From positions 124,001 to 188,000 of the forward strand of contig PHBC01000005.1 of assembly GCA_002840505.1 (NCBI GenBank): 64,000 bases of DNA, written 5' to 3'. Both the position numbers and the translations under genes were made by a program. How positions within the stretch are numbered: the stretch's first letter is position 1; the number at the start of each line of letters is the position of its first letter. Below are positions 1 to 64,000 of this stretch, piece by piece. The notes below the pieces were generated by a model. It saw nothing but the letters and a program-made list of their open reading frames with translations. It ran no database searches and was not told the DNA's origin. The DNA is from Deltaproteobacteria bacterium HGW-Deltaproteobacteria-2 (GTDB taxonomy: Bacteria; Desulfobacterota; Syntrophia; Syntrophales; Smithellaceae).

Positions 1-353
1 AAGACTGGTTTGGTTGGACTCGCAACAATTATGATAAAATCGGACACTTCATGCAAGGTTTCGGTCCGGCCATATATACGCGTGAAATTCTTGCACGGAC
101 ATCGCCGCTCAGGCGCGGCAAGTGGCTTGGGTTCATATCTATAGCCGTGCCCCTTGCTTTTTCAGCACTCTATGAAATTATTGAATGGCTGGCTTCCCTT
201 TCCAATCCTGCGGACACGGAAGCTTTTCTGGGAACACAGGGTTATATCTGGGATACGCAAACCGATATGTTCTGGTGCCTGATAGGTTCGATTGTTGCGC
301 TTGTCCTGCTTGCGAAGCTGCATAACAAATATCTGTCAAAAATCGGCGCGTAA
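1..353 (+). CDS. DUF2238 (YjdF-like) membrane protein, C-terminal part
   Basis: The reading frame is open from the first complete codon at base 3, so the gene begins upstream of the window; the ATG at 51 is internal. The visible 116 residues contain a DKIGHF stretch, a hydrophobic helix with the FSALYEIIEW motif, a TQGYIWDTQTDM segment and a last transmembrane helix ending in a short basic tail. This pattern of His, Glu and Asp residues around membrane helices is typical of the DUF2238/YjdF family of inner-membrane proteins, whose function is not established. A hairpin follows the stop codon. Confidence 0.75.
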   Translation, partial: DWFGWTRNNYDKIGHFMQGFGPAIYTREILARTSPLRRGKWLGFISIAVPLAFSALYEIIEWLASLSNPADTEAFLGTQGYIWDTQTDMFWCLIGSIVALVLLAKLHNKYLSKIGA

Positions 354-403
354 CGATTTTTTTAAAATCTTTTTAGACGGTTGAAATCTACATTTAAAAA
401 CAC

Positions 404-440
404 AAGAGCGGAAGGTTTTGTAAAATAACCGTCCGCTCTT
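404..440. terminator. Bidirectional rho-independent terminator
   Basis: Inverted repeat AAGAGCGGA / TCCGCTCTT with an inner GGTT/AACC pairing. On the minus strand it is followed by a T run, so it probably ends the RRM-protein transcript. It also sits just after the plus-strand DUF2238 gene, so it may serve both convergent genes. Confidence 0.6.
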
Positions 441-536
441 TATTAAGTAATTTTATTTTTTTAGTTAATTCCCCAATACACTTCGTTATCGGGATTAATT
501 CCACTTACGCTTCCTATAGTCAGCGAGTGTCATTAA

Positions 537-914
537 CTAGTAACGGCCACCGCCGCCGCCGCCACGGTTTCCACCGCCGCCGCCGCCTCTCGGACCTCTG
601 TTAAATCCGCCGCCGCCGCCGCGATTACCGCCGCCTCTGGGGCCACCACCGCCGGCGCCAAAATCTTTCTTTGGCCTTGCTTCGTTAACGGTGATTGCCT
701 TACCGTCAAGCATTCCACCATTGAATTTCTTGATGGCTTCCGCCGCGCCTTCTTCTGTTTTCATTTCGACAAAACCGAATCCTTTGGATTGCCCTGTAAA
801 CTTGTCTTTAATGATCGTTGCGGATTCAACTTCTCCTGCCTCGGAAAAGTTTGATTTAAGATCTTCGTCTGTGATTTTATAAGACAGGTTGCCGACATAC
901 AAATTTTTGTTCAT
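537..914 (-). CDS. Glycine-rich RRM RNA-binding protein
   Basis: 125 residues. One RNA recognition motif fills residues 1-80, with the RNP2 motif LYVGNL at the N-terminus and RNP1 as KGFGFVEM near residue 45. It is followed by a tail of Gly, Arg, Asn and Phe repeats (RGG-like) to the end. Bacterial proteins of this kind (the Rbp family of cyanobacteria and proteobacteria) bind single-stranded RNA and are often cold-induced; that role is inferred here. The start is supported by an AAAGGGG Shine-Dalgarno sequence about 8 bases upstream. The leader of about 340 bases carries strong hairpins, consistent with post-transcriptional control. Confidence 0.9.
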   Translation of the reverse strand: MNKNLYVGNLSYKITDEDLKSNFSEAGEVESATIIKDKFTGQSKGFGFVEMKTEEGAAEAIKKFNGGMLDGKAITVNEARPKKDFGAGGGGPRGGGNRGGGGGFNRGPRGGGGGGNRGGGGGGRY

Positions 915-959
915 TTTAATCCCCTTTCTTGTTAATTACTTCTAATTCTTTCTTTCCCC

Positions 960-995
960 GATGGGGCCCCACAAAGCATCAAAATCACCCCCATC
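960..995 (-). promoter_or_regulatory. Leader hairpin upstream of the RRM gene
   Basis: GATGGGG (960-966) pairs with CCCCATC (989-995), with an additional GGGGCCCC palindrome inside. It lies about 45 bases upstream of the RRM start codon on the minus strand. A role in cold- or auto-regulation is only an inference. Confidence 0.3.
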
Positions 996-1049
996 CGTCT
1001 CCTAGTTGAGAAGGAAGGAAAAAGTGAGGGGCTTGTATGCCTTACCTCC

Positions 1050-1120
1050 AGAGCTTTTTAAAAAAAGCTCTTTGCCGCTTAAAGCGAAAAACCACCATGC
1101 TCTTTGGAGCTTTGGTGGTT
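1050..1120 (-). terminator. Terminator hairpins after the ABC exporter genes
   Basis: On the minus strand AACCACCA pairs with TGGTGGTT (1090-1120) with an inner GCTC/GAGC pairing, followed directly by five T residues. A second perfect inverted repeat, AGAGCTTTTT / AAAAAGCTCT, lies just beyond (1050-1071). Together they plausibly end the NodIJ-type operon. The remaining bases between 915 and 1255 show no convincing gene: overlapping frames on both strands read through the hairpins. Confidence 0.55.
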
Positions 1121-1255
1121 GTGTCTCATTTATTAAGAAAGATCTATCATTCCATAATATAAACACACTTAATTTTGCTCGTCTTTTTACTTGTTCATAT
1201 TGCCGGTTATTAGTCAAGCAATATTTCCCTTTTTATTTTGCCGCGGGATCAGATA

Positions 1256-2035
1256 TTATTTAATCAGTCTGCGGTGCATTTTGAAGATAGCAATGGGAAA
1301 CATGATGAGACAGAAAACAATCAGATAGCATAAACCTATCAATGCCTCTGAATTAAACAAGCCGAAACTAAGTGCTCTGACAAGATTGACCAGATGGGTA
1401 AGCGGTAATAAAAGAGCGAAATATTGCGCCCAGAGGGGCAGGCCGGTTATCGGGAAAAATGTACCGCTGAAAAGAAACATGGGTGTAATGAATAAAAATA
1501 TCGGCAGGTTAAACAGCTCTATTCTTGCTACTATGCCGGTGAATATCATGGCCACCGAACCAAAGGCAATACCGCCCAGAAATGCCGCAAACACAATTAA
1601 AAGTCCTGCCGGATAACTGACCAATCCGAAAAAACTTATTACAATCAGCATTATAACTGTTCCAATTGCCGCTTTTGTCGCTCCCCAGACTATTTCACCG
1701 GTGATGATTTCTTCGGCGTTGAGCGGAGTGGCCATCATGGCGTCAAACGTTTTCTGGTAGTACATACGCACAAAGGAACCGAAAGTATTTTCGAAAAAAG
1801 CGTTGTTCATAATATTAATCGCCACTAGCGAGGGCGCAATGAAACGCACGTAAGAAACTTCCTGAGCGGCATAACTGACAGAGTCAATCATACCGCTGAA
1901 ACCGATACCGAAAGCCAGAAGATAGAAAAGCGGCTCCAGAAGCGGCGGCAGAAAGTTTACTTTCCAGCTTTCTTTGTACACTGTAAGATTGCGCTGCCAT
2001 ATTCGAATGAATCGGGTGGAGATATTAACGTTCAT
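1256..2035 (-). CDS. ABC-2 type transporter permease (NodJ-like)
   Basis: 259 residues with six predicted hydrophobic segments and the ABC-2 permease signature region 'LSGTFFPITGLPLW' in form FSGTFFPITGLP near residue 190. This matches the NodJ/DrrB-like subfamily, which exports lipophilic molecules, oligosaccharides or drugs together with an ATPase. The ATG overlaps the stop codon of the upstream ATPase by four bases (ATGA), so the two are translationally coupled. The substrate cannot be told from sequence; it is called NodJ-like for fold only, and no nodulation genes are nearby. Confidence 0.85.
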   Translation of the reverse strand: MNVNISTRFIRIWQRNLTVYKESWKVNFLPPLLEPLFYLLAFGIGFSGMIDSVSYAAQEVSYVRFIAPSLVAINIMNNAFFENTFGSFVRMYYQKTFDAMMATPLNAEEIITGEIVWGATKAAIGTVIMLIVISFFGLVSYPAGLLIVFAAFLGGIAFGSVAMIFTGIVARIELFNLPIFLFITPMFLFSGTFFPITGLPLWAQYFALLLPLTHLVNLVRALSFGLFNSEALIGLCYLIVFCLIMFPIAIFKMHRRLIK

Positions 2036-2961
2036 TCGCGCAACTCCCTTCCTGTTAATTTCAAAAAAACATCTTCGAGAGTTGCTGAACGCAATATACA
2101 GCTTTTATGAGCAAAGCGGCCGCAAATTTCCTGATAAAGCTCATGTCCGTTTTCAGCGTAAATAATCAGACGATGTCCCAAATCTTCCTGCCTGACTTTC
2201 TTTTCGCGGGAAAACGTGCGCAAATCATCTTCCGGTTCGGCGACTTCAATAATATTTTCTCCCGTGTATTCGCTGATCAGTGATTGAGGGGATCCCTGCG
2301 CCAAAATTTTGCCATGATCCATGATTACCAGGTTATCGCAAAGGCGCTCAGCCTCATCCATGTAGTGCGTCGTCAGTAAAATAGTCATGCCCTGCTTTTT
2401 CAGATTCTCCAACCTTTCCCAGACCTGATGGCGCGACTGCGGATCGAGTCCTGTTGTTGGTTCATCCAAAATCAAAAGATCAGGCTGATTGATCAAGGCG
2501 CGGGCAATGACCAGCCGGCGCACCATTCCTCCGGAGAGCTCCGTAGCGCGCGCCCCCCGGCGTTGTTCCAAAGCGAAAAATTTTAATAAGGAAGAGGCTC
2601 TTTCCAGCGCTGTTTTTCTATCGATGTTGAAATAACGGGCGAAAACTTCAAAATTCTGTATCACCGTCAGATCAGGATCAAGAGTATTATCCTGCTGGCA
2701 GACGCCAATACGGGCTTTGATTTTTCTGTATAGTTTTTTTATGTCCAGTCCGAAAACAAAAATATCTCCGGAAGTAAGCGGCGAAAAACCATAGATCATC
2801 CTGATGGTGGAGGTCTTGCCGGCGCCGTTAGGTCCCAGAATGCCAAAGCACATTCCTTTATCAACGGAAAAGGAAATGTCATCTACCGCGGTAAAAGCAC
2901 CAAAAGATTTTTTTATATTGCAGGCGGCTATCACCGGCTGGATTTCATTAATGCTTGACAT
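2032..2961 (-). CDS. ABC transporter ATP-binding protein (NodI-like)
   Basis: 309 residues. Walker A GPNGAGKT at about residues 43-50, ABC signature LSGGMVRR, Walker B LLILDEPTTGLDP and the switch His in LLTTHYMDEAE are all present. The C-terminal 80 residues form the extra domain typical of NodI/CcmA-type exporters (DUF4162-like region). It powers the adjacent permease, with which it overlaps by four bases. The start has only a weak ribosome site, and the divergent intergenic region upstream is AT-rich. Confidence 0.9.
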   Translation of the reverse strand: MSSINEIQPVIAACNIKKSFGAFTAVDDISFSVDKGMCFGILGPNGAGKTSTIRMIYGFSPLTSGDIFVFGLDIKKLYRKIKARIGVCQQDNTLDPDLTVIQNFEVFARYFNIDRKTALERASSLLKFFALEQRRGARATELSGGMVRRLVIARALINQPDLLILDEPTTGLDPQSRHQVWERLENLKKQGMTILLTTHYMDEAERLCDNLVIMDHGKILAQGSPQSLISEYTGENIIEVAEPEDDLRTFSREKKVRQEDLGHRLIIYAENGHELYQEICGRFAHKSCILRSATLEDVFLKLTGRELRE

Positions 2962-3182
2962 ATTTTTCTCACATTTATTGATGTAAAGTTACGTTAATCA
3001 CCGAAACATTGTCAACAAAAAGAAATTTTAGGCGGAAATAGCTTTACATTTTATGCATTATAATTTTTGCCGAATACATAAAAAGTTTAAGAGTAGTTCC
3101 TGCAATGGAAGCAGGGATTACAGCTCATGTGTGAAGTTTAGAAGCAATAGTTTCATTGTTGCTTTAATATGTTTAATTAATG

Positions 3183-3217
3183 ATTGCATTATGTATTGCA
3201 TTATGTATTGCATTATA
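3183..3217. repeat. Short tandem repeat in AT-rich intergenic region
   Basis: Three head-to-tail copies of the 12-mer ATTGCATTATGT (the last incomplete), followed by a TATA-rich stretch. The whole 2962-3344 interval is AT-rich, holds no convincing gene, and separates the ABC exporter from the Fic gene. It may contain the Fic promoter. Confidence 0.7.
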
Positions 3218-3344
3218 TGGTATATATATGATATAAGTATATTATATGTTTAGTATATATAATTACATTACACATTGCATTTATGCTTGCTTTTTTCTTT
3301 AGGGTGTGGTATAAGTCTACCATAAAAGCATTTAAGAAGAATAT

Positions 3345-4508
3345 ATGAAATTAGACTGTAACAGACTTACAAAATTTGATTTAGTTGAAGAAATAGAAAA
3401 AGAATCATCCGTGGAAACAATTAAGAAATTTTATTCAACTATCAATGAAATTGAAAAAATAGATCAGTTTATCAAAGATTTGCCATCTTTTCCCGGTTCT
3501 ACAGATAAGATTATTAGGGGTGAACTTATTTCGGCTATTGGTGCAACACTCTCAATAGAAGGAACCGTCCTTGATAAAGAAGAAATTGAGGAGACTTTTA
3601 GGAAGGCTGATCTTGGTGAAGCATTAAAAAGAAACGAGCAAGAGGCTGAAAACTCAAGGAAGGTTTATTCATTTATAAAAGAATTTGTAAAAAATAATTC
3701 AACTGGATTTGAATATTCTGAATCATTAATAAAGCAACTACATAGTTATTTTACCGCTGACATGAATTATCTTTCTAATACACCCGGGCAATACAGAAGT
3801 AACTTTATTGCTACCTTTGGAGTACCAAGAAAAGAGAGTTTATGCAGAACGCAAAGCGAAATAGAAGATGCTATGAGAAATTTTATAAGCTGGCTAAATA
3901 ATAAAAGTGACGGAATATTAAGCCATCATATATTTGTTAAAGCAATTATGGCTCATTACTATTTGTCGGAAATTCATCCTTTTGGAGATGGCAATGGACG
4001 AACAGCGCGAGCACTAGAAGCTCTTATCTTAAATGCGCAGGGTATTAATAATTATTGTTTTTGGTCTTTAGCTAATTTTTGGAGTTCTCACCGAGATCAA
4101 TATATTACCTATCTTGATAATATTCGAGAAACATCAGAACCAACTGCTTTTATATTGTGGGGACTAGATGGCTACAAGGAAGAAATTAAAAAAATCAAAG
4201 ACAAGGTTCTTACAAAAATGAAGCGATTGATGTTAAAAGATTATGTGCAATATTTATTCAGAGATAAAAAAAATAAAAGAATTATTAGTGTAATAAATAT
4301 TTTAATAGGAACAGGTAAAATTCAAATAAAGAAATTTAACGACTTACCCGAAATACAAGCTCTTTACACTAAAAAGAATCCGAGTACAAAGTTTAGAGAT
4401 TATAAAAAAATGATAGAAGAAGGATTAATAAATTTAGAAGAAATTGAAAATGAAACTTTTATAGAAGCAAGTTTTAAAATTTTAGATTCTATTAGTTACA
4501 ATATTTAA
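3345..4508 (+). CDS. Fic family protein (AMPylator-type), self-inhibited class II
   Basis: 387 residues. The Fic core motif HPFGDGNGRTAR is complete at residues 211-222, including the catalytic His and the anion-binding loop, so nucleotide transfer (usually AMP from ATP onto a protein hydroxyl) is expected. An inhibitory helix motif of type (S/T)xxxE(G/N) is present as TLSIEG at residues 68-73, on the N-terminal side of the Fic core as in class II Fic proteins, with Glu72 the predicted inhibitory residue. The C-terminal 100 residues are Lys-rich and resemble a winged-helix DNA-binding region. Codon use is much more AT-rich than in neighbouring genes, suggesting horizontal acquisition. No separate antitoxin gene is visible, which fits self-inhibition. 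Confidence 0.9.
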   Translation: MKLDCNRLTKFDLVEEIEKESSVETIKKFYSTINEIEKIDQFIKDLPSFPGSTDKIIRGELISAIGATLSIEGTVLDKEEIEETFRKADLGEALKRNEQEAENSRKVYSFIKEFVKNNSTGFEYSESLIKQLHSYFTADMNYLSNTPGQYRSNFIATFGVPRKESLCRTQSEIEDAMRNFISWLNNKSDGILSHHIFVKAIMAHYYLSEIHPFGDGNGRTARALEALILNAQGINNYCFWSLANFWSSHRDQYITYLDNIRETSEPTAFILWGLDGYKEEIKKIKDKVLTKMKRLMLKDYVQYLFRDKKNKRIISVINILIGTGKIQIKKFNDLPEIQALYTKKNPSTKFRDYKKMIEEGLINLEEIENETFIEASFKILDSISYNI

Positions 4509-4663
4509 TAATATAATTTATTTCCCCTCAAACTGACCCATTACCAAATTTTACACTAATTTATGTTTGACGAAATACCTTCCTTCTATTATATTCATTT
4601 GAGACTTATATCTGAAAATAATGTTTTGCTGAATCTTAACTTATAAAATTGGAGGGACAGATT

Positions 4664-4774
4664 ATGGGTAAATCGAAAGATGTGAAAAAAGACGCGAAGA
4701 AGAAACCGGTGAAGTCCGCGAAAGAAAAAAAAGAAGCCAAGAAATTAAAGAAAGCGGCTAAAGCAAGTCTGTAA
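4664..4774 (+). CDS. Small lysine-rich protein (36 aa)
   Basis: A short frame begins at ATG 4664 after a strong GGAGG ribosome site nine bases upstream, and ends at TAA 4772. The product has 16 Lys among 36 residues with Ala, Glu and Asp between them and no hydrophobic segment. The composition resembles the basic tails of histone-like proteins, so binding to nucleic acid or ribosomes is possible, but no family is recognised. It stands alone between the Fic gene and the beta-CASP nuclease. Confidence 0.6.
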   Translation: MGKSKDVKKDAKKKPVKSAKEKKEAKKLKKAAKASL

Positions 4775-4941
4775 GCGGCAGGAAAGACAAGCGGCAAGCC
4801 TGTTTTATCGGCGGTTATTTCCAAAATATTACCTTTTCCCTCCTGAATAAATAAAGGATATAGATTAGTGTTTTTAAGTTTTTTGGAAGTTTGACCGCAA
4901 CGGATATTGACTAAAGCTAAATTTATTAAAAAGGATTTCTA

Positions 4942-6567
4942 ATGAAAATTAAATTTGCCGGAGCGGCAAGAGAAGTTACCGGCTCTTGCTTTATTATCGA
5001 AACTGATAAAGCAAGATTCGCTGTTGACTGCGGTATGCATCAGGGCGGCGACGAAATGGAAAAACGTAACCGGGACATAGATGTATACGATCCAAAGCAT
5101 ATTGATTTTTTTCTTATCACTCATGCTCACATTGATCATTCGGGATTGCTTCCCCGCATGGTGCAAAATGGATTTCGCGGTACTGTTTACGCGACAGAGC
5201 CGACGGGAGACCTAATCAAAATACTGCTTTTGGACAGCGCCCATATTCAGGAAACTGATGCGACCTCGAAAATGAGAAGAATGCAGCGCTATGGTAAATC
5301 TGAAAAGATTACGCCGCTTTATACGACAAAAGACGCGGAAGCCGTCTGTCCGTTAATTAAAACAAAACGATACAATGAAGGTTTCACTCCCGGTAACGGA
5401 ATAAAAGCCAACTTTCAGGATGCCGGCCACATATTGGGCGCGGCTATCCTGGAATTATTCATCGAAGAAAACGGGTCATCCACAAAACTGGTTTTCTCCG
5501 GCGATATCGGCCGCCGCCATCAGTTATTGATGAAAGATCCCGTTAATATCAGTGAAGCAGATTACCTTTTTATGGAATCAACTTACGGAGACCGCGATCA
5601 TAAAGGCGAAGAGGACAGCTTAAATGAAATGGCCGAAGCGATTCAGTACAGTTACTCCAGAGGTGAGAAGATCATCATTCCCGCTTTCGCCGTAGAGCGA
5701 ACTCAGGAAATGCTTTATTCGCTTTATCTTCTCAACCGTGACGGGAGAATGCCTAAAGATATACCTGTAATTCTAGACAGTCCCCTAGCCATAAAATCAA
5801 CAGAAATATTTAGAAAATACCGCTCATATCTGGATAACGAAACACAAAGTCTTTTGAAAAACGGCGACGACCCGCTGGATCTTCCGCAACTCCAGTTTTC
5901 ATCATCAACCGAACAATCCATGCAAATAAATGAGATGAAAGGTTCGGCAATTGTTATTTCAGCGAGCGGTATGGCCAACGCCGGAAGAATCAAACATCAT
6001 CTGCGACATAATTTGTGGCGCTCCGGTGCGAGTATTGTTTTTGTCGGTTTTCAGGCACAGGGAACTCCAGGCCGTAAAATCGTCGAAGGTGCGAAAAAAG
6101 TCCGCATCTTCAATGAAGATATTGCCGTAAACGCCAAAATATGGACCATCGGTGGTTTTTCCGCCCACGCCGGACAAAGTCAGCTCCTGGATTGGCTGAA
6201 ACATTTTCAGAACAAAAAAATGCCGGTGTTTTTGGTGCACGGTGAAACCGGCGCGCAGGATATGCTTGCTTCGTTAATCCGGCAAAAATTGGGTTTTGAT
6301 GTGACAATCCCCGAATATCTGGAAGAAATCAAAATTAAAGCCGGTGCTCAACCGGAAGAATTAAAACCACCGCAGGCCGCGCCACAGCCGGTTGATCTGG
6401 CTCCATTGCTTGCTGACCTGAAAGCGAAAATTGATTACATCAACAATCAAATGGGAAAAATTCAATCTCTTCCTGAATCGCGTCAGATTGAATTTCTTGA
6501 TTTGCTTAAACAGGCCAATCTTAGCATTGACGAAATAAAAATCAGAGATCTTGCAGCGCGAAAATAA
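4942..6567 (+). CDS. MBL-fold beta-CASP ribonuclease (CPSF73/YSH1-like)
   Basis: 541 residues. Metallo-beta-lactamase motif HAHIDHSG at residues 61-68 (two-zinc site), a GHILGAA motif, an FSGDIG motif and the beta-CASP C-terminal features (EST.GDRDH, IIPAFAVERTQE, SASGMANAGR, GGFSAHAGQ, FLVHGE) follow in family order. Such proteins are RNA-processing endo/exonucleases acting in the cytoplasm. The last 70 residues, after the catalytic core, are Pro/Ala-rich then helical and may mediate dimerisation or RNA contact. The gene is monocistronic; 6568-6846 downstream shows no gene. Confidence 0.92.
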   Translation: MKIKFAGAAREVTGSCFIIETDKARFAVDCGMHQGGDEMEKRNRDIDVYDPKHIDFFLITHAHIDHSGLLPRMVQNGFRGTVYATEPTGDLIKILLLDSAHIQETDATSKMRRMQRYGKSEKITPLYTTKDAEAVCPLIKTKRYNEGFTPGNGIKANFQDAGHILGAAILELFIEENGSSTKLVFSGDIGRRHQLLMKDPVNISEADYLFMESTYGDRDHKGEEDSLNEMAEAIQYSYSRGEKIIIPAFAVERTQEMLYSLYLLNRDGRMPKDIPVILDSPLAIKSTEIFRKYRSYLDNETQSLLKNGDDPLDLPQLQFSSSTEQSMQINEMKGSAIVISASGMANAGRIKHHLRHNLWRSGASIVFVGFQAQGTPGRKIVEGAKKVRIFNEDIAVNAKIWTIGGFSAHAGQSQLLDWLKHFQNKKMPVFLVHGETGAQDMLASLIRQKLGFDVTIPEYLEEIKIKAGAQPEELKPPQAAPQPVDLAPLLADLKAKIDYINNQMGKIQSLPESRQIEFLDLLKQANLSIDEIKIRDLAARK

Positions 6568-6846
6568 GTTCAACTGCGTTGAATTTATATATCTGGATGG
6601 AAGAGAAACATTATTGTCTCTACCGCGTAAAAAATGTGCGGAGACGCCCGGTTGATCAGATTGATCTCTACGGAACAAATTTAATTATTTTTTACCGCTG
6701 CGAATTTCTTATCCTTGTCCATGGGTGCAAACAAAATTATATCCGGCATTTGCTACAAAATCAGCGTTATGATAGATGTTGAATCTAATAAATTCAGCCT
6801 CTCTTTCATTAAGAAAAATTAACAGGAATCTTTTCATCGCATAAAA

Positions 6847-7317
6847 ATGCAGACAGATAATGATTTTATGAGAATAGCGCTGGAGGAAGCGCAAAAAGCT
6901 TATAGCTGCGGAGAAGTTCCCGTGGGGGCGGTATTGGTGCATAAAGGTAATATTTTAGCACGGGCGCATAACTCACCAATTGAGAATAAAGACCCTTCAG
7001 CGCACGCGGAGATGCTGGTGTTAAGACAGGCGGGAGAAAAAATAGGGAATTACCGGCTTGACGGTGCCGAACTTTACGTTACACTTGAGCCCTGTATAAT
7101 GTGCGCGGGCGCGATTGTTCAGGCGCGTCTGACACGCGTCATTTTCGGGACGCGCGATCCGAAATGCGGTGCTGTAGTTTCATTATATAATGTGCTGAAT
7201 GATGAAAGATTGAATCATCATGTGGAAATAACAGAAGGAATATTACGGGAAGAATGCGGGCAAATATTGAGTAGATTTTTTCGGGAAAAGAGGATAAAAG
7301 CCGACTCTCCCGACTGA
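6847..7317 (+). CDS. tadA: tRNA-specific adenosine deaminase TadA
   Basis: 156 residues, the normal length. The cytidine deaminase zinc motif is complete: HAE with catalytic Glu at residues 53-55 and PCIMC with zinc Cys83 and Cys86. TadA converts A34 to inosine in the anticodon of tRNA-Arg(ACG), allowing it to read CGN codons. The sequence DPSAHAEMLVLRQA and the TLEPCIMCAGA loop are TadA-specific rather than from cytidine deaminases. Two tRNA-Ser genes follow immediately downstream. Confidence 0.95.
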   Translation: MQTDNDFMRIALEEAQKAYSCGEVPVGAVLVHKGNILARAHNSPIENKDPSAHAEMLVLRQAGEKIGNYRLDGAELYVTLEPCIMCAGAIVQARLTRVIFGTRDPKCGAVVSLYNVLNDERLNHHVEITEGILREECGQILSRFFREKRIKADSPD

Positions 7318-7326
7318 TATCGGTGC

Positions 7327-7421
7327 GGAGAGGTACCGAAGTGGTCGTAACGGGATCGACTCGAAATCGATTTGGGGGCCACAAAGCTCCCACGGGGGTT
7401 CGAATCCCCCTCTCTCCGCCA
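7327..7421 (+). tRNA. tRNA-Ser (anticodon CGA)
   Basis: A 95-base class II tRNA with 7-bp acceptor stem GGAGAGG / TCTCTCC, long variable arm (GGGGGCC... region), T-loop GTTCGAATC and encoded CCA end at 7419-7421. The anticodon stem ATCGA/TCGAT encloses loop CTCGAAA with anticodon CGA at 7362-7364, decoding UCG. It begins ten bases after the tadA stop. Confidence 0.95.
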
Positions 7422-7471
7422 GAATATATTTGCTATTTTTTAATGTTCTTTGTAATTATAAGAAAATTTGT

Positions 7472-7565
7472 GGAGAGATGTCCGAGCGGCTGAAGGAGCA
7501 CGACTGGAAATCGTGTGTATGCCCCCAAAGGTGTACCGCGGGTTCAAATCCCGCTCTCTCCGCCA
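7472..7565 (+). tRNA. tRNA-Ser (anticodon GGA)
   Basis: A 94-base class II tRNA with acceptor stem GGAGAGA / TCTCTCC, long variable arm, T-loop GTTCAAATC and encoded CCA at 7563-7565. Anticodon stem CACGA/TCGTG with loop CTGGAAA; anticodon GGA at 7506-7508, decoding UCC and UCU. A T run directly after CCA may terminate the transcript shared with the preceding tRNA-Ser. Confidence 0.95.
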
Positions 7566-7719
7566 TTTTTTTATTTTGAGATATATTATTTCCCCAGCTG
7601 GAAATCTTCTGTAACAACTAAATGCAAAAAATTGAATCGTTTACTGTTTATTTCTTAAAAATCAATAGCATTATAAGTAAAATGTTTTGTAAAAAATAAA
7701 AACGGTATTTCCAATATTT

Positions 7720-8079
7720 ATGCGGCAAAAAAAATTAACCCCGGAAGAAGAAGAGGTTATCGTTCGTAAAGGCACGGAAATGCCTTTTTCAGGGGAATAC
7801 TGCATTATTTTTGGGCCGGGTACTTATCGTTGTAAGAGATGCGGAGCGGATTTATATCGATCAAACGACAAATTTAATTCCGGATGCGGGTGGCCGAGTT
7901 TTGATACTGAGATTCCAGGCGCTGTCTCACGTATTGCTGACGACGACGGAGAGCGCACCGCGATTCAATGTGCAAAATGCGGAGCGCATTTGGGACATGT
8001 TTTCGAAGGCGAAGGCTTTACGCCTAAGAATGTCCGGCATTGTGTTAATTCAATCTCGTTGAGCTTCAAGGCTAAATAA
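7720..8079 (+). CDS. msrB: Peptide-methionine (R)-S-oxide reductase MsrB
   Basis: 119 residues. Zinc-binding Cys pairs at 38/41 and 84/87, the signature GCGWPSF at 55-61 and the catalytic Cys108 in RHCVNSISL are all present, so this is a zinc-type, cysteine-dependent (not selenocysteine) MsrB. It reduces the R epimer of methionine sulfoxide in oxidised proteins. It is separated from msrA by a single base, forming a repair operon for both sulfoxide epimers. A GTG/ATG choice is not needed: the ATG at 7720 is the only start giving the usual length, although no strong ribosome site is seen. Confidence 0.93.
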
Positions 8080-8080
8080 T

Positions 8081-8605
8081 ATGATTAAGATCATAGTTTT
8101 GGGTGGCGGCTGCTTTTGGTGCATCGAAGCTGTTTTTCAAAAAATTCAGGGTGTGCACAAAGTCGAGCCTGGCTATGCGGGCGGAAGTTTTCCCGATCCG
8201 ACTTATGAACAGGTTTGTTTAGGAGAAACCGATCATGCCGAGACCGTCAGGCTGGAATACGACTCGGATAAAATAAATTTGGAAAACATTTTAGATGTGT
8301 TTTTCTCCATACATGATCCGACAACTTTAAACAGACAGGATATGGATGCAGGGACGCAATATCGCTCGATAATTCTTTGGACTGAACCGGAGCAGAAAAA
8401 AATCATCAAAAAATATCTGGATAAGATTAAAAATGATTTCAAGGATCCGATCGTCACGCAATTGAAAAAGCTGAAAAATTTTTATCCGGCTGAAACTTAC
8501 CATTTTGATTATTACAACCGGAACAAAAGACAGCCGTATTGTCAGCTAGTTATTTCGCCGAAAATAGAAAAAATTGAGAAAGACTTCTCTGATTCCATAA
8601 AATAA
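8081..8605 (+). CDS. msrA: Peptide-methionine (S)-S-oxide reductase MsrA
   Basis: 174 residues. The catalytic motif GCFWC starts at residue 10 with Cys11 as nucleophile, followed by GYAGG, the EVCLGETDHAE-type motif (YEQVCLGETDHAE) and the AETYHFDYY region that includes substrate-binding Tyr residues. It reduces methionine-S-sulfoxide using thioredoxin. It lies one base downstream of msrB. The protein looks full length and intact. Confidence 0.94.
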   Translation: MIKIIVLGGGCFWCIEAVFQKIQGVHKVEPGYAGGSFPDPTYEQVCLGETDHAETVRLEYDSDKINLENILDVFFSIHDPTTLNRQDMDAGTQYRSIILWTEPEQKKIIKKYLDKIKNDFKDPIVTQLKKLKNFYPAETYHFDYYNRNKRQPYCQLVISPKIEKIEKDFSDSIK

Positions 8606-8718
8606 TTTCTGTAAAAACAATAACATCGCCCTCAATAACTAAGTGCGAAAAATTTGAGTTGATTCCTGTTCATTTATCTATTAAAAGTCTCAACGTATTA
8701 TTTGTTATTATTAAATAT

Positions 8719-8815
8719 GGCCGGGTCCCGCGCAACGGAGGCTTGTGAACCCCGTCAGGTCCGGAAGGAAGCAGCGGTAGCAATGTCCGCCATGTGTTGC
8801 GGTAAACCCGGTCAC
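8719..8815 (+). ncRNA. ffs: Signal recognition particle RNA (4.5S, small bacterial type)
   Basis: The highly conserved SRP domain IV hairpin is readable as GTCAGGTCCGGAAGGAAGCA followed by GC, with the GGAA tetraloop. The two ends GGCCGGGT and ACCCGGTC pair to close a rod-like hairpin of about 97 bases, the size of 4.5S RNA. It sits between msrA and dnaX, a common location. End points are estimated from the closing helix. Confidence 0.93.
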
Positions 8816-8850
8816 CAGTAATTAACCTGCCGTTTTGATTTCAAAGGATA

Positions 8851-8925
8851 ACTAGGCGGCAAGGACGAGGCGCCGCAGGCGTATTAGTAATACGTTGAGG
8901 ACGCCGAGGACGAAGCCAACAAAGT
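8851..8925. repeat. GC-rich palindromic intergenic repeat upstream of dnaX
   Basis: A segment rich in GGACGAGGCGCC-like and GGACGCCGAGGACGA motifs around a perfect palindrome CGTATTAGTAATACG (8880-8894). It has repeat-element character (alternating GAGGACG and GCCGCAGG blocks) and carries an in-frame TTG (8895) that would extend DnaX into it. I consider it a REP-like element rather than coding sequence; a genome search would be needed to show other copies. Confidence 0.5.
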
Positions 8926-8942
8926 TAACCGAAGAAAGCAAA

Positions 8943-10709
8943 ATGGCATCAGGAGTTCAGTTGGAATATCTAGTCCTAGCCCGCAAATTCCGGCCGCAAA
9001 CATTTGAAGATGTTGCCGGTCAGGAGCATGTTGTCAAAACACTCCGCAACTCCATTGGCCAGGGTCGTGTGGCGCATGCCTTTTTATTCAGCGGTCCGCG
9101 CGGTGTGGGCAAAACCTCGGTTGCCAGAATTCTGGCCAAATCGCTCAATTGTGAAAAAGGACCAACGGCGACGCCCTGTAATATCTGCTCGAATTGCCGT
9201 GAAATTACTAACGGCTCTTCACTGGATGTGCGGGAAATAGACGGCGCTTCCAACCGTGGCATTGATGAAATCCGGGAGCTGCGGGAAAATGTCAAGTTTG
9301 CTCCGGTTGCCTCAAAATACAAAATTTACATTATTGATGAAGTGCATATGCTGACGCGTGAAGCATTCAATGCGCTTTTGAAAACTCTGGAAGAACCGCC
9401 GACTCACGTGATTTTCATTTTTGCTACAACCGAAAACCATAAAGTTCCGGCGACGATACTCTCTCGCTGCCAATGTTACGATTTCCGTAGAATATCTCTC
9501 AGTGAAATTGCCGCGAATCTGGGTGGGGTTGCTGCCAAAGAAGGAATTAAAATCAGTCCGAGCGCTCTTTTATGGATTGCTGAAGCGGGCGACGGTAGTA
9601 TGCGCGACGCACAAAGTATTTTTGATCAGGTTATTTCCTATGCCGGAATGGATATCAAGGATGACGATGTAGAAGAGAGTTTGGGGTTGGCTGACCGAAA
9701 GTATCTTTTCCGTGTTTCCGAAGCAGTGTTGCAGCGAAATGCCGGTGCCTGCCTGATTATTATCGAAGAAGCATATCTGGCTGGTATCGATATGAAGCAT
9801 TTTTATCAGATACTGTTAAAGCATTTTAGAAATCTGCTTCTGATTAAAATTGCCGCTGATGGCAGTTCTTCTTTTGATATCGCGCCGGAACAAATTGAAA
9901 AGCTAAAAAATCAGGTGCAGGCGATAGCACGCGAAACCCTACAGCGCTTTGTGGAAATTATGATCTCAGAAGAGTCAAGTTTTCTGCGCAGTCAGGAACC
10001 GCGTATGAAACTCGAAGCCATCATTGTCAAAATGGCCTATCTGGAACCGATAATCCCACTTGGTGAAATAATTTCGACAATTGAAAATATCGAACAAAGA
10101 CTTAATCGGGGTTTGCCGGTGGCCGGTAAAAATAATGAGCCGCAGGTTTTTGCACATAACACTGCCAGAACAAGTAATATAGGGTTTCAACTTTCACCGG
10201 ATGAGCCGGTAAAAGAAACATCAAAAGATGATATGGAAAGCGATTCTGGTGTTGATGCAAATGAAGAAAATAATTCCTCCGGTGCGAATAATTGTTCGGA
10301 TGATTTAAAGCTTCTCTGCGACAATTTTAAAATATTTATCAAAAAGGAAAACCCGATTCTGGGAGCAAAAATTGATACCACTGAAATTGTAAGTTATCAG
10401 AACGATTGCCTGACGCTGGGGTTTCCGAAGAACTATATTTTTTTGGAAGAGATGAGAACAACAACGCAAAAAGAAAAACTGGAACAAATAGCCCGGGGAT
10501 TTTTTCAAAAAAATGTGGCAATAAAAATTACAGCAATTGATGTGGAAAATGGTAATGCAAACGGCAATAACGGGCGTAAACAACTCAATGGTATAAACGA
10601 AATAAAACGTGAAGCGATGAATCAACCGCTTTTACAAAAAATCATGGATGAACTTTCTGACGCCAAAGTGGTGGAAATAAGAGTGCAGCCGGGAAAAGCA
10701 AATTCGTAA
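8943..10709 (+). CDS. dnaX: DNA polymerase III subunits gamma/tau
   Basis: 588 residues from the ATG at 8943; an upstream in-frame TTG at 8895 would add 16 residues coded by the repeat element and is rejected. The clamp-loader AAA+ domain shows Walker A GPRGVGKT (residues 51-58), the four-Cys zinc module (Cys70, 79, 82, 85), Walker B YIIDEVHML and sensor motif TTENHKVPATILSRCQ. After residue 380 the low-complexity Asn/Asp/Glu-rich linker and a C-terminal tau-like domain follow. It loads the beta clamp and couples the polymerase to the replisome. First gene of the classic dnaX-ybaB-recR operon. Confidence 0.95.
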   Translation: MASGVQLEYLVLARKFRPQTFEDVAGQEHVVKTLRNSIGQGRVAHAFLFSGPRGVGKTSVARILAKSLNCEKGPTATPCNICSNCREITNGSSLDVREIDGASNRGIDEIRELRENVKFAPVASKYKIYIIDEVHMLTREAFNALLKTLEEPPTHVIFIFATTENHKVPATILSRCQCYDFRRISLSEIAANLGGVAAKEGIKISPSALLWIAEAGDGSMRDAQSIFDQVISYAGMDIKDDDVEESLGLADRKYLFRVSEAVLQRNAGACLIIIEEAYLAGIDMKHFYQILLKHFRNLLLIKIAADGSSSFDIAPEQIEKLKNQVQAIARETLQRFVEIMISEESSFLRSQEPRMKLEAIIVKMAYLEPIIPLGEIISTIENIEQRLNRGLPVAGKNNEPQVFAHNTARTSNIGFQLSPDEPVKETSKDDMESDSGVDANEENNSSGANNCSDDLKLLCDNFKIFIKKENPILGAKIDTTEIVSYQNDCLTLGFPKNYIFLEEMRTTTQKEKLEQIARGFFQKNVAIKITAIDVENGNANGNNGRKQLNGINEIKREAMNQPLLQKIMDELSDAKVVEIRVQPGKANS

Positions 10710-10752
10710 AAGGCAATTTCGAAAAGGTTCATCAAAATAGGAGGACAATAGA

Positions 10753-11061
10753 GTGCAAAATTTCAACACCATCATGAAGCAGGCAAAAAAAATGCAGGAG
10801 CGCATGGCTAACCTGCAAAAGGAATTGGAGATGAAAACCGTCGAAGCTCAGGCCGGCGGCGGTATGGTACGCGTTGTGGTTAACGGCAAGTATGAAATTG
10901 TTTCATTGAAGATCGAAAAGGAAGTGGTCAATCCCGAAGACATAGAAATGCTGCAGGATTTAATCGCTGCCGCGGTTAATGAGGGAGTGCGCAAGGCTCA
11001 GGAGATGTCTTCTTCGGAAATGGCGAAAATTACCGGAGGATTGAATATCCCCGGTCTATAA
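10753..11061 (+). CDS. YbaB/EbfC family nucleoid-associated protein
   Basis: 102 residues starting at GTG 10753 after a GGAGG ribosome site. The N-terminal helix (residues 4-26, KQAKKMQERMANLQKEL), the small beta sheet with GGGMVRVVVNGKYE and the C-terminal helix match the YbaB/EbfC family. Homologues are small dimers that bind DNA and are almost always encoded between dnaX and recR, as here. The expected role is nucleoid organisation or support of recombinational repair. Confidence 0.93.
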   Translation: MQNFNTIMKQAKKMQERMANLQKELEMKTVEAQAGGGMVRVVVNGKYEIVSLKIEKEVVNPEDIEMLQDLIAAAVNEGVRKAQEMSSSEMAKITGGLNIPGL

Positions 11062-11119
11062 GCCGTTTTTAAATCAAAGATAGCGTTTTGATTTAGAACT
11101 GGCGTAATAAGGTACATTT

Positions 11120-11719
11120 ATGAAAGCATATGCGCAACCGATTAAAAAACTTGTTGCCGAATTGGGTAAGTTACCCGGTATTGGCGAAAAAACGGCCGCG
11201 AGGTTGGCCAATTATATTTTGCGGTCTACGGAAGATGATGTAAAAAAATTGGCGGAAAGCATTGTTGAGGTAAAAAGAAAAATCAAGCTTTGCAGGATTT
11301 GCTTGAATCTGACGGAAGACGATACCTGTTATATCTGCCGCGACACGGCGAGGGACAAAGAAGTAATTTGTGTTGTGGAAGACCCGGATGCTCTGGCGGC
11401 GATTGAAGAATGTGGAGGATATCATGGCACTTATCATGTGCTGCACGGAGTTCTGGCGCCTCTGGATGGAATCGGGCCGGATAATCTGCGGTTAGGTGAA
11501 CTTATCCAACGGATTAATGAAGGCAGCGTCAAGGAAATAATTCTAGCTACAAATACCAATGTTCAAGGCGAGTCCACGGCGTTGTTGCTTACCCGGATGT
11601 TCAAAGAAAAAAATATCAAGTTGACGCGTATTGCCACTGGTGTGCCGATGGGCGGAGACTTGAAATATATAGATAAGATGTCGATTTCGAAGTCCTTGGA
11701 ATTTCGTCGCGGCATGTAG
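11120..11719 (+). CDS. recR: Recombination mediator protein RecR
   Basis: 199 residues, the usual length. A helix-hairpin-helix region ([20 protein letters not shown], residues 15-34) is followed by a four-Cys zinc finger (Cys58, 61, 70, 73), a Toprim domain beginning with [16 protein letters not shown], and the C-terminal Walker-B-like/[12 protein letters not shown] motif. RecR acts with RecO and RecF to load RecA at gaps. It is the last gene of the dnaX-ybaB-recR operon; a GGCCTAC/GTAGGCC hairpin lies 55 bases after the stop. Confidence 0.95.
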
Positions 11720-11773
11720 GATGGCGCTTTAAAACAGCCATATGCAGCGTTGCGCTTCATCTTTCGTCACTGC

Positions 11774-11793
11774 GGCCTACGCAAAAGTAGGCC
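11774..11793. terminator. Hairpin after recR
   Basis: GGCCTAC (11774-11780) and GTAGGCC (11787-11793) form a perfect 7-bp stem with loop GCAAAA. There is no clear T run, so termination is uncertain. A partial repeat GCGGGAATCCAG at 11829-11840 downstream matches one arm of the palindromes at 62.2 and 62.6 kb. Confidence 0.4.
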
Positions 11794-11891
11794 TCATTCC
11801 TCAATATTCGCGCGCCTTGCCTCTGTGAGCGGGAATCCAGAACGTAAAACGTAACATAGATTTTCATCTTAACTAGAAGGGTAGTTTTTTC

Positions 11892-12197
11892 ATGCAAGGT
11901 AATTTATTTAAAAATATTACAGTCGTATTAGTATGTTTAACATTATTGCTAATATTTGTATTCATTACTGAAAAATTTGGACAACAGTTTTTGTTACAAT
12001 ACACTTTTAGGTTAATTTTAGTAGTTTATTTTATAACTTCTTTGTATCTGAACAAGAACATGTTTATAAATGTTAAGAATATTTACGTTAGATATTTATT
12101 AATATTAGTTTTGTGTGCTTTATTAACTGTTGTCTTTGGAATTTTTGCGCTAATTATCGGTGTAAATTTTAATTTAGCTATCGGTGGTAAAATATAA
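11892..12197 (+). CDS. Small hypothetical membrane protein
   Basis: 101 residues with three or more hydrophobic segments (about 8-26, 35-53 and 68-92) and few charged residues. The gene is AT-rich compared with recR upstream, and is preceded by an AGAAGGG-like ribosome site. No family is recognised. It lies between two repeat-rich intervals and next to a decayed gene, so it may be a recent arrival or a relic; the frame itself is intact. Confidence 0.5.
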   Translation: MQGNLFKNITVVLVCLTLLLIFVFITEKFGQQFLLQYTFRLILVVYFITSLYLNKNMFINVKNIYVRYLLILVLCALLTVVFGIFALIIGVNFNLAIGGKI

Positions 12198-12232
12198 CAT
12201 TATAGTAACTAAAAACGACAACAATTAACTTT

Positions 12233-12813
12233 ATGGAAACACGAAAAATTAAAATACCTCTAACGTAAGAAGTCATCAAGTCGCTGCATGCGGGCGATAT
12301 GGTTTTGTTCGGTTGTGAATTTTAGATCGTTTACGACGTCGCCCAAACCGGTTCCTCCAAAAATAATCGGTTCCATCACTCTCATCTCATCACAAGTTAC
12401 CGGATGGATTTTTTCAGTCCGAAATTAATCAAAAACGGATTTCAGACAATGATTCGCAAAGTCAATTGTTGTCTGAAGTTATTGAAGCCAAAAAAACAGG
12501 GCGATTTATTGTGAAACTCCAATTCCAAAAGCATAGCGCAATGGAATTGGTAAGTTGAACAATCCCGCATAGCGGAGGGTATAATACCCCGCAACTTGCT
12601 GAGAGATTCATACCCGTGATTATAGAACCATTGGCGGCATCGCGCCGTTGATGTCCAAATATGTCCCATAATTGGAAATAATTGACCATGAAGATTTTAG
12701 AAAAGAAGCGACAAAAAAACTGACGGTCAAAGATTTCACTTGTGGTAATCAATGATTTTCAAGGCAATTATTATTTTTATCTTTCTCCACAGCCTAAGTG
12801 GCTTATTTCTTGA
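12233..12813 (+). pseudogene. Decayed class I fumarate hydratase beta (C-terminal domain) gene
   Basis: Starting at ATG 12233 the frame reads METRKIKIPLT, stop, EVIKSLHAGDMVLF, matching the start of the class I fumarase/tartrate dehydratase beta subunit. After a second stop and an apparent internal deletion it continues ITSYRMDFFSPKLIKNGF (the TTS.RMD..TPKLL motif), shifts frame into SEVIEAKKTG, is interrupted by a repeat element at about 12515-12629, then resumes as IGGIAPLMSKYV, stop, and KLTVKDF with a final frameshift into VVINDFQGNYY. At least three stops and two frameshifts rule out a working product. No alpha subunit gene is nearby. Confidence 0.8.
12515..12629 (+). repeat. Short mobile-like repeat element, copy 1 (inside pseudogene)
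   Basis: A segment of about 115 bases interrupts the fumarase-beta relic. It begins with a CCAATTCC/GGAATTGG hairpin (12519-12550) and carries a core containing CCCGCATAGCGGAGGGTAT and ending in TTCATACCCGTGATTA. The same core occurs in reverse orientation at about 43206-43303, with a longer internal spacer there. This pattern is that of a non-coding dispersed element (MITE-like); no transposase gene is in the window. Confidence 0.6.
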
Positions 12814-12848
12814 ATGTAACAATCGACCGGATAATAGACAAAAAGGTA

Positions 12849-12876
12849 TTGACTGAAGTTTTTTTCTATATTATGA
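12849..12876 (+). promoter_or_regulatory. Putative sigma70-type promoter of the oxidoreductase operon
   Basis: TTGACT (12849-12854), a 16-base spacer and TTATGA (12871-12876) lie about 40 bases upstream of the first por gene. It is the only strong -35-like box in the interval. Identification is by consensus only. Confidence 0.4.
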
Positions 12877-12917
12877 ATCACAGTCATTTTTTCCAAAAAA
12901 TAAGGAGATTAAAGTAA

Positions 12918-13466
12918 ATGATAGAAGTTAGATGGCATGGACGCGGCGGTCAAGGAGCGGTTACGTCGGTAGAATTGCTGGCTGTGGCGGCAATCGCCGC
13001 CGGAAAATTCGCTCAGGGCTTTCCCAGCTTCGGTCCGGAAAGAAGAGGAGCGCCTGTTACCGCTTTTACCCGCATTAACGATAAAAAAATCAATGTTCGT
13101 TCGGGCATATATGAGCCCGATGTGGTGCTGGTTCTGGATGCCAGTCTGATCGGTCTGGTCAATGTTCTCGACGGTTTGAAACCGGGCGGCAAATTGATTG
13201 TCAACACGGCCAAATCGCCGGATGAAATCCGCAAGGATTTGAATTTCAGCGGTACGGTGGCTACCGTGGACGGTACAGGTATCGCACGCAAGGAAATGGG
13301 CGTGCCCATTGCCAACACCACCATGATCGGCGCATTGTTGAAAGTAACCGGAGTCATGGATCTCGACGCCATGAAAGAATCGGTGGAGCACCGGTTCGGC
13401 AGAATCGCCCAGAAGAATCTCAACGCGATGAAACGGTCTTACGACGAAATTAAAATAAGTAATTAA
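12918..13466 (+). CDS. porC: 2-oxoacid (pyruvate-type):ferredoxin oxidoreductase, gamma subunit
   Basis: 182 residues. The N-terminal motif VRWHGRGGQGAVTSVELLAVAAIAAGK and the FPSFGPERRGAPVTAF segment are diagnostic of the gamma domain of four-subunit pyruvate/2-oxoacid:ferredoxin oxidoreductases. First gene of a gamma-delta-alpha-beta set; the order matches archaeal and deep-branching bacterial porCDAB operons. The subunit contributes to CoA binding in the assembled enzyme. Ribosome site AAGGAG lies before the ATG. Substrate (pyruvate versus branched-chain or 2-oxobutyrate) is inferred from the alpha and beta subunits. Confidence 0.9.
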   Translation: MIEVRWHGRGGQGAVTSVELLAVAAIAAGKFAQGFPSFGPERRGAPVTAFTRINDKKINVRSGIYEPDVVLVLDASLIGLVNVLDGLKPGGKLIVNTAKSPDEIRKDLNFSGTVATVDGTGIARKEMGVPIANTTMIGALLKVTGVMDLDAMKESVEHRFGRIAQKNLNAMKRSYDEIKISN

Positions 13467-13475
13467 GGGGTATTT

Positions 13476-13754
13476 ATGGCATTGAAAACATGGAGAGAGC
13501 TTCCCATTGGATGTGTTGTTTCCGAGCCGGGTAGCGCCAGTGAATATCATACGGGCAGTTGGCGGTCGCAACGCCCGATCTGGGACAATAAAAAGTGTAT
13601 CAAATGCGGTATTTGTTATGTTTTCTGTCCTGAAGGATGTGTGCAGCAGACCGAGGATGGTTTTTTCGTGGCAAACATGGATTATTGCAAGGGCTGCGGC
13701 ATTTGCGCGCATGAATGCTGGCCCCGCGCGATAGCAATGATAGAGGAGGGATAA
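13476..13754 (+). CDS. porD: 2-oxoacid:ferredoxin oxidoreductase, delta (ferredoxin) subunit
   Basis: 92 residues with two complete 4Fe-4S motifs, CxxCxxCxxxC at residues 41-51 and 71-81. The N-terminal WRELPIGCVV and GSWRSQRPIWD segments are typical of PorD rather than of free ferredoxins. It relays electrons from the TPP/FeS core to external ferredoxin. It is nine bases after the gamma gene and one base before the alpha gene, so translation is likely coupled. Confidence 0.92.
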   Translation: MALKTWRELPIGCVVSEPGSASEYHTGSWRSQRPIWDNKKCIKCGICYVFCPEGCVQQTEDGFFVANMDYCKGCGICAHECWPRAIAMIEEG

Positions 13755-13755
13755 C

Positions 13756-14931
13756 ATGGGCAAACGCATAGGAATGGAAGTGGCAGTTGCCGTAGCGGAA
13801 GCCGTAGGTCTTTGCAATATAGACATGGCGGCCGTTTATCCCATTACACCTCAGTCGCATATCGCGGAACATCTTTCCGATCTGGTCGCCGATGGTGAGG
13901 TTGACGCAGAATTCGTGACCGTCGAATCCGAACACTCGGCAATGAGCGCGGTTATCGGCGCGTCCGGCACCGGCGCCCGTTCTTACACCGCAACCAGTTC
14001 TCAGGGATTGATGTATATGCATGAATTACTGCCGATCGCTTCGGCGATGCGACTGCCGATCACCATGGCCATCGCCAACCGGGCGGTTTCCGGCCCTCTG
14101 AATATTTTAAATGATCATTCCGATATTATGCCTCAGCGCGATTCCGGCTGGATTTCTATTTTTGTGGAAAACGGACAGGAATCTATCGATATGTCGATCA
14201 TTGCTTTTAAAATTGCCGAGCATAAAGATGTCATGTTGCCGGTAAATATTAATATTGACGGATTTCAATTGACACACATGGTGGAACCTTTTGAAATGCC
14301 GACACAGGAAGAAGTGAACAAATTCCTGCCGCCTTTTGTTCCGCACGCGACATTGCATCCCGCGAAACCTGTCACCATGGGCGCTTTTGCCATGTCCGAT
14401 TACTTCGCGGAAATTATGAAAGCCAAAGATGAAGCTCTGAAAAATTCCAAAAAAGTCATTCTGGAAGTCTGGGATGAATGGGCAAAATTGTTCGGTCGCT
14501 CCTACAAACCGGTAGAAACTTACAAAGCTGATGATGCGGAAGTTCTGATGCTGACTATGGGCTCGATGGGTGAAACCGCGCAAATGGCGATTGACGAACT
14601 TCGCGCCAAAGGAATTAAAGCCGGCCTGATAAAATTAAGATTGTGGCGTCCTTTCCCGTTTGCGGAAATTAAAGCCGCGGTTAAAAACGCGAAGAAGCTG
14701 ATTGTAACTGACCGTGCCTGTTCATTTGGCGGTCCCGGCGGCCCGGTTTTTTCAGAAATAAAGTCCGCTCTTTATGCCGAAGCCAAGCGCCCCTTTATTT
14801 ACAATTATATTTACGGATTGGGCGGACGTGACGTTCCCGTCAACGATTTTACCGGCATGTTTGAGAAAGTTCTGGCTGATACATCGAACAAACAAGCAGA
14901 CACCTACGAATTTTGGGGAGTGAGAGAATAA
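13756..14931 (+). CDS. porA: 2-oxoacid (pyruvate-type):ferredoxin oxidoreductase, alpha subunit
   Basis: 391 residues. The pyrimidine-binding TPP domain motifs YPITPQSHIAEHL, VESEHSAMSAVIGAS and TATSSQGLMYMHELL are intact, and the LNILNDHSDIMPQRD segment follows the PorA pattern (substrate loop) more closely than KorA or VorB. Catalyses oxidative decarboxylation of pyruvate to acetyl-CoA (or the reverse carboxylation) with reduction of ferredoxin, in complex with the neighbouring subunits. The stop codon TAA shares its last A with the ATG of the beta gene. Confidence 0.9.
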   Translation: MGKRIGMEVAVAVAEAVGLCNIDMAAVYPITPQSHIAEHLSDLVADGEVDAEFVTVESEHSAMSAVIGASGTGARSYTATSSQGLMYMHELLPIASAMRLPITMAIANRAVSGPLNILNDHSDIMPQRDSGWISIFVENGQESIDMSIIAFKIAEHKDVMLPVNINIDGFQLTHMVEPFEMPTQEEVNKFLPPFVPHATLHPAKPVTMGAFAMSDYFAEIMKAKDEALKNSKKVILEVWDEWAKLFGRSYKPVETYKADDAEVLMLTMGSMGETAQMAIDELRAKGIKAGLIKLRLWRPFPFAEIKAAVKNAKKLIVTDRACSFGGPGGPVFSEIKSALYAEAKRPFIYNYIYGLGGRDVPVNDFTGMFEKVLADTSNKQADTYEFWGVRE

Positions 14932-15884
14932 TGAGTATCGTAGAAAATTTTGATTTATTTGCTCCGCGGCTGATTAATAAAAAAGAATTGTTATCTCCCG
15001 GCCACCGCGCCTGCTCCGGTTGCGCCGAGGTGCTGGCCGTGCGGCTCATGGCAAAGGCTCTGGGTGATAATACCGTAATCGCCTCCGCGACCGGCTGTAT
15101 GGAAATTGTATCCAGCATGTTTCCGACCACAGCGTGGAATGTGCCCTGGATTCACGTTGCCTTTGAGAACGCAGCGTCAGTCGCTTCCGGCATTGAAGCG
15201 GGCCTCAAAGCACTGCGCAAGAAGGGCAAAATTGACGACCGCTATGTAAAGGTCGTCGGCATGGGTGGTGATGGTGCCACCATGGACATCGGGTTTCAGG
15301 CTCTTTCCGGCGCGATGGAGCGCGGCCATGATATGATTTACGTCTGCTTCGACAACGAAGCCTACATGAACACGGGTATTCAGCGTTCCAGCGGCACGCC
15401 AATGGGTGCTTCCACTACCACCGCTCCGGCAGGCAAAGTTAGTTCCGGCCAAAAGACATGGAAAAAGAATCTGCCGGAAATCATGGTTGCCCATGCTATA
15501 CCCTATGTCGCCACCGCTTGCCCCAGTTATCCGTTGGATTTTATTCGCAAGATGGAAAAAGCTAAAAGCATCAAAGGACCTTCTTACATACATTGTTTTT
15601 CCGTGTGTCCAACCGGATGGCGTTGTCCTTCGCAAATGGCGATATCCATGGGACGTCTGGCCATAGAGACGGGAGTGTTCCCTCTGTATGAAGTCGAAAA
15701 CGGACATTATCGTCTTTCACCGGATATGCCGAAAAAACTAAGACCAATTAAAGATTACTTCAAGGGACAGGGACGTTTCCGCCACCTGAGTGCCGAAGAA
15801 ATTGACAAGATTCAGGAGAAAGTGACCACTGAATTTAATAAGCTGAAGGAAAAAGAGAAATTTCTCAAGATAGGCAATGATTAA
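14931..15884 (+). CDS. porB: 2-oxoacid (pyruvate-type):ferredoxin oxidoreductase, beta subunit
   Basis: 317 residues from the ATG at 14931, which overlaps the alpha stop by one base; an upstream in-frame ATG at 14913 is inside alpha and unlikely. Cluster-ligating cysteines are seen at 28 and 31 (HRACSGCAE) and 56 (ATGCMEIV), with another in the CPTGWRC region. The TPP diphosphate/Mg motif begins at GGDGATMDIG and ends at FDNEAYMNTG. Completes the four-subunit enzyme. About 80 bases separate it from the next gene, a NuoE-like subunit, transcribed in the same direction. Confidence 0.92.
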   Translation: MSIVENFDLFAPRLINKKELLSPGHRACSGCAEVLAVRLMAKALGDNTVIASATGCMEIVSSMFPTTAWNVPWIHVAFENAASVASGIEAGLKALRKKGKIDDRYVKVVGMGGDGATMDIGFQALSGAMERGHDMIYVCFDNEAYMNTGIQRSSGTPMGASTTTAPAGKVSSGQKTWKKNLPEIMVAHAIPYVATACPSYPLDFIRKMEKAKSIKGPSYIHCFSVCPTGWRCPSQMAISMGRLAIETGVFPLYEVENGHYRLSPDMPKKLRPIKDYFKGQGRFRHLSAEEIDKIQEKVTTEFNKLKEKEKFLKIGND

Positions 15885-15966
15885 ACTCCGTTAAAAATTT
15901 CTTAAGAAGCATTATTTCTAACGGTGTAAAAAGAGAGATTTGAAAGAATACCGAGGTGAAAAAAGA

Positions 15967-16452
15967 ATGACGAAAGCCATTAGTGTTGCAGCGAAAACAA
16001 GACAAATAGTGAAAAAGCACGGAGGCGATAAAAGCGCAATGATTGCCGTGTTGCAGGATATTCAGGAAGCTTTCAACTACCTGCCGAAGGAAGCGTTAAA
16101 GACAGCGTCCAAAGCGATGAAAGTTCCTTTCAGCCGTGTGTATGAAGCAGCTACTTTTTACACTGCCTTTAGTTTGACGCCGCGCGGTAAAAATATAGTC
16201 AAGATCTGTGTGGGGACGGCCTGCCATGTCCGTGGCGCTGCCGCCCTTCAGGACAAGTTCGAACGCACGTTGGGCATCAAACCGGGAGAGACTACCAAGG
16301 ATAAGAAATTTTCGCTGGAAACGGTCAACTGCGTGGGAGCCTGCGCTCTGGGACCGGTTGTGGTTATTAATACCGATTATCACGGTCAGGTAACAATGAA
16401 AAAAATAGATAAAATCATCGATAAAATCAATGAAGGGGGGGCGCAGCAATGA
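15967..16452 (+). CDS. NuoE/HydC-like [2Fe-2S] thioredoxin-fold subunit
   Basis: 161 residues from ATG 15967, chosen because GAGGTG lies nine bases before it; an in-frame TTG at 15940 has no such site. Four cysteines for a [2Fe-2S] cluster are at 81, 86, 122 and 126 ([10 protein letters not shown] and [10 protein letters not shown]). Members are the 24-kDa subunit of complex I or of NAD-linked hydrogenases and dehydrogenases. The stop overlaps the next start (ATGA), so it forms one module with the NuoF-like and NuoG-like proteins. Confidence 0.92.
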
Positions 16453-18293
16453 AAGAAAATTCTGATGTTCAAGCCCACCAGGTTATGGAAGAATTAAGAT
16501 TAAATTACGGCCCTAATAAAAAGTTTGTTACTGTTTGCGCCGGCACCGGCTGTCGCGCTAACGGCAGTCTCAAGGTCAAAGAAGCACTGGAGGCCGAAAT
16601 AAAAAAACAAAAAATGAATGTGGATGTCCTTGCCACGGGATGCCTGGGTTTTTGTGAAAAAGGGCCCATGCTGATCATCCATCCCGATAAATATTTTTAT
16701 CAGTCAGTAAAAGAGGAAGATGTGCCGGAAATCGTTTCCAAAACCGTTGGCAAAGGAGAAGTTATCAGCAGGCTGCTTTACCGTCATCCGGAAACGAAAA
16801 AAACTCTGTTCAGGGAAGAGGACCTACCCTTTTACAAAAAACAACTGCGAGTGGTGTTCGGCTCCAATGGCATGCTTGATCCGACGCGACTTGACGATTA
16901 TCTGGCCATCGACGGTTACCAGGCGCTGGCCAAAGTTCTTTCTGAAATGACACCGGAAGGCGTAATCAACGAAGTGAAAAAAGCCGGATTGCGTGGTCGT
17001 GGCGGCGGCGGGTTTCATGCTGCCGTCAAGTGGGAAGGAGTGCGCAAGGCACACGGCGAACCCAAGTATGTCATCGCCAATGGCGATGAGGGCGATCCCG
17101 GCGCCTATATGGACAGAAGCCTCATGGAAGGCAATCCCCACAGTATCATTGAAGGAATGATTATCGGCGCTTACGCAGCAGGTGCCAGCGAAGGTTATAT
17201 CTATGTGAGAAACGAATATCCGCTGGCAGTAACGCATTTGACGATTGCGATTGCGGCGGCCAGAGAAGCCGGCCTTTTAGGCAAAAACATTTTAGGAACG
17301 AAATTTTCGTTTGACATTAAGATTAATAAAGGGGCCGGAGCATTCGTCTGCGGTGAATCATCCGCTTTATTTGCGTCGATTGAAGGCCGTGCCGGTGAAC
17401 CGCGTGCCAAATATGTTCACGCTGTGGAAAAAGGCTTGTATGACAAACCCACAGTCCTCAACAACGTGGAGACATGGGCCAACGTGCCATTGATTATCAA
17501 TAAAGGTGCTGACTGGTATGCTTCCATCGGGACCGAAGGATCCAAAGGAACAAAAATATTTTCGCTGGTCGGCAAGATTAACAACACGGGCCTTGTTGAA
17601 GTTCCGATGGGAACAACTTTGTACGAAATCATTTATGATATGGGCGGCGGTATTCCCAAAGGACGCAAATTCAAAGCAGTACAAACCGGTGGTCCTTCCG
17701 GAGGCTGTATTCCGGAGAGCCTGCTGGACATACAGGTGGATTTCGACAAACTTTATGAAGTCGGCTCGATGATGGGTTCCGGCGGTATGATTGTCATGGA
17801 CGACACTTCCTGCATGGTGGATGTTGCCAAATACTTTACCGCCTTTTTGCAGGAGGAATCCTGCGGCAAATGCGTGCCCTGCCGTGAAGGTGTTCGCCGT
17901 ATGAGAGAAATTCTTGATGATATCTCTTCAGGTAAAGGACGGGAAGGCGATGTAGAACTTCTGGAAAAAATAGCTACAGGCGTAGCGGACGGTTCTCTTT
18001 GCGCGCTGGGTGGCAGCGCTCCCAATCCGGTACTCAGCACCATCAAGTATTTCCGTGAAGAGTATGACGCGCACATCAAAGAACACCGCTGTCCGGCTGG
18101 TGTCTGCAAGGCACTCATCACCTACAGCATTGACAAAGAAAAATGCACCGGCTGTGGCGTTTGTCTTAAAGCGTGTCCCACTCAGGCAATCAGCGGCGAG
18201 AAGAAAAAAGCTCATATTATTGATAATAACAAGTGTACCCGTTGCGGCGCGTGTATTGAAAGCTGCAAATTTGAAGCAATTCTTGTGAAATAA
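16449..18293 (+). CDS. NuoF/HydB-like NADH-binding flavoprotein with extra ferredoxin domains
   Basis: 614 residues, longer than complex I NuoF. The order is: N-terminal thioredoxin-like [2Fe-2S] domain (about 1-115), FMN/NADH core with [17 protein letters not shown] and [24 protein letters not shown] domain, the 4Fe-4S motif [12 protein letters not shown], and a C-terminal two-cluster ferredoxin domain ([12 protein letters not shown] and [11 protein letters not shown]). This architecture is that of HydB/HndC of NAD(P)-dependent electron-bifurcating enzymes. It should exchange electrons between NAD(H) and ferredoxin-level carriers. No [FeFe]-hydrogenase HydA gene is present here. Confidence 0.93.
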
Positions 18294-18309
18294 AAAGGTA
18301 GGATAAGCC

Positions 18310-19023
18310 ATGGTAAATTTGACTGTTGACGGAAAAAATATATCGGCGCCGAAGGGGACTATGCTTCTGGAAGCAATTCGTGGTGCGGGAATTTCTATTC
18401 CCACTCTCTGCGCACATGAGGCGGTAAGCCGTTCCGGAGCTTGCAGACTTTGCGTCGTTGAAATTAAAAAAGGCAATCGAACAAGAATCGTCACTTCCTG
18501 TCTCTACGGCGCGGAAGAAGGGCTTATCGTTAATACAAAAAGTGACCGCGTTCTTAATGTGCGGCGTCTGGTAATGGAGCTGCTTTTAGCGCGCTGTCCC
18601 GAATCTGAAGTTCTACAGAAACTGGCGAAAGAACTTTGCGTGGAATCGCAGGCAAGGTTTGCCGTCGATACGGATAAAGGCAAATGTATTTTATGCCGTT
18701 CCTGCGTACGCGTGTGCGAAGAAGTTGTCGGCGTGAGTGCCATAGGTCTTTTCGCCCGTGGTTCCCAAAAAACTGTCGGCACTCCTTACAATGAAAAATC
18801 GGACGTCTGCATCGGCTGCGGAGCTTGTGTTTATGTTTGTCCCACCGGCCATATTGAAATGACTTCAACCGGCGACAAACGCAAAATCTGGGGGCGCACT
18901 TTCAAGATGCAGACCTGTGCGAAATGCGGCAAGTTTTTCGCTCCCGTGGATCAATTAAAATTCATCAGCAAGAAAACCGGTGTTCCCTTAAACGAACTGA
19001 CTGTTTGTACCGAATGCCGGTAG
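18310..19023 (+). CDS. NuoG N-terminal-like iron-sulfur subunit (HoxU/HndD-N type)
   Basis: 237 residues. A [2Fe-2S] domain with Cys34, 45, 48 and 64 is followed by a two-cluster ferredoxin region, CILCRSCVRVCEE and CIGCGACVYVCP. The molybdopterin domain of NuoG and the H-cluster domain of HydA are both absent. A further four-Cys group (CAKCGKFF ... CTEC) closes the protein and may bind zinc or a cluster. This truncated NuoG type occurs in HoxU and in BamGHI-like modules, where it passes electrons between the flavoprotein and a partner enzyme; the partner here is most simply the adjacent 2-oxoacid oxidoreductase (inference). Confidence 0.9.
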   Translation: MVNLTVDGKNISAPKGTMLLEAIRGAGISIPTLCAHEAVSRSGACRLCVVEIKKGNRTRIVTSCLYGAEEGLIVNTKSDRVLNVRRLVMELLLARCPESEVLQKLAKELCVESQARFAVDTDKGKCILCRSCVRVCEEVVGVSAIGLFARGSQKTVGTPYNEKSDVCIGCGACVYVCPTGHIEMTSTGDKRKIWGRTFKMQTCAKCGKFFAPVDQLKFISKKTGVPLNELTVCTECR

Positions 19024-19284
19024 AATTTGTTTTCTAAAAAAATAATCGGTTAAGTATGACTACAGCGGAATTAGTTGTTGCTGCGAGTGCATTGCTGCCG
19101 GCGTTTTTTTAATCTTAATTACTCTGTTTTCAAAAAAATATAGTTTTGGAGAAGCAAAAAAATCTAGATCCTTTATTAATAAAAATTAATTTTATGATCT
19201 TGACTTTTAGAAATATAATTACTAGAAGAATAATGTTGAAAAATATTTCACATTATAATAATAAAATATAGGAGGGGAAAGATT

Positions 19285-19734
19285 ATGTTTGCACCAAAGA
19301 ATATTCTTGTTCCGACAGATTTTTCGAAATATGCAGATGCGGCATTAAAGATTGCTGTTGATATGGCAGTTACATATGATGCCAATATCTATCTCTTACA
19401 TGCTGTTGATAATACAATCTCGCGAAAGTCACTTGATTACGGTATTCGTTATGAAGAGATCAAACAAATTGAAGAAAACAGTATCAGCTCGTCCGCAGAA
19501 AGATTGAAAAAACAAGCCGCTGCTATTATCAAGAGCGATAAGGTAAAAGTTGTTTTTGATACAAAGCTTGGTGATCCCTCTGAAATAATATTGAAAGAGC
19601 AGAAAGCGAAGAAAGTTGATTTAATCGTTATTGCCTCTCATGGAAAATCAGGGATTGTCAGGTATCTTATGGGAAGCGTTGCGACTAAAGTAGCAAAAAG
19701 TGCAAAGTGCCCTGTAATGGTGGTTAAGATTTAA
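19285..19734 (+). CDS. Universal stress protein (UspA family)
   Basis: 149 residues with the N-terminal FAPKNILVPTDFSKYAD strand-loop and the C-terminal VIASHGKSG ... GSVATKVAKSAKCPVMVV nucleotide-binding pattern typical of ATP-binding Usp proteins. Preceded by GGAGGGG. Single-domain Usp proteins respond to starvation and redox stress, and often accompany transporters; here it lies upstream of a TRAP transporter but with a 210-base gap, so co-transcription is uncertain. Confidence 0.9.
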   Translation: MFAPKNILVPTDFSKYADAALKIAVDMAVTYDANIYLLHAVDNTISRKSLDYGIRYEEIKQIEENSISSSAERLKKQAAAIIKSDKVKVVFDTKLGDPSEIILKEQKAKKVDLIVIASHGKSGIVRYLMGSVATKVAKSAKCPVMVVKI

Positions 19735-19948
19735 TATGAAATTAATTGTGTAGGTACGATTTAAAAAGTGTCAGCAGCAATTTATTTCATGTTGGTAGGT
19801 GATGGGTGTCGCAATTTAATATATCTTTGGTGCTTTTATTGGTGCTGAAATCCTCGTTTTGCGGCTTAAAACAACTTGACGTGAATATCTTTAAGTATCA
19901 AGAGTAAAAAAAGAGGTGCTTCATTAGTATTTCGGGAAGGAGAGTGTT

Positions 19949-21010
19949 ATGAAACGCAGGATGGTAGGGCTTCTGTGCGTGGGGCTCGTTGTGTTTTATA
20001 TGGGAGCCTTGTCTCAAGTAGCATGGGGAGCCGATAACGTTAAGCAAATTAGAAATGGTAAAACAGTATATGTTTGTAAGATGGGTACTCTGGCTCCGGA
20101 AGGGGTTGGCTGGGCTGCTCTAATCAAAACAATGATTACTCCCGGAATATTAAAAGCGACGAATAGCCAGGTGGTTTTAGATTGGTATTGGGGCGGTACG
20201 ATGGGAGATGATCAGGACATATTAGCCAAGATGCGCAATATGCAGTTGCAGGGCGGTGCATTTTCCGGACAGGGACTGGTGATGGCTTGTCCGGAGATAG
20301 CCTTGATGGAACTCCCGTTCTTGTTTGAGAATTATGACGAAGTGGAATACGTTTATTCCAAGCTAAGACCTCGCATTAGTCAGTGGTTTGAGAAGAGAGG
20401 ATATCATCTTATCGTGTTGGCAGAACAGGATTTTGACCAAATCTATTCCACGAAAATCCCCATCAAGACGCCTGATGATTTCAGAAACAGCCGTGTCTTA
20501 ACCTGGTACGGTCCGCTGGAAGAGAGAACTTTGAAGGCGCTGGGAGCGAGCCCTTTACCTATTCGCGTGCCTGAAGTAGCCGCTTCTATACGCACAGGAG
20601 TATGCGATGCCTTCATCAGTCCGGGTATATGGGCGGTCGGCACTCAGATGTATACGGTTATGAAATACATTAATCCTATGCACATACGGTATTCACCGGC
20701 CGGCGGCGTTATCATGTTATCGACATGGAATATTCTGCCTAAAGACTTGCAAGTTGCCATTGATAATTACGCGATAACCGTTGAGAAAGAGTTCAGGCAG
20801 AAAGTCCGCGAAAGCAACGAAAAATGCCTGAAAGCCATGTATAAGTATGGTATGAAAGAAGTCAAAATGACACCGGCGGAAATTGATGTTTTAAAAAAGA
20901 AACTTGCGCCGGTTTGGGATGAATTTGCCGCAAAGGGATACTATTCGAAGGCTGAGCTGGCAGAGGTTAAGGGTCTTTTAGCGGAGTTTCGAGCCAAGAA
21001 AAGAAAATAA
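19949..21010 (+). CDS. TRAP transporter solute-binding protein DctP, copy 1
   Basis: 353 residues with a signal peptide (basic MKRR, hydrophobic core, likely cleavage after VAWGA near residue 28). The DctP-type motifs follow: GGTMGDDQDILAKMRNMQLQGG, an invariant-type Arg in the PLPIRVPEVAASIRTGVCDAF region, and the C-terminal helix. It captures an organic anion in the periplasm for the DctQM permease downstream. The protein is closely similar to the next gene along its whole length, indicating tandem duplication. Ribosome site GGAAGGAG precedes the ATG. Confidence 0.93.
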   Translation: MKRRMVGLLCVGLVVFYMGALSQVAWGADNVKQIRNGKTVYVCKMGTLAPEGVGWAALIKTMITPGILKATNSQVVLDWYWGGTMGDDQDILAKMRNMQLQGGAFSGQGLVMACPEIALMELPFLFENYDEVEYVYSKLRPRISQWFEKRGYHLIVLAEQDFDQIYSTKIPIKTPDDFRNSRVLTWYGPLEERTLKALGASPLPIRVPEVAASIRTGVCDAFISPGIWAVGTQMYTVMKYINPMHIRYSPAGGVIMLSTWNILPKDLQVAIDNYAITVEKEFRQKVRESNEKCLKAMYKYGMKEVKMTPAEIDVLKKKLAPVWDEFAAKGYYSKAELAEVKGLLAEFRAKKRK

Positions 21011-21027
21011 TTAATTTGTTTAATTTA

Positions 21028-21057
21028 TTAGCCCTGCGGTTTCTGCCACAGGGCTAA
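21028..21057 (+). terminator. Hairpin between the two dctP genes
   Basis: TTAGCCCTG (21028-21036) pairs with CAGGGCTAA (21049-21057). There is no T run directly after, so it may be a processing or partial termination site that sets binding-protein levels. A related GCCCTGCAG/CTGCAGGGC hairpin follows the second dctP gene. Confidence 0.45.
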
Positions 21058-21236
21058 TTAGCATAACGTTTTTGAGAAAAATCGTTACTGCGGTTCCTTA
21101 CAGTATCGAAGTCAAAAAGGAAGAGGTAATAACCTGTAATCAACTGAATTTGTTTGGTTAAAATTGGCACATTGAAGATGTCAAAAATCAAACAAAGTTA
21201 GAAATGGTTAATTATTATTTCGGAAAGGAGATTTCT

Positions 21237-22304
21237 ATGAGATGTAAGGTTGTATTGCTTCTGTGCATGGGGTTTGTCTTGTTTTTTATGGGTTCAGCTT
21301 CTTTGTGTCAAGTAGCATCGGCGGCAGATAGTATTAAACAAGTTAAAGATGGAAAAGCGTTGTATCTTTGTAAGATGGGTACATTGGCTCCCGAAGGGGT
21401 AGGCTGGGCCGCTTTAATCAAATCGATTATTAATCCAGGGGTATTCAAGGTTACTAATGGTCAGGTTAAATTGGATTGGTATTACGGCGGTACGATGGGC
21501 GATGACCAGGATATATTAGCCAAGATGCGCAATGGTCAATTACAGGGAGGAGGATTTACCGGACAGGGACTGGTGATGGCTTGTCCGGAAATGGCCTTGA
21601 TGGAACTCCCGTTCATGTTTGAAAATTATGATGAAGTGGAATATATTTACTCTAAGTTTAGACCACGCATTAGTCAGTGGTTTGAAAAGAGAGGATACCA
21701 CATTGTTGTGTTGGCGGAACAGGATTTTGATCAACTATACTCCACAAAAATTCCAATAAAAACTCCTGAAGATTTCAAGAAAAGCCGTATTTTAACATGG
21801 TATGGACCGCTGGAAGAGAGGACTTTAAAGGCTCTGGGGGCGAGTCCTTTGCCGATTCGCGTGCCAGAAGTAGCTGCTTCTATTCGTACAGGTGTTTGCG
21901 ATGCTTTTGTCAGCCCGGCTCTGTGGGCTGTTGGCACCCAGATGTATACGGTTATGAAATACCTTAATCCTCTTCGCATCCGATATTCGCCGGCGGCTGG
22001 CGTTATATCTTTATCGGCATGGAACCAAATACCTAAGGAAATGCAAACTGATATTGATAATTTTGCAATGTCAGTGGAGAAGGATTTCAGGCGGCAAGTC
22101 CGCGCAAGCAATGAAAAATCTCTTAAAGCCATGTATAAATATGGCATGAAAGAAGTTACAATGACGTCGGCTGAAATTGATGTTTTTAAAAAGAGACTCC
22201 TGCCGGTTTGGGATGAATTTGCCGCAAAGGGAAACTATTCTAAGACCGAGTTAGCGGAGGTTAAAGGGCTGTTAGCGGAATTTCGAAGCAAAAATAAAAA
22301 GTAA
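21237..22304 (+). CDS. TRAP transporter solute-binding protein DctP, copy 2
   Basis: 355 residues from ATG 21237, chosen over an in-frame ATG at 21204 because GGAAAGGAG lies directly upstream and the signal peptide MRCKVVLLLCMGFVLFF begins there. It aligns end to end with the preceding DctP, with most changes near the N-terminus and at scattered surface positions; the ligand region PLPIRVPEVAASIRTGVCDAF is identical. It may supply a second specificity or dosage for the same DctQM permease. Confidence 0.93.
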   Translation: MRCKVVLLLCMGFVLFFMGSASLCQVASAADSIKQVKDGKALYLCKMGTLAPEGVGWAALIKSIINPGVFKVTNGQVKLDWYYGGTMGDDQDILAKMRNGQLQGGGFTGQGLVMACPEMALMELPFMFENYDEVEYIYSKFRPRISQWFEKRGYHIVVLAEQDFDQLYSTKIPIKTPEDFKKSRILTWYGPLEERTLKALGASPLPIRVPEVAASIRTGVCDAFVSPALWAVGTQMYTVMKYLNPLRIRYSPAAGVISLSAWNQIPKEMQTDIDNFAMSVEKDFRRQVRASNEKSLKAMYKYGMKEVTMTSAEIDVFKKRLLPVWDEFAAKGNYSKTELAEVKGLLAEFRSKNKK

Positions 22305-22324
22305 GTGGTTTGTGTAAATTTATT

Positions 22325-22348
22325 GCCCTGCAGAATGAACTGCAGGGC
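22325..22348 (+). terminator. Hairpin after the second dctP gene
   Basis: Perfect inverted repeat GCCCTGCAG / CTGCAGGGC with a six-base loop. No strong T run follows. The rest of the 318-base gap before dctQ shows no gene or clear promoter. Confidence 0.45.
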
Positions 22349-22623
22349 GAAGCTATTATATATTATTTTAATATTTTTTAATTTGTATTAGGATAAATCT
22401 TTGAATAAGATATTTTTACGGTAACCCTCTTTGCCGTAGAAAAGGTGAAAAGGGCTTATTCGGTTTCGCGGCGAGCTTATCTTACGGAACAGGCTGTGAA
22501 GTTTATTGCAAGCTTTCTGTAAAATACGGATATTTTGTGTAATTATTCTAAAAGGTTACTTACAATTGGGTTGGCTGCACTTCCCTGATTGTAAAGGTAA
22601 ATACATGAAAAAAAGGAGAAGCG

Positions 22624-23154
22624 ATGTCTAGTTTATTTAACTTTTTAGAGCAGATCGATGGATTCCTTGTGCGCATAGAAAAAGGGCTGATCATTCTTGT
22701 ACTTTTTCTGTTGATTGTACTTTCTTTCGGTCAGGTGGTCGCAAGGAATGTTTTTAAAGTAGGTTACATGTGGATAGATGAGTTAACGCGCGTTATAGTG
22801 TTGTGGATGGCTTTTATAGGGGGATCGTTATGTTCAGAGTATGCCAGACACATGCGAATTGATATAATTCTTCACTTAATGAAAGGAAAGAAGAAGCGTG
22901 CCGTGGAGATTATCGGTAATGTCTTTATTATAGTGATTTGTGCGTTTCTTTTTTGGGCGTCAATTAACCACATCAAATATCAAATGGAGTCTTCCGTGCA
23001 GTTGATGTTGCAGGGAGTTCCGGATTGGATAATTAGTGTAATAATTCCTTATTTCTTTATGGTGACGATGCTGAGGGCGTTATTGCGCATAAAGAAAGAT
23101 ATCTTAGGTGAAGAGCAGATAAAACTTCCGGTTATGGGGTCGGTTGATCTTTAG
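22624..23154 (+). CDS. TRAP transporter small permease DctQ
   Basis: 176 residues with four transmembrane segments (about 17-37, 50-70, 90-112 and 133-153). The VLWMAFIGGSLCSEYARHMRID stretch (W-x-x-F-x-G-x4-x-x-x-H) is characteristic of DctQ proteins. It forms the inner-membrane Q subunit that pairs with DctM. It starts after an AAGGAG ribosome site and lies about 70 bases upstream of dctM. Confidence 0.92.
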   Translation: MSSLFNFLEQIDGFLVRIEKGLIILVLFLLIVLSFGQVVARNVFKVGYMWIDELTRVIVLWMAFIGGSLCSEYARHMRIDIILHLMKGKKKRAVEIIGNVFIIVICAFLFWASINHIKYQMESSVQLMLQGVPDWIISVIIPYFFMVTMLRALLRIKKDILGEEQIKLPVMGSVDL

Positions 23155-23227
23155 TGAAAGCTGATATATGCGTTGCAAACTAAGAAAATGCAAATGCAAA
23201 AATTACTAAAAGGGAAGGTATAAAAAA

Positions 23228-24523
23228 ATGGCTATCATTTTCGCGATCGTTATAATATTTGGAGCTATATGCGGAGCGCCGCTTTTTGCCATTGTCGGCG
23301 GTGCGTCCATGTTCATATTTAATTTTGTTTCTCATGTTGATATATCATCGAGCATAATAGAAATGTGCCGATTGGCGAATGCGCCAGGAATCATGGCCAT
23401 TCCTTTGTTTGTATTGGCCGGTTATATACTGGTTGACAGCAAGGCATCTACCCGATTGGTTAATTTATCCAACGCCTTTATAGGATGGTTGCCGGGTGGT
23501 GCTGTTATAATAACGGTTATAGCGTGTTCCTTTTTTACGGCTATGACGGGAGCAAGCGGGATAACTATTATTGCCATTGCTGCTCTGATGCTGCCGTTTC
23601 TCCTTAAGGAAGGGTACTCCGAAAGCTTTTCTATGGGGCTGGTAAGTACTACCGGAAGTATCGGACTTTTATTTGTACCCAGTTTGCCCATCATTCTCTA
23701 TGGAATGTGTTGTCAGGTTGATATCACGCAACTGTTTATTGCCGGAGCCGTTCCGGGAATTTTCTTATGCGTAATAGTATCGGTCTATGGCGGGATTTAT
23801 GCTGTGATGAATAAAATTCCGACGATTCCTTTTTCTTTCAAAAAACTTAAAAAAGCCCTTTGGGAGACTAAATGGGAGATACCTCTTCCCTTCGTAATCG
23901 TTGGAGGGATTTATGGAGGTCTTATTACAGTCGGCGAGGCAGCAACTTTAACTGCAGTATATGTAATTATTACTGAATGCTTAATATACCGTGAAATTAA
24001 ATTTGTTCGACTAATGTCAATATTTTGGGAAAGCACGATTATGACCGGAGCAATATTGTGCGTTCTTGCCGCTGCTATGGGGCTTACCAATGCCTTCGTT
24101 GATTTGCATGCTGCTGAAAATATTATGAAACTTCTTCAATCTACATTTCATGAGAAATGGACATTCCTCCTTGCTTTAAACGCATTTCTCTTAGTTGTCG
24201 GGTGTTTTCTGGAAATCTTCTCCGCAATTATCGTGATTGCTCCGCTAATAATACCCGCGGCTTTATCTTACGGGATAGATCCGGTTCACCTGGGAATTAT
24301 TTTCCTCACAAATATGGAGGTTTCCTATATGTGTCCGCCTGTGGGTTTGAATCTGCTTCTCAGCAGTTTGCGTTTTAGAGTACCGATCATGAAGCTATAT
24401 TTATTTGTTATTCCTTTTTTGATTATTATGATCGTTGCTTTACTGATTATTACTTATTATCCACAGATGTCGATGTGGTTAATAGATGCTCTGGGACAGC
24501 GCAAGGAAATAATAATGATGTAG
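23228..24523 (+). CDS. TRAP transporter large permease DctM
   Basis: 431 residues with about 12 hydrophobic segments. DctM motifs are visible, including GAPLFAIVGG near the start, the AMTGASGITI loop, the FVPSLPIILYGM loop and GCFLEIFSAIIVIAPLIIPAA. These correspond to the sodium- and substrate-coupled transport core. The C-terminus with the PPVGLNLLLSS motif is intact. It is followed by the TatT lipoprotein gene with a short gap. Confidence 0.94.
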   Translation: MAIIFAIVIIFGAICGAPLFAIVGGASMFIFNFVSHVDISSSIIEMCRLANAPGIMAIPLFVLAGYILVDSKASTRLVNLSNAFIGWLPGGAVIITVIACSFFTAMTGASGITIIAIAALMLPFLLKEGYSESFSMGLVSTTGSIGLLFVPSLPIILYGMCCQVDITQLFIAGAVPGIFLCVIVSVYGGIYAVMNKIPTIPFSFKKLKKALWETKWEIPLPFVIVGGIYGGLITVGEAATLTAVYVIITECLIYREIKFVRLMSIFWESTIMTGAILCVLAAAMGLTNAFVDLHAAENIMKLLQSTFHEKWTFLLALNAFLLVVGCFLEIFSAIIVIAPLIIPAALSYGIDPVHLGIIFLTNMEVSYMCPPVGLNLLLSSLRFRVPIMKLYLFVIPFLIIMIVALLIITYYPQMSMWLIDALGQRKEIIMM

Positions 24524-24559
24524 TTTGTTTTAACAACAATTAATTTTAAGGAGGGTATA

Positions 24560-25483
24560 ATGATAACAAAAAAAATTGGACTGCTTTTAAAGAGTATTTT
24601 ACTCCTCTGTTTAATTGCTTCGCTGTTCCTGGGTGTATCCGGATGTACGGCAACAAGGCATACGTTACAGAAAGCAGCTATTCCCATGATTGATACGTCG
24701 GTGGATGATCTTGTGGATAATCTGCTGAGGACGAAAAACGGCGCTTTTGTCAAAGATGGCCTCCCCGGAGCTCTGCTGGTAGTTACCGGTTTGACCGAAC
24801 TGGCGCCGACAAATTACAGACTGCTGGCAACGACATCCTTCCTGTATGCGGCTTTAGGCCTGTTTGTAGAGGACGAAAATAAAGATTATGCCATATCCCT
24901 GTACAAGGTCGGAACAGAATATGGTATGCGGGCCATGAAGGTCAATAATTCCAAATTTCGTAAAGCCTTGGAAGAGGGGGTTCTTGTGCCTGATGCGGCC
25001 AAATACCTGACGAAGGATGATTTGAAGGCTCTGACCTGGTACGGGATCAACCTTGCCAAGCGTGTGACGCTGCAGTTGGATACCCCGGAAGAAATTACGG
25101 ATATTCAAGACGCCGTTGCCACGGCAAAGCGCTCTGCCGAGCTTGATCCAAAGTATGCCTGGGGTGCCAACTGGGCCCTTCTTGGTATATTTTATGCTGT
25201 TGTGCCGGCATTCGGTGGCATGGGCACTGGGCCGGAGGCTTCAAAAGAAGCATTTGCTAACGGTAACAGAGCAGAACAGGGTGAATTTGGATTGATGGAT
25301 GTAATGGTGGCGAGGTATTTGTGCCCCCTCCTCAAGGATCGGGACTGGTATGACCAACTGAATAACCGGGTGCTGGAAATGGATCCCTGCAAACTGGGCG
25401 GCGGCCTATGCGTCATCAACGAGCTGGCCAAACAGAAGGCGAGGTCCAATGTAGAAAATAAAATCAAATGGATGGGTTATTAA
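24560..25483 (+). CDS. TRAP transporter-associated lipoprotein TatT (T component)
   Basis: 307 residues with a lipoprotein signal: hydrophobic core then VSGC, giving lipidated Cys29. The rest is helical and Ala/Leu-rich with TPR-like helices, including an ALGLFVEDENKDYAISLYKVGTEYG segment and the APTNYRLLATTSFLYAA motif, matching the TatT family. TatT proteins form periplasmic trimers that dock with the DctP binding protein in TPR-protein-associated TRAP systems described in Treponema. The gene closes the dctP-dctP-dctQ-dctM-tatT operon and is followed by a strong terminator. Confidence 0.85.
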   Translation: MITKKIGLLLKSILLLCLIASLFLGVSGCTATRHTLQKAAIPMIDTSVDDLVDNLLRTKNGAFVKDGLPGALLVVTGLTELAPTNYRLLATTSFLYAALGLFVEDENKDYAISLYKVGTEYGMRAMKVNNSKFRKALEEGVLVPDAAKYLTKDDLKALTWYGINLAKRVTLQLDTPEEITDIQDAVATAKRSAELDPKYAWGANWALLGIFYAVVPAFGGMGTGPEASKEAFANGNRAEQGEFGLMDVMVARYLCPLLKDRDWYDQLNNRVLEMDPCKLGGGLCVINELAKQKARSNVENKIKWMGY

Positions 25484-25505
25484 GAGCGGTTTGTTTTTAA
25501 ACATG

Positions 25506-25547
25506 CAGGTTGTTCAGGCTCTTTCGCTTGAACAACCTGTTTTATTT
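25506..25547 (+). terminator. Rho-independent terminator of the TRAP operon
   Basis: CAGGTTGTTCA (25506-25516) and TGAACAACCTG (25529-25539) form an 11-bp stem followed by TTTTATTT. It lies 23 bases after the tatT stop codon. Confidence 0.85.
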
Positions 25548-25618
25548 AAATCCTCTCAAAAAAGTTTATAGTGCCTTTTCAGATTTATTAGAACTCATTT
25601 CCAACGATTGCCATCCAT

Positions 25619-27802
25619 TCACACCAAAATAAAAGAAAATACGGAGATCAGGAGCATTCCCCATGCAGTTGCATTCATGCCCATTAAGGGGATTAAAATT
25701 AAACTGCCTAAAAGTGAGCCAATACATCCGCCGATGAGATCAGCCGAATATAACGGTGAAATTATTTTTTTTTGATCTGCAACTTCATAAAGGCTGGTAT
25801 AGGCAAAAATGCCGGCTACTAAAAAACCCGTTATTGTCAGAAGGCATGCAATGATGACCAAGCCGGTAGAAATATTTTCTGTTATTTGCATTTCCGTGAA
25901 TACGCACAAAATACAGAATCCAATCAGCAGAGCGATGCCATACCATTGTAAAATTATTTTATTGTTTGTCTGACGCAGCATCGCTTTGTTAATTATAAAT
26001 GCGCCCAAAGTCAAACCCGCCATGAAACTCATCAGGAGCAGTCCTATGTCCTGATAGAGCACCCCGTGTTTAACCTGATAATAAAGGATGAGAATTGTTT
26101 CCATAACCATTCCCATAAATCCTGCTGCGGAAACCAGTAGTGCACGGCGGAGCGCAAGGCGGGAACGACTTAAAAGAAAAATGACAGGCAGAATGATGCC
26201 CAGTAGCAATAAAGATGGTTTAAAAAATCTTTTATCCATAATTGAAGACAGATCAAGAAGAGCGAGGCGTGGGAAAAATTTCGACAACCAGATTATGAAG
26301 GCGTATTGATAGCAAACCGGCCTACTGTCAGTATTGGGCAAGACTTTTTCTCTCGTGAGCAAATTTCTTATTTTGAAAAACCTGTCATTTGTAAAAAGGT
26401 AATTGATATAATTTGGTGAAATTAATCTTGTTGTTATTTTCATATCCAGTAACCGGCGGGACATGATCTCCGGTGAGTGAGGCAGTGTTGCGTGCGAGGC
26501 AGTCACAACATTGATTGTCCCCGGAAGAAAAAGTACTTCTGAAAAAACGGACTGCAGAGCGTTGTAGATACTGGCGTTGCGGCTGATGAGCGGCCTTGTC
26601 CACAAGTTTTCAGCGGTGCGGAGTCTTAATCCCAGAATTCCGCCCGTATTTAATTTTGCGGAGCATTGTTCAAAAAAATCCCGCGTATAAAAACGGTTTG
26701 CCTGTCCCGATGTTGGTTCCGGCATACCAACCAGAATAAGATCGTACGAGTCGCTTTTTTTAAGATACTGCCGTGGATCGGCAAATATAATATGTATGTT
26801 TGGCTCTTTAAGCGATTTTCGGATTTCATCAGGAAGATATGGTGTTGCCATATTTAACATGACAGGATTAAGTTCTACATAATCAATCCGCCTTGGTTTG
26901 TACTTTGCTATTTCACTGACAATTCCTTCGATTCCGCCACCCAAAATCAACACATCCTGCGGGTCGTGATGCTGAAGCGCTGTTAAATGGCAAAAGTATT
27001 CTGCATCTGTTCCTTCAGTTTCAAAGGCCAGAGCGTCATTTTCAAAAACAGACATCTGATTATAAAGTTTGGTTACGGTAATTCTGCCATATGGAGAATC
27101 ATTGCTTTCCAGTAGATTCGGGTGATTCCATGTAGTCATCCGGCGATCCAGAAAAGATACATTCCCAAGCAGCGACAGAAAAATGCAAACCAGTACAATC
27201 GATGTCCAGCGTAGAAGCGATTTGTTTAATCCTTTTAAAATTATTATAGAAATTATGACTGAAATAAGAGCACAAAAGAGTGCAATAGAACAATTACGTA
27301 GTCCCCACATGATAAAAAGTGTGGAAAATAATCCGCCGATTAATCCGCCCGCACTTTCAATAGCATAAGCAACAGCCAGTGTCCTGCCTGTTGTAACGTA
27401 GATCTTTGCTGTCCACTGGAATAGAAGACCGGACAATAAACCCGCGGGGAGAACGGAAATAACGGCAACGGTTAGTTGCTGAAAAAAGGTCAGATAAGCT
27501 CCGGGTACACCGCCCAAAAGAAGACGGCTGTAACGGATGAACGCGATATCCAGTGGTATGGCGATTCCCAAAAAGATAAAAAGTATTGCAATGTGATTAA
27601 GCGATGGAGAATGAATCCGGCGTCCGATAACTGCGCCTACCGCAGTCCAGAATAGCCAGATTCCCAAAGCCAACAGGTAAATCAGTTCGACTCCGTAGAA
27701 GGAAACGTTCAGTTCCCGAAGCAGGACAACCTGTCCCAGAATGGAAACCAATCCGATGGCGACAAGAGAAATGTTCATGAGATTATCTAATTTCAGATTC
27801 AC
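25619..27802 (-). CDS. Membrane-bound spermidine synthase-like protein (MFS-like/spermidine synthase fusion)
   Basis: 727 residues. Hydrophobic segments fill about residues 10-220 and 500-727; between them lies a Rossmann methyltransferase-like domain with VLILGGGIEGIVSEIAKY and DYVELNP, the nucleotide-binding motif of spermidine synthases, then YDLILVGMPEPTSGQANRFYT where the aminopropyltransferase active site would be (the usual D-x-x-D/P acidic pattern is changed). The family is known as fused MFS/spermidine synthase; its reaction is not established. Start is GTG 27802, or ATG 27778; neither has a strong ribosome site. It overlaps the upstream Memo-AMMECR1 gene by 20 bases, so they are one transcript. 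Confidence 0.82.
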   Translation of the reverse strand: MNLKLDNLMNISLVAIGLVSILGQVVLLRELNVSFYGVELIYLLALGIWLFWTAVGAVIGRRIHSPSLNHIAILFIFLGIAIPLDIAFIRYSRLLLGGVPGAYLTFFQQLTVAVISVLPAGLLSGLLFQWTAKIYVTTGRTLAVAYAIESAGGLIGGLFSTLFIMWGLRNCSIALFCALISVIISIIILKGLNKSLLRWTSIVLVCIFLSLLGNVSFLDRRMTTWNHPNLLESNDSPYGRITVTKLYNQMSVFENDALAFETEGTDAEYFCHLTALQHHDPQDVLILGGGIEGIVSEIAKYKPRRIDYVELNPVMLNMATPYLPDEIRKSLKEPNIHIIFADPRQYLKKSDSYDLILVGMPEPTSGQANRFYTRDFFEQCSAKLNTGGILGLRLRTAENLWTRPLISRNASIYNALQSVFSEVLFLPGTINVVTASHATLPHSPEIMSRRLLDMKITTRLISPNYINYLFTNDRFFKIRNLLTREKVLPNTDSRPVCYQYAFIIWLSKFFPRLALLDLSSIMDKRFFKPSLLLLGIILPVIFLLSRSRLALRRALLVSAAGFMGMVMETILILYYQVKHGVLYQDIGLLLMSFMAGLTLGAFIINKAMLRQTNNKIILQWYGIALLIGFCILCVFTEMQITENISTGLVIIACLLTITGFLVAGIFAYTSLYEVADQKKIISPLYSADLIGGCIGSLLGSLILIPLMGMNATAWGMLLISVFSFILV

Positions 27803-29321
27803 TAAATACTATAGCTTGAAAAGTTGATAATTGGGCATCCTTCTTCCAGCATCCCTTTTCCAGCCCGGATTTCCGGCAAAGATTGTCCAGCAATTCTTCG
27901 CGATTCCATTTTTGTTCCGTTGCCACTTGAGGAAGGAAAACGGCCTGATGACCTTGTTTATTGAGTAACACACCATCCTGACCGACAACGACATCGGTGG
28001 CTACTACTATTGGTTTAATTGGTGTCAGTACAGATATTTCTATTTCGATATCGCTTAGTTCATCTGCGGTTAACGGATTAAAACGAGCATCATTAAAAGC
28101 CGCCTGAATTGCCATAGTGCCGACAATTTTGCCCAGAGGCTCATCTCCGATGATGCGACCGATACAGCCGCGAAGGTCTCCTCTTTTCTTGAGCGTCACA
28201 AAAGCGCCACGCGGCTGCTGCAAAGCCGCGCTGAAATTTCTTGCCAGAGGAACTGTGTCAGTCGAAAACAGTCTTGATATGGTTTCTCTGGCAAATGAAA
28301 GTAGCATCTTTTTATCGGATGGCGTGAGCGACGTGGATGCATCGGTTTGTGCTGCTTGAGTGAACACGTTGGTATCCTTTCCTTCTTCATCTGCAGTTAA
28401 TACAATAGCGCCATAGCCCACGACACGTGAGCGTTCGCCGACAGAAGTATCTCCTGAATTGGCATAACTGATAATTGAGCCGCGAGTGGCGCTCAGAGAT
28501 TTTGCTGCTGCCATTGCCACTATGATGGGAGCTTCTCCGCAGGCGCTGGTATACAGGTTAGGAATATTTCTATTCCTGTGAGACTGCAAAGTATTTTGAA
28601 AAACTACTGGATCAAGTCCAGCGATAGCTGAAAGAGTTTCTCTGTCCACGATGTTTGCGTCCTGGGCAGACGGATAATGCGAAAGGTCTGAACTCGCGAT
28701 AATCAATGCGTTCTTGTTTTTTAAAATCTTTGCCAGAGCCTGGCCGAAACGAATACATGTTTGAATGTCCTGTGAACCGATAACAACGGGGACAATCTTT
28801 GCTTTAGGAAAGACAACCTGAATAAAAGGCACCATGACTTCGACGGAATGCTCAGATTCATGGAGTGTTTTATCCAGCATGCAATCGGCCGGATCCGCCT
28901 TCTTCAACAAATGGATAATATTCTTTTCTATCTGTGCCGTGCCCAGAGGAGTGCGAAAACCATTCCCAGGGTAAAGCGATATTTTCTCCATATCTGAGCT
29001 CGTATGCTTTGTTCCCAGGATGACGATAAAATCGTATTTCTGATTGGCCGCTTGCTTGAACCCGTCGGCGCAAATCTGACCGGAGTATATGTATCCGGCA
29101 TGGGGAACAATTATGGCAACAGGTTTTTTGATTTTGACAGGCAGAGCATCCTGAAGAAATTTTTCGACAGCAAGTTTCAGTTTGGCCGCTGATTCAGGAT
29201 AGAACTTTCCTGCGACAGCCGGTTCGCGAACATCTGAGTCCGAAACTTTATTCGCCTGGCAGGCCACGGCAAAACAAAAAATGATGACCAGCAGCACAAG
29301 GCTTAGTCGTAATATTTTCAT
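27783..29321 (-). CDS. AmmeMemoRadiSam system protein, Memo (B) fused to AMMECR1 (A), predicted lipoprotein
   Basis: 512 residues from ATG 29321, chosen because it gives an AGAGG ribosome site and an N-terminal signal ending AVAC, with Cys21 as likely lipid anchor. Residues 30-310 form the Memo domain (EPAVAGKFYPESAAKL, VPHAGYIYSG, DLSHY motifs; it resembles an extradiol dioxygenase fold). Residues 340-512 form the AMMECR1 domain with the hallmark LRGCIGRI. The two proteins are separate genes or a fusion in many genomes and co-occur with a radical SAM enzyme, as here. The function of the system is unknown. A signal sequence would place it outside the cytoplasmic membrane. Confidence 0.85.
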   Translation of the reverse strand: MKILRLSLVLLVIIFCFAVACQANKVSDSDVREPAVAGKFYPESAAKLKLAVEKFLQDALPVKIKKPVAIIVPHAGYIYSGQICADGFKQAANQKYDFIVILGTKHTSSDMEKISLYPGNGFRTPLGTAQIEKNIIHLLKKADPADCMLDKTLHESEHSVEVMVPFIQVVFPKAKIVPVVIGSQDIQTCIRFGQALAKILKNKNALIIASSDLSHYPSAQDANIVDRETLSAIAGLDPVVFQNTLQSHRNRNIPNLYTSACGEAPIIVAMAAAKSLSATRGSIISYANSGDTSVGERSRVVGYGAIVLTADEEGKDTNVFTQAAQTDASTSLTPSDKKMLLSFARETISRLFSTDTVPLARNFSAALQQPRGAFVTLKKRGDLRGCIGRIIGDEPLGKIVGTMAIQAAFNDARFNPLTADELSDIEIEISVLTPIKPIVVATDVVVGQDGVLLNKQGHQAVFLPQVATEQKWNREELLDNLCRKSGLEKGCWKKDAQLSTFQAIVFSESEIR

Positions 29322-29338
29322 TTTTTTATAACCTCTTT

Positions 29339-30529
29339 TTATGTCCACACACCGGCAATCTTTCGTTTGCAGAATTTGCAACAACCGTCCTTTATGTTCA
29401 TTTCTGTAACAAAAAATCCATGTCGCTTTACTACAGCCTTTTTACAGTTCGGGCAGTAAGTGTGATTTCCCGGATGATCCGGCACATTGCCCACATACGG
29501 ATAATGCATCCCTTTGCTCACGGCCATGTTATAGGCGCGCTCCAGTGTGGTAACAGGTGTGGGAGGGAGATTAAGCAACTGGTAATCGGGATGAAAGCGA
29601 GAGAAGTGAACGGGCACATCGGGGCCGACTTCTCCCAGTATCCAGTCGATAAGTCCCTGTAGCATTTTGTCGGAATCATTCAATGTGGGGACAACCAGAT
29701 TGACAATTTCCAGATGAACACGACTTTTTGCTATCTGTTTGATGCTTCTGAGCACTGGTCGCAATTCCGCCCTGCATACAGTGCGATAGAAATCCTCGCT
29801 GTAGCCTTTCAGATCAATCTTAATAGCATCCAGTGTTTTGCACATTTCCGCAAGAGGTGCCTCGTTCATGAATCCGCAACTTATCATTACACAACGAAGG
29901 CCCTGCTTTTTCGCGTCACGCGCAATGTCGGTGAGATATTCCGTAAAAACAGTTGGTTCATTATAAGTAAAAGCAATGACGGGCGACTTGTTGGCACGTG
30001 CGGCATCGATTATCCTGACAGGCGGCGTAAAAGAAACCTGATGATCTTCGGGTGATGATTGAGAGATTTCCCAGTTTTGACAGAATTTGCAGCTAAGCGG
30101 ACATCCGGCGGTGGCCAGAGAAAATGCTGCAACTCCCGGCAGGTAATTATAAAAAGGTTTTTTCTCTATCGGATCGATGTGAATAGATACGGGACGGCCA
30201 TAGACAAGGCTCTTCAACTCTCCATTGACGTTCATGCGGGTCCGGCAACGTCCGCGTTGACCGTTAACAATAGCACAGCCATTGGCGCAAAGAAGACATC
30301 TGACAATGGTTTCTTCTTTCGGGCCGCCTTTAAATGTGAGCGGCTTCCAGTAACGGGCCCGGGGAGCTGATCGAATAAGGTCCTCTGAATAAGTGTCTGC
30401 GAAAGCGATGCCTGAATCGTTGCCCAACAAATATTTCTGCCACGAGGGATCGCACAGAATCATTCCCGTGCCACCAACGGTTGTGGCAAGTCTGGTAAGT
30501 GTTACTAAAAAATCACGTCTTGAAAGCAT
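29339..30529 (-). CDS. AmmeMemoRadiSam system radical SAM enzyme with twin-arginine signal
   Basis: 396 residues from ATG 30529, preceded by AAGGAC; an upstream ATG at 30607 would add 26 residues. The N-terminus MLSRRDFLVTLTRLATTVGG has the Tat motif SRRDFL, followed by a hydrophobic stretch. The radical SAM cluster motif is CPLSCKFC (Cys143, 147, 150). Four additional N-terminal cysteines (78, 81, 85, 95) and a C-terminal CPNC ... CCKFC zinc-ribbon-like group are present. It resembles pyruvate formate-lyase activating enzymes in overall fold. It lies 17 bases upstream of the Memo-AMMECR1 gene. Substrate unknown. Confidence 0.87.
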   Translation of the reverse strand: MLSRRDFLVTLTRLATTVGGTGMILCDPSWQKYLLGNDSGIAFADTYSEDLIRSAPRARYWKPLTFKGGPKEETIVRCLLCANGCAIVNGQRGRCRTRMNVNGELKSLVYGRPVSIHIDPIEKKPFYNYLPGVAAFSLATAGCPLSCKFCQNWEISQSSPEDHQVSFTPPVRIIDAARANKSPVIAFTYNEPTVFTEYLTDIARDAKKQGLRCVMISCGFMNEAPLAEMCKTLDAIKIDLKGYSEDFYRTVCRAELRPVLRSIKQIAKSRVHLEIVNLVVPTLNDSDKMLQGLIDWILGEVGPDVPVHFSRFHPDYQLLNLPPTPVTTLERAYNMAVSKGMHYPYVGNVPDHPGNHTYCPNCKKAVVKRHGFFVTEMNIKDGCCKFCKRKIAGVWT

Positions 30530-30735
30530 GGCGTCCTTAAGAAATTTATCCAGGTAGATGATTGTTACACAATATTTGTATAATGGAATTATAGGAGAAA
30601 TAAGCATGCCAAGTCAATGGGCAATAGGTGTGGCTGGTTTTAATTGACATACAATCGTTGTTTTCTTATACTCTTTAATAAAAGCAAATTATTATCGATT
30701 AAAGAATATTTAACCGGTTTATTCTGGAGGATATA

Positions 30736-32838
30736 ATGGAAAAGCTATTTTACCCGGATTCTATTGCCATCATCGGCTTGTCGTCAAAGCCCAACAATAT
30801 TCCACGCCTGGTTCTGGAAAACCTCATCCGCTGGGGGTATAAGGGGCGCATCTTCGGTGTAAACCCGCGCTCCAACGATATCCATGTAGACGGTATCAAG
30901 ATGTACAAAGAAGTCAGTGAATTACCGATTGTTCCGGATCTCGTTTACGTTTTAATTCCCGCGAGTTTCGTGCCTGGTGCCATCGAATCATGCGGCAAAG
31001 CCGGCGTAAAACGGATGGCTATTCCCTCCGGCGGATTCAATGAAATGGGAGGAGAAGGAAAGAAGCTCTCTGACCTGGCTTTGCAGAAAGCCAGACAATA
31101 TGGCATTCGGTTTGTGGGACCTAATGGGGTTACTGTTGCCAATACAGCCAACGGTTTATGTCTTCCCTTCGTGCCCTCATTTAGCCCGCCCAAAGGGGGG
31201 CTTTCCATTATTTCCCAGAGCGGTGGGGTGGGTCTTATGCTCTGGAATCTAATGACCGACGAAAACGTCGGCATGGCCAAATTCGCCAGCATAGGAAACA
31301 AACTGGATTTGGATGAGGTAGATTTTCTGGAATATTTTGGACGTGATCCGGAGACCAAGGTCATCGGGATGTATCTGGAGAGCATCCCCAGGGGAGAGCG
31401 CTTTGTCGAGATTGCCTCCCGTATCAACAAGCCTGTGATCGTACTGAAATCCAACACGACCAATGCAGGTAAAAAGGCAGCCATGAGCCATACTGCGGCT
31501 CTTTCCAACAACGAAGCGATTATTGACGCGGCTTTCAAACGGGCGGGCATCATTCGTATTTATCATTTTAATGATTTTATCTCCGTGGCCAAGGCTTTTG
31601 ACCTGCCCCCAATGCGTGGGAAACGAATCATGGTCATGTCTCCTGCAGGTGGATTTACCGTTATGATGGCGGACCTCTGTGAAGAATCAGGCTTTGAATT
31701 TGCCGATCCAGGCGCCGCTTTTTACGACGAGCTCAAAAATTCGTCCAATGCCGGAGTCATCAATTTTTCCAATCCTCTCGATATGGGTGACATCTATGAC
31801 GCCATGGCTTATCCCCACATTTTCTTTTCCCTGATGCACAATGACAATGTTGACGGTGCTGTTTTTGTTACTCAATGGCCGGAAATGCCGCGTGGCGAGG
31901 ACATTTTTTATAAAATGTTTCACACGGACCTTTCCAAAGAGGTGACCGGAACGATTCTATCATCGGGAAAACCTATAGGGGCCTGCCTTTTCGGTCTCTC
32001 TTCGACCATTTCCCGCATCAAACAAAATCTTGATGTTCCTATCTTCAACAATGCAATCGAAATGATCCATGCCTTTGAAAAACAGCGCGACTATTACGCT
32101 AAAAAAGCGGAGGGTTTACCGATCTATACTTTGCCCGATGGTATTGAAATGGGGGCTGCCAATAACTGGATTAAAGGCAACGCAGGTGTAAGGGGAGAGG
32201 AGGCCCTGGAACTGCTGAGTCACTTTGGCCTTGCCGTTGCCGAATCCGCTGTGGCCAAAGATGATAAAGAAGCCATTCATGTGGCCGAACGAATCGGTTA
32301 TCCCGTGGTAATGAAAATCGTTTCGCCCGACGCCATACATAAATCCGAAGCCGGTGGTGTCATAACGGGAATTCAGAATGCGGAAGATGTTCGAAGCTCT
32401 TTCGGACGCATTCGGGAAAACCTTTACCGCTATAAGAAAGATGCCGATTTTCAAGGTGTGCGAATCATGAAACAGGCCGGTGAAGGCTACGATATGTTCA
32501 TCGGCGGGCAATTTGATCCCTCATTCGGTCCTATTGTTTCTTTTGGTTATGGTGGAATCTACATCGAGGTTTTCCAGGACATCGCCAACATCCTTTGTCC
32601 CGCCAATAGGCAGGAGATTGATGACAAAGTTCGAAAACTGAAATCCTGTAAAATTCTGCAAGGGACCAGAGGGAAAGGTGCGGGCGATATTGCCGGCTAT
32701 GTGGCCATGATCGAGAGAGTGACCCATCTTCTCCATCAGTTCCCTTCTATCAGAGAACTGGATATTAATCCTGTTCGGGTTCTTGCCGATGGGTCCGGTG
32801 TAGTCGCTCTGGATGCGAGGATAAGAATCGAAGCCTGA
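30736..32838 (+). CDS. ADP-forming acetyl/acyl-CoA synthetase, alpha-beta fusion
   Basis: 700 residues. The CoA-binding Rossmann domain (residues 1-125), succinyl-CoA ligase-like domains with the phosphohistidine motif SHTAAL (His252) and a C-terminal ATP-grasp domain (about 475-700, with GYPVVMKIVSPDAIHKSEAGG) follow the alpha-then-beta order of single-chain acyl-CoA synthetases (NDP-forming). The reaction converts acyl-CoA, ADP and phosphate to the free acid and ATP. In a fermentative or syntrophic cell this conserves energy from acetyl-CoA or other acyl-CoA. Ribosome site CTGGAGGA lies before the ATG. A CoA-transferase follows. Confidence 0.9.
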   Translation: MEKLFYPDSIAIIGLSSKPNNIPRLVLENLIRWGYKGRIFGVNPRSNDIHVDGIKMYKEVSELPIVPDLVYVLIPASFVPGAIESCGKAGVKRMAIPSGGFNEMGGEGKKLSDLALQKARQYGIRFVGPNGVTVANTANGLCLPFVPSFSPPKGGLSIISQSGGVGLMLWNLMTDENVGMAKFASIGNKLDLDEVDFLEYFGRDPETKVIGMYLESIPRGERFVEIASRINKPVIVLKSNTTNAGKKAAMSHTAALSNNEAIIDAAFKRAGIIRIYHFNDFISVAKAFDLPPMRGKRIMVMSPAGGFTVMMADLCEESGFEFADPGAAFYDELKNSSNAGVINFSNPLDMGDIYDAMAYPHIFFSLMHNDNVDGAVFVTQWPEMPRGEDIFYKMFHTDLSKEVTGTILSSGKPIGACLFGLSSTISRIKQNLDVPIFNNAIEMIHAFEKQRDYYAKKAEGLPIYTLPDGIEMGAANNWIKGNAGVRGEEALELLSHFGLAVAESAVAKDDKEAIHVAERIGYPVVMKIVSPDAIHKSEAGGVITGIQNAEDVRSSFGRIRENLYRYKKDADFQGVRIMKQAGEGYDMFIGGQFDPSFGPIVSFGYGGIYIEVFQDIANILCPANRQEIDDKVRKLKSCKILQGTRGKGAGDIAGYVAMIERVTHLLHQFPSIRELDINPVRVLADGSGVVALDARIRIEA

Positions 32839-33068
32839 ATTTCTGGAATAGATCAATATAGAAGTCATTAGATGCTTTCGACAAACAATTTTCTAAAAAA
32901 GTTAATTGATGAATTCTGAAAATTTCTAAAACAAAGAAGCCAGCAAGCTATATTTTTTTAAAGTAAAATGGTATAATTTGCCTCAATGAAAGTTATTATC
33001 CCTTTAATGCAGTGGCGTATTATATATGGTGTAATATTTTAACCTACAGATTGAAAAGGTAAAAATTT

Positions 33069-34928
33069 ATGTGGAAATATAAAGTAGTTCCTCCGGCGGA
33101 AGTCCTTTCTAAAATCGAACCGGGCATGGTTATTTTCCTCGGTACGGGCATGGCGGAACCGCGAATGCTGGTTAAACATCTTATGGCGTCGCACGAACCT
33201 AATCTGCAGGATTTAGAATTAATTCAATTGGTGAGTCTCGGAGATGCAATACCCATTGATGAAAGGTATTCGCGTAAATTCCGGTTGAAGACATTTTTTT
33301 CCGGCTGGATTGCTTCCGAGGCTATCAGCGCGGGTAGAGTGGATCTTATACCAAGCAGATTTTCACGAATACCCGGACTATTAAAATCGGGAGCCATCCC
33401 CATCGACGCGGCCTTCTTTCAGATTTCACCACCGGATGAAAACGGATACGCTTGTTTGCTGGGAGTGGACGTAGAAAGGCAGGCCATGGAATCTGCTCAT
33501 CTTGTTGTCGGTGAAGTAAATGCTCGCGCTCCCCGCATTATGGGAGATACCCTGGTTCATATGGATGAATTCGATTATTTTATCGAATCAACAGAGTATC
33601 CCATTTACATTCCCCGCTGGCCCGTGGCGGATATTTTTCTGAAAATAGCCGCGAATATAGCGACAATAGTTGAAGATGGAAGTTGTATAGCTCTCGGCAT
33701 CGGGCCGCTCTATGAAGCCCTGGCCGTTCAATTGGCTACAAAAAAAAATCTGGGGATTCACTCTCCTTTTTTCACTGATGCCTTGATGGATCTCGTAAAG
33801 AGCGGCGCTGTGACTAATCGCTATAAAGGCATTTTCCGCGGTAAAAGCTCCGCGTCTTATTTAATGGGTAGCGAAGAATTAATGAAGTGGCTGGATAGAA
33901 ACCCACTTGTCGAATTTCAGCCCGAAGATGTTATTATGGATCCGAAAGTGATCGGAACTAATGACAAGATGATAGCTATTCTTCCAGCAAGAAAGATTGA
34001 TCTGACGGGAAATGTCGCTTTGCATACCGGTAAGGGAAATATGAATGCCGGGCCGGGGAATGTACAGGAACTGTTGATGGGAGCTGGACTGTCGAAAAAA
34101 GGCCGGACAATATTTGGCCTTCCCAGCCGTAACCTTAAAGGCATGCCCAATATTGTCCTGTCTGTTGATAATATGCCTTTTCAGTTTACCAATCGAGAAT
34201 CCATGGATATGGTCGTGACAGAATATGGAGTGGCTTCTCTCATGGGCAAAACGATGCGGGAACGTGCGCTGGAATTAATTGACATTGCACATCCCGATGA
34301 TCGGGCTGAACTCGTCAGACAGGCTAAAGAGGCAAAATTGATTTATGCCGACCAGATTTATATTGAAGAATCAGGGTCACTGTATCCCGCTAAATTATGC
34401 ACTTTCCATGAATTTAAAGGTGGCCTGAAGGTTTGCTTCCGGCCAATCAAACCTTCTGATGAAGATAAAATGCGTCTTTTGTTCTATCGATTCTCAGATC
34501 AGTCAGTCTATTACCGGTACTTCACTTCCGTAAAGACAATGCCCCATAAAAAGATGCAGGAATATGTTAGTGTGAATTACCGCTTGAGCATGTCTATTGT
34601 AGGCACTATCGAGGTGGCCGGTACCGAAAAAATAATTGCCGAAGCGCGCTACGTTCGCACGAAACCGGATGCCTTTGCCGACACGGCATTTATTGTTGAC
34701 GAAGAGTATCAAGGCAAGGGCATTGCTTCTTATCTTTTTGAATTATTGATTCGTGTGGCTCGCGAGGAGGGTATCCGGGGATTTACTGCCGATGTTCTGG
34801 CTTCCAATAAAGCGATGTTGAAGGTGTATGAAAAATCGCCATTTCCTGTCCAGACCGTCTTGACAACTGGAATCTATGAATTAACCATACCTTTTACTTC
34901 TTCGTCGGAATTGAAGGAAAAGAATTAA
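33069..34928 (+). CDS. Acetyl-CoA hydrolase/CoA-transferase fused to GNAT acetyltransferase
   Basis: 619 residues. Residues 1-440 form the two-domain CoA-transferase of the 4-hydroxybutyrate CoA-transferase/acetyl-CoA hydrolase family, with a GIGPLYEALA segment and the VTEYGVASLMGKTMRERALELIDIAHPD block near the end. Residues about 455-610 form a GNAT domain with the acetyl-CoA motif region VDEEYQGKGIASYLFELL. The fusion is known in Desulfobacterota genomes. The first half should move CoA between acyl-CoA and acetate-like acids; the GNAT half may acetylate a protein lysine, an inference. It converges with the SDR gene, with 15 bases between stops. Confidence 0.88.
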   Translation: MWKYKVVPPAEVLSKIEPGMVIFLGTGMAEPRMLVKHLMASHEPNLQDLELIQLVSLGDAIPIDERYSRKFRLKTFFSGWIASEAISAGRVDLIPSRFSRIPGLLKSGAIPIDAAFFQISPPDENGYACLLGVDVERQAMESAHLVVGEVNARAPRIMGDTLVHMDEFDYFIESTEYPIYIPRWPVADIFLKIAANIATIVEDGSCIALGIGPLYEALAVQLATKKNLGIHSPFFTDALMDLVKSGAVTNRYKGIFRGKSSASYLMGSEELMKWLDRNPLVEFQPEDVIMDPKVIGTNDKMIAILPARKIDLTGNVALHTGKGNMNAGPGNVQELLMGAGLSKKGRTIFGLPSRNLKGMPNIVLSVDNMPFQFTNRESMDMVVTEYGVASLMGKTMRERALELIDIAHPDDRAELVRQAKEAKLIYADQIYIEESGSLYPAKLCTFHEFKGGLKVCFRPIKPSDEDKMRLLFYRFSDQSVYYRYFTSVKTMPHKKMQEYVSVNYRLSMSIVGTIEVAGTEKIIAEARYVRTKPDAFADTAFIVDEEYQGKGIASYLFELLIRVAREEGIRGFTADVLASNKAMLKVYEKSPFPVQTVLTTGIYELTIPFTSSSELKEKN

Positions 34929-34943
34929 ACAAAATCCTTTCAT

Positions 34944-35777
34944 CTACATCATGCCTATGCGTGTCAAAAATAGGGCTAGTTTCTCACCGTAACCTTTTTT
35001 CACGGCGTAGGAAATGACGCCATAGAAAAAACTGGGCGACAGGCGCTTTAATATCCAGTAGTATTTCCCGGTGAATTGAGGAATCACATAAAGTTTGTTT
35101 TTTTCAAACGCCCTGATTGTTCTTTCCGCTACTTCTTCGGCGGTCAAACGTCCATGCTGAAAGGCCGAGTGTGCGAATTCATTCTGGAACTGGTCCTGAT
35201 AACGCATATTGTCTAATAGATGGGTGTTAAAAAACATGGGACAGGCTACGGTCACGCCGATTTTATGTGCGGCCAGTTCTTGACGTAATGTTTCCGAAAG
35301 AGAAATGACAGCGGCTTTTGAGACATTATAAGGACCCATCTCCATCAAAGAAAATAAGCCGGCACTGGATGCAACATTAATAATGTGCCCTCCACCCTGA
35401 GCTTTCATGTGTGGAATAAAGCTATGGCATCCATAAAGCATGCCCCAGAAATTTATATTCACGCACCAGTGCCAATTCTCCAGAGGGATATCATCTACAA
35501 ATCCACAGGATACCACGCCGGCATTATTGATAAGTAAGTCTATTTTCTTCCATTTAGAAAAAGAATAATCCGCCATGGCTCTGACATTTTCCGGTTTGGA
35601 TACATCGCATTCAAAAACTTCGCCGTCTCCACCGGCCTGACGTACCATAGCCAAAGTTTCTTCCATGCTTTTGTGGTTGATATCCGCAATGAGAATCTTC
35701 CATCCTTTCCTGGCCAGGACCATTGCCATGGCTCTTCCGAATCCTGATCCTGCTCCGGTTATCACTGCATTACTCAT
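34944..35777 (-). CDS. Short-chain dehydrogenase/reductase (SDR)
   Basis: 277 residues. Cofactor motif VITGAGSGFGRAMAM (TGxxxGxG) at the N-terminus, NNAG as LLINNAGVVS, catalytic Ser in NVASSAGLFS and the YxxxK motif as YNVSKAA are all intact. An Asp in LIADINHKS suggests NAD rather than NADP. Classical SDR of the oxidoreductase type acting on a hydroxyacyl or alcohol/ketone substrate. It is the last gene of the acyl-CoA operon and may supply the 3-hydroxyacyl-CoA dehydrogenase step, since no other candidate is in the operon (inference). Confidence 0.9.
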   Translation of the reverse strand: MSNAVITGAGSGFGRAMAMVLARKGWKILIADINHKSMEETLAMVRQAGGDGEVFECDVSKPENVRAMADYSFSKWKKIDLLINNAGVVSCGFVDDIPLENWHWCVNINFWGMLYGCHSFIPHMKAQGGGHIINVASSAGLFSLMEMGPYNVSKAAVISLSETLRQELAAHKIGVTVACPMFFNTHLLDNMRYQDQFQNEFAHSAFQHGRLTAEEVAERTIRAFEKNKLYVIPQFTGKYYWILKRLSPSFFYGVISYAVKKGYGEKLALFLTRIGMM

Positions 35778-35899
35778 AATAGTTACCCCTTAAATTTTTT
35801 CAGACCAATTCTTCTAAGAAGAAATGCGGGTTCTAAGCAATTACCAAAGAATGATTTCTTAATTATTTTGTAAGGCAGTCTATTAGTGCAAAAACTCTT

Positions 35900-37024
35900 C
35901 TATTTTTTGACTAATGAACTGATCAGTCCCAGTTTACGCATTGGCGCCAAACCCAACAGTGCCTGTACCTGTTTGGCATCGCGGAAACGTTTTTCCTGAC
36001 CGTAATCTTTCATGTAACCGTAACCGCCCAGAATCTGAATTCCATCAGTGGTCAACTTACAGGCCTGTTCGGACAAGTGCAGTGCCGCTGCCCGGGTACA
36101 TATATTCCATTCTGAGTCTTGCTGTTCCACGGCCAGTGCCGCCTCGGATACCACCATTTCAGCAATTTTTACCTGCATGACCATTTGAGCCAGCAACATG
36201 CGCAAACCCGACCAGTTGATAATTTCCCATCCACCTTGCTGGCGTTCCTGACTGTAAGCCAGAGCTTCCTGAAATGATCCCTTCATGATGCCGCACTGGA
36301 TAGCGGCGACTGCGGCATGCATACGGTCAGAGGCTTGATCAAAATATTTTGATCCTTCTTGTTCAGCACCAATAAGAGTGCCACTGACTCCTGTCAACGT
36401 TAGGTCTACAGCCGGACAGGCATGTAATCCCAAACTGAATATCGGTGCACTTTTGGTTATCCCTTTGTCTGTAAGATTGATAAGGAAAAAAGCAAAACCT
36501 TTCTGTTCCTTGATTCGTGCCGGTACCAGAGCATGTCCGGCCAATCCGCCTAAAACGACATATTCGACAGAACCATTGAGAGTATAAGATTCTTTGTTTT
36601 TAACTGCTGTCAGCTGCGTCTGAGTTTCGGTAGGATTACAAAAAGCCGGGCAGGCGATTAGAGCCGATTTGGCATCAGTTGCCTGTCCCGTAATTCCGGT
36701 CAGAAGATCCTTGCCTCCGGCCGAAAGCATAATTTCATGGGATAGAGCATTAGTAAAGATAATACCACCAAGACTGGCATCCGCTGCGCTGATATTGTCC
36801 AGAATGATGCACAAGGCATTCATGCCCTGGCCGATACCTCCACATTCTTCCGGCAGGATGGCACCAAGGAGTCCTACCTCATAGGCTTTGGCTACTACGG
36901 AATCAAAGAATGGTCCAAAGGGGTAACGGTCGTTTACCTCCCGATTGGCGGTCAGCTCTTTGGCGGCAAAACTATGCGCCAGATCTTCGAATGATTTGAG
37001 TTCGCATTTTATCGTCGCTAACAT
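35900..37024 (-). CDS. Acyl-CoA dehydrogenase-like protein lacking the catalytic Glu
   Basis: 374 residues with the three-domain acyl-CoA dehydrogenase fold: N-terminal helices with the GLLGAILPEECGG motif, middle beta domain, and C-terminal helices with GIQILGGYGYMKDYGQEKRFRDAKQ. After RDAKQVQ the canonical IYEGT is replaced by ALLGLA, so the usual catalytic Glu position is Leu357. The FAD-binding ITEPxAGSD motif of the middle domain is also not recognisable. This suggests a non-catalytic partner in a heteromeric enzyme with the adjacent 502-residue dehydrogenase, as known for FadE heterotetramers. Stop/start distance to the upstream gene is 12 bases. Confidence 0.88.
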   Translation of the reverse strand: MLATIKCELKSFEDLAHSFAAKELTANREVNDRYPFGPFFDSVVAKAYEVGLLGAILPEECGGIGQGMNALCIILDNISAADASLGGIIFTNALSHEIMLSAGGKDLLTGITGQATDAKSALIACPAFCNPTETQTQLTAVKNKESYTLNGSVEYVVLGGLAGHALVPARIKEQKGFAFFLINLTDKGITKSAPIFSLGLHACPAVDLTLTGVSGTLIGAEQEGSKYFDQASDRMHAAVAAIQCGIMKGSFQEALAYSQERQQGGWEIINWSGLRMLLAQMVMQVKIAEMVVSEAALAVEQQDSEWNICTRAAALHLSEQACKLTTDGIQILGGYGYMKDYGQEKRFRDAKQVQALLGLAPMRKLGLISSLVKK

Positions 37025-37036
37025 ATTTATGTCCTC

Positions 37037-38545
37037 CTATTCTTCAAATGCCCGGGCCTGCGGTATGGAACGGCCGATCAGGTTGGCGAACAGATTAATA
37101 CGGTTTAATTGATTGGTACCCTCATAGATCTGCAGCAATTTGGAATCCCGCAAAATTTTCTCTGCCCCGCACTCATGTCTGAGACCGGCCTGACCCATTA
37201 ATTCCAGAGCCATTTGACTGTTCTCCATGCCCATATCTGTTCCCACGACCTTGGTTAAAGAAGCCCATCCGGAACAGCGTCTTTGTTGTTCCATAGATTG
37301 GCCGTCTACGAAAAGCTTGAAAAAAATCCGGCTCATGACTTTCAATTTTAAGAACGGACTCACGAAGAGATCCAGGAAAACCTTTGGTACATATTTTAAA
37401 TAGTAATAGATAGGTTTTATCTGGAGGATGTTGTAGATTCCTCCGGGCAGTCCGTTGGAATAATTGGCCTCGACGTAACTGAGCCGACCGATGACGACAT
37501 TCTTATACATATCAGCCAGCATAATCTGCGCCCATTCGTGGTTGATGAGCAGTTTGCCATCAACCTCGGTCTCGCTGGCAAACTTGAGAGCTGTTTCGTA
37601 AGCACCTCTGGCCACACCGGTTCCAAAAGCTCCCACGGCTGGTCTGGTTACCTCTACCACATACTGGATGTATTGTTCTACAATCTCTCTTGGCTCTCGT
37701 GTTTTTGATGTCGGCATTTCATTGGAATTGGTCAATACGTTTTCATCCGGAATAAAACAATCCTCAAATATCAATTCGCTGGCAGGACAGGATCTTTGAC
37801 CCATTTTGTGTTCATGTTTACCGAATGAAAATCCTTTGGTGCCGGTTTTGACCGCGAAAACGATTGTGTTTTCCGAAGGTTTTTTCGCATCTGTGTAGGC
37901 AACAAGACAACACCATATTGAGAGATGTCCCATGGAGATGAAGACCTTGCTGCCGTTGATTATATATCCTCCTTTGACCTTTTGAGCAATACAACTCACG
38001 CGGCCGCGATCGACCAATTCAACTTCCTCAACATCCGTGCCGGCTCCCGGTTCGGTTATGGCCAGAGAAATCAGGCAGGGCTTGCCGGTGCGCTGTCCTT
38101 CAGCCACATCCCGGAATATTTTATTAGTCAATGCAGTATTCCATGATGCCATAACGGAAGTTACACCCAGATAATGGACACCAACCACATTAGCAATACT
38201 TACGCAGGCTGAAGCAAGTTCTTCAACCACATAAGAACACGCCGGCATGTTAATCCCTTGACCACCAAAAAGTTTGGGGATGAACATTGTATATAAGCCC
38301 CATTCATTAGCCTTTTCCACCAAATCCCAAGGCATATATTCCGGGTCGGCATACGTTTTACGATCCACCTCCAATGCCATAGGCCTGATTACTTCATTGC
38401 AGAACTGTCTGGCATAAGCAATGGCACCCTTCGTTTCTTTTAGCATGCCCTTGGGCAATCGCGGTATAGCCTGCAGACTACAAAAACTGTCCGCAAAACA
38501 TGGTTCGCGATCTAATAAAGATTTAGTTTCCTTTGGTGAAATCAT
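37037..38545 (-). CDS. Acyl-CoA dehydrogenase (long form)
   Basis: 502 residues from ATG 38545, preceded by AGGGAGG; the in-frame upstream start at 38590 lacks a site. The FAD motif LAITEPGAGTD is intact, the C-terminal catalytic block reads RDSKLLQIYEGTNQLNRI with the catalytic Glu in IYEGT, and the long middle region around residues 380-420 (YYYLKYVPKVFLDLFVSPFLKLK) is an insertion of basic and hydrophobic residues beyond the normal 380-residue length, possibly for membrane association. Oxidises an acyl-CoA to the 2-enoyl-CoA and passes electrons to ETF or another carrier. Confidence 0.9.
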   Translation of the reverse strand: MISPKETKSLLDREPCFADSFCSLQAIPRLPKGMLKETKGAIAYARQFCNEVIRPMALEVDRKTYADPEYMPWDLVEKANEWGLYTMFIPKLFGGQGINMPACSYVVEELASACVSIANVVGVHYLGVTSVMASWNTALTNKIFRDVAEGQRTGKPCLISLAITEPGAGTDVEEVELVDRGRVSCIAQKVKGGYIINGSKVFISMGHLSIWCCLVAYTDAKKPSENTIVFAVKTGTKGFSFGKHEHKMGQRSCPASELIFEDCFIPDENVLTNSNEMPTSKTREPREIVEQYIQYVVEVTRPAVGAFGTGVARGAYETALKFASETEVDGKLLINHEWAQIMLADMYKNVVIGRLSYVEANYSNGLPGGIYNILQIKPIYYYLKYVPKVFLDLFVSPFLKLKVMSRIFFKLFVDGQSMEQQRRCSGWASLTKVVGTDMGMENSQMALELMGQAGLRHECGAEKILRDSKLLQIYEGTNQLNRINLFANLIGRSIPQARAFEE

Positions 38546-38595
38546 AACCCCTCCCTTCGGAATTGAATATTGACTCAACTCAATCATCAATAATA

Positions 38596-38617
38596 CTCCT
38601 GCCGTTTACGGCAGGAG
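38596..38617 (-). terminator. Hairpin between acyl-CoA ligase and dehydrogenase genes
   Basis: CTCCTGCCG / CGGCAGGAG with a four-base loop, in the gap between the ligase stop and the dehydrogenase start on the minus strand. No T run follows, so it may be an attenuator or RNA processing hairpin rather than an operon end. Confidence 0.4.
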
Positions 38618-38671
38618 CACTGTACTATAAAACAGCTCCGGCTAATGGAAAGTCATTCGCTTATGTTTTGC

Positions 38672-40396
38672 TTATCCCTTGTTCTTTTGGGCGTCATAAG
38701 TGTCCTTGGTAACGCCGATCTTCTCAAGTTCTTTTTTGATAATGCGATGAGTATTGGTCATGGGAAATTCATTTACAAAGCGGATGTAACGTGGAACGGC
38801 GAATCGTTCGAGCTTGTCATGCATGAAGGCGACCAGCTCCTGCGGTTTCACCGACTGGCCCTGCACCAATTTGATGGAGGCCATAATTTCATCTTCAGCC
38901 AGTTCCGAAGGTACAGCATATACAGCTACTTCTTCCACGGCCGGATGTTCCATAATGGTATGTTCGACCTCATAAGCGCTCACATTTTCACCGCCGCGGC
39001 GCATGGATTCCGTATTACGGCCCACGAAATAAAGATACCCCTCTTCGTCCATACGCACCAGATCACCGGTGTAGAGGAAACCGTCATGTACCTTCTCGTT
39101 GGAGGCCTCTTCATTTTTATAGTATTCCACACGACCCTTGGAACCGCTGACTTTGAAGATAAGTTCGCCGGGCGTACCCGTCGGCACATCTTTCCCCTGC
39201 GGATCGACGAGGCGCATCTCGCCTGGTTTGGCTGGTGGAATCGGCTTTCCCAACGAACCTGCCGGTGCGGTAGCGAAATTCATGATAGCCTTGCCGCCAC
39301 CATCCACAGCGCCATAGCCTTCATAAATCTTTACCCCGAAACGTTTTTCAAATGGTCCCCACATTTCAGCAGGACAGGCTGCGGAAAGCACGAAGCGCAC
39401 CTTGTTGTCGGCATCGTTGGGTTGTGGCGGCTGTTTCATCAGAATGGGGATCATGGAACCCAGTGTGTTGAAGGTTGTGGCATTGTAAGAACGCACTTCT
39501 TCCCAGAACTTGCTGGCCGAAAATTTGCGCGAAAGCGCTACAGTAGCCTTAGCGCCCATAGCCACACTTACGGTTAGGAATAAAGCATTACCGTGAATAA
39601 GAGCAAGCGGTGTATAGCAGACATCGTTAGCATTAAGGATGATATTGCTCATAATACAAAGCTTTTTTACCGTCGTATTGTAGTAGCGGTATACGACACC
39701 CTTGCGACGCCCGGAAGTGCCTGAGGTATACAGGATAAGACACATGTCCTGCTTGTTGTAGCCCGTTTTTGGTTTGACTGTAGATGCCCGTGGAGCATAG
39801 GCTTCCGAAAGCCGGATGGCATTAGAAGGTACGGAAAACCCGCGATTTTCTTCCTCGATATCATTGACGATAACACCTTTGAGTTTTACGGATGAGGCAA
39901 TAGGCGTAAATCCATCCAGCAGTTCAGCGTCTAGGGCGAGAATACTTACATCGCTATGCTCAATAACATATTTGAGATTGTCCCCTTTGAGCTCCGGATT
40001 AAGTGGCACAAGATACATTCCTATTTTCTGAGCGCCGAATAAAATATCCAAAAAACGCGGAGAGTTCTTCATGAAAATCGCCAGCCCCAAGCCCTTGCCG
40101 CCACCTTTGCTCAGAAGAAAATTGGCCATGCGGTTGGCGTTGGCATCCATCTGGGCATAGGTAAATCGTTCGTTCTTGTACATCAGGAAGATTTTGTTCG
40201 GCACCATACAGGCGCGCTCTTCCAGAAGATCGGACCAGGACATATCTTCTACAATATCTTTTGCGGAGAAACCTTTTAAATTTGTCATTAAGGTGCCCCG
40301 TCGCGACTCTTCTTTTAGAAAAATGGCTATTGAACGCACAGTTCTTAAGAGAAGCCTGGCTGTTTGTATTCTTGTTGTCAAACTGCTATTACTCAT
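38672..40396 (-). CDS. Fatty-acyl-CoA ligase (AMP-forming, FadD/FACL family)
   Basis: 574 residues. ANL superfamily motifs are visible: the P-loop LILYTSGTSGRRKG, the A5-type YEGYGAVDGGG segment, GFLYTGDLVRMDEEGY and a VNEFPMTNTHRIIKKEL C-terminal block with the catalytic Lys. In the A5 motif the usual YGxTE is changed to YGAVDG. It activates a carboxylic acid to acyl-CoA with ATP. ATG 40396 has an AAGGAG site seven bases upstream. It lies in the middle of the acyl-CoA operon, which suggests that the acid is the pathway entry substrate. Confidence 0.88.
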   Translation of the reverse strand: MSNSSLTTRIQTARLLLRTVRSIAIFLKEESRRGTLMTNLKGFSAKDIVEDMSWSDLLEERACMVPNKIFLMYKNERFTYAQMDANANRMANFLLSKGGGKGLGLAIFMKNSPRFLDILFGAQKIGMYLVPLNPELKGDNLKYVIEHSDVSILALDAELLDGFTPIASSVKLKGVIVNDIEEENRGFSVPSNAIRLSEAYAPRASTVKPKTGYNKQDMCLILYTSGTSGRRKGVVYRYYNTTVKKLCIMSNIILNANDVCYTPLALIHGNALFLTVSVAMGAKATVALSRKFSASKFWEEVRSYNATTFNTLGSMIPILMKQPPQPNDADNKVRFVLSAACPAEMWGPFEKRFGVKIYEGYGAVDGGGKAIMNFATAPAGSLGKPIPPAKPGEMRLVDPQGKDVPTGTPGELIFKVSGSKGRVEYYKNEEASNEKVHDGFLYTGDLVRMDEEGYLYFVGRNTESMRRGGENVSAYEVEHTIMEHPAVEEVAVYAVPSELAEDEIMASIKLVQGQSVKPQELVAFMHDKLERFAVPRYIRFVNEFPMTNTHRIIKKELEKIGVTKDTYDAQKNKG

Positions 40397-40416
40397 GCAT
40401 TTGCTCCTTAGTTCTT

Positions 40417-40749
40417 CTACTTGAATTTGCGCGGCAGCTTCATTACAGTGCGATCAATTATCTTAAAGTGATAACCGAAATCATAAGGTACGCTGACTGT
40501 AATCGCTCCTCGTTCACAAATGGCCGCGCAGGCGTTGCACGACATGCACTGCGGAAAGTCCGTTTCCATTCTGGCTTTTTTGTCTTTGCCCTCGCCTTCG
40601 ATATACAGAGCGTGACCGGGACAAATAGTTATACACAGACCGCATCCGTTGCACTTGGCCAGGTCAACTTTCACCTGACCTGGATGAGCGTACTTTTCAT
40701 TATCATAGGTAGGTATTCTTAATCTTTCGATGAGGCTGATTTTGGTCAT
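40417..40749 (-). CDS. Ferredoxin-type 2[4Fe-4S] protein
   Basis: 110 residues. Two complete cluster motifs at Cys33/36/39/43 (CNGCGLCITIC) and Cys68/71/74/78 (CMSCNACAAIC), separated by an insertion of about 20 residues. The N-terminal 30 and the C-terminal 25 residues are extensions. Located between the nitroreductase and ligase genes with short gaps and an AGGAGG ribosome site, it is probably an electron carrier for the operon's oxidoreductases. Confidence 0.9.
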   Translation of the reverse strand: MTKISLIERLRIPTYDNEKYAHPGQVKVDLAKCNGCGLCITICPGHALYIEGEGKDKKARMETDFPQCMSCNACAAICERGAITVSVPYDFGYHFKIIDRTVMKLPRKFK

Positions 40750-40758
40750 GGCTTCCTC

Positions 40759-41550
40759 CTAATATGTAATCGTGCGCTGGCCGTTTTCATACCAGGCGAT
40801 TTCATGCAGTTCGCGCTCAACCATCTTGTTGGGATTTCCTCTGGCATAGCCTATGGTAATACCTTCCACCAGTTCATACGGATAAGAAATATTAAAACGC
40901 TTCAGCCATTTGAATCGATAATGAGATTTCATAAGGGCGGTAACAAAGCCCACCCAGCAGGTGGATAAACCCAGAGAGTGGGCTGCAAGCACCATATTCT
41001 GACCGCAGATACCGCAATCAAGATTAGGATTACTGACTCCCCGTTTGTCTTTCAAAATCATGATGACAGTAGGGGCACCATGGAATAACTTTAAATGACC
41101 ATCGGCAATAGCAAACATTGCTCCAAAAGGTATGGGGTGTAGTTCGTGGGGTAGTACGCGGATCATAAATTGACTGTTGAGCCAGATGATTTTACTCATG
41201 AAGCCTCTTCCTCGCCAGTCCAGAAAAAAACGGAAAAGTTTACAGGTCTGTCGGACATCGTGTTCCATTTCTTCCAGAATGGCTTTATCTCTGATAACGA
41301 TAAATTTCCAAGGCTGAGAATTTCCTGCCGAAGGGGCGTAGCGACCGGCTTCCAGAATCCTGCGAACCAAATTTTCGGGCACCTGATTTTGTTTGTACCA
41401 GCGCACGCTGCGACGCTCAAAGATAACTTTCTCTGTCTCAGTCCACTCTTCCGTTGTCGGCATAGCTGCTGTTGTTTTCTTTTCCGCTTCCAATTCCGCT
41501 TGTGTAGTCATGGTGTTCGGAGATAAATCATTTGCCGTTTTGTTATCCAT
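40759..41550 (-). CDS. Nitroreductase family FMN protein
   Basis: 263 residues from ATG 41550, preceded by GGAGG; an in-frame TTG/ATG at 41595 would add 15 residues. The nitroreductase start IFERRSVRWYKQNQVPENLVRRILEAGRYAPSAGNSQPWKFIV and the C-terminal LGLSTCWVGF and IGYARGNPNK segments are typical. These FMN enzymes reduce quinones, nitroaromatics, enones or transfer electrons. Ten bases separate it from the ferredoxin gene, so the pair may form an electron-transfer unit for the acyl-CoA dehydrogenases; this is inference. Confidence 0.88.
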   Translation of the reverse strand: MDNKTANDLSPNTMTTQAELEAEKKTTAAMPTTEEWTETEKVIFERRSVRWYKQNQVPENLVRRILEAGRYAPSAGNSQPWKFIVIRDKAILEEMEHDVRQTCKLFRFFLDWRGRGFMSKIIWLNSQFMIRVLPHELHPIPFGAMFAIADGHLKLFHGAPTVIMILKDKRGVSNPNLDCGICGQNMVLAAHSLGLSTCWVGFVTALMKSHYRFKWLKRFNISYPYELVEGITIGYARGNPNKMVERELHEIAWYENGQRTITY

Positions 41551-41684
41551 ACTACCTCCTTCACAACAATTTTCTTTATGGGATAATAACCTCAAGCTAC
41601 GGACTATTCCATAATCAGAGGTAATTTACCGCAAATCAAAAGGTATTACAAAAACAAAGTTAATCTATGCTTTTGCTTTATAGT

Positions 41685-43088
41685 CTAACGTGACGGTGCT
41701 TCCAGGATATGAATGCACATAGCAGCCTCTTCCTGTCCCAGCGCTCCACCACCGTTTTCGGCCATGCCGATTTTCGCTCCATTGACCTGGCGCTTGCCGG
41801 CTTTGCCGCGGAGTTGTGTAACCAGTTCGTGGATCTGTGCGAGACCGGACGCACCGATAGGATGACCGCGCGATTCCAGCCCGCCGCTTACATTAATTGG
41901 AATTTTACCGCCGATTTTAGTTGCGCCGCTTTCGGCAAAGATGCCGCCTTCACCTTCTTTGCAAAAACCCAACGCCTCTGCCTGGTGTAGTTCACCATAG
42001 GCGCTCGCATCATGAACCTCTGCGAAATGAACATCCTGGGGACCAAGTCCCGACTTTGCATAGGCTATCTTACTCAAACGTTCGCCGATATCAATATCAT
42101 CAAAAGCGCGTTCGCGTCCCGATCCGAGAATCGACGCCCGCACCTTCACTGCCTGCGACGTGAGGCCGAGTTTTTTCACCGTCTCTCCATCGCAAAGTAT
42201 TGCCGATGCGGCTCCATCTCCGATAGGTGCGCACATCGCCCGGGTCAGCGGCCAGGTGACGATGCGGTCTGCCAGCACCTTTTCGGGTGTTACAGTAAAA
42301 TTATACTGAGCATTGGGGTTCAATGAGGAATGAAAATGATTCTTGGATGCGATAATGGCAAGTTGTTCAATAGTGCTCCCGTACTTTTTCATGTGCTGGC
42401 GTGCGGCGAATCCGTAGACGTCCATGAAGGGCGAATGATCACCTGAAAACAATTTTCTCATTTCCTTTACAGTGTCCGAACCGACAGCATCGCTAAGGCG
42501 CAGGAATACTTTGAACATGTCCCAGTATTCATTGAATCTATCTTTGAGGGTTGTTTGCTTCTTTTTTTTACTTTTATCTTTTGGGGCCAGAGCTGCGTAT
42601 TTTGCCACATGGGCTTGCATATCCTTTTTATCCTGATCAGTCATGCCATAGACGGAGATATTGGCAATTATTTCTGCGATATTTTCAATATCCAGTCCCC
42701 CGAGAAATCCGGCAAAAACTTTCATTTTGTTGGAGTCATAAAGTTTTTCAGCCCCCACGGCCATGGTTATATCGTACAGGCCACTGGTAACGCCGAGCCA
42801 GGCGTGGTGAAAGGCGGTGGAACCACCGGCGCAGGCGTTTTCCACGTTAGTCATGGGAATGGATTCTATTCCGATAGGTCTTAATGCTACCTGTGCCCTG
42901 ATACAATCCTGTCCTTTACTATATCCCCAACCGGAATTAGAAAACCAGAGGGCTTGGATGTCTTTTTTATCAAGGCAGGCTTCTGTCAGGCAGGGATTTA
43001 CAGTGCTTGCGGCGAGGTCTTTAATGCTTTTATCAATATATTTCCCGAATTTAATAGTATGTGCGCCAATAACATATACATCTCTCAT
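41685..43088 (-). CDS. Thiolase family protein (acetyl-CoA acetyltransferase / SCP-x-like)
   Basis: 467 residues from ATG 43088 (a TTG at 43103 is also in frame). The nucleophile Cys is in NVENACAGGSTAFHHAWLGV, the His-containing motif is NVSGGLESRGHPIGASGLAQIHELV and the final Cys/Gly block is GMAENGGGALGQEEAAMCIHIL. These match the non-specific lipid-transfer-protein-associated thiolases used for cleavage of long or branched 3-ketoacyl-CoA. It is the first gene of the minus-strand operon and its promoter region contains the ATTGG palindrome described below. Confidence 0.9.
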   Translation of the reverse strand: MRDVYVIGAHTIKFGKYIDKSIKDLAASTVNPCLTEACLDKKDIQALWFSNSGWGYSKGQDCIRAQVALRPIGIESIPMTNVENACAGGSTAFHHAWLGVTSGLYDITMAVGAEKLYDSNKMKVFAGFLGGLDIENIAEIIANISVYGMTDQDKKDMQAHVAKYAALAPKDKSKKKKQTTLKDRFNEYWDMFKVFLRLSDAVGSDTVKEMRKLFSGDHSPFMDVYGFAARQHMKKYGSTIEQLAIIASKNHFHSSLNPNAQYNFTVTPEKVLADRIVTWPLTRAMCAPIGDGAASAILCDGETVKKLGLTSQAVKVRASILGSGRERAFDDIDIGERLSKIAYAKSGLGPQDVHFAEVHDASAYGELHQAEALGFCKEGEGGIFAESGATKIGGKIPINVSGGLESRGHPIGASGLAQIHELVTQLRGKAGKRQVNGAKIGMAENGGGALGQEEAAMCIHILEAPSR

Positions 43089-43133
43089 AGCTTGCGACCT
43101 CAAAATATTTTATTGGTTTTATCTATTTATTAC

Positions 43134-43148
43134 ATTGGTTTAACCAAT
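43134..43148. promoter_or_regulatory. Putative operator palindrome of the FadR/GntR-type regulator
   Basis: ATTGGTTTAACCAAT is a perfect 15-base palindrome 46 bases upstream of the thiolase ATG and 235 bases upstream of the divergent regulator. GntR/FadR-type proteins usually bind TGGTnnnACCA-like sites. It is the only strong palindrome of this kind between the two genes. Confidence 0.55.
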
Positions 43149-43201
43149 ACATACAATTAATACTTGCTTTTGTCAAGAAAAAATACATAATATACGCATC
43201 C

Positions 43202-43333
43202 GGTTAAATCACGGGTATGAACTCTAAAAGCAATCTTTGCGAAAAATTCCGTAGCAAGCTGCGGTGTATCATACCCTCCGCTATGCGGGATAATTCGACT
43301 TACGCTTCAAACTTCATCCCGACAAGTCGGGAT
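43202..43333 (-). repeat. Short mobile-like repeat element, copy 2
   Basis: Read on the minus strand, the core (about 43206-43303) matches the copy at 12550-12622: GTAAGT-GAA, then CCCGCATAGCGGAGGGTAT, then GCTTGCT, a spacer of about 28 bases, and TTCATACCCGTGATT. Next to it is an ATCCCGACAAGTCGGGAT palindrome (43316-43333). It lies in the divergent gap before the regulator gene. A much weaker resemblance (GGGATTAATTCCACTTACG) exists at about 500-520. Confidence 0.6.
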
Positions 43334-43382
43334 TAGTTTTCAGCAAGTCTCATTACAAGTTATTTGGAGGTTACAAAGGTTA

Positions 43383-44144
43383 ATGGCCAATAAACAAGCT
43401 CATCAAAAGGTTGCGACTGCTCTCATGCGCGATATTTTTTTCCATAAAATAAAACCTGGCGAAAAACTGCCGCCGGAACGCGAATTATCCAGTTCCATGA
43501 ATGTGGACAGGACTTCTCTGCGTGTGGCGCTCAAACAACTGGAATCTATGGAATTACTGGACATTCGTCCGGGAGACGGTATTTATGTTAAGGATTTTTT
43601 AGAAAATGCCGGTATTGATTTTTTGCGAACGCTTTTTTCGCAAAGTGACGTTCCCCAAAACGAGATGGCAGTTGACGCTTTTATGATTGATGAGGTTTGG
43701 GAATGGTGGATTATCCTGTTTCCTGAAATGATCAGACTTGCCGGACAGAGAGGCTCCTCCCGCGATTTTAAGAAATTATCCGATTCAATGGATTTAGAAA
43801 TTAAATACAAAGACAAAAAAGACAAACTAATTGAAATTTGGATGGACCAGCAGGATATTGTTGCCGCAACAGTAAACAATATGGTTATATTACTTCTTTT
43901 CAATTCATCACGCCCTCTGCGCAGAAACATGCTCCGAATATTTATGGACTCCGTAAATCAAACCGATCTGGAGAAATTTATTACATCCAAGAAATCACTT
44001 TTAATGAAATTTCTCATGAGCTCGGGCAAAGATATGGACAATTACGTGGAACAATATCGCTCGATGCTTTTATTGCAGCGCCAAATCACCCGCAGCAAGC
44101 GGATTCAGGAAACGGGTTCATCCGATACAACGCGATTGCAGTGA
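43383..44144 (+). CDS. FadR/GntR-family transcriptional regulator
   Basis: 253 residues. The N-terminal winged helix-turn-helix (residues 10-75) shows the GntR pattern LPPERELSSSMNVDRTSLRVALKQLESMELLDIRPGDGIYV. The C-terminal domain of about 160 residues is all-helical, as in FadR/FCD regulators that bind acyl-CoA or other acids, without obvious metal ligands. It is divergent from the acyl-CoA operon and probably regulates it through the palindrome at 43134-43148. Acyl-CoA as inducer is inferred from context. Confidence 0.85.
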   Translation: MANKQAHQKVATALMRDIFFHKIKPGEKLPPERELSSSMNVDRTSLRVALKQLESMELLDIRPGDGIYVKDFLENAGIDFLRTLFSQSDVPQNEMAVDAFMIDEVWEWWIILFPEMIRLAGQRGSSRDFKKLSDSMDLEIKYKDKKDKLIEIWMDQQDIVAATVNNMVILLLFNSSRPLRRNMLRIFMDSVNQTDLEKFITSKKSLLMKFLMSSGKDMDNYVEQYRSMLLLQRQITRSKRIQETGSSDTTRLQ

Positions 44145-44186
44145 TAATCTCCTCTTCTGAAACAATAACAGCATTGCCCGTATCGG

Positions 44187-44837
44187 TTATTGGCGAATCT
44201 TTAGATAGTAAATCAGCGCAGTGAAAGATTTATCCGGTATAGAATATTTATACGCTCTTTGAACGAAACTTTTTTCCAATTCAAAACTATAAGCTTCATA
44301 GAAACGGTAGGATAGCGCAGTATCGGTGGCTACGGACGTCCCTTCATAGCCGCGAGCGCGAACAGTATCTACAAATTGATCCATAAGTGCTCTGCCCACC
44401 CCACGGCTTCGATATTTTTTTATTGAGGTGAATAGCGCTATTTCGCACATGGGCCAACGGTTGGGATGAAGAAAGAAATAGGGCAGATATCCGTAGATCA
44501 ACTGAAAAAAATGTCTATAGGCCAGCCAATTCATTCCATAGACATTAATAAGTCCTTTGGGGATCACATATAACAAATAAAACAGAAGGGCGTTGAGAAT
44601 ATCTTTTATCTTAAAAGGCGCCGCGCCAAAGATAATGCCGCAAATTTCCCCGTCCACTTCCGCGACATAACAGTCCGTCGACATTTTATAGAAAAATTTT
44701 ATAAAGTCCTCGTGCAAGCTTGGCTTTGCATGCTTGATTGATGGCCATAAAATGTGGTCAAAACCTTCATTAAAACACAGGACAGCGCTTTCCAGGTCCT
44801 TTTCTTTATCAAACGCTCGGATTTTTGTTTTTATCAT
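44187..44837 (-). CDS. GNAT family N-acetyltransferase
   Basis: 216 residues. The acetyl-CoA-binding motif is ALFTSIKKYRSRGVGRALMDQFVDTVRARG (R-x-x-G-x-G/A), followed by the typical VATDTALSYRFYEAYSFEL block. The middle contains a hydrophobic insertion (residues 75-130, FYLLYVIPKGLINVYGMNWLA), unusual for GNAT proteins and possibly membrane-associated. It follows two alpha/beta hydrolase genes in the same direction. Substrate unknown. Confidence 0.85.
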   Translation of the reverse strand: MIKTKIRAFDKEKDLESAVLCFNEGFDHILWPSIKHAKPSLHEDFIKFFYKMSTDCYVAEVDGEICGIIFGAAPFKIKDILNALLFYLLYVIPKGLINVYGMNWLAYRHFFQLIYGYLPYFFLHPNRWPMCEIALFTSIKKYRSRGVGRALMDQFVDTVRARGYEGTSVATDTALSYRFYEAYSFELEKSFVQRAYKYSIPDKSFTALIYYLKIRQ

Positions 44838-44866
44838 CTCGCTGTCCTCTTTTATTGTTTGTTAAC

Positions 44867-45958
44867 TCATTTCTTTGAATTGAGAAAATTCATTTCAACA
44901 AGGAAATTATACCAGGCGCGCCCTCGTTCACTCCGGTTGAAAATAAGCCAATGTCCGCCTGTCAGGAATCGCCTGTTTTTGATGCCCCATTGCTCACATA
45001 ATAATCGGGCATGTTCGAAGGGACACAGCAGGTCACCGCGCGAAGCAACGACCAGCATTTTTTCCGGCGGCAATTTGGGGTTAAAGTGGAAAGGAGAGTG
45101 AAGTTCCCATACACGCCACATTTTTTCCCGCAACCGGCCATCGACGGGAAATGGAAGCCGCGCGTGATCAGGATCCATGGGATTGGTAAAAAGGATTGCC
45201 GGCACCATCATGGCCGCAAATGATGTGATTGTTGTCAGGCTCGTAAGCAGAGCTGCGCTGTGTCCGCCCAGGCTCGCGCCGATCAATCCAATCTCCGGCG
45301 CACCCAGCTCGGAAAGAATCAGAAATGAGCCGTAGAGATCATATAGCGTTTGTCCCACTGCCTCGCAGGTCATCACCACATCGTCGGGTTGCATGTACAT
45401 TCCCCTTTGCCTGAAAGAACCGGCCTGACGCTTCCAATGGAAGGGTGCTATAAAAAGAACAACGTCGAGTCCCTTATCGTAAAGATTCTTAATCCGGAAC
45501 ATTTTTTTCGCTTGTCGTGGTTCTCCCAGCATATATCCATGATGACAAAGAACTGTCTTGCGATGGTTGTCTGAGTGAGTCCACCTGACGAGGTATCCGG
45601 TTCTATTGGCAGAATATGAATTGTAGTGCTCTCGTATTAAAGGATTCTTTGTCGTATACCCGCTCTGATAACTGATGAGTTGATACTCGCCGTCATGGTA
45701 GGGTTTTCTTTCAATTATGGAATAAACGGGAGCTTTAGCCGGGAAAGTAAAAAAAGATTCCGGGTTGTCTAGGTATCCATTGTCAATATAGTAATCAATC
45801 TGTTGCTCATAAGTTTCACGGCTGATATTCCGTTTCGGTTTAAGCGGCTCGAGAATCCTGGCTGCCGCCAGAAATAAAAAATCTACGCAACTGCCGAGTA
45901 AGTCCAGTAAACGTTCTCCAGTTTTGAGTTTCAAGTCTGGTCCGTTATTCATTATCAC
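44867..45958 (-). CDS. Alpha/beta hydrolase (ABHD18/DUF2048-like)
   Basis: 363 residues. Nucleophile elbow GASLGG in IGLIGASLGGHSAALLTSL, oxyanion region in CHHGYMLGEPRQAKK and a VVLFIAPFHWKRQ segment, with the final catalytic His likely in TGGHWLIFNRSERGRAW. This resembles the ABHD18/DUF2048 group of hydrolases. Start GTG 45958 overlaps the preceding stop by four bases (GTGA); ATG 45952 is an alternative. Cytoplasmic, with no signal peptide. Substrate unknown. Confidence 0.8.
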   Translation of the reverse strand: MIMNNGPDLKLKTGERLLDLLGSCVDFLFLAAARILEPLKPKRNISRETYEQQIDYYIDNGYLDNPESFFTFPAKAPVYSIIERKPYHDGEYQLISYQSGYTTKNPLIREHYNSYSANRTGYLVRWTHSDNHRKTVLCHHGYMLGEPRQAKKMFRIKNLYDKGLDVVLFIAPFHWKRQAGSFRQRGMYMQPDDVVMTCEAVGQTLYDLYGSFLILSELGAPEIGLIGASLGGHSAALLTSLTTITSFAAMMVPAILFTNPMDPDHARLPFPVDGRLREKMWRVWELHSPFHFNPKLPPEKMLVVASRGDLLCPFEHARLLCEQWGIKNRRFLTGGHWLIFNRSERGRAWYNFLVEMNFLNSKK

Positions 45959-46968
45959 ATGACTTCTTTCAGCCAGGCCGCTATTGGCGGCACAACCTCA
46001 TCGACATTATTGGTCATAACCAGGTGTTCCGTATTTTTAAAGAACAGATATTTCTTTTTGCACGTCAGTCTGTTGAAAATATTGTCAACATACTTTTGTG
46101 GAAATATTGTATCGTTTTCTGCATGAATAAGCATAATTGGCACCGTAATTTGCTCGACCGGTTTAGCAAGATCCGTGTGCATGAGTGATCCCAGCGCCCT
46201 GATGGTGATCCATTTAACCGCAACAGAATTATCTTTGAGAAGCGTCGCGGCATCCGTACCACTTTTAGATTTTTCCTTGGAAAGATCAAGATATAATGAG
46301 ATGGGGATGGCATAACCCTTATATAAGTTGGCCAAAAACTCGGCAAAGGGAATAATAAACAGAGGCGGCCTGAATTGAGACAGTACCAGATTCTCTTTCC
46401 CGTTGAGGTCGGCAAGGTTATGGCACACAGCTGCCGCGATCGAATTATCGCGCGCCGCCGCGTAAAAAGCGACTATGCCGCCTTGACTACTGCCGGCAAT
46501 AGCGACTTTACCGCCGAAACGTTCCCGCGCGTATTTCACGACGGCTAGCGTGTCATCAACGATTTCATTAATAGTATAGTCTCCGCGTGGTCCGCTGCTC
46601 AGGCCATGGCCGCGCGGATCAAATCCGACCACATTAAATCCCTGTTTATAGATTTTATACATAACTTCAATGTAAAATTTGGCGTAAACTGAAGTGCCGG
46701 GAATAAATACCACTGTCGGCATGTTTTTGCCGGCAGAAAACACATCAAGGTGAAGTTTGAAACCGTTGGCATCAAGATAATCTTCGGCGAGAGCGCTGCG
46801 ATCAATGCTGATTTTCTCACCTTTCAGAAAATCATTAAATGATTGCTGTGCTGTAGCTTCATCCGGAATCTTTGTATTTATGTGCATCCTGCTGATCGCG
46901 TACCAGGATAGATGAAAAGCCACAACAATCAAAACTGCGATTAAAAGAATTTTTTTCTTCATAGCCAT
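45955..46968 (-). CDS. Alpha/beta hydrolase, signal-anchored, lysophospholipase-like
   Basis: 337 residues with an N-terminal hydrophobic anchor (residues 5-22). The nucleophile motif is GSSQGG in KVAIAGSSQGGIVAFYAAA; the acid and base are probably in MLIHAENDTIFPQKYVD and NTEHLVMTN. The PRGHGLSSGPRGDY segment is typical of monoglyceride lipases and lysophospholipases (Hydrolase_4). It starts after a CGGAGGT ribosome site. It lies between a ferredoxin-nitroreductase and another hydrolase, translationally coupled to both. Confidence 0.85.
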   Translation of the reverse strand: MAMKKKILLIAVLIVVAFHLSWYAISRMHINTKIPDEATAQQSFNDFLKGEKISIDRSALAEDYLDANGFKLHLDVFSAGKNMPTVVFIPGTSVYAKFYIEVMYKIYKQGFNVVGFDPRGHGLSSGPRGDYTINEIVDDTLAVVKYARERFGGKVAIAGSSQGGIVAFYAAARDNSIAAAVCHNLADLNGKENLVLSQFRPPLFIIPFAEFLANLYKGYAIPISLYLDLSKEKSKSGTDAATLLKDNSVAVKWITIRALGSLMHTDLAKPVEQITVPIMLIHAENDTIFPQKYVDNIFNRLTCKKKYLFFKNTEHLVMTNNVDEVVPPIAAWLKEVM

Positions 46969-47810
46969 TGTACCTCCGGTTTTTTTCTTGATACTGTGTT
47001 TGTATATTTATATGCGGGATATCCCATTACCATGCTCGCGTAAATTCGTCTACCCTTTGGAACCTTAAGCTTTTTCCGCAAATTGCCACTATACCGCAGG
47101 TACATAGTCAAAAGACCTGTCAAACAAGTTCCCAAACCAAGAGCATGCGCATAATTGATTATTGTTGTCGTGGCAATGTTGCAGTTATCAGACGCGAACC
47201 GGGCTCTTTTCGGTCCGTGAATCAAGATCAGTGCCGGGGCGTTGTGCAGAATGAAATCCCTGCCGGTTTCAGCATTTTGCTTTTGGGCATAATCCATTAC
47301 TCTCAAATACCTATTGTTGGTCAAACCGGCAAGACTTACTATCAACCTGCCGATTCCTTTCTTGGTCTTATTGAATAAGCGGCTCGTAAATCCAAAGATA
47401 GTATTTGCTGTTTCTTCTATCAGATGTTTGTCGGTAATGACGATATAGCCGACATTCTGGTCATTGCTTGCCGTGGGAGCGTATCGGGCCAGATCGAGTA
47501 CCTGCTCAATGATGTCGCGCGGCACCGGCGCGTCTTTGAATTGTCTGATGCTCCTTCTGCTGCTGATTATATCGCGGTATACATCCGGCTGTAGATTCTT
47601 TCTATTCACCCCGATGATTTGTTCCATTTTGAGACTGTCATGGCGTATGGCGCCACACGGGCATACGGCAACGCAATGACTGCATCGGTTGCATAGCTCA
47701 ACATCCACAGGCTGTGATTTGCCGTCAACGATCCGCCACACACCCGCGACGCAGTCACGGACACAGAGCATGCATTGATTGCATTTGTCCTCTATTTTTT
47801 CAATTCGCAT
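46959..47810 (-). CDS. Nitroreductase with N-terminal 2[4Fe-4S] ferredoxin domain
   Basis: 283 residues. Two 4Fe-4S motifs, Cys10/13/16/20 and Cys40/43/46/50, fill the first 55 residues; the FMN nitroreductase domain follows from about residue 80 (ISSRRSIRQFKDAPVPRDIIEQVLDLARYAPTASNDQNVG). Ferredoxin-nitroreductase fusions occur in anaerobes and presumably take electrons from ferredoxin. It is analogous to the separate ferredoxin plus nitroreductase pair at 40.4-41.6 kb. Its stop overlaps the hydrolase start by ten bases. Confidence 0.9.
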   Translation of the reverse strand: MRIEKIEDKCNQCMLCVRDCVAGVWRIVDGKSQPVDVELCNRCSHCVAVCPCGAIRHDSLKMEQIIGVNRKNLQPDVYRDIISSRRSIRQFKDAPVPRDIIEQVLDLARYAPTASNDQNVGYIVITDKHLIEETANTIFGFTSRLFNKTKKGIGRLIVSLAGLTNNRYLRVMDYAQKQNAETGRDFILHNAPALILIHGPKRARFASDNCNIATTTIINYAHALGLGTCLTGLLTMYLRYSGNLRKKLKVPKGRRIYASMVMGYPAYKYTNTVSRKKPEVQWL

Positions 47811-47862
47811 AAATTTCCTTTTTGTAATCCCTCTAACTTTTATTGATTCCTCTCAAGTTCCC

Positions 47863-48780
47863 CTAGTAAAAAATTGCCCGTGATTTAAATTCTTCCAAAT
47901 TGTTCAGAGTATATTCACAGTCTTGTTTCCTTTGTTCAATTTGGGATTGCCTGGCGATTATTTCTTCGGGACGGCGTTGTTTGCCGGCAAAATTCTCATT
48001 CCAATCTTTGATCAATTCACTGGCATGAAGGCATACCTCATTTGCTTTTTTCCGGAGGGAATCAAATCTTTTAATCTCACCCGGAGTATCAAATTCAATG
48101 CCCTTGAAATAGGCGGAAGAGTTTGCCATTCCCGGCTTGATGACGGTGCCCGCTGTTGTTTCGATGGCGACTTTTTCTGCCGGGCTAAGTTTGGCGACCA
48201 CCCAGGCGTGATTGCTTTCTCGTGCCAGCTGCCGGTAGTTCCATGTGGTGACGTTTTCCTTGATGTTTCCACCCATAATCTTCGCTTCAATGCCGTTAGT
48301 TCTCAATTGGTTCCAAACGTCGATGGCCATATCCAGGCAAACGAAGTCACCCTCTAAAGTATAGGTGTGCGTTTTGTGAAACCCGGCAGCAATTCGTTCT
48401 ATAATCTGCATTTTGTCCGAAGTTTGTGTTGCCGGTGGGGCGGTTTCGGGAGCAGAGGTTACGGGGGTGGGGAGTGATTGGGCAGGAGGTGGACCGGGAC
48501 TTGGTGGTATTATCACTGGAGCCATTTTATTTGCTACAGGTGATTCCTTGTTGACTGGTTTTAAGAAATATATCATAGAAAGAGCAGCGGCAATTACCAG
48601 AAAAATGACGGCAGGTACAATGTATTTATTGATAGATATGGGAGTGCTCTTTTGAGGATCGGCCGAAGGGTCCGGGATTTTTCCCCCGCACACCGGGCAT
48701 TTGAAATTGCCTTTCTTCAGCGTATACGCAATATCCTCAGAATTGAATTCGACATTACAATGTGGACACTCGATATGCAT
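47863..48780 (-). CDS. Zinc-ribbon membrane protein with transglutaminase-like domain
   Basis: 305 residues. An N-terminal MJ0042-type zinc ribbon has Cys5, 8, 28 and 31; a transmembrane helix follows at about 54-74, then a Pro-rich linker (residues 85-120). The C-terminal domain has DFVCLDMAIDVWNQL and NHAWVVAKL, positioned like the Cys and His of transglutaminase-like cysteine-protease folds; an acidic residue follows. The function is not known. The architecture, cytoplasmic zinc ribbon then external enzyme-like domain, suggests a sensor or envelope protein. Confidence 0.65.
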   Translation of the reverse strand: MHIECPHCNVEFNSEDIAYTLKKGNFKCPVCGGKIPDPSADPQKSTPISINKYIVPAVIFLVIAAALSMIYFLKPVNKESPVANKMAPVIIPPSPGPPPAQSLPTPVTSAPETAPPATQTSDKMQIIERIAAGFHKTHTYTLEGDFVCLDMAIDVWNQLRTNGIEAKIMGGNIKENVTTWNYRQLARESNHAWVVAKLSPAEKVAIETTAGTVIKPGMANSSAYFKGIEFDTPGEIKRFDSLRKKANEVCLHASELIKDWNENFAGKQRRPEEIIARQSQIEQRKQDCEYTLNNLEEFKSRAIFY

Positions 48781-48864
48781 GCCATTTCCCTTGTTTCTGC
48801 AGCGACTTTTTTCTATCCGAATTTCTGTTGACTGAACAATAATAAAAATATTACGCCCTCTTTA

Positions 48865-50130
48865 TCACAGCCACGCTTTTTGCAAAATATTTTTATTATC
48901 AATCAAAAGACGCATATAATCCAATTCCAAGGATATCATTTCCATATCTTTACGGCGCAGCCATTCGGAAAGCCAGGCAAAACGAAGCGCGACAATAAAT
49001 TCCAACAAATACAGCCAGCTTTTTTTAGAAATAATTTTTGCCTCTTTCATATCGGCAATAAAACATTTAACCAGATCGCCGGTGAGACTTTGCGGATCTT
49101 CCACTCCGATACAGCCGATTAAATTGGCCGCGTCATATAGTTCACTTTTATATCCGCAGAATTCCCAGTCAATCACACATTTAATATTGTCGGCGGACCA
49201 GATAACATTCAGCGGATGATAATCGCCGTGACAAAAAGCCACAGGCAGTTTTTCATACATGGGCATAAAATCTTTTTCCAGAAACCTGGCCACGTTTTTA
49301 ATTTCATCTTTTATATCTTTATTGTAAAGATTAATTTCGCGGATTAGTTTGTAGATGTAATCTTTGAGAGAAAAAACGTTGCCTGGATTTTGAAAAGGCA
49401 GGCTTTTCGATTTACGTCGTAAATCAATCAAGAATGCGGCCAGCGCCGGACCTCGCCATTTATCATAAATGTATTTTCCGCGGTCAAGTTCGACACCCGG
49501 CACAAAAGGAATCATTTGCCAGAAATTGTTTCTGTGTTCGATGATAAAATCTCCTTTTCCCGAGGCCAGATAAGGCTGCACGCCCACTAGATTTTTCTTT
49601 GCTAAAAAATCAATCGTTGTAGCTATCCGTTTTTTGTTTTCGAAAGATTTCGGCGGAATTTGCTCCAGCACGAAATATTTACCATTTTCATCCTCCAGAA
49701 CAATGCGAAAAACAGAACGTTCCGGGCTTCCCTGAATAGGAATATTTTTGTGTATTCTTTTTAGATTTACTTGCCAGAGAGTGGCTACGGATTTCAAAAT
49801 TTCTTTGCGGAAAGGAATTCTCTCGGTAACACGGACAACGGATTTTAGCTTTTTCTCTGTATGTTTTTTCAGTGTGGCGATTTTCTTTGATTGAGGAAGT
49901 TTCTTAATTTCCAGTTCCAGACGCATTGCTTCGGTTTTTTCCATTTTCGCACTGGTTGCTAATAATTCCAAAGGTCTTCGGGAGCGTGTATATTTTGAGG
50001 CCGTTCCCTGATTATGAGCGGCTAAGCGTTTTCCCATGTTATTGGTTATGCCAGTATAAAGACTTTCGTCAGAACAACGCATAATATACACAACCCATGT
50101 CTTATTTTTTTTACAAGTCTTGGTATTCAT
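48865..50130 (-). CDS. GIY-YIG nuclease domain fused to aminoglycoside phosphotransferase-like kinase
   Basis: 421 residues in one unbroken frame. Residues about 10-95 are a UPF0213-type GIY-YIG domain with VVYIMRCSDESLYTGITNN, the KRLAAHN loop and the catalytic Arg/Glu region. Residues about 115-420 are a kinase of the APH/CotS group with the Brenner motif FCHGDYHPLNVIW and the metal-binding IDWEF. Each is normally a separate protein. The kinase part could phosphorylate a small molecule or protein, while the GIY-YIG part may cut nucleic acid. The gene ends a minus-strand set and has no clear terminator. Confidence 0.75.
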   Translation of the reverse strand: MNTKTCKKNKTWVVYIMRCSDESLYTGITNNMGKRLAAHNQGTASKYTRSRRPLELLATSAKMEKTEAMRLELEIKKLPQSKKIATLKKHTEKKLKSVVRVTERIPFRKEILKSVATLWQVNLKRIHKNIPIQGSPERSVFRIVLEDENGKYFVLEQIPPKSFENKKRIATTIDFLAKKNLVGVQPYLASGKGDFIIEHRNNFWQMIPFVPGVELDRGKYIYDKWRGPALAAFLIDLRRKSKSLPFQNPGNVFSLKDYIYKLIREINLYNKDIKDEIKNVARFLEKDFMPMYEKLPVAFCHGDYHPLNVIWSADNIKCVIDWEFCGYKSELYDAANLIGCIGVEDPQSLTGDLVKCFIADMKEAKIISKKSWLYLLEFIVALRFAWLSEWLRRKDMEMISLELDYMRLLIDNKNILQKAWL

Positions 50131-50416
50131 GATGTTATTTTTCTACAATAGAGCGGTCAACTTTGCCATTTAATTTTATGGGGCCATTTTATGTTTATAG
50201 ATTACCTGCTGTTTTCACATCATTATTTTTGCAAAACAGGTTGCCTTGGCATTTAAAAATAAAATAATCTTAATGATGCTTTGTGTTTAGTATTACCTTT
50301 AAATAATAGCCTGTAAGACAAACACCTACTTCTCGTAGGATAAAATCCCGCCTGGAATTAGGACTGAAGCCGATACCGCAAACCATTCAAAAGGTATATT
50401 CAATAATCGCTCTTTA

Positions 50417-50467
50417 GGGGGGACGTGAACTGCATCAGCCATCTGTAATATGTCCCCTATGTCCCCC
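50417..50467. repeat. GGGGAC/GTCCCC imperfect palindrome in the gene-poor gap
   Basis: GGGGGGAC (from 50417) and two GTCCCC units (ending 50467) face each other across about 35 bases, like a non-autonomous insertion-element hairpin. The surrounding interval 50131-50666 has no convincing gene: a 66-codon minus-strand frame at 50326-50526 crosses this palindrome and shows no family features. Confidence 0.4.
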
Positions 50468-50666
50468 GCAGGACGGCCGTTGAAAGAAAAGACTTTTGTT
50501 GAACTAACAGGAACGAGGCCAAACATAGGGGCGTACCCCCCCCTGAAGAGATTTTAAAAGACCGCATCTCTAAAACCAAAGGAGATGAATCGAATATAAA
50601 AAGAATATGCTTTTTCAGGAGAAAGCTGAAGGCATAAAAAAAATTTTAGAATAAAGGAGAACTGAT

Positions 50667-52646
50667 ATGGCTGAAGCAAATGAACAAGATTTTTACGACA
50701 AGGTATTCCCTGTGCCCGATAGAGTAAGAGAAAAATCTTATATCAAGAGCAGGGCAGAGTATGACAAACTTTACAAAGAGTCCATTGACGATCCCAATGC
50801 TTTCTGGGCGAAAATGGCTTCCGAAAGACTGAGTTGGTTTAAACCCTTCGATAAAAAGAAGGTTTCGGACTGGTCGTTTGACGCCAAAGACCTTCATGTC
50901 AAATGGTTTGAAGGCGGCAAGATCAACGTCAGTTACAACTGCCTGGATCGTCATCTTGCAACCAAGAAAAACAAGGCCGCGATCATTTTTGAAGGCAACG
51001 ATCCTAATGACTGGAAGGTATATACCTATCAGGATATGTATCGCGAAGTAAATAAGTTCGCCAATGTTCTAAAAAAACTTGGTGTCAAGAAAGGCGACCG
51101 GGTTTCCATTTATCTGCCCATGATCGCTGAACTGGCCATTGTCATGCTGGCCTGCACGCGCATCGGTGCCATTCATGCTATCGTGTTCGGTGGATTTTCG
51201 GCGGAAGCTTTAAGAGACCGCATCAATAACTGCGGCGCTGAAGTTGTTATTACCTGCGACGGCACCTACCGTGGAGCCAAGGCTGTTCCCCAGAAAGCCA
51301 CCTGCGAAAAAGCAGTGGAACAGTGCCCCTCCGTGAAAACCATGGTTGTTGTGAAACGCACCGGTATGGAAATAACCATGAAGGAAGGCCGCGACATCTG
51401 GTACGAAAAACTGATGGCCGAAGCTGACCGTTATTGCGAACCAGAATGGATGGATGCAGAAGATCCTCTCTTCATTCTTTACACCTCCGGTTCCACCGGA
51501 CAACCCAAGGGTGTTGTTCATACCCAGGCTGGTTATCTGCTCTATGCTTCCATAACCCAGCAGTATGCTTTTGACGTGCTTGATGAAGATACTTACTGGT
51601 GCACGGCCGATATAGGATGGGTCACCGGTCACAGCTACGTGGTCTATGGACCGCTGTGCAACGGTTTCACCAGCATCCTTTTCGAAGGTGTTCCCAACTA
51701 TCCTGACTTCGGCCGTTTCTGGGCTGTAGTCGAAAAATATAGTGTCAATAACTTCTATACCGCGCCGACTGCGATCCGCTCGATTGCCAAAGAAGGCGAC
51801 AAATGGGTCGATATGCATGATATTACCTCTCTGCGCGTTCTGGGTTCGGTCGGCGAACCGCTCAATCCCGAAGCCTGGTGGTGGTATTACAATAAGATCG
51901 GCGCTGGCCGCTGCACAATCGCTGATACCTGGTGGCAGACAGAAAATGGCGGACACATGATCCTACCTCTGCCCGGCGCAATCGATATCAAGCCAGCCAA
52001 AGCCATGGTTCCATTCTTCGGTGTAGTCCCTGCCATAATGGATGAGGACGGAAAAGAAATAAAAGGTCCCGGCAAAGGTGCGCTCTGTATTAAAAACGCA
52101 TGGCCTGGCATCACCCGTGGTTTGTGGGATGACAAAGAAGGCCGGTTCGCCGAGAATTATTTCTCCCAGTTCCCTGGTTATTACTTCTCGGGCGACGGTG
52201 CGGAACGCGATGAAGATGGCGATTACAAAATCACCGGCCGTGTCGATGACGTTATCAATGTTTCCGGTCACAGACTGGGCACTGCGGAAGTCGAGGCGGC
52301 TCTTACTTCTCACCCGGATGTCGCTGAAGCTGCAGTTGTCGGTTTCCCGCATGAAATCAAAGGGCAGGGCATCTTTGCTTATGTCACACTGAACCATAAT
52401 GTGGACAAAACTGATGAACTCAAAAAAGCCCTGGTCGCGCATGTCCGCAAGGTCGTTGGTCCGATCGCGTCACCCGACCAGATTCAATGGGCGGATGGTT
52501 TGCCAAAAACCAGATCCGGCAAGATTATGCGCCGTGTTCTGAGAAACGTAGCCGCCAAAACGTTCGGTGACTTCGGTGATACGTCAACGCTGGCTGATCC
52601 GGCCGTGGTTGATGATCTGGTCGCCAACCGAAAGAAGATTGGTTAG
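50667..52646 (+). CDS. acs: Acetyl-CoA synthetase, AMP-forming
   Basis: 659 residues, the normal Acs length. The P-loop YTSGSTGQPKG is at about residue 272, the WWQTE acetate-pocket motif is present as DTWWQTENGG, and the catalytic lysine lies in PKTRSGKIMRR (about Lys619), the residue acetylated in Acs regulation. N-terminal FHWF-like (LHVKWFEGGKINVSYNCLDRH) confirms acetate specificity over propionate in general. Preceded by AAGGAGA. Converges with a protein of the Pat-like acetyltransferase type that could control it. Confidence 0.95.
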   Translation: MAEANEQDFYDKVFPVPDRVREKSYIKSRAEYDKLYKESIDDPNAFWAKMASERLSWFKPFDKKKVSDWSFDAKDLHVKWFEGGKINVSYNCLDRHLATKKNKAAIIFEGNDPNDWKVYTYQDMYREVNKFANVLKKLGVKKGDRVSIYLPMIAELAIVMLACTRIGAIHAIVFGGFSAEALRDRINNCGAEVVITCDGTYRGAKAVPQKATCEKAVEQCPSVKTMVVVKRTGMEITMKEGRDIWYEKLMAEADRYCEPEWMDAEDPLFILYTSGSTGQPKGVVHTQAGYLLYASITQQYAFDVLDEDTYWCTADIGWVTGHSYVVYGPLCNGFTSILFEGVPNYPDFGRFWAVVEKYSVNNFYTAPTAIRSIAKEGDKWVDMHDITSLRVLGSVGEPLNPEAWWWYYNKIGAGRCTIADTWWQTENGGHMILPLPGAIDIKPAKAMVPFFGVVPAIMDEDGKEIKGPGKGALCIKNAWPGITRGLWDDKEGRFAENYFSQFPGYYFSGDGAERDEDGDYKITGRVDDVINVSGHRLGTAEVEAALTSHPDVAEAAVVGFPHEIKGQGIFAYVTLNHNVDKTDELKKALVAHVRKVVGPIASPDQIQWADGLPKTRSGKIMRRVLRNVAAKTFGDFGDTSTLADPAVVDDLVANRKKIG

Positions 52647-52654
52647 CATCTCTT

Positions 52655-52747
52655 CTATGCGGAAAACATTACGAGTGTTCTCCGCATAGAAAATTCCTTC
52701 CTAAAAATGCCGTTTCTCTTAAAAAAGGAAACGGCATTTCCTTTTTT
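52655..52747 (+). terminator. Two hairpins downstream of acs, second a strong terminator
   Basis: CTATGCGGA/TCCGCATAG (52655-52689) is followed by AAATGCCGTTTC/GAAACGGCATTT (52705-52739) and then CTTTTTT. The second has a 12-bp stem and a clear T run, so it should end the acs transcript and protect it from the convergent gene. Confidence 0.85.
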
Positions 52748-52838
52748 AGATTAAGGAAAGTTTTAAGTAGTTAAGATTTGAGTAATTAAGAAGGAGAGAA
52801 TTATGCACATTTTTTTATGCGTAAATCTTTATTCTTTG

Positions 52839-55523
52839 TTACGATAGATTCAGCGACATCGAAACCATGTTCTCATCTTTGGAATCCATTATAAAGTCAC
52901 AGTGCCGGAATATCCGTATCATGGCATAATTTTCCTGAAGTGTTTCCGCGCGAATTGTTTTGTAACCTTCCTTTTTGGCAAGTTCAATGCACTGCGCGGA
53001 CAAGGTATGGCCCAGAGATTTATTCTGCCAGAGATCCGAGACGATAATGGCGTATTCCGCTTCGCCCTCGCAACGTTTGTTTTTAATTAAACGCGCAATG
53101 CCGAGAAATTTATGCTTATCGCCATCCTTCATCTCCGCGACAACGGCGACTTCCTCCTCCGGATTGAGATTGCAGAAACGCTGCGCCCGCTCCGGCGTGG
53201 CGGAAAAAGGAGACAAGAATCTGAGCCACAGAGACTTTTGTGAACAATTGTTGACGAAATCAGTCCATAGCCCGATATCTTTGGGATTAATCAGGCGTAG
53301 GTGCACGGGCCTGTCATCGACAGAAAGCGAATCCTTGGTAAGGTGACGGGCGATGGAATCGGCAATGGCGCCCTGGCGTCTGACGCCGTAATGATACATC
53401 TGGCTTAAGACTTCCGCCGCCATTTCCGCCGTGGAATAAATGGGGATACCGGCCTGTTCCATCTTGACCACATCATCAATCATGAATTCCTTGCAGGCAA
53501 CGCAGCAGACAACCGTTTTTTCTTTATAATCTATGTTCTTCATGACATCCACGAATGAGCTCAATATCTCGCCCTGAATAATCACGATAAAGCTGTGCAC
53601 GTCGTTGCTTTCCACGCCAATTTCAATCAGATCTTTCACCTGCTGCGGTGTCATGGAAAAAGAGCAGTCGATAGGATTGCCGATACTGACATAATCGGGC
53701 ATAACTTTCTGGAGCCGATTTTGAAAATACGGTTCCAGAGTAGCCAGACGCATGTTGGAGAGATACAACATATCCGTCGCGGCAACGCCCATCGAGCCGG
53801 TATAGGTGATTACCAGGACCCCATTGCCTTTCGGGACAGGCTGTTTGGAAAAAGCTCGCGTCAGCGCGAACAGATGCTCGTTGTCTTTGGCCCGGATTAA
53901 GCCGCTTTGCTTAAACGCCGCGCTGTTGATTTCGTCATTGCCGGCGAGCGATGCGGTATGGGAAGATACTGCCTTTTTACCGGCTTCCGTGCGTCCCGAT
54001 TTCAAAACAATGACAGGCTTGCGCACCGCTGCACGGCTGGCCACGTCCACAAAACGTTTACCGCTACGGATGTCCTCCATATACATAACAATCACGGAAA
54101 TATTGTCATCGTCACTTAAATATTCCAGAATATCCGTTTCATTGATATCCATCTTATTGCCGATAGTCGCCACAATGCCGAAATCCAGAACGTTGCTCAA
54201 TCCTGTAAGAATACCGGCGGCGTAAACCCCGGCCTGCGCGACCATGCCGACATTGCCCTGGCGCAAATCGGATAGCAATCCGATAGATTGTACCATATTG
54301 TGATGGGTGTTGATGATGCCGGAACAATTAGGTCCCAGAACGCGACAACCATGTTCACGGATTATTTTTTCAATTCTTTCCTGAGCCTGTTTTCCTTCTT
54401 CGCCGGTTTCCGCAAAACCAGCGGCTTCTACCACAACGTACTTTATTCCCTTGGCGCAGCAATCGGCGATGGCCGCCTCGACCGCTTTGGCTGGAACGAT
54501 AATGATGGCCATATCCACCAGTTCCTGCACGTCCAGAATCGATTTGTAGCATTTGACGCCCTTAATGGATTCTTTACGGGGATTGATCGGGTAGAGTCTG
54601 CCGGGAAAGTCATGATTAATCAGATTCCAGAAAATATTATAGCCGAGTTTTCCTTTGACGTCGGACGCTCCGATTACCGCGATGCTTTTAGGATAGAAAA
54701 AATCACGCAGGTTCTCACGGCCCGTCGGCGTGAGATTTTCTTTCGATGACGGTTCACTGACAAACATCCGGGCGTCAACGGTGATATAACCGTCCGGATA
54801 CAAGAACAACGGGTTAAGATCAAGTTCGCTTATTTCATGATTTTCCACAACCAGTTGAGATATTTTTAAAAGCAGATGACTGAGCGAATCCAGATCAACA
54901 GCCTTGCCTCGATATCCCTCCAAAATAGCGGCGCCCCGGATTTCCGCGATCATTTCCGAGGCGTCCTTTTCGGTGATCGGCAGAATTCGGAAAGAAACAT
55001 CGCGCAATACTTCGACAAATACGCCGCCCAATCCGAACATGATGAGCGGTCCAAAGCTCGGATCGCGCGTCACGCCGATGATGGCTTCAATACCCGGCTT
55101 AGTCATTTTCTGAATGGTTACACCTTCGATATGCTGGTATTTAAATGTCTCTATGATTTCATGGTATGCATTACGCACGTCCTCGGGAGAGGTCAGATTA
55201 AGTTTTACTCCGCCCGCGTCTGTTTTATGAACGACATCGGGTGAAACAATTTTCATAACGACGGGAAATCCTATTTTTTCGCTCATGACCAGCGCTTCGT
55301 TTTCGGATCGGGCAACCAGAAAGCCTGTGGTCGTAATGCCGATACCTTCGAGGATTTCCTTCGTTTCGTGCTCCATCAGATAACTGCGGTTATCCCGGAC
55401 AGCCTGATGGATTATTTCGGCTAATCCTTCTTCCAACAGCTTTCCCTTTGCGGAAGGTGAATCGGCTTTTGTATCTTTTTTACAATTTTTTGAATTGCCT
55501 GATGCTAAAAATGTCTGGTTCAT
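52839..55523 (-). CDS. ADP-forming acyl-CoA synthetase with C-terminal GNAT domain (Pat-like)
   Basis: 894 residues from ATG 55523, which has AAGGGGG upstream; a longer start at 55583 is in frame but lacks a site. The order is ATP-grasp (about 30-250, GFPVVMKIVSPDVVHKTDAGG), CoA-binding Rossmann and succinyl-CoA ligase-like domains (about 260-730, with His in SSHTASLAGN) and a GNAT domain (about 740-894). In the known lysine acetyltransferase Pat/YfiQ the GNAT is also C-terminal but the ATP-grasp follows the CoA-binding part. It may either make ATP or use acetyl-CoA to acetylate Acs encoded next door; the latter is inferred from location. Confidence 0.85.
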   Translation of the reverse strand: MNQTFLASGNSKNCKKDTKADSPSAKGKLLEEGLAEIIHQAVRDNRSYLMEHETKEILEGIGITTTGFLVARSENEALVMSEKIGFPVVMKIVSPDVVHKTDAGGVKLNLTSPEDVRNAYHEIIETFKYQHIEGVTIQKMTKPGIEAIIGVTRDPSFGPLIMFGLGGVFVEVLRDVSFRILPITEKDASEMIAEIRGAAILEGYRGKAVDLDSLSHLLLKISQLVVENHEISELDLNPLFLYPDGYITVDARMFVSEPSSKENLTPTGRENLRDFFYPKSIAVIGASDVKGKLGYNIFWNLINHDFPGRLYPINPRKESIKGVKCYKSILDVQELVDMAIIIVPAKAVEAAIADCCAKGIKYVVVEAAGFAETGEEGKQAQERIEKIIREHGCRVLGPNCSGIINTHHNMVQSIGLLSDLRQGNVGMVAQAGVYAAGILTGLSNVLDFGIVATIGNKMDINETDILEYLSDDDNISVIVMYMEDIRSGKRFVDVASRAAVRKPVIVLKSGRTEAGKKAVSSHTASLAGNDEINSAAFKQSGLIRAKDNEHLFALTRAFSKQPVPKGNGVLVITYTGSMGVAATDMLYLSNMRLATLEPYFQNRLQKVMPDYVSIGNPIDCSFSMTPQQVKDLIEIGVESNDVHSFIVIIQGEILSSFVDVMKNIDYKEKTVVCCVACKEFMIDDVVKMEQAGIPIYSTAEMAAEVLSQMYHYGVRRQGAIADSIARHLTKDSLSVDDRPVHLRLINPKDIGLWTDFVNNCSQKSLWLRFLSPFSATPERAQRFCNLNPEEEVAVVAEMKDGDKHKFLGIARLIKNKRCEGEAEYAIIVSDLWQNKSLGHTLSAQCIELAKKEGYKTIRAETLQENYAMIRIFRHCDFIMDSKDENMVSMSLNLS

Positions 55524-55732
55524 ACTGCCCCCTTTTGTTGATTTATCCCCGCGTGTTACTGTACCGCGGCAGAATAATAACAAACCTGAACATGGTAATG
55601 GATTAGCACAGGCATGAAAAAGATAATATCAGCGTGAGTCTTGTTTGTTTGTCAGAAAAAAACTGGATAGTCTGACAGTTTTTGTCTGACAAACATCACC
55701 ATCATTCTTAAAAGAATTAAATTAAAAGTAAG

Positions 55733-56365
55733 CTAGTTTATGAGTTTGTTGTGAACAGCGTAAAGCGTGAGTTCGGCATTCTTTTTCATACCCATTTTGG
55801 ACATAATGCGGGTGCGGTAGGTGCTGATGGTTTTGACGCTTAAGCAAAGTTCACCGGCAACGTCGGAAACGGTTTTGCCTTCCGCCAGCATCAGCATAAT
55901 CTGGTGTTCACGGTTGGAAAGCCTTTCGTGAGGCAGTTTTTCAGTATCTATTTCCATTTCATCAGCCAACTTTTCCGCCAGCGATGAAGTAACGTATTTA
56001 CCGCCACACGCCACTTTGCGGATAGCGCCGATTAGTTCCTGAGGAGCGCTGGCCTTGGTGAGATATCCTGAAGCACCAGCCTTTAGTGCGCGAACTGCAT
56101 ACTGTTCTTCCGGATGCATGCTTAAAATCAACACAGCGAGCTTCGGACACTGGGCCTTAATATCTTCGAGCACTTCTAATCCACTGCGGCCGGGCATGGA
56201 AATATCAAGAAGTACCACATCATATTCATTTTCTGTCACCTTTTTCAGTGTTTCAGGACCGTTTTGTGCTTCGTCTTTAACGGCCATGTCCTTTTCGTCT
56301 GCAAGAATTTGTTTGACGCCCTGACGTACAACGGCGTGATCGTCCGCAACCAATATGCGTATCAT
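55733..56365 (-). CDS. NarL/LuxR-type response regulator
   Basis: 210 residues. Receiver domain with acidic pocket VADDH and phosphoacceptor Asp54 in VVLLDISMPG, then Thr/Lys positions LILSMHPEE and YLTKASAP. The C-terminal LuxR helix-turn-helix (about 145-205) shows LSNREHQIMLMLAEGKTVSDVAGELCLSVKTISTYR. It overlaps the histidine kinase stop by four bases (ATGA), so the two form one operon and a cognate pair. Regulated genes are not identified in the window. Confidence 0.94.
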   Translation of the reverse strand: MIRILVADDHAVVRQGVKQILADEKDMAVKDEAQNGPETLKKVTENEYDVVLLDISMPGRSGLEVLEDIKAQCPKLAVLILSMHPEEQYAVRALKAGASGYLTKASAPQELIGAIRKVACGGKYVTSSLAEKLADEMEIDTEKLPHERLSNREHQIMLMLAEGKTVSDVAGELCLSVKTISTYRTRIMSKMGMKKNAELTLYAVHNKLIN

Positions 56366-57879
56366 GATGGTTTTTCTCCTTTATCCAATGGAATCAATAC
56401 CCTTACTGTTGTCCCCGAAGGTTTGGCATTGCGCACATGGACTGTACCGCCCCATAGATGAGCGCGTTCGCGCATGCCGATCATACCGAAAGAATGCGAA
56501 TCATCAACCTGCCATTGGGTGATGCCGATACCATTATCCGTAACCTCCAGACACAACTCTTTGTCTTTTTCCGTAAGGCTTACTTTGCACTGCGTGGCTT
56601 TTGAATGTCTCGCGATATTAGTGAGCATTTCCTGAAAAATACGAAATATTGATGTGGCCATTTCTTTACTGATGACAGCGGTGTCGCAACGTATATTCGC
56701 CTGACAGCGAATTCTGGAGCGTTTCTGAAAATCACCAGCCTGCCATTCAATTGCTGCCGGCAGTCCCAAATCGTCGAGCAGACTGGGACGAAGTTCCATC
56801 GTAATTTTATGCACGCTTTCAATAGTTGAGTTGACCAGAGCAGACATATTCCTTGTCTTTTCCATGATATTTTTGTTGTTGGCCGGCAGACGATTCTCCA
56901 GCCAGGATAAATCCATTTGCAGAGCAGTGAGCGACTGACCCAGCTCGTCATGGATTTTGCGGGCAACACGCGTGCTTTCTTCCTCGCGCACCGATTGAAG
57001 ATGAATGGAAAGATTTCGCAAATCCTCACGCGAGCGCTCCAGTTCTTCCTGTGCTTTCTTCTGCTTGGTGATATCTTCAAAAGTAACTACAATACGTTTT
57101 TCGCGCAGCTTTTCTCCGATACGCGAAGCCTTCATCCGGCAGATAATTTCCCGTCCGTCCTTGCACATGCAGGGAAATTCTGTTTCATAGGTTCTTTGTT
57201 TTTCCAAGCTGGAATAAAAAATATCGCCTATTTCATCAGCTTCTTCTTCGTTACGATAAATCATGCGGATGCTATTGCCGATGAGTTCCTCGCGATGCCA
57301 ACCAAATATTATTTTGACCGCGTTATTGGCAAAATTAATCCGGCGTTCATGCAAACCGACCACCGCCTGTGGAATAGCATCGAGAATGGATGATTCCAGA
57401 GCTTCCAGTTCTTCCAGCCGGCGGCTGGCTTCTTTCCGTTCTGTCACATCCATCGAGTTACCCAATATAGCGCGCCTTTCTTTAAATTTAATGGACATGA
57501 CTGTTTCCATAATCCATTTAATCCTTCCATCTTTGGTAATAATGCGGAATTCATAGGGTGAAAAGCGCTGTTCCTTTAGCATCATAATCGCGTTTTTGGC
57601 CGTCTTACGGAGGTCTTCGGGCAGAATAAATGAAACAGGATTCATTCTGAGCATTTCTTCTTCAGTGTAGCCAGTGTAGTCCCGAAAATGTGAATTGATA
57701 AACTTAAAATGTCCGTCCTGCATGATATAGAAACCCACTTGAGAACTATGAGCCAGAATTTTGTATAGATCTTCACCGGAAGCTGCCATCGATGCGGAGG
57801 CGTCCTGTCCAGCCAATTGCGTCCGGAGACTTTTTACCATATCGATCAACTCTTTTTGGGACATTCGTGCCAGATTCAT
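56362..57879 (-). CDS. PAS-domain sensor histidine kinase (NarX/DegS-type HisKA_3)
   Basis: 505 residues from ATG 57879, preceded by GGAGGTG; an in-frame ATG at 57891 is less likely. No transmembrane helix is seen, so it is cytoplasmic. Two PAS domains at about 40-150 and 165-280 are followed by a coiled coil, the HisKA_3 dimerisation motif ARKIHDELGQSLTALQMDL with the phospho-His near residue 310, and a HATPase domain with the N box QEMLTNIARHS and G1 DNGIG. The signal is likely redox, oxygen or a small ligand at PAS1/PAS2; heme or flavin ligands were not identified. Confidence 0.92.
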   Translation of the reverse strand: MNLARMSQKELIDMVKSLRTQLAGQDASASMAASGEDLYKILAHSSQVGFYIMQDGHFKFINSHFRDYTGYTEEEMLRMNPVSFILPEDLRKTAKNAIMMLKEQRFSPYEFRIITKDGRIKWIMETVMSIKFKERRAILGNSMDVTERKEASRRLEELEALESSILDAIPQAVVGLHERRINFANNAVKIIFGWHREELIGNSIRMIYRNEEEADEIGDIFYSSLEKQRTYETEFPCMCKDGREIICRMKASRIGEKLREKRIVVTFEDITKQKKAQEELERSREDLRNLSIHLQSVREEESTRVARKIHDELGQSLTALQMDLSWLENRLPANNKNIMEKTRNMSALVNSTIESVHKITMELRPSLLDDLGLPAAIEWQAGDFQKRSRIRCQANIRCDTAVISKEMATSIFRIFQEMLTNIARHSKATQCKVSLTEKDKELCLEVTDNGIGITQWQVDDSHSFGMIGMRERAHLWGGTVHVRNAKPSGTTVRVLIPLDKGEKPS

Positions 57880-58012
57880 CCGCACCTCCATTTATCGTCA
57901 GGCAGATGTTTTATTTAATCATAATCGGCTGGAAAAATAAATGTCTTTGATCGATAGCTTCACAGTTTTCTCTGCCGAAACATATCAGAATATCCTGGCT
58001 AAAATCCTGGAT

Positions 58013-58048
58013 ATAATTGGTGCTCCTCGCGAGAGTTGAACACGCGGC
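58013..58048 (-). repeat. tRNA-Arg 3'-end fragment (putative attachment-site duplicate)
   Basis: The 36 bases match 59474-59509, the T-arm, acceptor 3' strand and CCA end of the intact tRNA-Arg, at about 32 positions, and in the same orientation. The rest of the tRNA is absent here. A direct repeat of a tRNA 3' end flanking a gene is the usual scar of tyrosine-recombinase integration. Confidence 0.75.
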
Positions 58049-58193
58049 ATTAGTAAAACTCAAATATTACAAACGTGATGCAGTAATATTTTTAAATTTA
58101 ATAATGCCCCCGCGGCTTGCTTTGGGATTCATATTCATGATTGACATACAAAAGACTTCTTTATATGTTTCCATCATGAAAAAGTGGTGCCCA

Positions 58194-59477
58194 ATGAAAC
58201 GAATACTATTTTCTATAGTCTGCATTTTTTTAATACCTGTTGTTTTTGCTGAGGCGGGTATTGCGGATAAAAATGCCTCATTGATTCAAGCCGCGGAAAA
58301 AGGAAACCTTCCGGAAGTTCAGGTTGCACTGAATAACGGAGCTGATATTAACGCAACGTTGATCAAAAAATATTATGGCATTTTTGTAAAAGGTGTAACG
58401 GCATTGATAGCGGCATCGGAGAACGGTCATACGGAGGTCGTCAAATTCCTTTTGGAAAAAGGTGCTGATGTAAATATAAAAAATACCGACGGCTTAACTG
58501 CCCTGATGGTGACATCGCAAAAAGGTCACATGGAGGTTATCAAACTCCTTTTGGAAAAGGGTGCTGATGTAAATATAGAAGATACCAACGGCGTAACTTC
58601 TCTCATGGTAACATCGCAAGACGGCCATACGGAGATCGTCAAACTCCTTTTGGAAAAAGGCGCTGATGTAAATGTAAAAAATACCAACGGCTTCACTGCT
58701 CTCATGGTGACATCTCAAAACGGCCATACGGAGATCGTCAAACTCCTTTTGGAGAAAGGCGCTGATGTAAATACAAAGAATCGTGACGGCGTAACTGCCC
58801 TGATGATGGCTGCGGAGAAGGGTTATACTGATGTCGTCAAACTCCTTCTGGCGAAAGGTGCTAATGTAAAAACAAAAAATACCGACGGCTTAACTGCCCT
58901 CATGGTGACATCGCAAAACGGCCATACCGAGATCGTCAAGCTCCTTTTGGGAAAGGGCGCTGATGTAAAGGCAAAGAATCGTAATGGTGTAACGGCCCTG
59001 ATGCTGACGTCGCAAAAAGGCTATACCGAGATCGTCAAGCTCCTTTTGGAGAAGGACGCTGATGTAAAGGCAAAGAGTCGAGACGACGTAACTGCCCTGA
59101 TGATGGCTTCGGAAAAGGGTCATACGGAGATTGTCAAACTCCTTTTGGAAAAGGGCGCTGATGTAAATGTAAAAAATACCGACGATATAACTGCTCTCAT
59201 GGTAACATCGCAAAACGGACATACTGAGATCGTTAAACTCCTTTTAGTTAAAGGCGCTGATGTAAATGTAAAAAGATCCTCAGATGGTGTTACTGCCTTG
59301 ATGATGGCATCGGAGAATGGTCATACGGAGATCGTCAAACTTCTTTTGAAAAAGGGTGCTAATCTAAAGGCAAAGACGACGATTGATGATATTGACTATA
59401 CTGCCCTGGGCATAGCGAAAATGAAGGGCAAAAAAGATATTATAGAAATACTGGAGAAAGCCGGTGCAAAGGAATAA
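58194..59477 (+). CDS. Secreted ankyrin-repeat protein
   Basis: 427 residues from ATG 58194, chosen because a signal peptide begins there (MKRILFSIVCIFLIPVVFAEA, cleavage near AEA); in-frame starts further upstream run into the tRNA fragment. About 12 ankyrin repeats of 33 residues fill the rest, each with the TALMxxSxxGHTEIVKLLLxKGADV consensus. The DNA is a set of 99-base units with high similarity, pointing to recent expansion or homogenisation. The protein probably binds another protein in the periplasm or outside. The stop codon lies two bases before the end of the tRNA-Arg. Confidence 0.88.
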   Translation: MKRILFSIVCIFLIPVVFAEAGIADKNASLIQAAEKGNLPEVQVALNNGADINATLIKKYYGIFVKGVTALIAASENGHTEVVKFLLEKGADVNIKNTDGLTALMVTSQKGHMEVIKLLLEKGADVNIEDTNGVTSLMVTSQDGHTEIVKLLLEKGADVNVKNTNGFTALMVTSQNGHTEIVKLLLEKGADVNTKNRDGVTALMMAAEKGYTDVVKLLLAKGANVKTKNTDGLTALMVTSQNGHTEIVKLLLGKGADVKAKNRNGVTALMLTSQKGYTEIVKLLLEKDADVKAKSRDDVTALMMASEKGHTEIVKLLLEKGADVNVKNTDDITALMVTSQNGHTEIVKLLLVKGADVNVKRSSDGVTALMMASENGHTEIVKLLLKKGANLKAKTTIDDIDYTALGIAKMKGKKDIIEILEKAGAKE

Positions 59478-59478
59478 T

Positions 59479-59554
59479 TGGTGCCCCTGGCGTGAGTCGA
59501 ACACGCGGCCCACAGATTAGGAATCTGTCGCTCTATCCTACTGAGCTACAGGGC
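59479..59554 (-). tRNA. tRNA-Arg (anticodon CCT)
   Basis: A 76-base tRNA on the minus strand with D-arm, anticodon stem ACAGA/TCTGT enclosing loop TTCCTAA (anticodon CCT at 59519-59521), T-arm GCGTG-TTCGACT-CACGC and encoded CCA. The acceptor pairs well at the first five positions only (GCCCT with GGGGC, one G-U); the last two pairs are mismatched. That could reflect 3'-end replacement by integration, or reduced function. Confidence 0.85.
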
Positions 59555-59581
59555 ATCCGGCATCTTGACCCATGATCCTTG

Positions 59582-61048
59582 CTACGTGACCCTTCTTTCT
59601 TTCTTTTCCGGTTCAAACTGATTTTTCGCCGACCAGAATGCCGGCAGATGGCGCAATAAATACATAAGGCTTTTGCGATGTTGCCAAATGCGTTTGCGGA
59701 ATTTCTTGCGCCATTCTTTGTCGGAATAAAAACGTTTTACATGTTCGTTGTATAGTTGATCGAGTCTTTCTCGGGACGCTATGTCTTTAGGAACAAATAC
59801 AAAGTTCAGACAGTTCATCAGCCGCCAGTCTTCATTAAAAATTCCTTCTTCTTTTATGATGCTCCAGAGAGGCGCGCCGGGAAAAGGCGTAAATTTGGCC
59901 ATGTTCATATCATCTAATCCCAGCGAAATGATAAAGTCGGATGTGCGCTTGATGGACTCTTCCGTCTCGCCCGGCAATCCCATCATAAAAAGTCCTTTGG
60001 CACGTAAATCTGCATTTTGAATCCGCAGGACGGTATCGCGAACAGCATCCAGCGATACGTCTGATTTATGCTTCTCTAGCATTTCCGGATCAGCCGATTC
60101 TATTCCCAGTGAGACCATGAGACAGCCGGCTCTTTTCAGCATTCCCAGCAAATCATCATCAGTGTAACCCACGCGCACGGCACAGTTGAAATTAATTCCC
60201 AGAGGATAGCGGCTGAGTTTTTCGCAAAGGCTTACTATTCGCTGGCGGTTGGCGGTAAACAAATCGTCGTAAATATTGATATGTCGAACGCCGAATTTTT
60301 CCCGCAAATGTTTCATGTGTTCATAAATGTAATCGGCGGAATTGTAACGGAAACCTTTTTTGAAAACGGAACGGTCGCAATAAGAACATTGATACATGCA
60401 GCCACGTGAGGTGATCATTGTTGCTCCGGGCGTGTTGATGTAACTGAATAACGGTAGGTGATAGTCACGGGGAAATCCATTAAGTTTTTCATAAGCTGGA
60501 AACGGCAGAAAATCCAAATCCTGTATCTTCGGGCGCGGATCATTGACGATGACGTCCGCTTTTTGCCACCGGATCAATCCTTTGATTTCAGCAGGGTCAA
60601 GACCGGCAGCAAGCTCGGACATTGTTATTTCACCTTCGCCGGCAACCAGAAAATCAAAATCCGGGTAATCCCGCAGAAGTTTTTCTTCTAAAGCGGAAAC
60701 ATGGACTCCGCCGCATACCGTCATCGTGTTGGGAGATAGTCTTTTAATTATTTCCGCCAGATCAGCGGCATCGGGGAATGATGATGTTGTTGCCGAGAAT
60801 CCGACAATATGAGGTTGATAAGATAAAATCGTTTGCGCCTGTTTTTGTAAATCTGTCAAAGCGCCGGGGCCCAGGCAATCGTAAACGAAAACATCATGTT
60901 TTTTTTGCGTCAGATAGGCGGCAATGGAAAGCAGGCCCTGCGGTACCATGCGGTTGGCGATATCGGTAATATCGCGCTTGCCGGGGAACCAGTTGAATCC
61001 CCGCGGATGAACAAGGACGATTCGTTTTTTTTGTTGAGAGGAAGCCAT
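59582..61048 (-). CDS. B12-binding domain radical SAM protein
   Basis: 488 residues. The N-terminal cobalamin-binding Rossmann domain covers about residues 10-150, with a VCGGVHVSALEEKLLRDYPDFDFLVAGEGE region typical of this class. The radical SAM motif is SRGCMYQCSYCDRSVF (Cys217, 221, 224), followed by an SPASM-less C-terminal region rich in Arg/Lys. Members of this class include methyltransferases and cyclases in lipid, hopanoid and antibiotic synthesis. It lies upstream of ketosynthase-like genes in the same direction. Confidence 0.88.
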   Translation of the reverse strand: MASSQQKKRIVLVHPRGFNWFPGKRDITDIANRMVPQGLLSIAAYLTQKKHDVFVYDCLGPGALTDLQKQAQTILSYQPHIVGFSATTSSFPDAADLAEIIKRLSPNTMTVCGGVHVSALEEKLLRDYPDFDFLVAGEGEITMSELAAGLDPAEIKGLIRWQKADVIVNDPRPKIQDLDFLPFPAYEKLNGFPRDYHLPLFSYINTPGATMITSRGCMYQCSYCDRSVFKKGFRYNSADYIYEHMKHLREKFGVRHINIYDDLFTANRQRIVSLCEKLSRYPLGINFNCAVRVGYTDDDLLGMLKRAGCLMVSLGIESADPEMLEKHKSDVSLDAVRDTVLRIQNADLRAKGLFMMGLPGETEESIKRTSDFIISLGLDDMNMAKFTPFPGAPLWSIIKEEGIFNEDWRLMNCLNFVFVPKDIASRERLDQLYNEHVKRFYSDKEWRKKFRKRIWQHRKSLMYLLRHLPAFWSAKNQFEPEKKERRVT

Positions 61049-61070
61049 TTAAATATTTTCTTCCTGCGTT

Positions 61071-61194
61071 TGTCCCCCGCTGGCGGGGGATTAAGGGGGT
61101 GGAAGCCGTTGGGTACTACTAGGGGAAAAATTCCCCAAATATCCACCTCCGTCACTGCGTGACACCTCCGCCAGCGGAGGACACGGAATGACAG
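61071..61194. repeat. Cluster of palindromic intergenic repeats
   Basis: Three hairpins in a row: CCCCCGCTGGCGGGGG (61074-61089), GGGGAAAAATTCCCC (61122-61136) and CCTCCGCCAGCGGAGG (61165-61180), plus a GTCACTGCGTGAC palindrome. The unit ends with GGAATGACAG, the reverse of the TGTCATTCC core found at 62.2 and 62.6 kb. It lies between the B12 radical SAM gene and the ketosynthase-like gene. Confidence 0.65.
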
Positions 61195-61204
61195 ACAATT
61201 ATAT

Positions 61205-62224
61205 TTATTTTGTTGATCCCACAACAAAAACCTGTTTGCCCGAAGCGTGGCGGTTATAATGCACGAAAAGGGTGGATGGTTTTTCCCTAAGCGCCCGGGC
61301 TATGCCAAAAGCAGCTGCCGTTGAGTGAATTCCGCAGCAAGGCAGATAATCTTCAATCGCCCATCCGTCACTTTTCCAGAGGTCTGTTTCTGTTTTGTTA
61401 ATGCGGAAACCGGGCAATAGAATTCGATTTTTTTTACGTCCGTTGCCGTCTGAAAGAGATGCCGTGGAAATAATCTCTTCGCAATGTTTTAAAATATCGT
61501 TGTTTTTGGAACAATTTTCCGACGCAATAATTTTATTTCCGAATTCCACTGCCAGAATATTGCCGATATTTATTTCTGAGTCCTTGCCCAGCAAAAGCCA
61601 GGAGCTGCCTTCCCCCATGGGCATTTTACGGGAATTGCCGCAATTCAGGTTTACACGTTCGCGGTATTCTTCAACAGTAGGAGTAAAGATATCGCACCCG
61701 CCGACCAAGGCCAATTCTATTTCCCCGCTTTCCAAATAGCTTTGTGCCAGCCAGAGAGCCGATTCAAAGGATAATTCTTCCTGAGAAATGGTGAGCACCG
61801 TTCCCGTAACTTCGCAAATTTTTGCCAGAACAAATGCGGCGGCGTTGCTGACCGAATTGGCGAACTGATTGGGGCTGGGGAATCCTCCGCCGTGCTTGAA
61901 CACTTCCGTAATAAACGGCAGAATCTCGTCGACGTTTCCCAATCCCGTCGCCAGAAAGATTCCGGTTTTCCGGCCTTTCAGATAATCGAGCGAAACTTGC
62001 TGCAGGCAGGCCAGTCCCCCGCAGGCCACCATTTTGATGAAACGTCCGGCGCGGCGCATCGGCTGCCCCATGACTTCGTTCACCAGACCATCGGCATTAA
62101 GGGGTAGTTCGCTTTCTTCCCAAAGCGCATCGCGATTGGGCATCAGCGGCGGGCCGATATAACTCGCCGCGATCACCGGCATGGCCGCTGTAGATTTATT
62201 TTGTCTGATATTTTCCATATTCAT
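61205..62224 (-). CDS. Ketosynthase-like protein lacking the active-site Cys (chain-length-factor-like)
   Basis: 339 residues from ATG 62224; the frame is open to 62365 but the first 47 residues (including LDSRLRGND) are translated repeat sequence. The thiolase-like fold motifs FLATGLGNVDE, ALVGGCD and a GIHSTAAAFGIARAL block (equivalent to GHTLGAAGAVE) are visible. At the nucleophile position the segment reads LTISQEELSF, with no Cys, and the HGTGT motif is missing. Proteins of this kind pair with an intact ketosynthase as chain-length factor or are scaffold subunits. An intact ketosynthase lies upstream in the same direction. Confidence 0.78.
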   Translation of the reverse strand: MNMENIRQNKSTAAMPVIAASYIGPPLMPNRDALWEESELPLNADGLVNEVMGQPMRRAGRFIKMVACGGLACLQQVSLDYLKGRKTGIFLATGLGNVDEILPFITEVFKHGGGFPSPNQFANSVSNAAAFVLAKICEVTGTVLTISQEELSFESALWLAQSYLESGEIELALVGGCDIFTPTVEEYRERVNLNCGNSRKMPMGEGSSWLLLGKDSEINIGNILAVEFGNKIIASENCSKNNDILKHCEEIISTASLSDGNGRKKNRILLPGFRINKTETDLWKSDGWAIEDYLPCCGIHSTAAAFGIARALREKPSTLFVHYNRHASGKQVFVVGSTK

Positions 62225-62232
62225 AATTTTTT

Positions 62233-62260
62233 TGTCATTCCCGCGCAGGCGGGAATCCAG
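62233..62260. repeat. TGTCATTCCCGCGCAGGCGG-type palindromic repeat, left copy
   Basis: A 28-base element of form TGTCATTCCCGC ... GCGGGAATCCAG. It is a hairpin-forming repeat of a type scattered through many genomes. The inverted partner is at 62580-62607; the pair flanks the small membrane protein gene. Confidence 0.8.
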
Positions 62261-62267
62261 TTTGTAA

Positions 62268-62561
62268 TTAAATAGAATTATTTCCTTTTCGCCTTTTATC
62301 TTTTTTTCGGAATAAATTATTAAACCAGCTAAAGTCGATGGAAGCATAGTAATCATTTCCATCATTCTTCTTAATTACATTTCCAAAGAAAAACTTTAAC
62401 GGCCAGTTATTGCCTCGCCAAGCATACATTCCAAATAACGCGGCAAGCGCAAGTACTAATATGGAATCAGTCCAATTACCTACTATTATTGAATTTAATA
62501 TGTATCCCCAAGTAAGGAAGACCGCCAAAATCCCGGACAGTATTCGCCACTGTTTATTCAT
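62268..62561 (-). CDS. Small hypothetical membrane protein (97 aa)
   Basis: 97 residues with two hydrophobic segments (about 7-25 and 31-49), then a polar, basic tail with RKKDKRRKG. No family is recognised. It sits alone in a 319-base interval bracketed by inverted copies of the same repeat and separates the two ketosynthase genes, so it may be an inserted cassette rather than part of the lipid pathway. Confidence 0.55.
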   Translation of the reverse strand: MNKQWRILSGILAVFLTWGYILNSIIVGNWTDSILVLALAALFGMYAWRGNNWPLKFFFGNVIKKNDGNDYYASIDFSWFNNLFRKKDKRRKGNNSI

Positions 62562-62579
62562 AGATCATCCTTTTCGTTT

Positions 62580-62607
62580 CTGGATTCCCGTCTGCGCGGG
62601 AATGACA
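62580..62607. repeat. CTGGATTCCCGTCTGCGCGG-type palindromic repeat, right copy
   Basis: The inverted counterpart of the repeat at 62233-62260 (GGATTCCCG ... CGGGAATGACA), with two to three differences in the loop. The two copies face each other across the small membrane protein gene, in the arrangement of REP doublets. Confidence 0.8.
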
Positions 62608-62647
62608 GGCGAGTGTTATTCCCGTCCATACACAATGACATCGTTTT

Positions 62648-62687
62648 AAGATTGCCACGTCCCGACAAGTCGGGACTCGCAATGACA
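62648..62687. repeat. TCATTGCGAG/GGCAATCTT-type repeat
   Basis: On the minus strand TGTCATTGCGAG precedes the palindrome GTCCCGACTTGTCGGGAC and then GTGGCAATCTT. This framework is a widespread intergenic repeat in several phyla. The inner palindrome resembles ATCCCGACAAGTCGGGAT at 43316-43333, where it lies next to the mobile-like element copy 2. Confidence 0.7.
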
Positions 62688-62696
62688 TTTCCTATT

Positions 62697-63857
62697 TCAT
62701 TCCTTGATAATCAAATAACTCGAGCATGTTCCGCCGAAGCCGAAAAATGTAAACAGATAAGCTCCGTCATGCGCTGCGATGTTTGTCTGAGAAGGCGCGA
62801 AACCAATTTCCGGATCAATTTCGGTAAAGCCGAAACTGCGCGGGATAAATCCTTCTTCACAGCAGGAAAGCCATGTGGCTGTTTCCACCGCGCCTGCCGC
62901 GCCCAGCGTGTGGCCTATAGCTCCTTTGAGGGAAACCACCGGAGGAAGTCTTTCTCCAAAAAGTTTGACCAGACCTCTTCCCTCGGAAAGATCATTGTCT
63001 CTTGTGCCTGTGCCGTGGGCCTTAATGGCCACGACATCGTCGGCGGATATGCACGCAGATGTTAATGTTTGTTGAACTACCTCGCTAACAGTTACTCCAT
63101 CAATTCCCGCGGAAGTCATACTTTTGATGTCGTTGTACTGATAGCCGCCGGCAAATTTATATTTTGAGGGAGATGATTTATCCGCATCCAGAATAACAAC
63201 GGCGGCGGCTTCACCGATTTGCATGCCGGCACGGGTCGCGCAAAAAGGCCGGCATTGGTCGTAATCAAACAGGAGCAGGCTGGCAAATCCATGCAGGGTC
63301 ATGTTCAGTAGCGGTTCAAAGCCGACAACTATCGCGCGGCGGATTTTTTTTCGCTGGATAAGATCGGCAGCAACAACCAGAGCATGCGAGCTCGAAACAC
63401 AGGCCATACTGAAGGTCAGCGCCATGCCAGTGATGCCATATTTATTGACGATTAAATCGGCCACCTCGCCAGGGCCGCGGTTGCGGCACGATATAGCCGG
63501 TGATTCCTTATCCGGATTTTTACGGACAGCTTCGGTAAATTCATATTCGTTGCGGATAAAAAGACCGCCTGTCGTGCCCACCAGCACACTGGATTCGGCA
63601 ATTTCCTCCGCGGAAAGATTCGCCCGCGTAAAAGCTTCCGTAAGCGCGCTCTCCAGCATGGCCATGGATTTATCGAAAGGATTGCCGGAATAGGAAACTT
63701 CGAAAGCCTTATATTCGCGGTTGATTAAATGAGAGGAGACGCCTGCCGCTGCCGGAGGTGCTTTTCCCGCGATTAAATTACATGCTGAATCAGGAGCGCT
63801 CCACCCCAGTGAAGTTACAGCACCCCAGCCACGCACATAAATATCCCCATTGGTCAT
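62697..63857 (-). CDS. Beta-ketoacyl-ACP synthase family protein (intact active site)
   Basis: 386 residues. Catalytic triad complete: Cys153 in SMACVSSSHAL, His281 in KAHGTGTRDND and His316 in GAIGHTLGAAGAVE. FabF/KASII-like, catalysing decarboxylative condensation of malonyl-ACP with an acyl chain. The start overlaps the stop of the upstream acyl carrier protein by four bases (ATGA), so the two are coupled. Together with the downstream Cys-less ketosynthase-like protein it resembles the KS/chain-length-factor pairs of aryl polyene or type II polyketide clusters. Confidence 0.9.
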   Translation of the reverse strand: MTNGDIYVRGWGAVTSLGWSAPDSACNLIAGKAPPAAAGVSSHLINREYKAFEVSYSGNPFDKSMAMLESALTEAFTRANLSAEEIAESSVLVGTTGGLFIRNEYEFTEAVRKNPDKESPAISCRNRGPGEVADLIVNKYGITGMALTFSMACVSSSHALVVAADLIQRKKIRRAIVVGFEPLLNMTLHGFASLLLFDYDQCRPFCATRAGMQIGEAAAVVILDADKSSPSKYKFAGGYQYNDIKSMTSAGIDGVTVSEVVQQTLTSACISADDVVAIKAHGTGTRDNDLSEGRGLVKLFGERLPPVVSLKGAIGHTLGAAGAVETATWLSCCEEGFIPRSFGFTEIDPEIGFAPSQTNIAAHDGAYLFTFFGFGGTCSSYLIIKE

Positions 63858-64000
63858 CTTTTAACCTTCGGTGCGTCGATGATAAAATCGGCCAGCGAGT
63901 CAAACGATTGCATCGCTTTGGCCGCCGTCGAGGCGTTTTTCAGTTCCACGCCGAACTCAAATCTTATTTCCATGGCGATTTCCATGGCGTCGAGACTATC
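63854..64000 (-). CDS. Acyl carrier protein, C-terminal part
   Basis: The last 48 residues of an acyl carrier protein whose start lies beyond the window. The phosphopantetheine site DSLD with its Ser is at the window edge, followed by AMEIAMEIRFEFGVEL, typical of helix II of ACP, and a C-terminal FDSLADFI helix. It carries the acyl chain to the ketosynthase encoded directly downstream, whose start codon overlaps its stop. Confidence 0.85.
   Translation of the reverse strand, partial: DSLDAMEIAMEIRFEFGVELKNASTAAKAMQSFDSLADFIIDAPKVKR

Follow-up and report, generated by a model that had tools for sequence, protein, structure and literature searches.

A three-gene locus on the minus strand of the analysed DNA (positions 25619-30529 of the window, as we call the whole 64,000-nucleotide stretch) probably encodes an exported, periplasmic-side AmmeMemoRadiSam system, paralogous to a signal-less set in the same genome. 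What can be read directly from the sequences is which parts are present and how well they are conserved, the signal motifs, the operon arrangement and the loss of spermidine-synthase residues; we infer export, the outer-face topology and the haem of many relatives. The open reading frames hold a radical SAM gene (30607..29339), a Memo-AMMECR1 fusion (29384..27783) and a membrane protein gene (27802..25619). In NCBIfam profile searches, TIGR04337 (radical SAM) scored 362.6 bits against a curated cut-off of 220, TIGR04336 (Memo) 249.7 against 26 and TIGR04335 (AMMECR1) 181.1 against 99. With all three families above cut-off in adjoining genes, the locus belongs to the AmmeMemoRadiSam system, and it was found at the place and on the strand where an earlier note on this DNA had put such a locus together with a membrane protein.

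The ATG at 30529 was favoured over 30607 as start of the radical SAM gene; an AAGGA ribosome-binding-like sequence accompanies it, and SRRDFL follows directly. For the fusion, ATG 29321 was favoured over TTG 29384, and for the membrane gene ATG 27778 over GTG 27802. For most homologues of the membrane gene the script placed the start at or close to the ATG that corresponds to 27778, a position 4 bases past the stop of the gene before it. The earlier note's 20-base overlap needs GTG 27802 and is therefore not secure. The promoter-like and terminator-like elements (Table 1) belong to classes found at similar numbers in shuffled sequences: promoter-like sites showed no excess in the region (11 vs 11.4), and 7 terminator-like inverted repeats were found vs 5.7.

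Table 1. Features of the locus in window coordinates.
Feature	Position	Strand	Basis or remark
AmmeMemoRadiSam radical SAM enzyme, Tat-type signal	29339..30529	minus	TIGR04337 362.6 bits, PF04055
Predicted twin-arginine signal MLSRRDFL...GIAFA, possible cleavage A/D	30398..30529	minus	motif 30506-30529; IAFADT 30392-30409
Linker, signal to core; without CxxCH...H in the window protein, present in many homologues	30299..30397	minus	
CPLSCKFC, CxxxCxxC ligands of the radical SAM 4Fe-4S cluster	30080..30103	minus	
Memo-AMMECR1 fusion, lipoprotein-type signal	27783..29321	minus	TIGR04336, TIGR04335
Signal MKILRLSLVLLVIIFCFAVAC, lipobox-like AVAC	29259..29321	minus	AVAC at 29259-29270
Memo domain	28401..29228	minus	TIGR04336 match, MEMO1 alignment
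AMMECR1 domain	27804..28307	minus	TIGR04335, residues 360-527
MFS-fold membrane protein, inserted spermidine-synthase/methyltransferase-fold domain	25619..27778	minus	profile matches, predicted model
Seven N-terminal membrane helices	27164..27799	minus	AF2 helices, residues 2-213 of 727-residue ORF, mean pLDDT 90.8
Spermidine-synthase-fold domain, predicted outward-facing	26282..27115	minus	alignment, charge counts, AF2, fold match
C-terminal membrane helices, six, last one long	25628..26233	minus	AF2 helices, residues 524-725
Promoter-like site TTGACT-18-TATAAT upstream of operon	30588..30617	minus	11/12 match
15-pair inverted repeat, terminator-like	25505..25540	no strand	between operon and convergent TRAP T-component gene

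The first protein belongs to the radical SAM superfamily, with CxxxCxxC in the form CPLSCKFC and a PF04055 match above cut-off. The three cluster cysteines are conserved in 49/49 aligned proteins, as is a Glu-Pro which we take to correspond to the GGE motif that binds SAM. Its N-terminus carries, as the earlier note had read it, the twin-arginine motif SRRDFL and a hydrophobic stretch. An AxA-type site (IAFA/DT) lies about 40 residues downstream of the motif, completing the sequence features of a Tat signal, and the genome encodes TatC (224 bits vs cut-off 132.7). Against export counts that the window signal is weakly hydrophobic (17-residue mean 1.11) and has an Arg inside. In a 49-row alignment (A1) the twin arginines (47/49 and 49/49) are the sole columns at 90% or more among reference residues 1-64, followed by F15 (42/49), P63 (41/49) and L16 (40/49). 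The window row of this alignment starts at 30526 instead of 30529, which we judged harmless. A chance motif or a wrong start was ruled out by this conservation across relatives.

Further support for export is provided by a survey of the best 80 of 576 radical SAM relatives, a selection biased towards exported ones. The earlier note had held that the idea would fail if most homologues lacked N-terminal signals. Among the 78 complete N-termini, 73 had the twin arginine and three a Lys-Arg pair (76 of 78); the other two (L101, L109) had another hydrophobic N-terminus. In a phylum-wide draw all 30 best matches had a signal motif (24 twin-Arg, 6 Lys-Arg), 6 of the 30 being repeats of loci already counted. 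Neither the twin-Arg/Lys-Arg motif nor CxxCH was present in any of 51 other TIGR04337 copies, and their median N-terminal hydropathy was -0.31 vs 1.54 in signal-bearing relatives; these copies were chosen, not blindly, as low-identity or second matches and are mostly short-frame. In TIGR04337 trees, which were quick searches with one support value each and a long-branch warning for one, the exported-type proteins all fall on one side of one branch. The signals thus stand for the window's subfamily and not for the wider family, which includes a signal-less branch, so that export would be a property of the subfamily.

A finding beyond the earlier note is that many relatives have CxxCH, the motif for c-type haem, in the stretch that links signal and core. 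It was found in 43 of the 78 (from the best 80 of 576), 22-25 residues before the radical SAM core. All 43 carriers have a further His, in 39 of them exactly 7 residues before the core. These features suggest a c-type haem in the relatives. It is somewhat unlikely that CxxCH...H forms a zinc or Fe-S site instead, a reading that would be compatible with the others considered here. CCHH can bind zinc, none of three CxxCH proteins scanned matched a Pfam cytochrome model above cut-off (one NrfB-like match, E 0.085), and four of the 43 carrier genomes (G056, G058, G075, G082) lack both ResB at 1e-20 and a PF01578 frame of >600 residues. The haem reading is favoured by the His right after the second Cys in 43/43 (fixed by the search pattern), by the lack of the motif in 51/51 other copies, and by the genomes: ResB was found at 1e-20 or better in 27/43 and a PF01578 frame of >600 residues in 12 more, and some PF01578 match occurs in 43/43 carriers vs 5/7 non-carriers searched alongside. 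The window protein itself has no CxxCH between signal and core and does not class as a c-type cytochrome. The motif appears to have been lost in its clade. Its absence counts against the export model, in that a built-in haem would not account for the electrons of the window protein. A clean co-loss of CxxCH and cytochrome c maturation was not found among 15 genomes of the window's genus, where ResB is missing in 4 and kept in 11.

The gene neighbourhood is conserved as well. In 54 testable loci, Memo plus AMMECR1 were found in 45 and the membrane gene, the spermidine-synthase-like neighbour whose recurrence the earlier note had wanted surveyed, in 43. All three partners lie downstream on the same strand in 36. 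Memo, the membrane gene or both are missing within the set distances in 14, which counts against the export model. A fourth conserved gene was not seen among 958 ORFs of loci L031-L110: the next cluster reaches 8 loci, apart from one of 12 that is presumably a shadow ORF overlapping that region. Defence-system models gave matches to viperin (2.3e-8) and mad2 (8e-11) only. The same genome carries a further AmmeMemoRadiSam set of the same three families (TIGR04337, TIGR04336, TIGR04335), with a radical SAM protein of 345 aa at G000:C3 and a Memo of 273 aa and an AMMECR1 of 182 aa at G000:C6. Unlike the window set, it has no signals, and its Memo and AMMECR1 are separate genes. In sets of this signal-less type the radical SAM gene adjoins a class-I methyltransferase gene (28/31 Syntrophales loci), not a membrane protein gene.

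The third protein had been described as a membrane protein with a methyltransferase/spermidine-synthase-like domain, and a PF01564 match, the fold of Thermus SpeE and the AF2 helices agree with this. Counts of Lys and Arg by the positive-inside rule place the domain outside in 42/42 aligned members (13 vs 2 in the window protein); the 42 were drawn from 52 full-length membrane partners, excluding near-copies. The seven helices that precede the domain in the AF2 model are consistent with outward placement, so the domain is predicted to face outwards. The membrane halves of the predicted model have an MFS fold, matching SV2A (9okg, Z 27.9 over 334 residues), FLVCR2 (Z 24.3) and NorC (Z 22.9). 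These matches emerged from a second structural comparison; in the first, with Foldseek, the top 50 rows were all aminopropyltransferases. Among the 42 members no MFS Pfam family was matched at E 0.001, only PF01564, MTS and Methyltransf_PK.

It is highly improbable that this protein works as a membrane spermidine synthase and that the operon serves polyamine metabolism. In favour are the PF01564 match, the shared SpeE fold and the finding of no other PF01564 protein in the genome. Its GGGIEG and VGMPEP stand at the positions of Thermus SpeE GGGEGA and IDLTDP. At the dcSAM position, however, Ile291 replaces the Asp/Glu of GxG(D/E)G (acidic in 0/42, though the neighbouring Glu292, present in 29/42, might substitute), and Gly359 replaces the catalytic Asp (Asp in 2/42). 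Spermidine synthase models scored well below cut-off (117.2 vs 472 and 94.3 vs 260 bits). AdoMet decarboxylase, looked for as the one family PF02675, was found in 0/21 genomes (control 8/14). We rejected spermidine-synthase activity because these residues and the decarboxylase are missing.

In the Memo-AMMECR1 fusion, His, His and Cys align with the MEMO1 metal ligands H49, H81 and C244, in what we take to be the MEMO1 numbering. After ATG 29321 the protein begins with a lipoprotein-type signal (MKILRL...FAVAC) that ends in a lipobox, as the earlier note had claimed from AVAC. Memo matches were obtained in 65 loci, and a hydrophobic N-terminal segment precedes the Memo domain in 59/59 relatives measured (lowest 1.49). 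The hydrophobic N-terminus is thus general; the lipobox is not, since lipobox-like motifs occur in 15/60 Memo relatives. Some Memo N-termini resemble uncleaved anchors. This, together with L101 and L109, whose radical SAM N-termini are only hydrophobic, would fit N-terminal segments that are plain membrane anchors, holding the catalytic parts on the cytoplasmic face. We regard this as improbable: the twin arginines are the best conserved leader residues, 15/60 Memo proteins do have lipobox-like motifs, and the predicted topology of the membrane partner puts its domain outside. Moreover, c-type haem sites are filled outside the cytoplasm, and so would the CxxCH be if it is one.

In the export model that we favour, the radical SAM enzyme would be made and receive its Fe-S cluster in the cytoplasm, to be exported in folded form via Tat. 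Memo-AMMECR1 would end up outside, either anchored or free: here as a lipoprotein, elsewhere through a signal anchor or cleavable signal. The MFS-type protein would present a domain of spermidine-synthase/methyltransferase fold, a fold for SAM-type ligands, on the outer face; we conjecture that it supplies or senses SAM. The parts would act together in a reaction of the radical SAM and Memo proteins on a substrate that is, by conjecture, an envelope molecule. Many relatives, though not the window's clade, would have one c-type haem between signal and core, and it could feed in electrons. We put forward only tentatively the full reading of periplasmic radical SAM catalysis, in which the MFS protein brings SAM or removes product, the haem reduces the enzyme in many lineages, and Memo-AMMECR1 works beside it.

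Alternatively, the enzyme may act in the cytoplasm before export, for instance on a co-exported protein, the outside being a store, or it may be a redox protein without radical SAM chemistry. No source of SAM outside the cytoplasm is known to us, and the CxxCH is apparently lost in the window's clade, so that this alternative, though unlikely, has points in its favour. Many Tat substrates do acquire their cofactors in the cytoplasm, according to the relevant passages of PMC10924467. It is opposed by the three cluster cysteines and Glu-Pro in 49/49, by the signals of Memo and the predicted outward-facing domain of the membrane protein, which put these partners outside as well, and by the separate signal-less set already in the genome.

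Some bacteria thus seem to carry a second AmmeMemoRadiSam set built for outside the inner membrane. Memo and AMMECR1 are proteins of poorly understood chemistry whose relatives range from archaea to humans; a copy tied to one compartment, together with a membrane partner that recurs, makes the substrate easier to look for. If a radical SAM enzyme works outside the cytoplasm, one has to ask where SAM and the electron come from, and the MFS partner and the CxxCH motif, respectively, suggest answers. We know of no other radical SAM pathway on that side of the membrane, so that periplasmic catalysis, if true, would be a first; it would also mean that bacteria have a way of getting SAM into the periplasm.

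A conserved association of Memo, AMMECR1 and the radical SAM enzyme was reportedly described by Burroughs and colleagues in 2019, a study cited in PMC7159879, and the window locus shows the same association. The closest solved fold to the radical SAM core, taken from the Desulfonema magnum homologue L067, is pyruvate formate-lyase activating enzyme (3cb8; target TM 0.81, E 4.1e-15, 18% identity), which acts on a protein glycine and is not known to have a signal or extra Cys motifs at its ends. SV2A shares the MFS fold of the membrane protein over both halves at 12% identity; its luminal domain sits between TM7 and TM8, and it is not known to have an enzyme domain. The fused MFS/spermidine synthase family NF037959 likewise joins MFS helices to a spermidine-synthase domain, but scores the window protein at 21.2 bits only (cut-off 40). 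In the parts of papers returned by a literature search that excluded preprints and most subscription journals, we found no published radical SAM enzyme at work outside the inner membrane. The stationary-phase extracellular proteins of Rhizobium etli include one with a Radical SAM domain, for which the passage concerned claims no twin-arginine motif (PMC2964644). The fungal methyltransferase NHMT, which acts on secreted proteins in the ER, resembles the window membrane protein in some features: in the sections describing it (PMC10349129), seven TM helices are followed by a spermidine-synthase-like domain with Ile in place of the Asp/Glu of GxG(D/E)G. Unlike the window protein, it has no helices after the domain, and its TM sequence is reported there as fungal only. 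NHMT also has a conserved SAM-binding Glu (PMC10349129), which by our own reading may correspond to Glu310 of the window protein.

Three genes encoded on the minus strand form the set; a CoA-ligase-like gene flanks it divergently on one side and the gene for the TRAP T-component convergently on the other. The host lies near Smithella as judged by its closest relatives. The radical SAM gene scored 362.6 bits against TIGR04337, the middle gene encodes a Memo-AMMECR1 fusion, and the product of the third gene is a membrane protein of 727 residues that contains a Spermine_synth domain. Given the likely starts (table), the overlap of the third gene claimed by the earlier note is not secure. Operon make-up was surveyed at the 54 loci whose downstream sequence extended for 5 kb or more. 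Memo and AMMECR1 were found at 45 of these, and the membrane gene at 43 (same strand in 39), so the spermidine-synthase-like neighbour is indeed kept in most homologous operons. At 36 loci all three genes shared one strand and fell within the distance limits; 14 lacked Memo, the membrane gene or both within these limits, including Desulfonema magnum (L067). Clustering of the ORFs from loci L031-L110 revealed no conserved gene beyond the three. Five loci from Aminicenantes and Acidobacteriota (L093, L095, L098, L102, L107) have an exported radical SAM protein and the membrane partner with no Memo-AMMECR1 match in the stretch examined, and in five from Acidobacteriota (L096, L097, L100, L104, L105) the partner adjoins the set on the opposite strand.

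Features of the window and of the signal-less locus
Feature	Position	Strand	Remark
Three-gene set	25619-30529	minus
Radical SAM gene	ATG 30529	minus	likely start
Memo-AMMECR1 gene	ATG 29321	minus	likely start
Membrane protein gene	ATG 27778	minus	likely start
TRAP transporter genes	21204-25483		DctP, DctQ, DctM, then TAtT T-component gene
Acetyl-CoA hydrolase/transferase fused to GNAT acetyltransferase domain	33069-34928		single ORF
Signal-less radical SAM gene and class-I methyltransferase gene	L112:4252-6075 (G000:C3)		one of 31 Syntrophales loci

The predicted export signal of the window protein recurs in most of its best-matching relatives. In 78 relatives with a complete N-terminus, taken from the best 80 of 576, the leader carries RR in 73 cases, KR in three and neither in two (L101 and L109), whose N-termini are strongly hydrophobic (2.62 and 2.46). 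The two Arg are the only leader columns reaching at least 90% in an alignment of 49 rows (48 relatives and the window protein). Both the twin-Arg motif and CxxCH were absent from all 51 control copies of the family, of which 31 are Syntrophales proteins and the other 20 are encoded in genomes of other carriers. This contrast is not blind, since the controls were selected either for low identity or as the second match, mostly in short frames; one of them, L134, has a hydrophobic stretch upstream within its frame. In a phylum draw, 271 of 297 genomes gave a match at E 1e-80, exported and signal-less forms pooled. The 30 best loci fetched all carried a motif (24 RR, 6 KR), under a looser pattern than that used for the 78 relatives; six of the 30 repeat loci from earlier in the analysis. 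TatC was found in the window's genome.

A CxxCH motif lies between signal and core in 43 of the 78 relatives (best 80 of 576); it precedes the first core Cys by 22-25 residues, by exactly 24 in 33 of them. All 43 have an extra His between CxxCH and core, in 39 exactly seven residues before the core. Downstream of the core start, CxxCH occurs just twice across the 78 proteins. Its distribution on the tree requires five changes, which we read as one gain (node support 99) and four losses, one in the window's clade; other histories are possible. L060 (Syntrophaceae), which has no CxxCH, retains SHEH close to where the second His would be, which fits secondary loss. PF01578 matched in all 43 CxxCH carrier genomes versus five of seven non-carriers searched alongside. 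ResB was found at 1e-20 or better in 27 of the 43, a PF01578 frame of more than 600 residues in 12 more, and neither in four. Contig G029:C141 carries a partial ResB gene and, some 15 kb away, a radical SAM gene of the CxxCH type. CxxCH is a haem motif, but may here be a zinc site instead. Haem is attached to CxxCH outside the cytoplasm; if the motif is a haem site, it thus provides separate evidence for export.

The window's genome holds a second, signal-less complement: a 345-residue radical SAM protein on contig C3 and separate Memo and AMMECR1 genes on contig C6. By hand count, 33 of 37 carrier genomes searched have at least two TIGR04337 matches over the cut-off (exceptions G070, G077, G079 and G088). 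In quick tree searches of 110 and 120 rows, the exported proteins all fell on one side of a single branch. A class-I methyltransferase gene adjoins the signal-less radical SAM gene at 28 of 31 Syntrophales loci (not at L118, L119 and L128), which may offer a clue to the role of the cytoplasmic system; among 20 short stretches from other carriers, 3 show this pairing. Together with the membrane partner of the exported form, this indicates that the enzyme tends to pair with a SAM-binding-fold protein in both compartments. We infer that the outward domain of the membrane partner stands in for the class-I methyltransferase.

The extracytoplasmic location of the system is the firmer part of our proposal and, in our judgement, highly probable; radical SAM catalysis outside the cytoplasm is likely. 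The window Memo domain retains the MEMO1 metal ligands (PMC11081632). The closest fold to the radical SAM core is pyruvate formate-lyase activating enzyme, a likeness that suggests a peptide-like substrate. Conjecturally, the MFS-type membrane protein would supply SAM, and haem might feed electrons to the enzyme.

The AF2 model of the membrane partner (mean pLDDT 90.8) has seven helices, the domain and then six helices, the last one long. Structure comparison of the membrane halves returned the MFS transporters SV2A (Z 27.9), FLVCR2 (24.3) and NorC (22.9). Positive charges favour an outward domain in all 42 partners aligned, out of 52 of full length, with helix boundaries drawn manually from the mean hydropathy; Glu310 is conserved in all 42. 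The domain has the spermidine synthase fold (1uir_A, target TM 0.76), with Ile at the Glu of Thermus SpeE and Gly at the catalytic Asp, the alignment being ungapped at these sites. AdoMet decarboxylase (PF02675) was found in none of 21 genomes (the window's and 20 relatives), and the window's genome, the one searched for PF01564, has no such protein besides the window's own; this genome and those 20 relatives may lack the SpeD/SpeE pathway to spermidine. The residue changes, the absence of PF02675 and a likeness to fungal NHMT make SAM or a SAM product the likelier ligand of the domain. According to PMC10349129, NHMT methylates secreted proteins and has a SAM-binding Glu; it shares with the window domain an Ile at the same motif position, and in each seven helices precede the domain.
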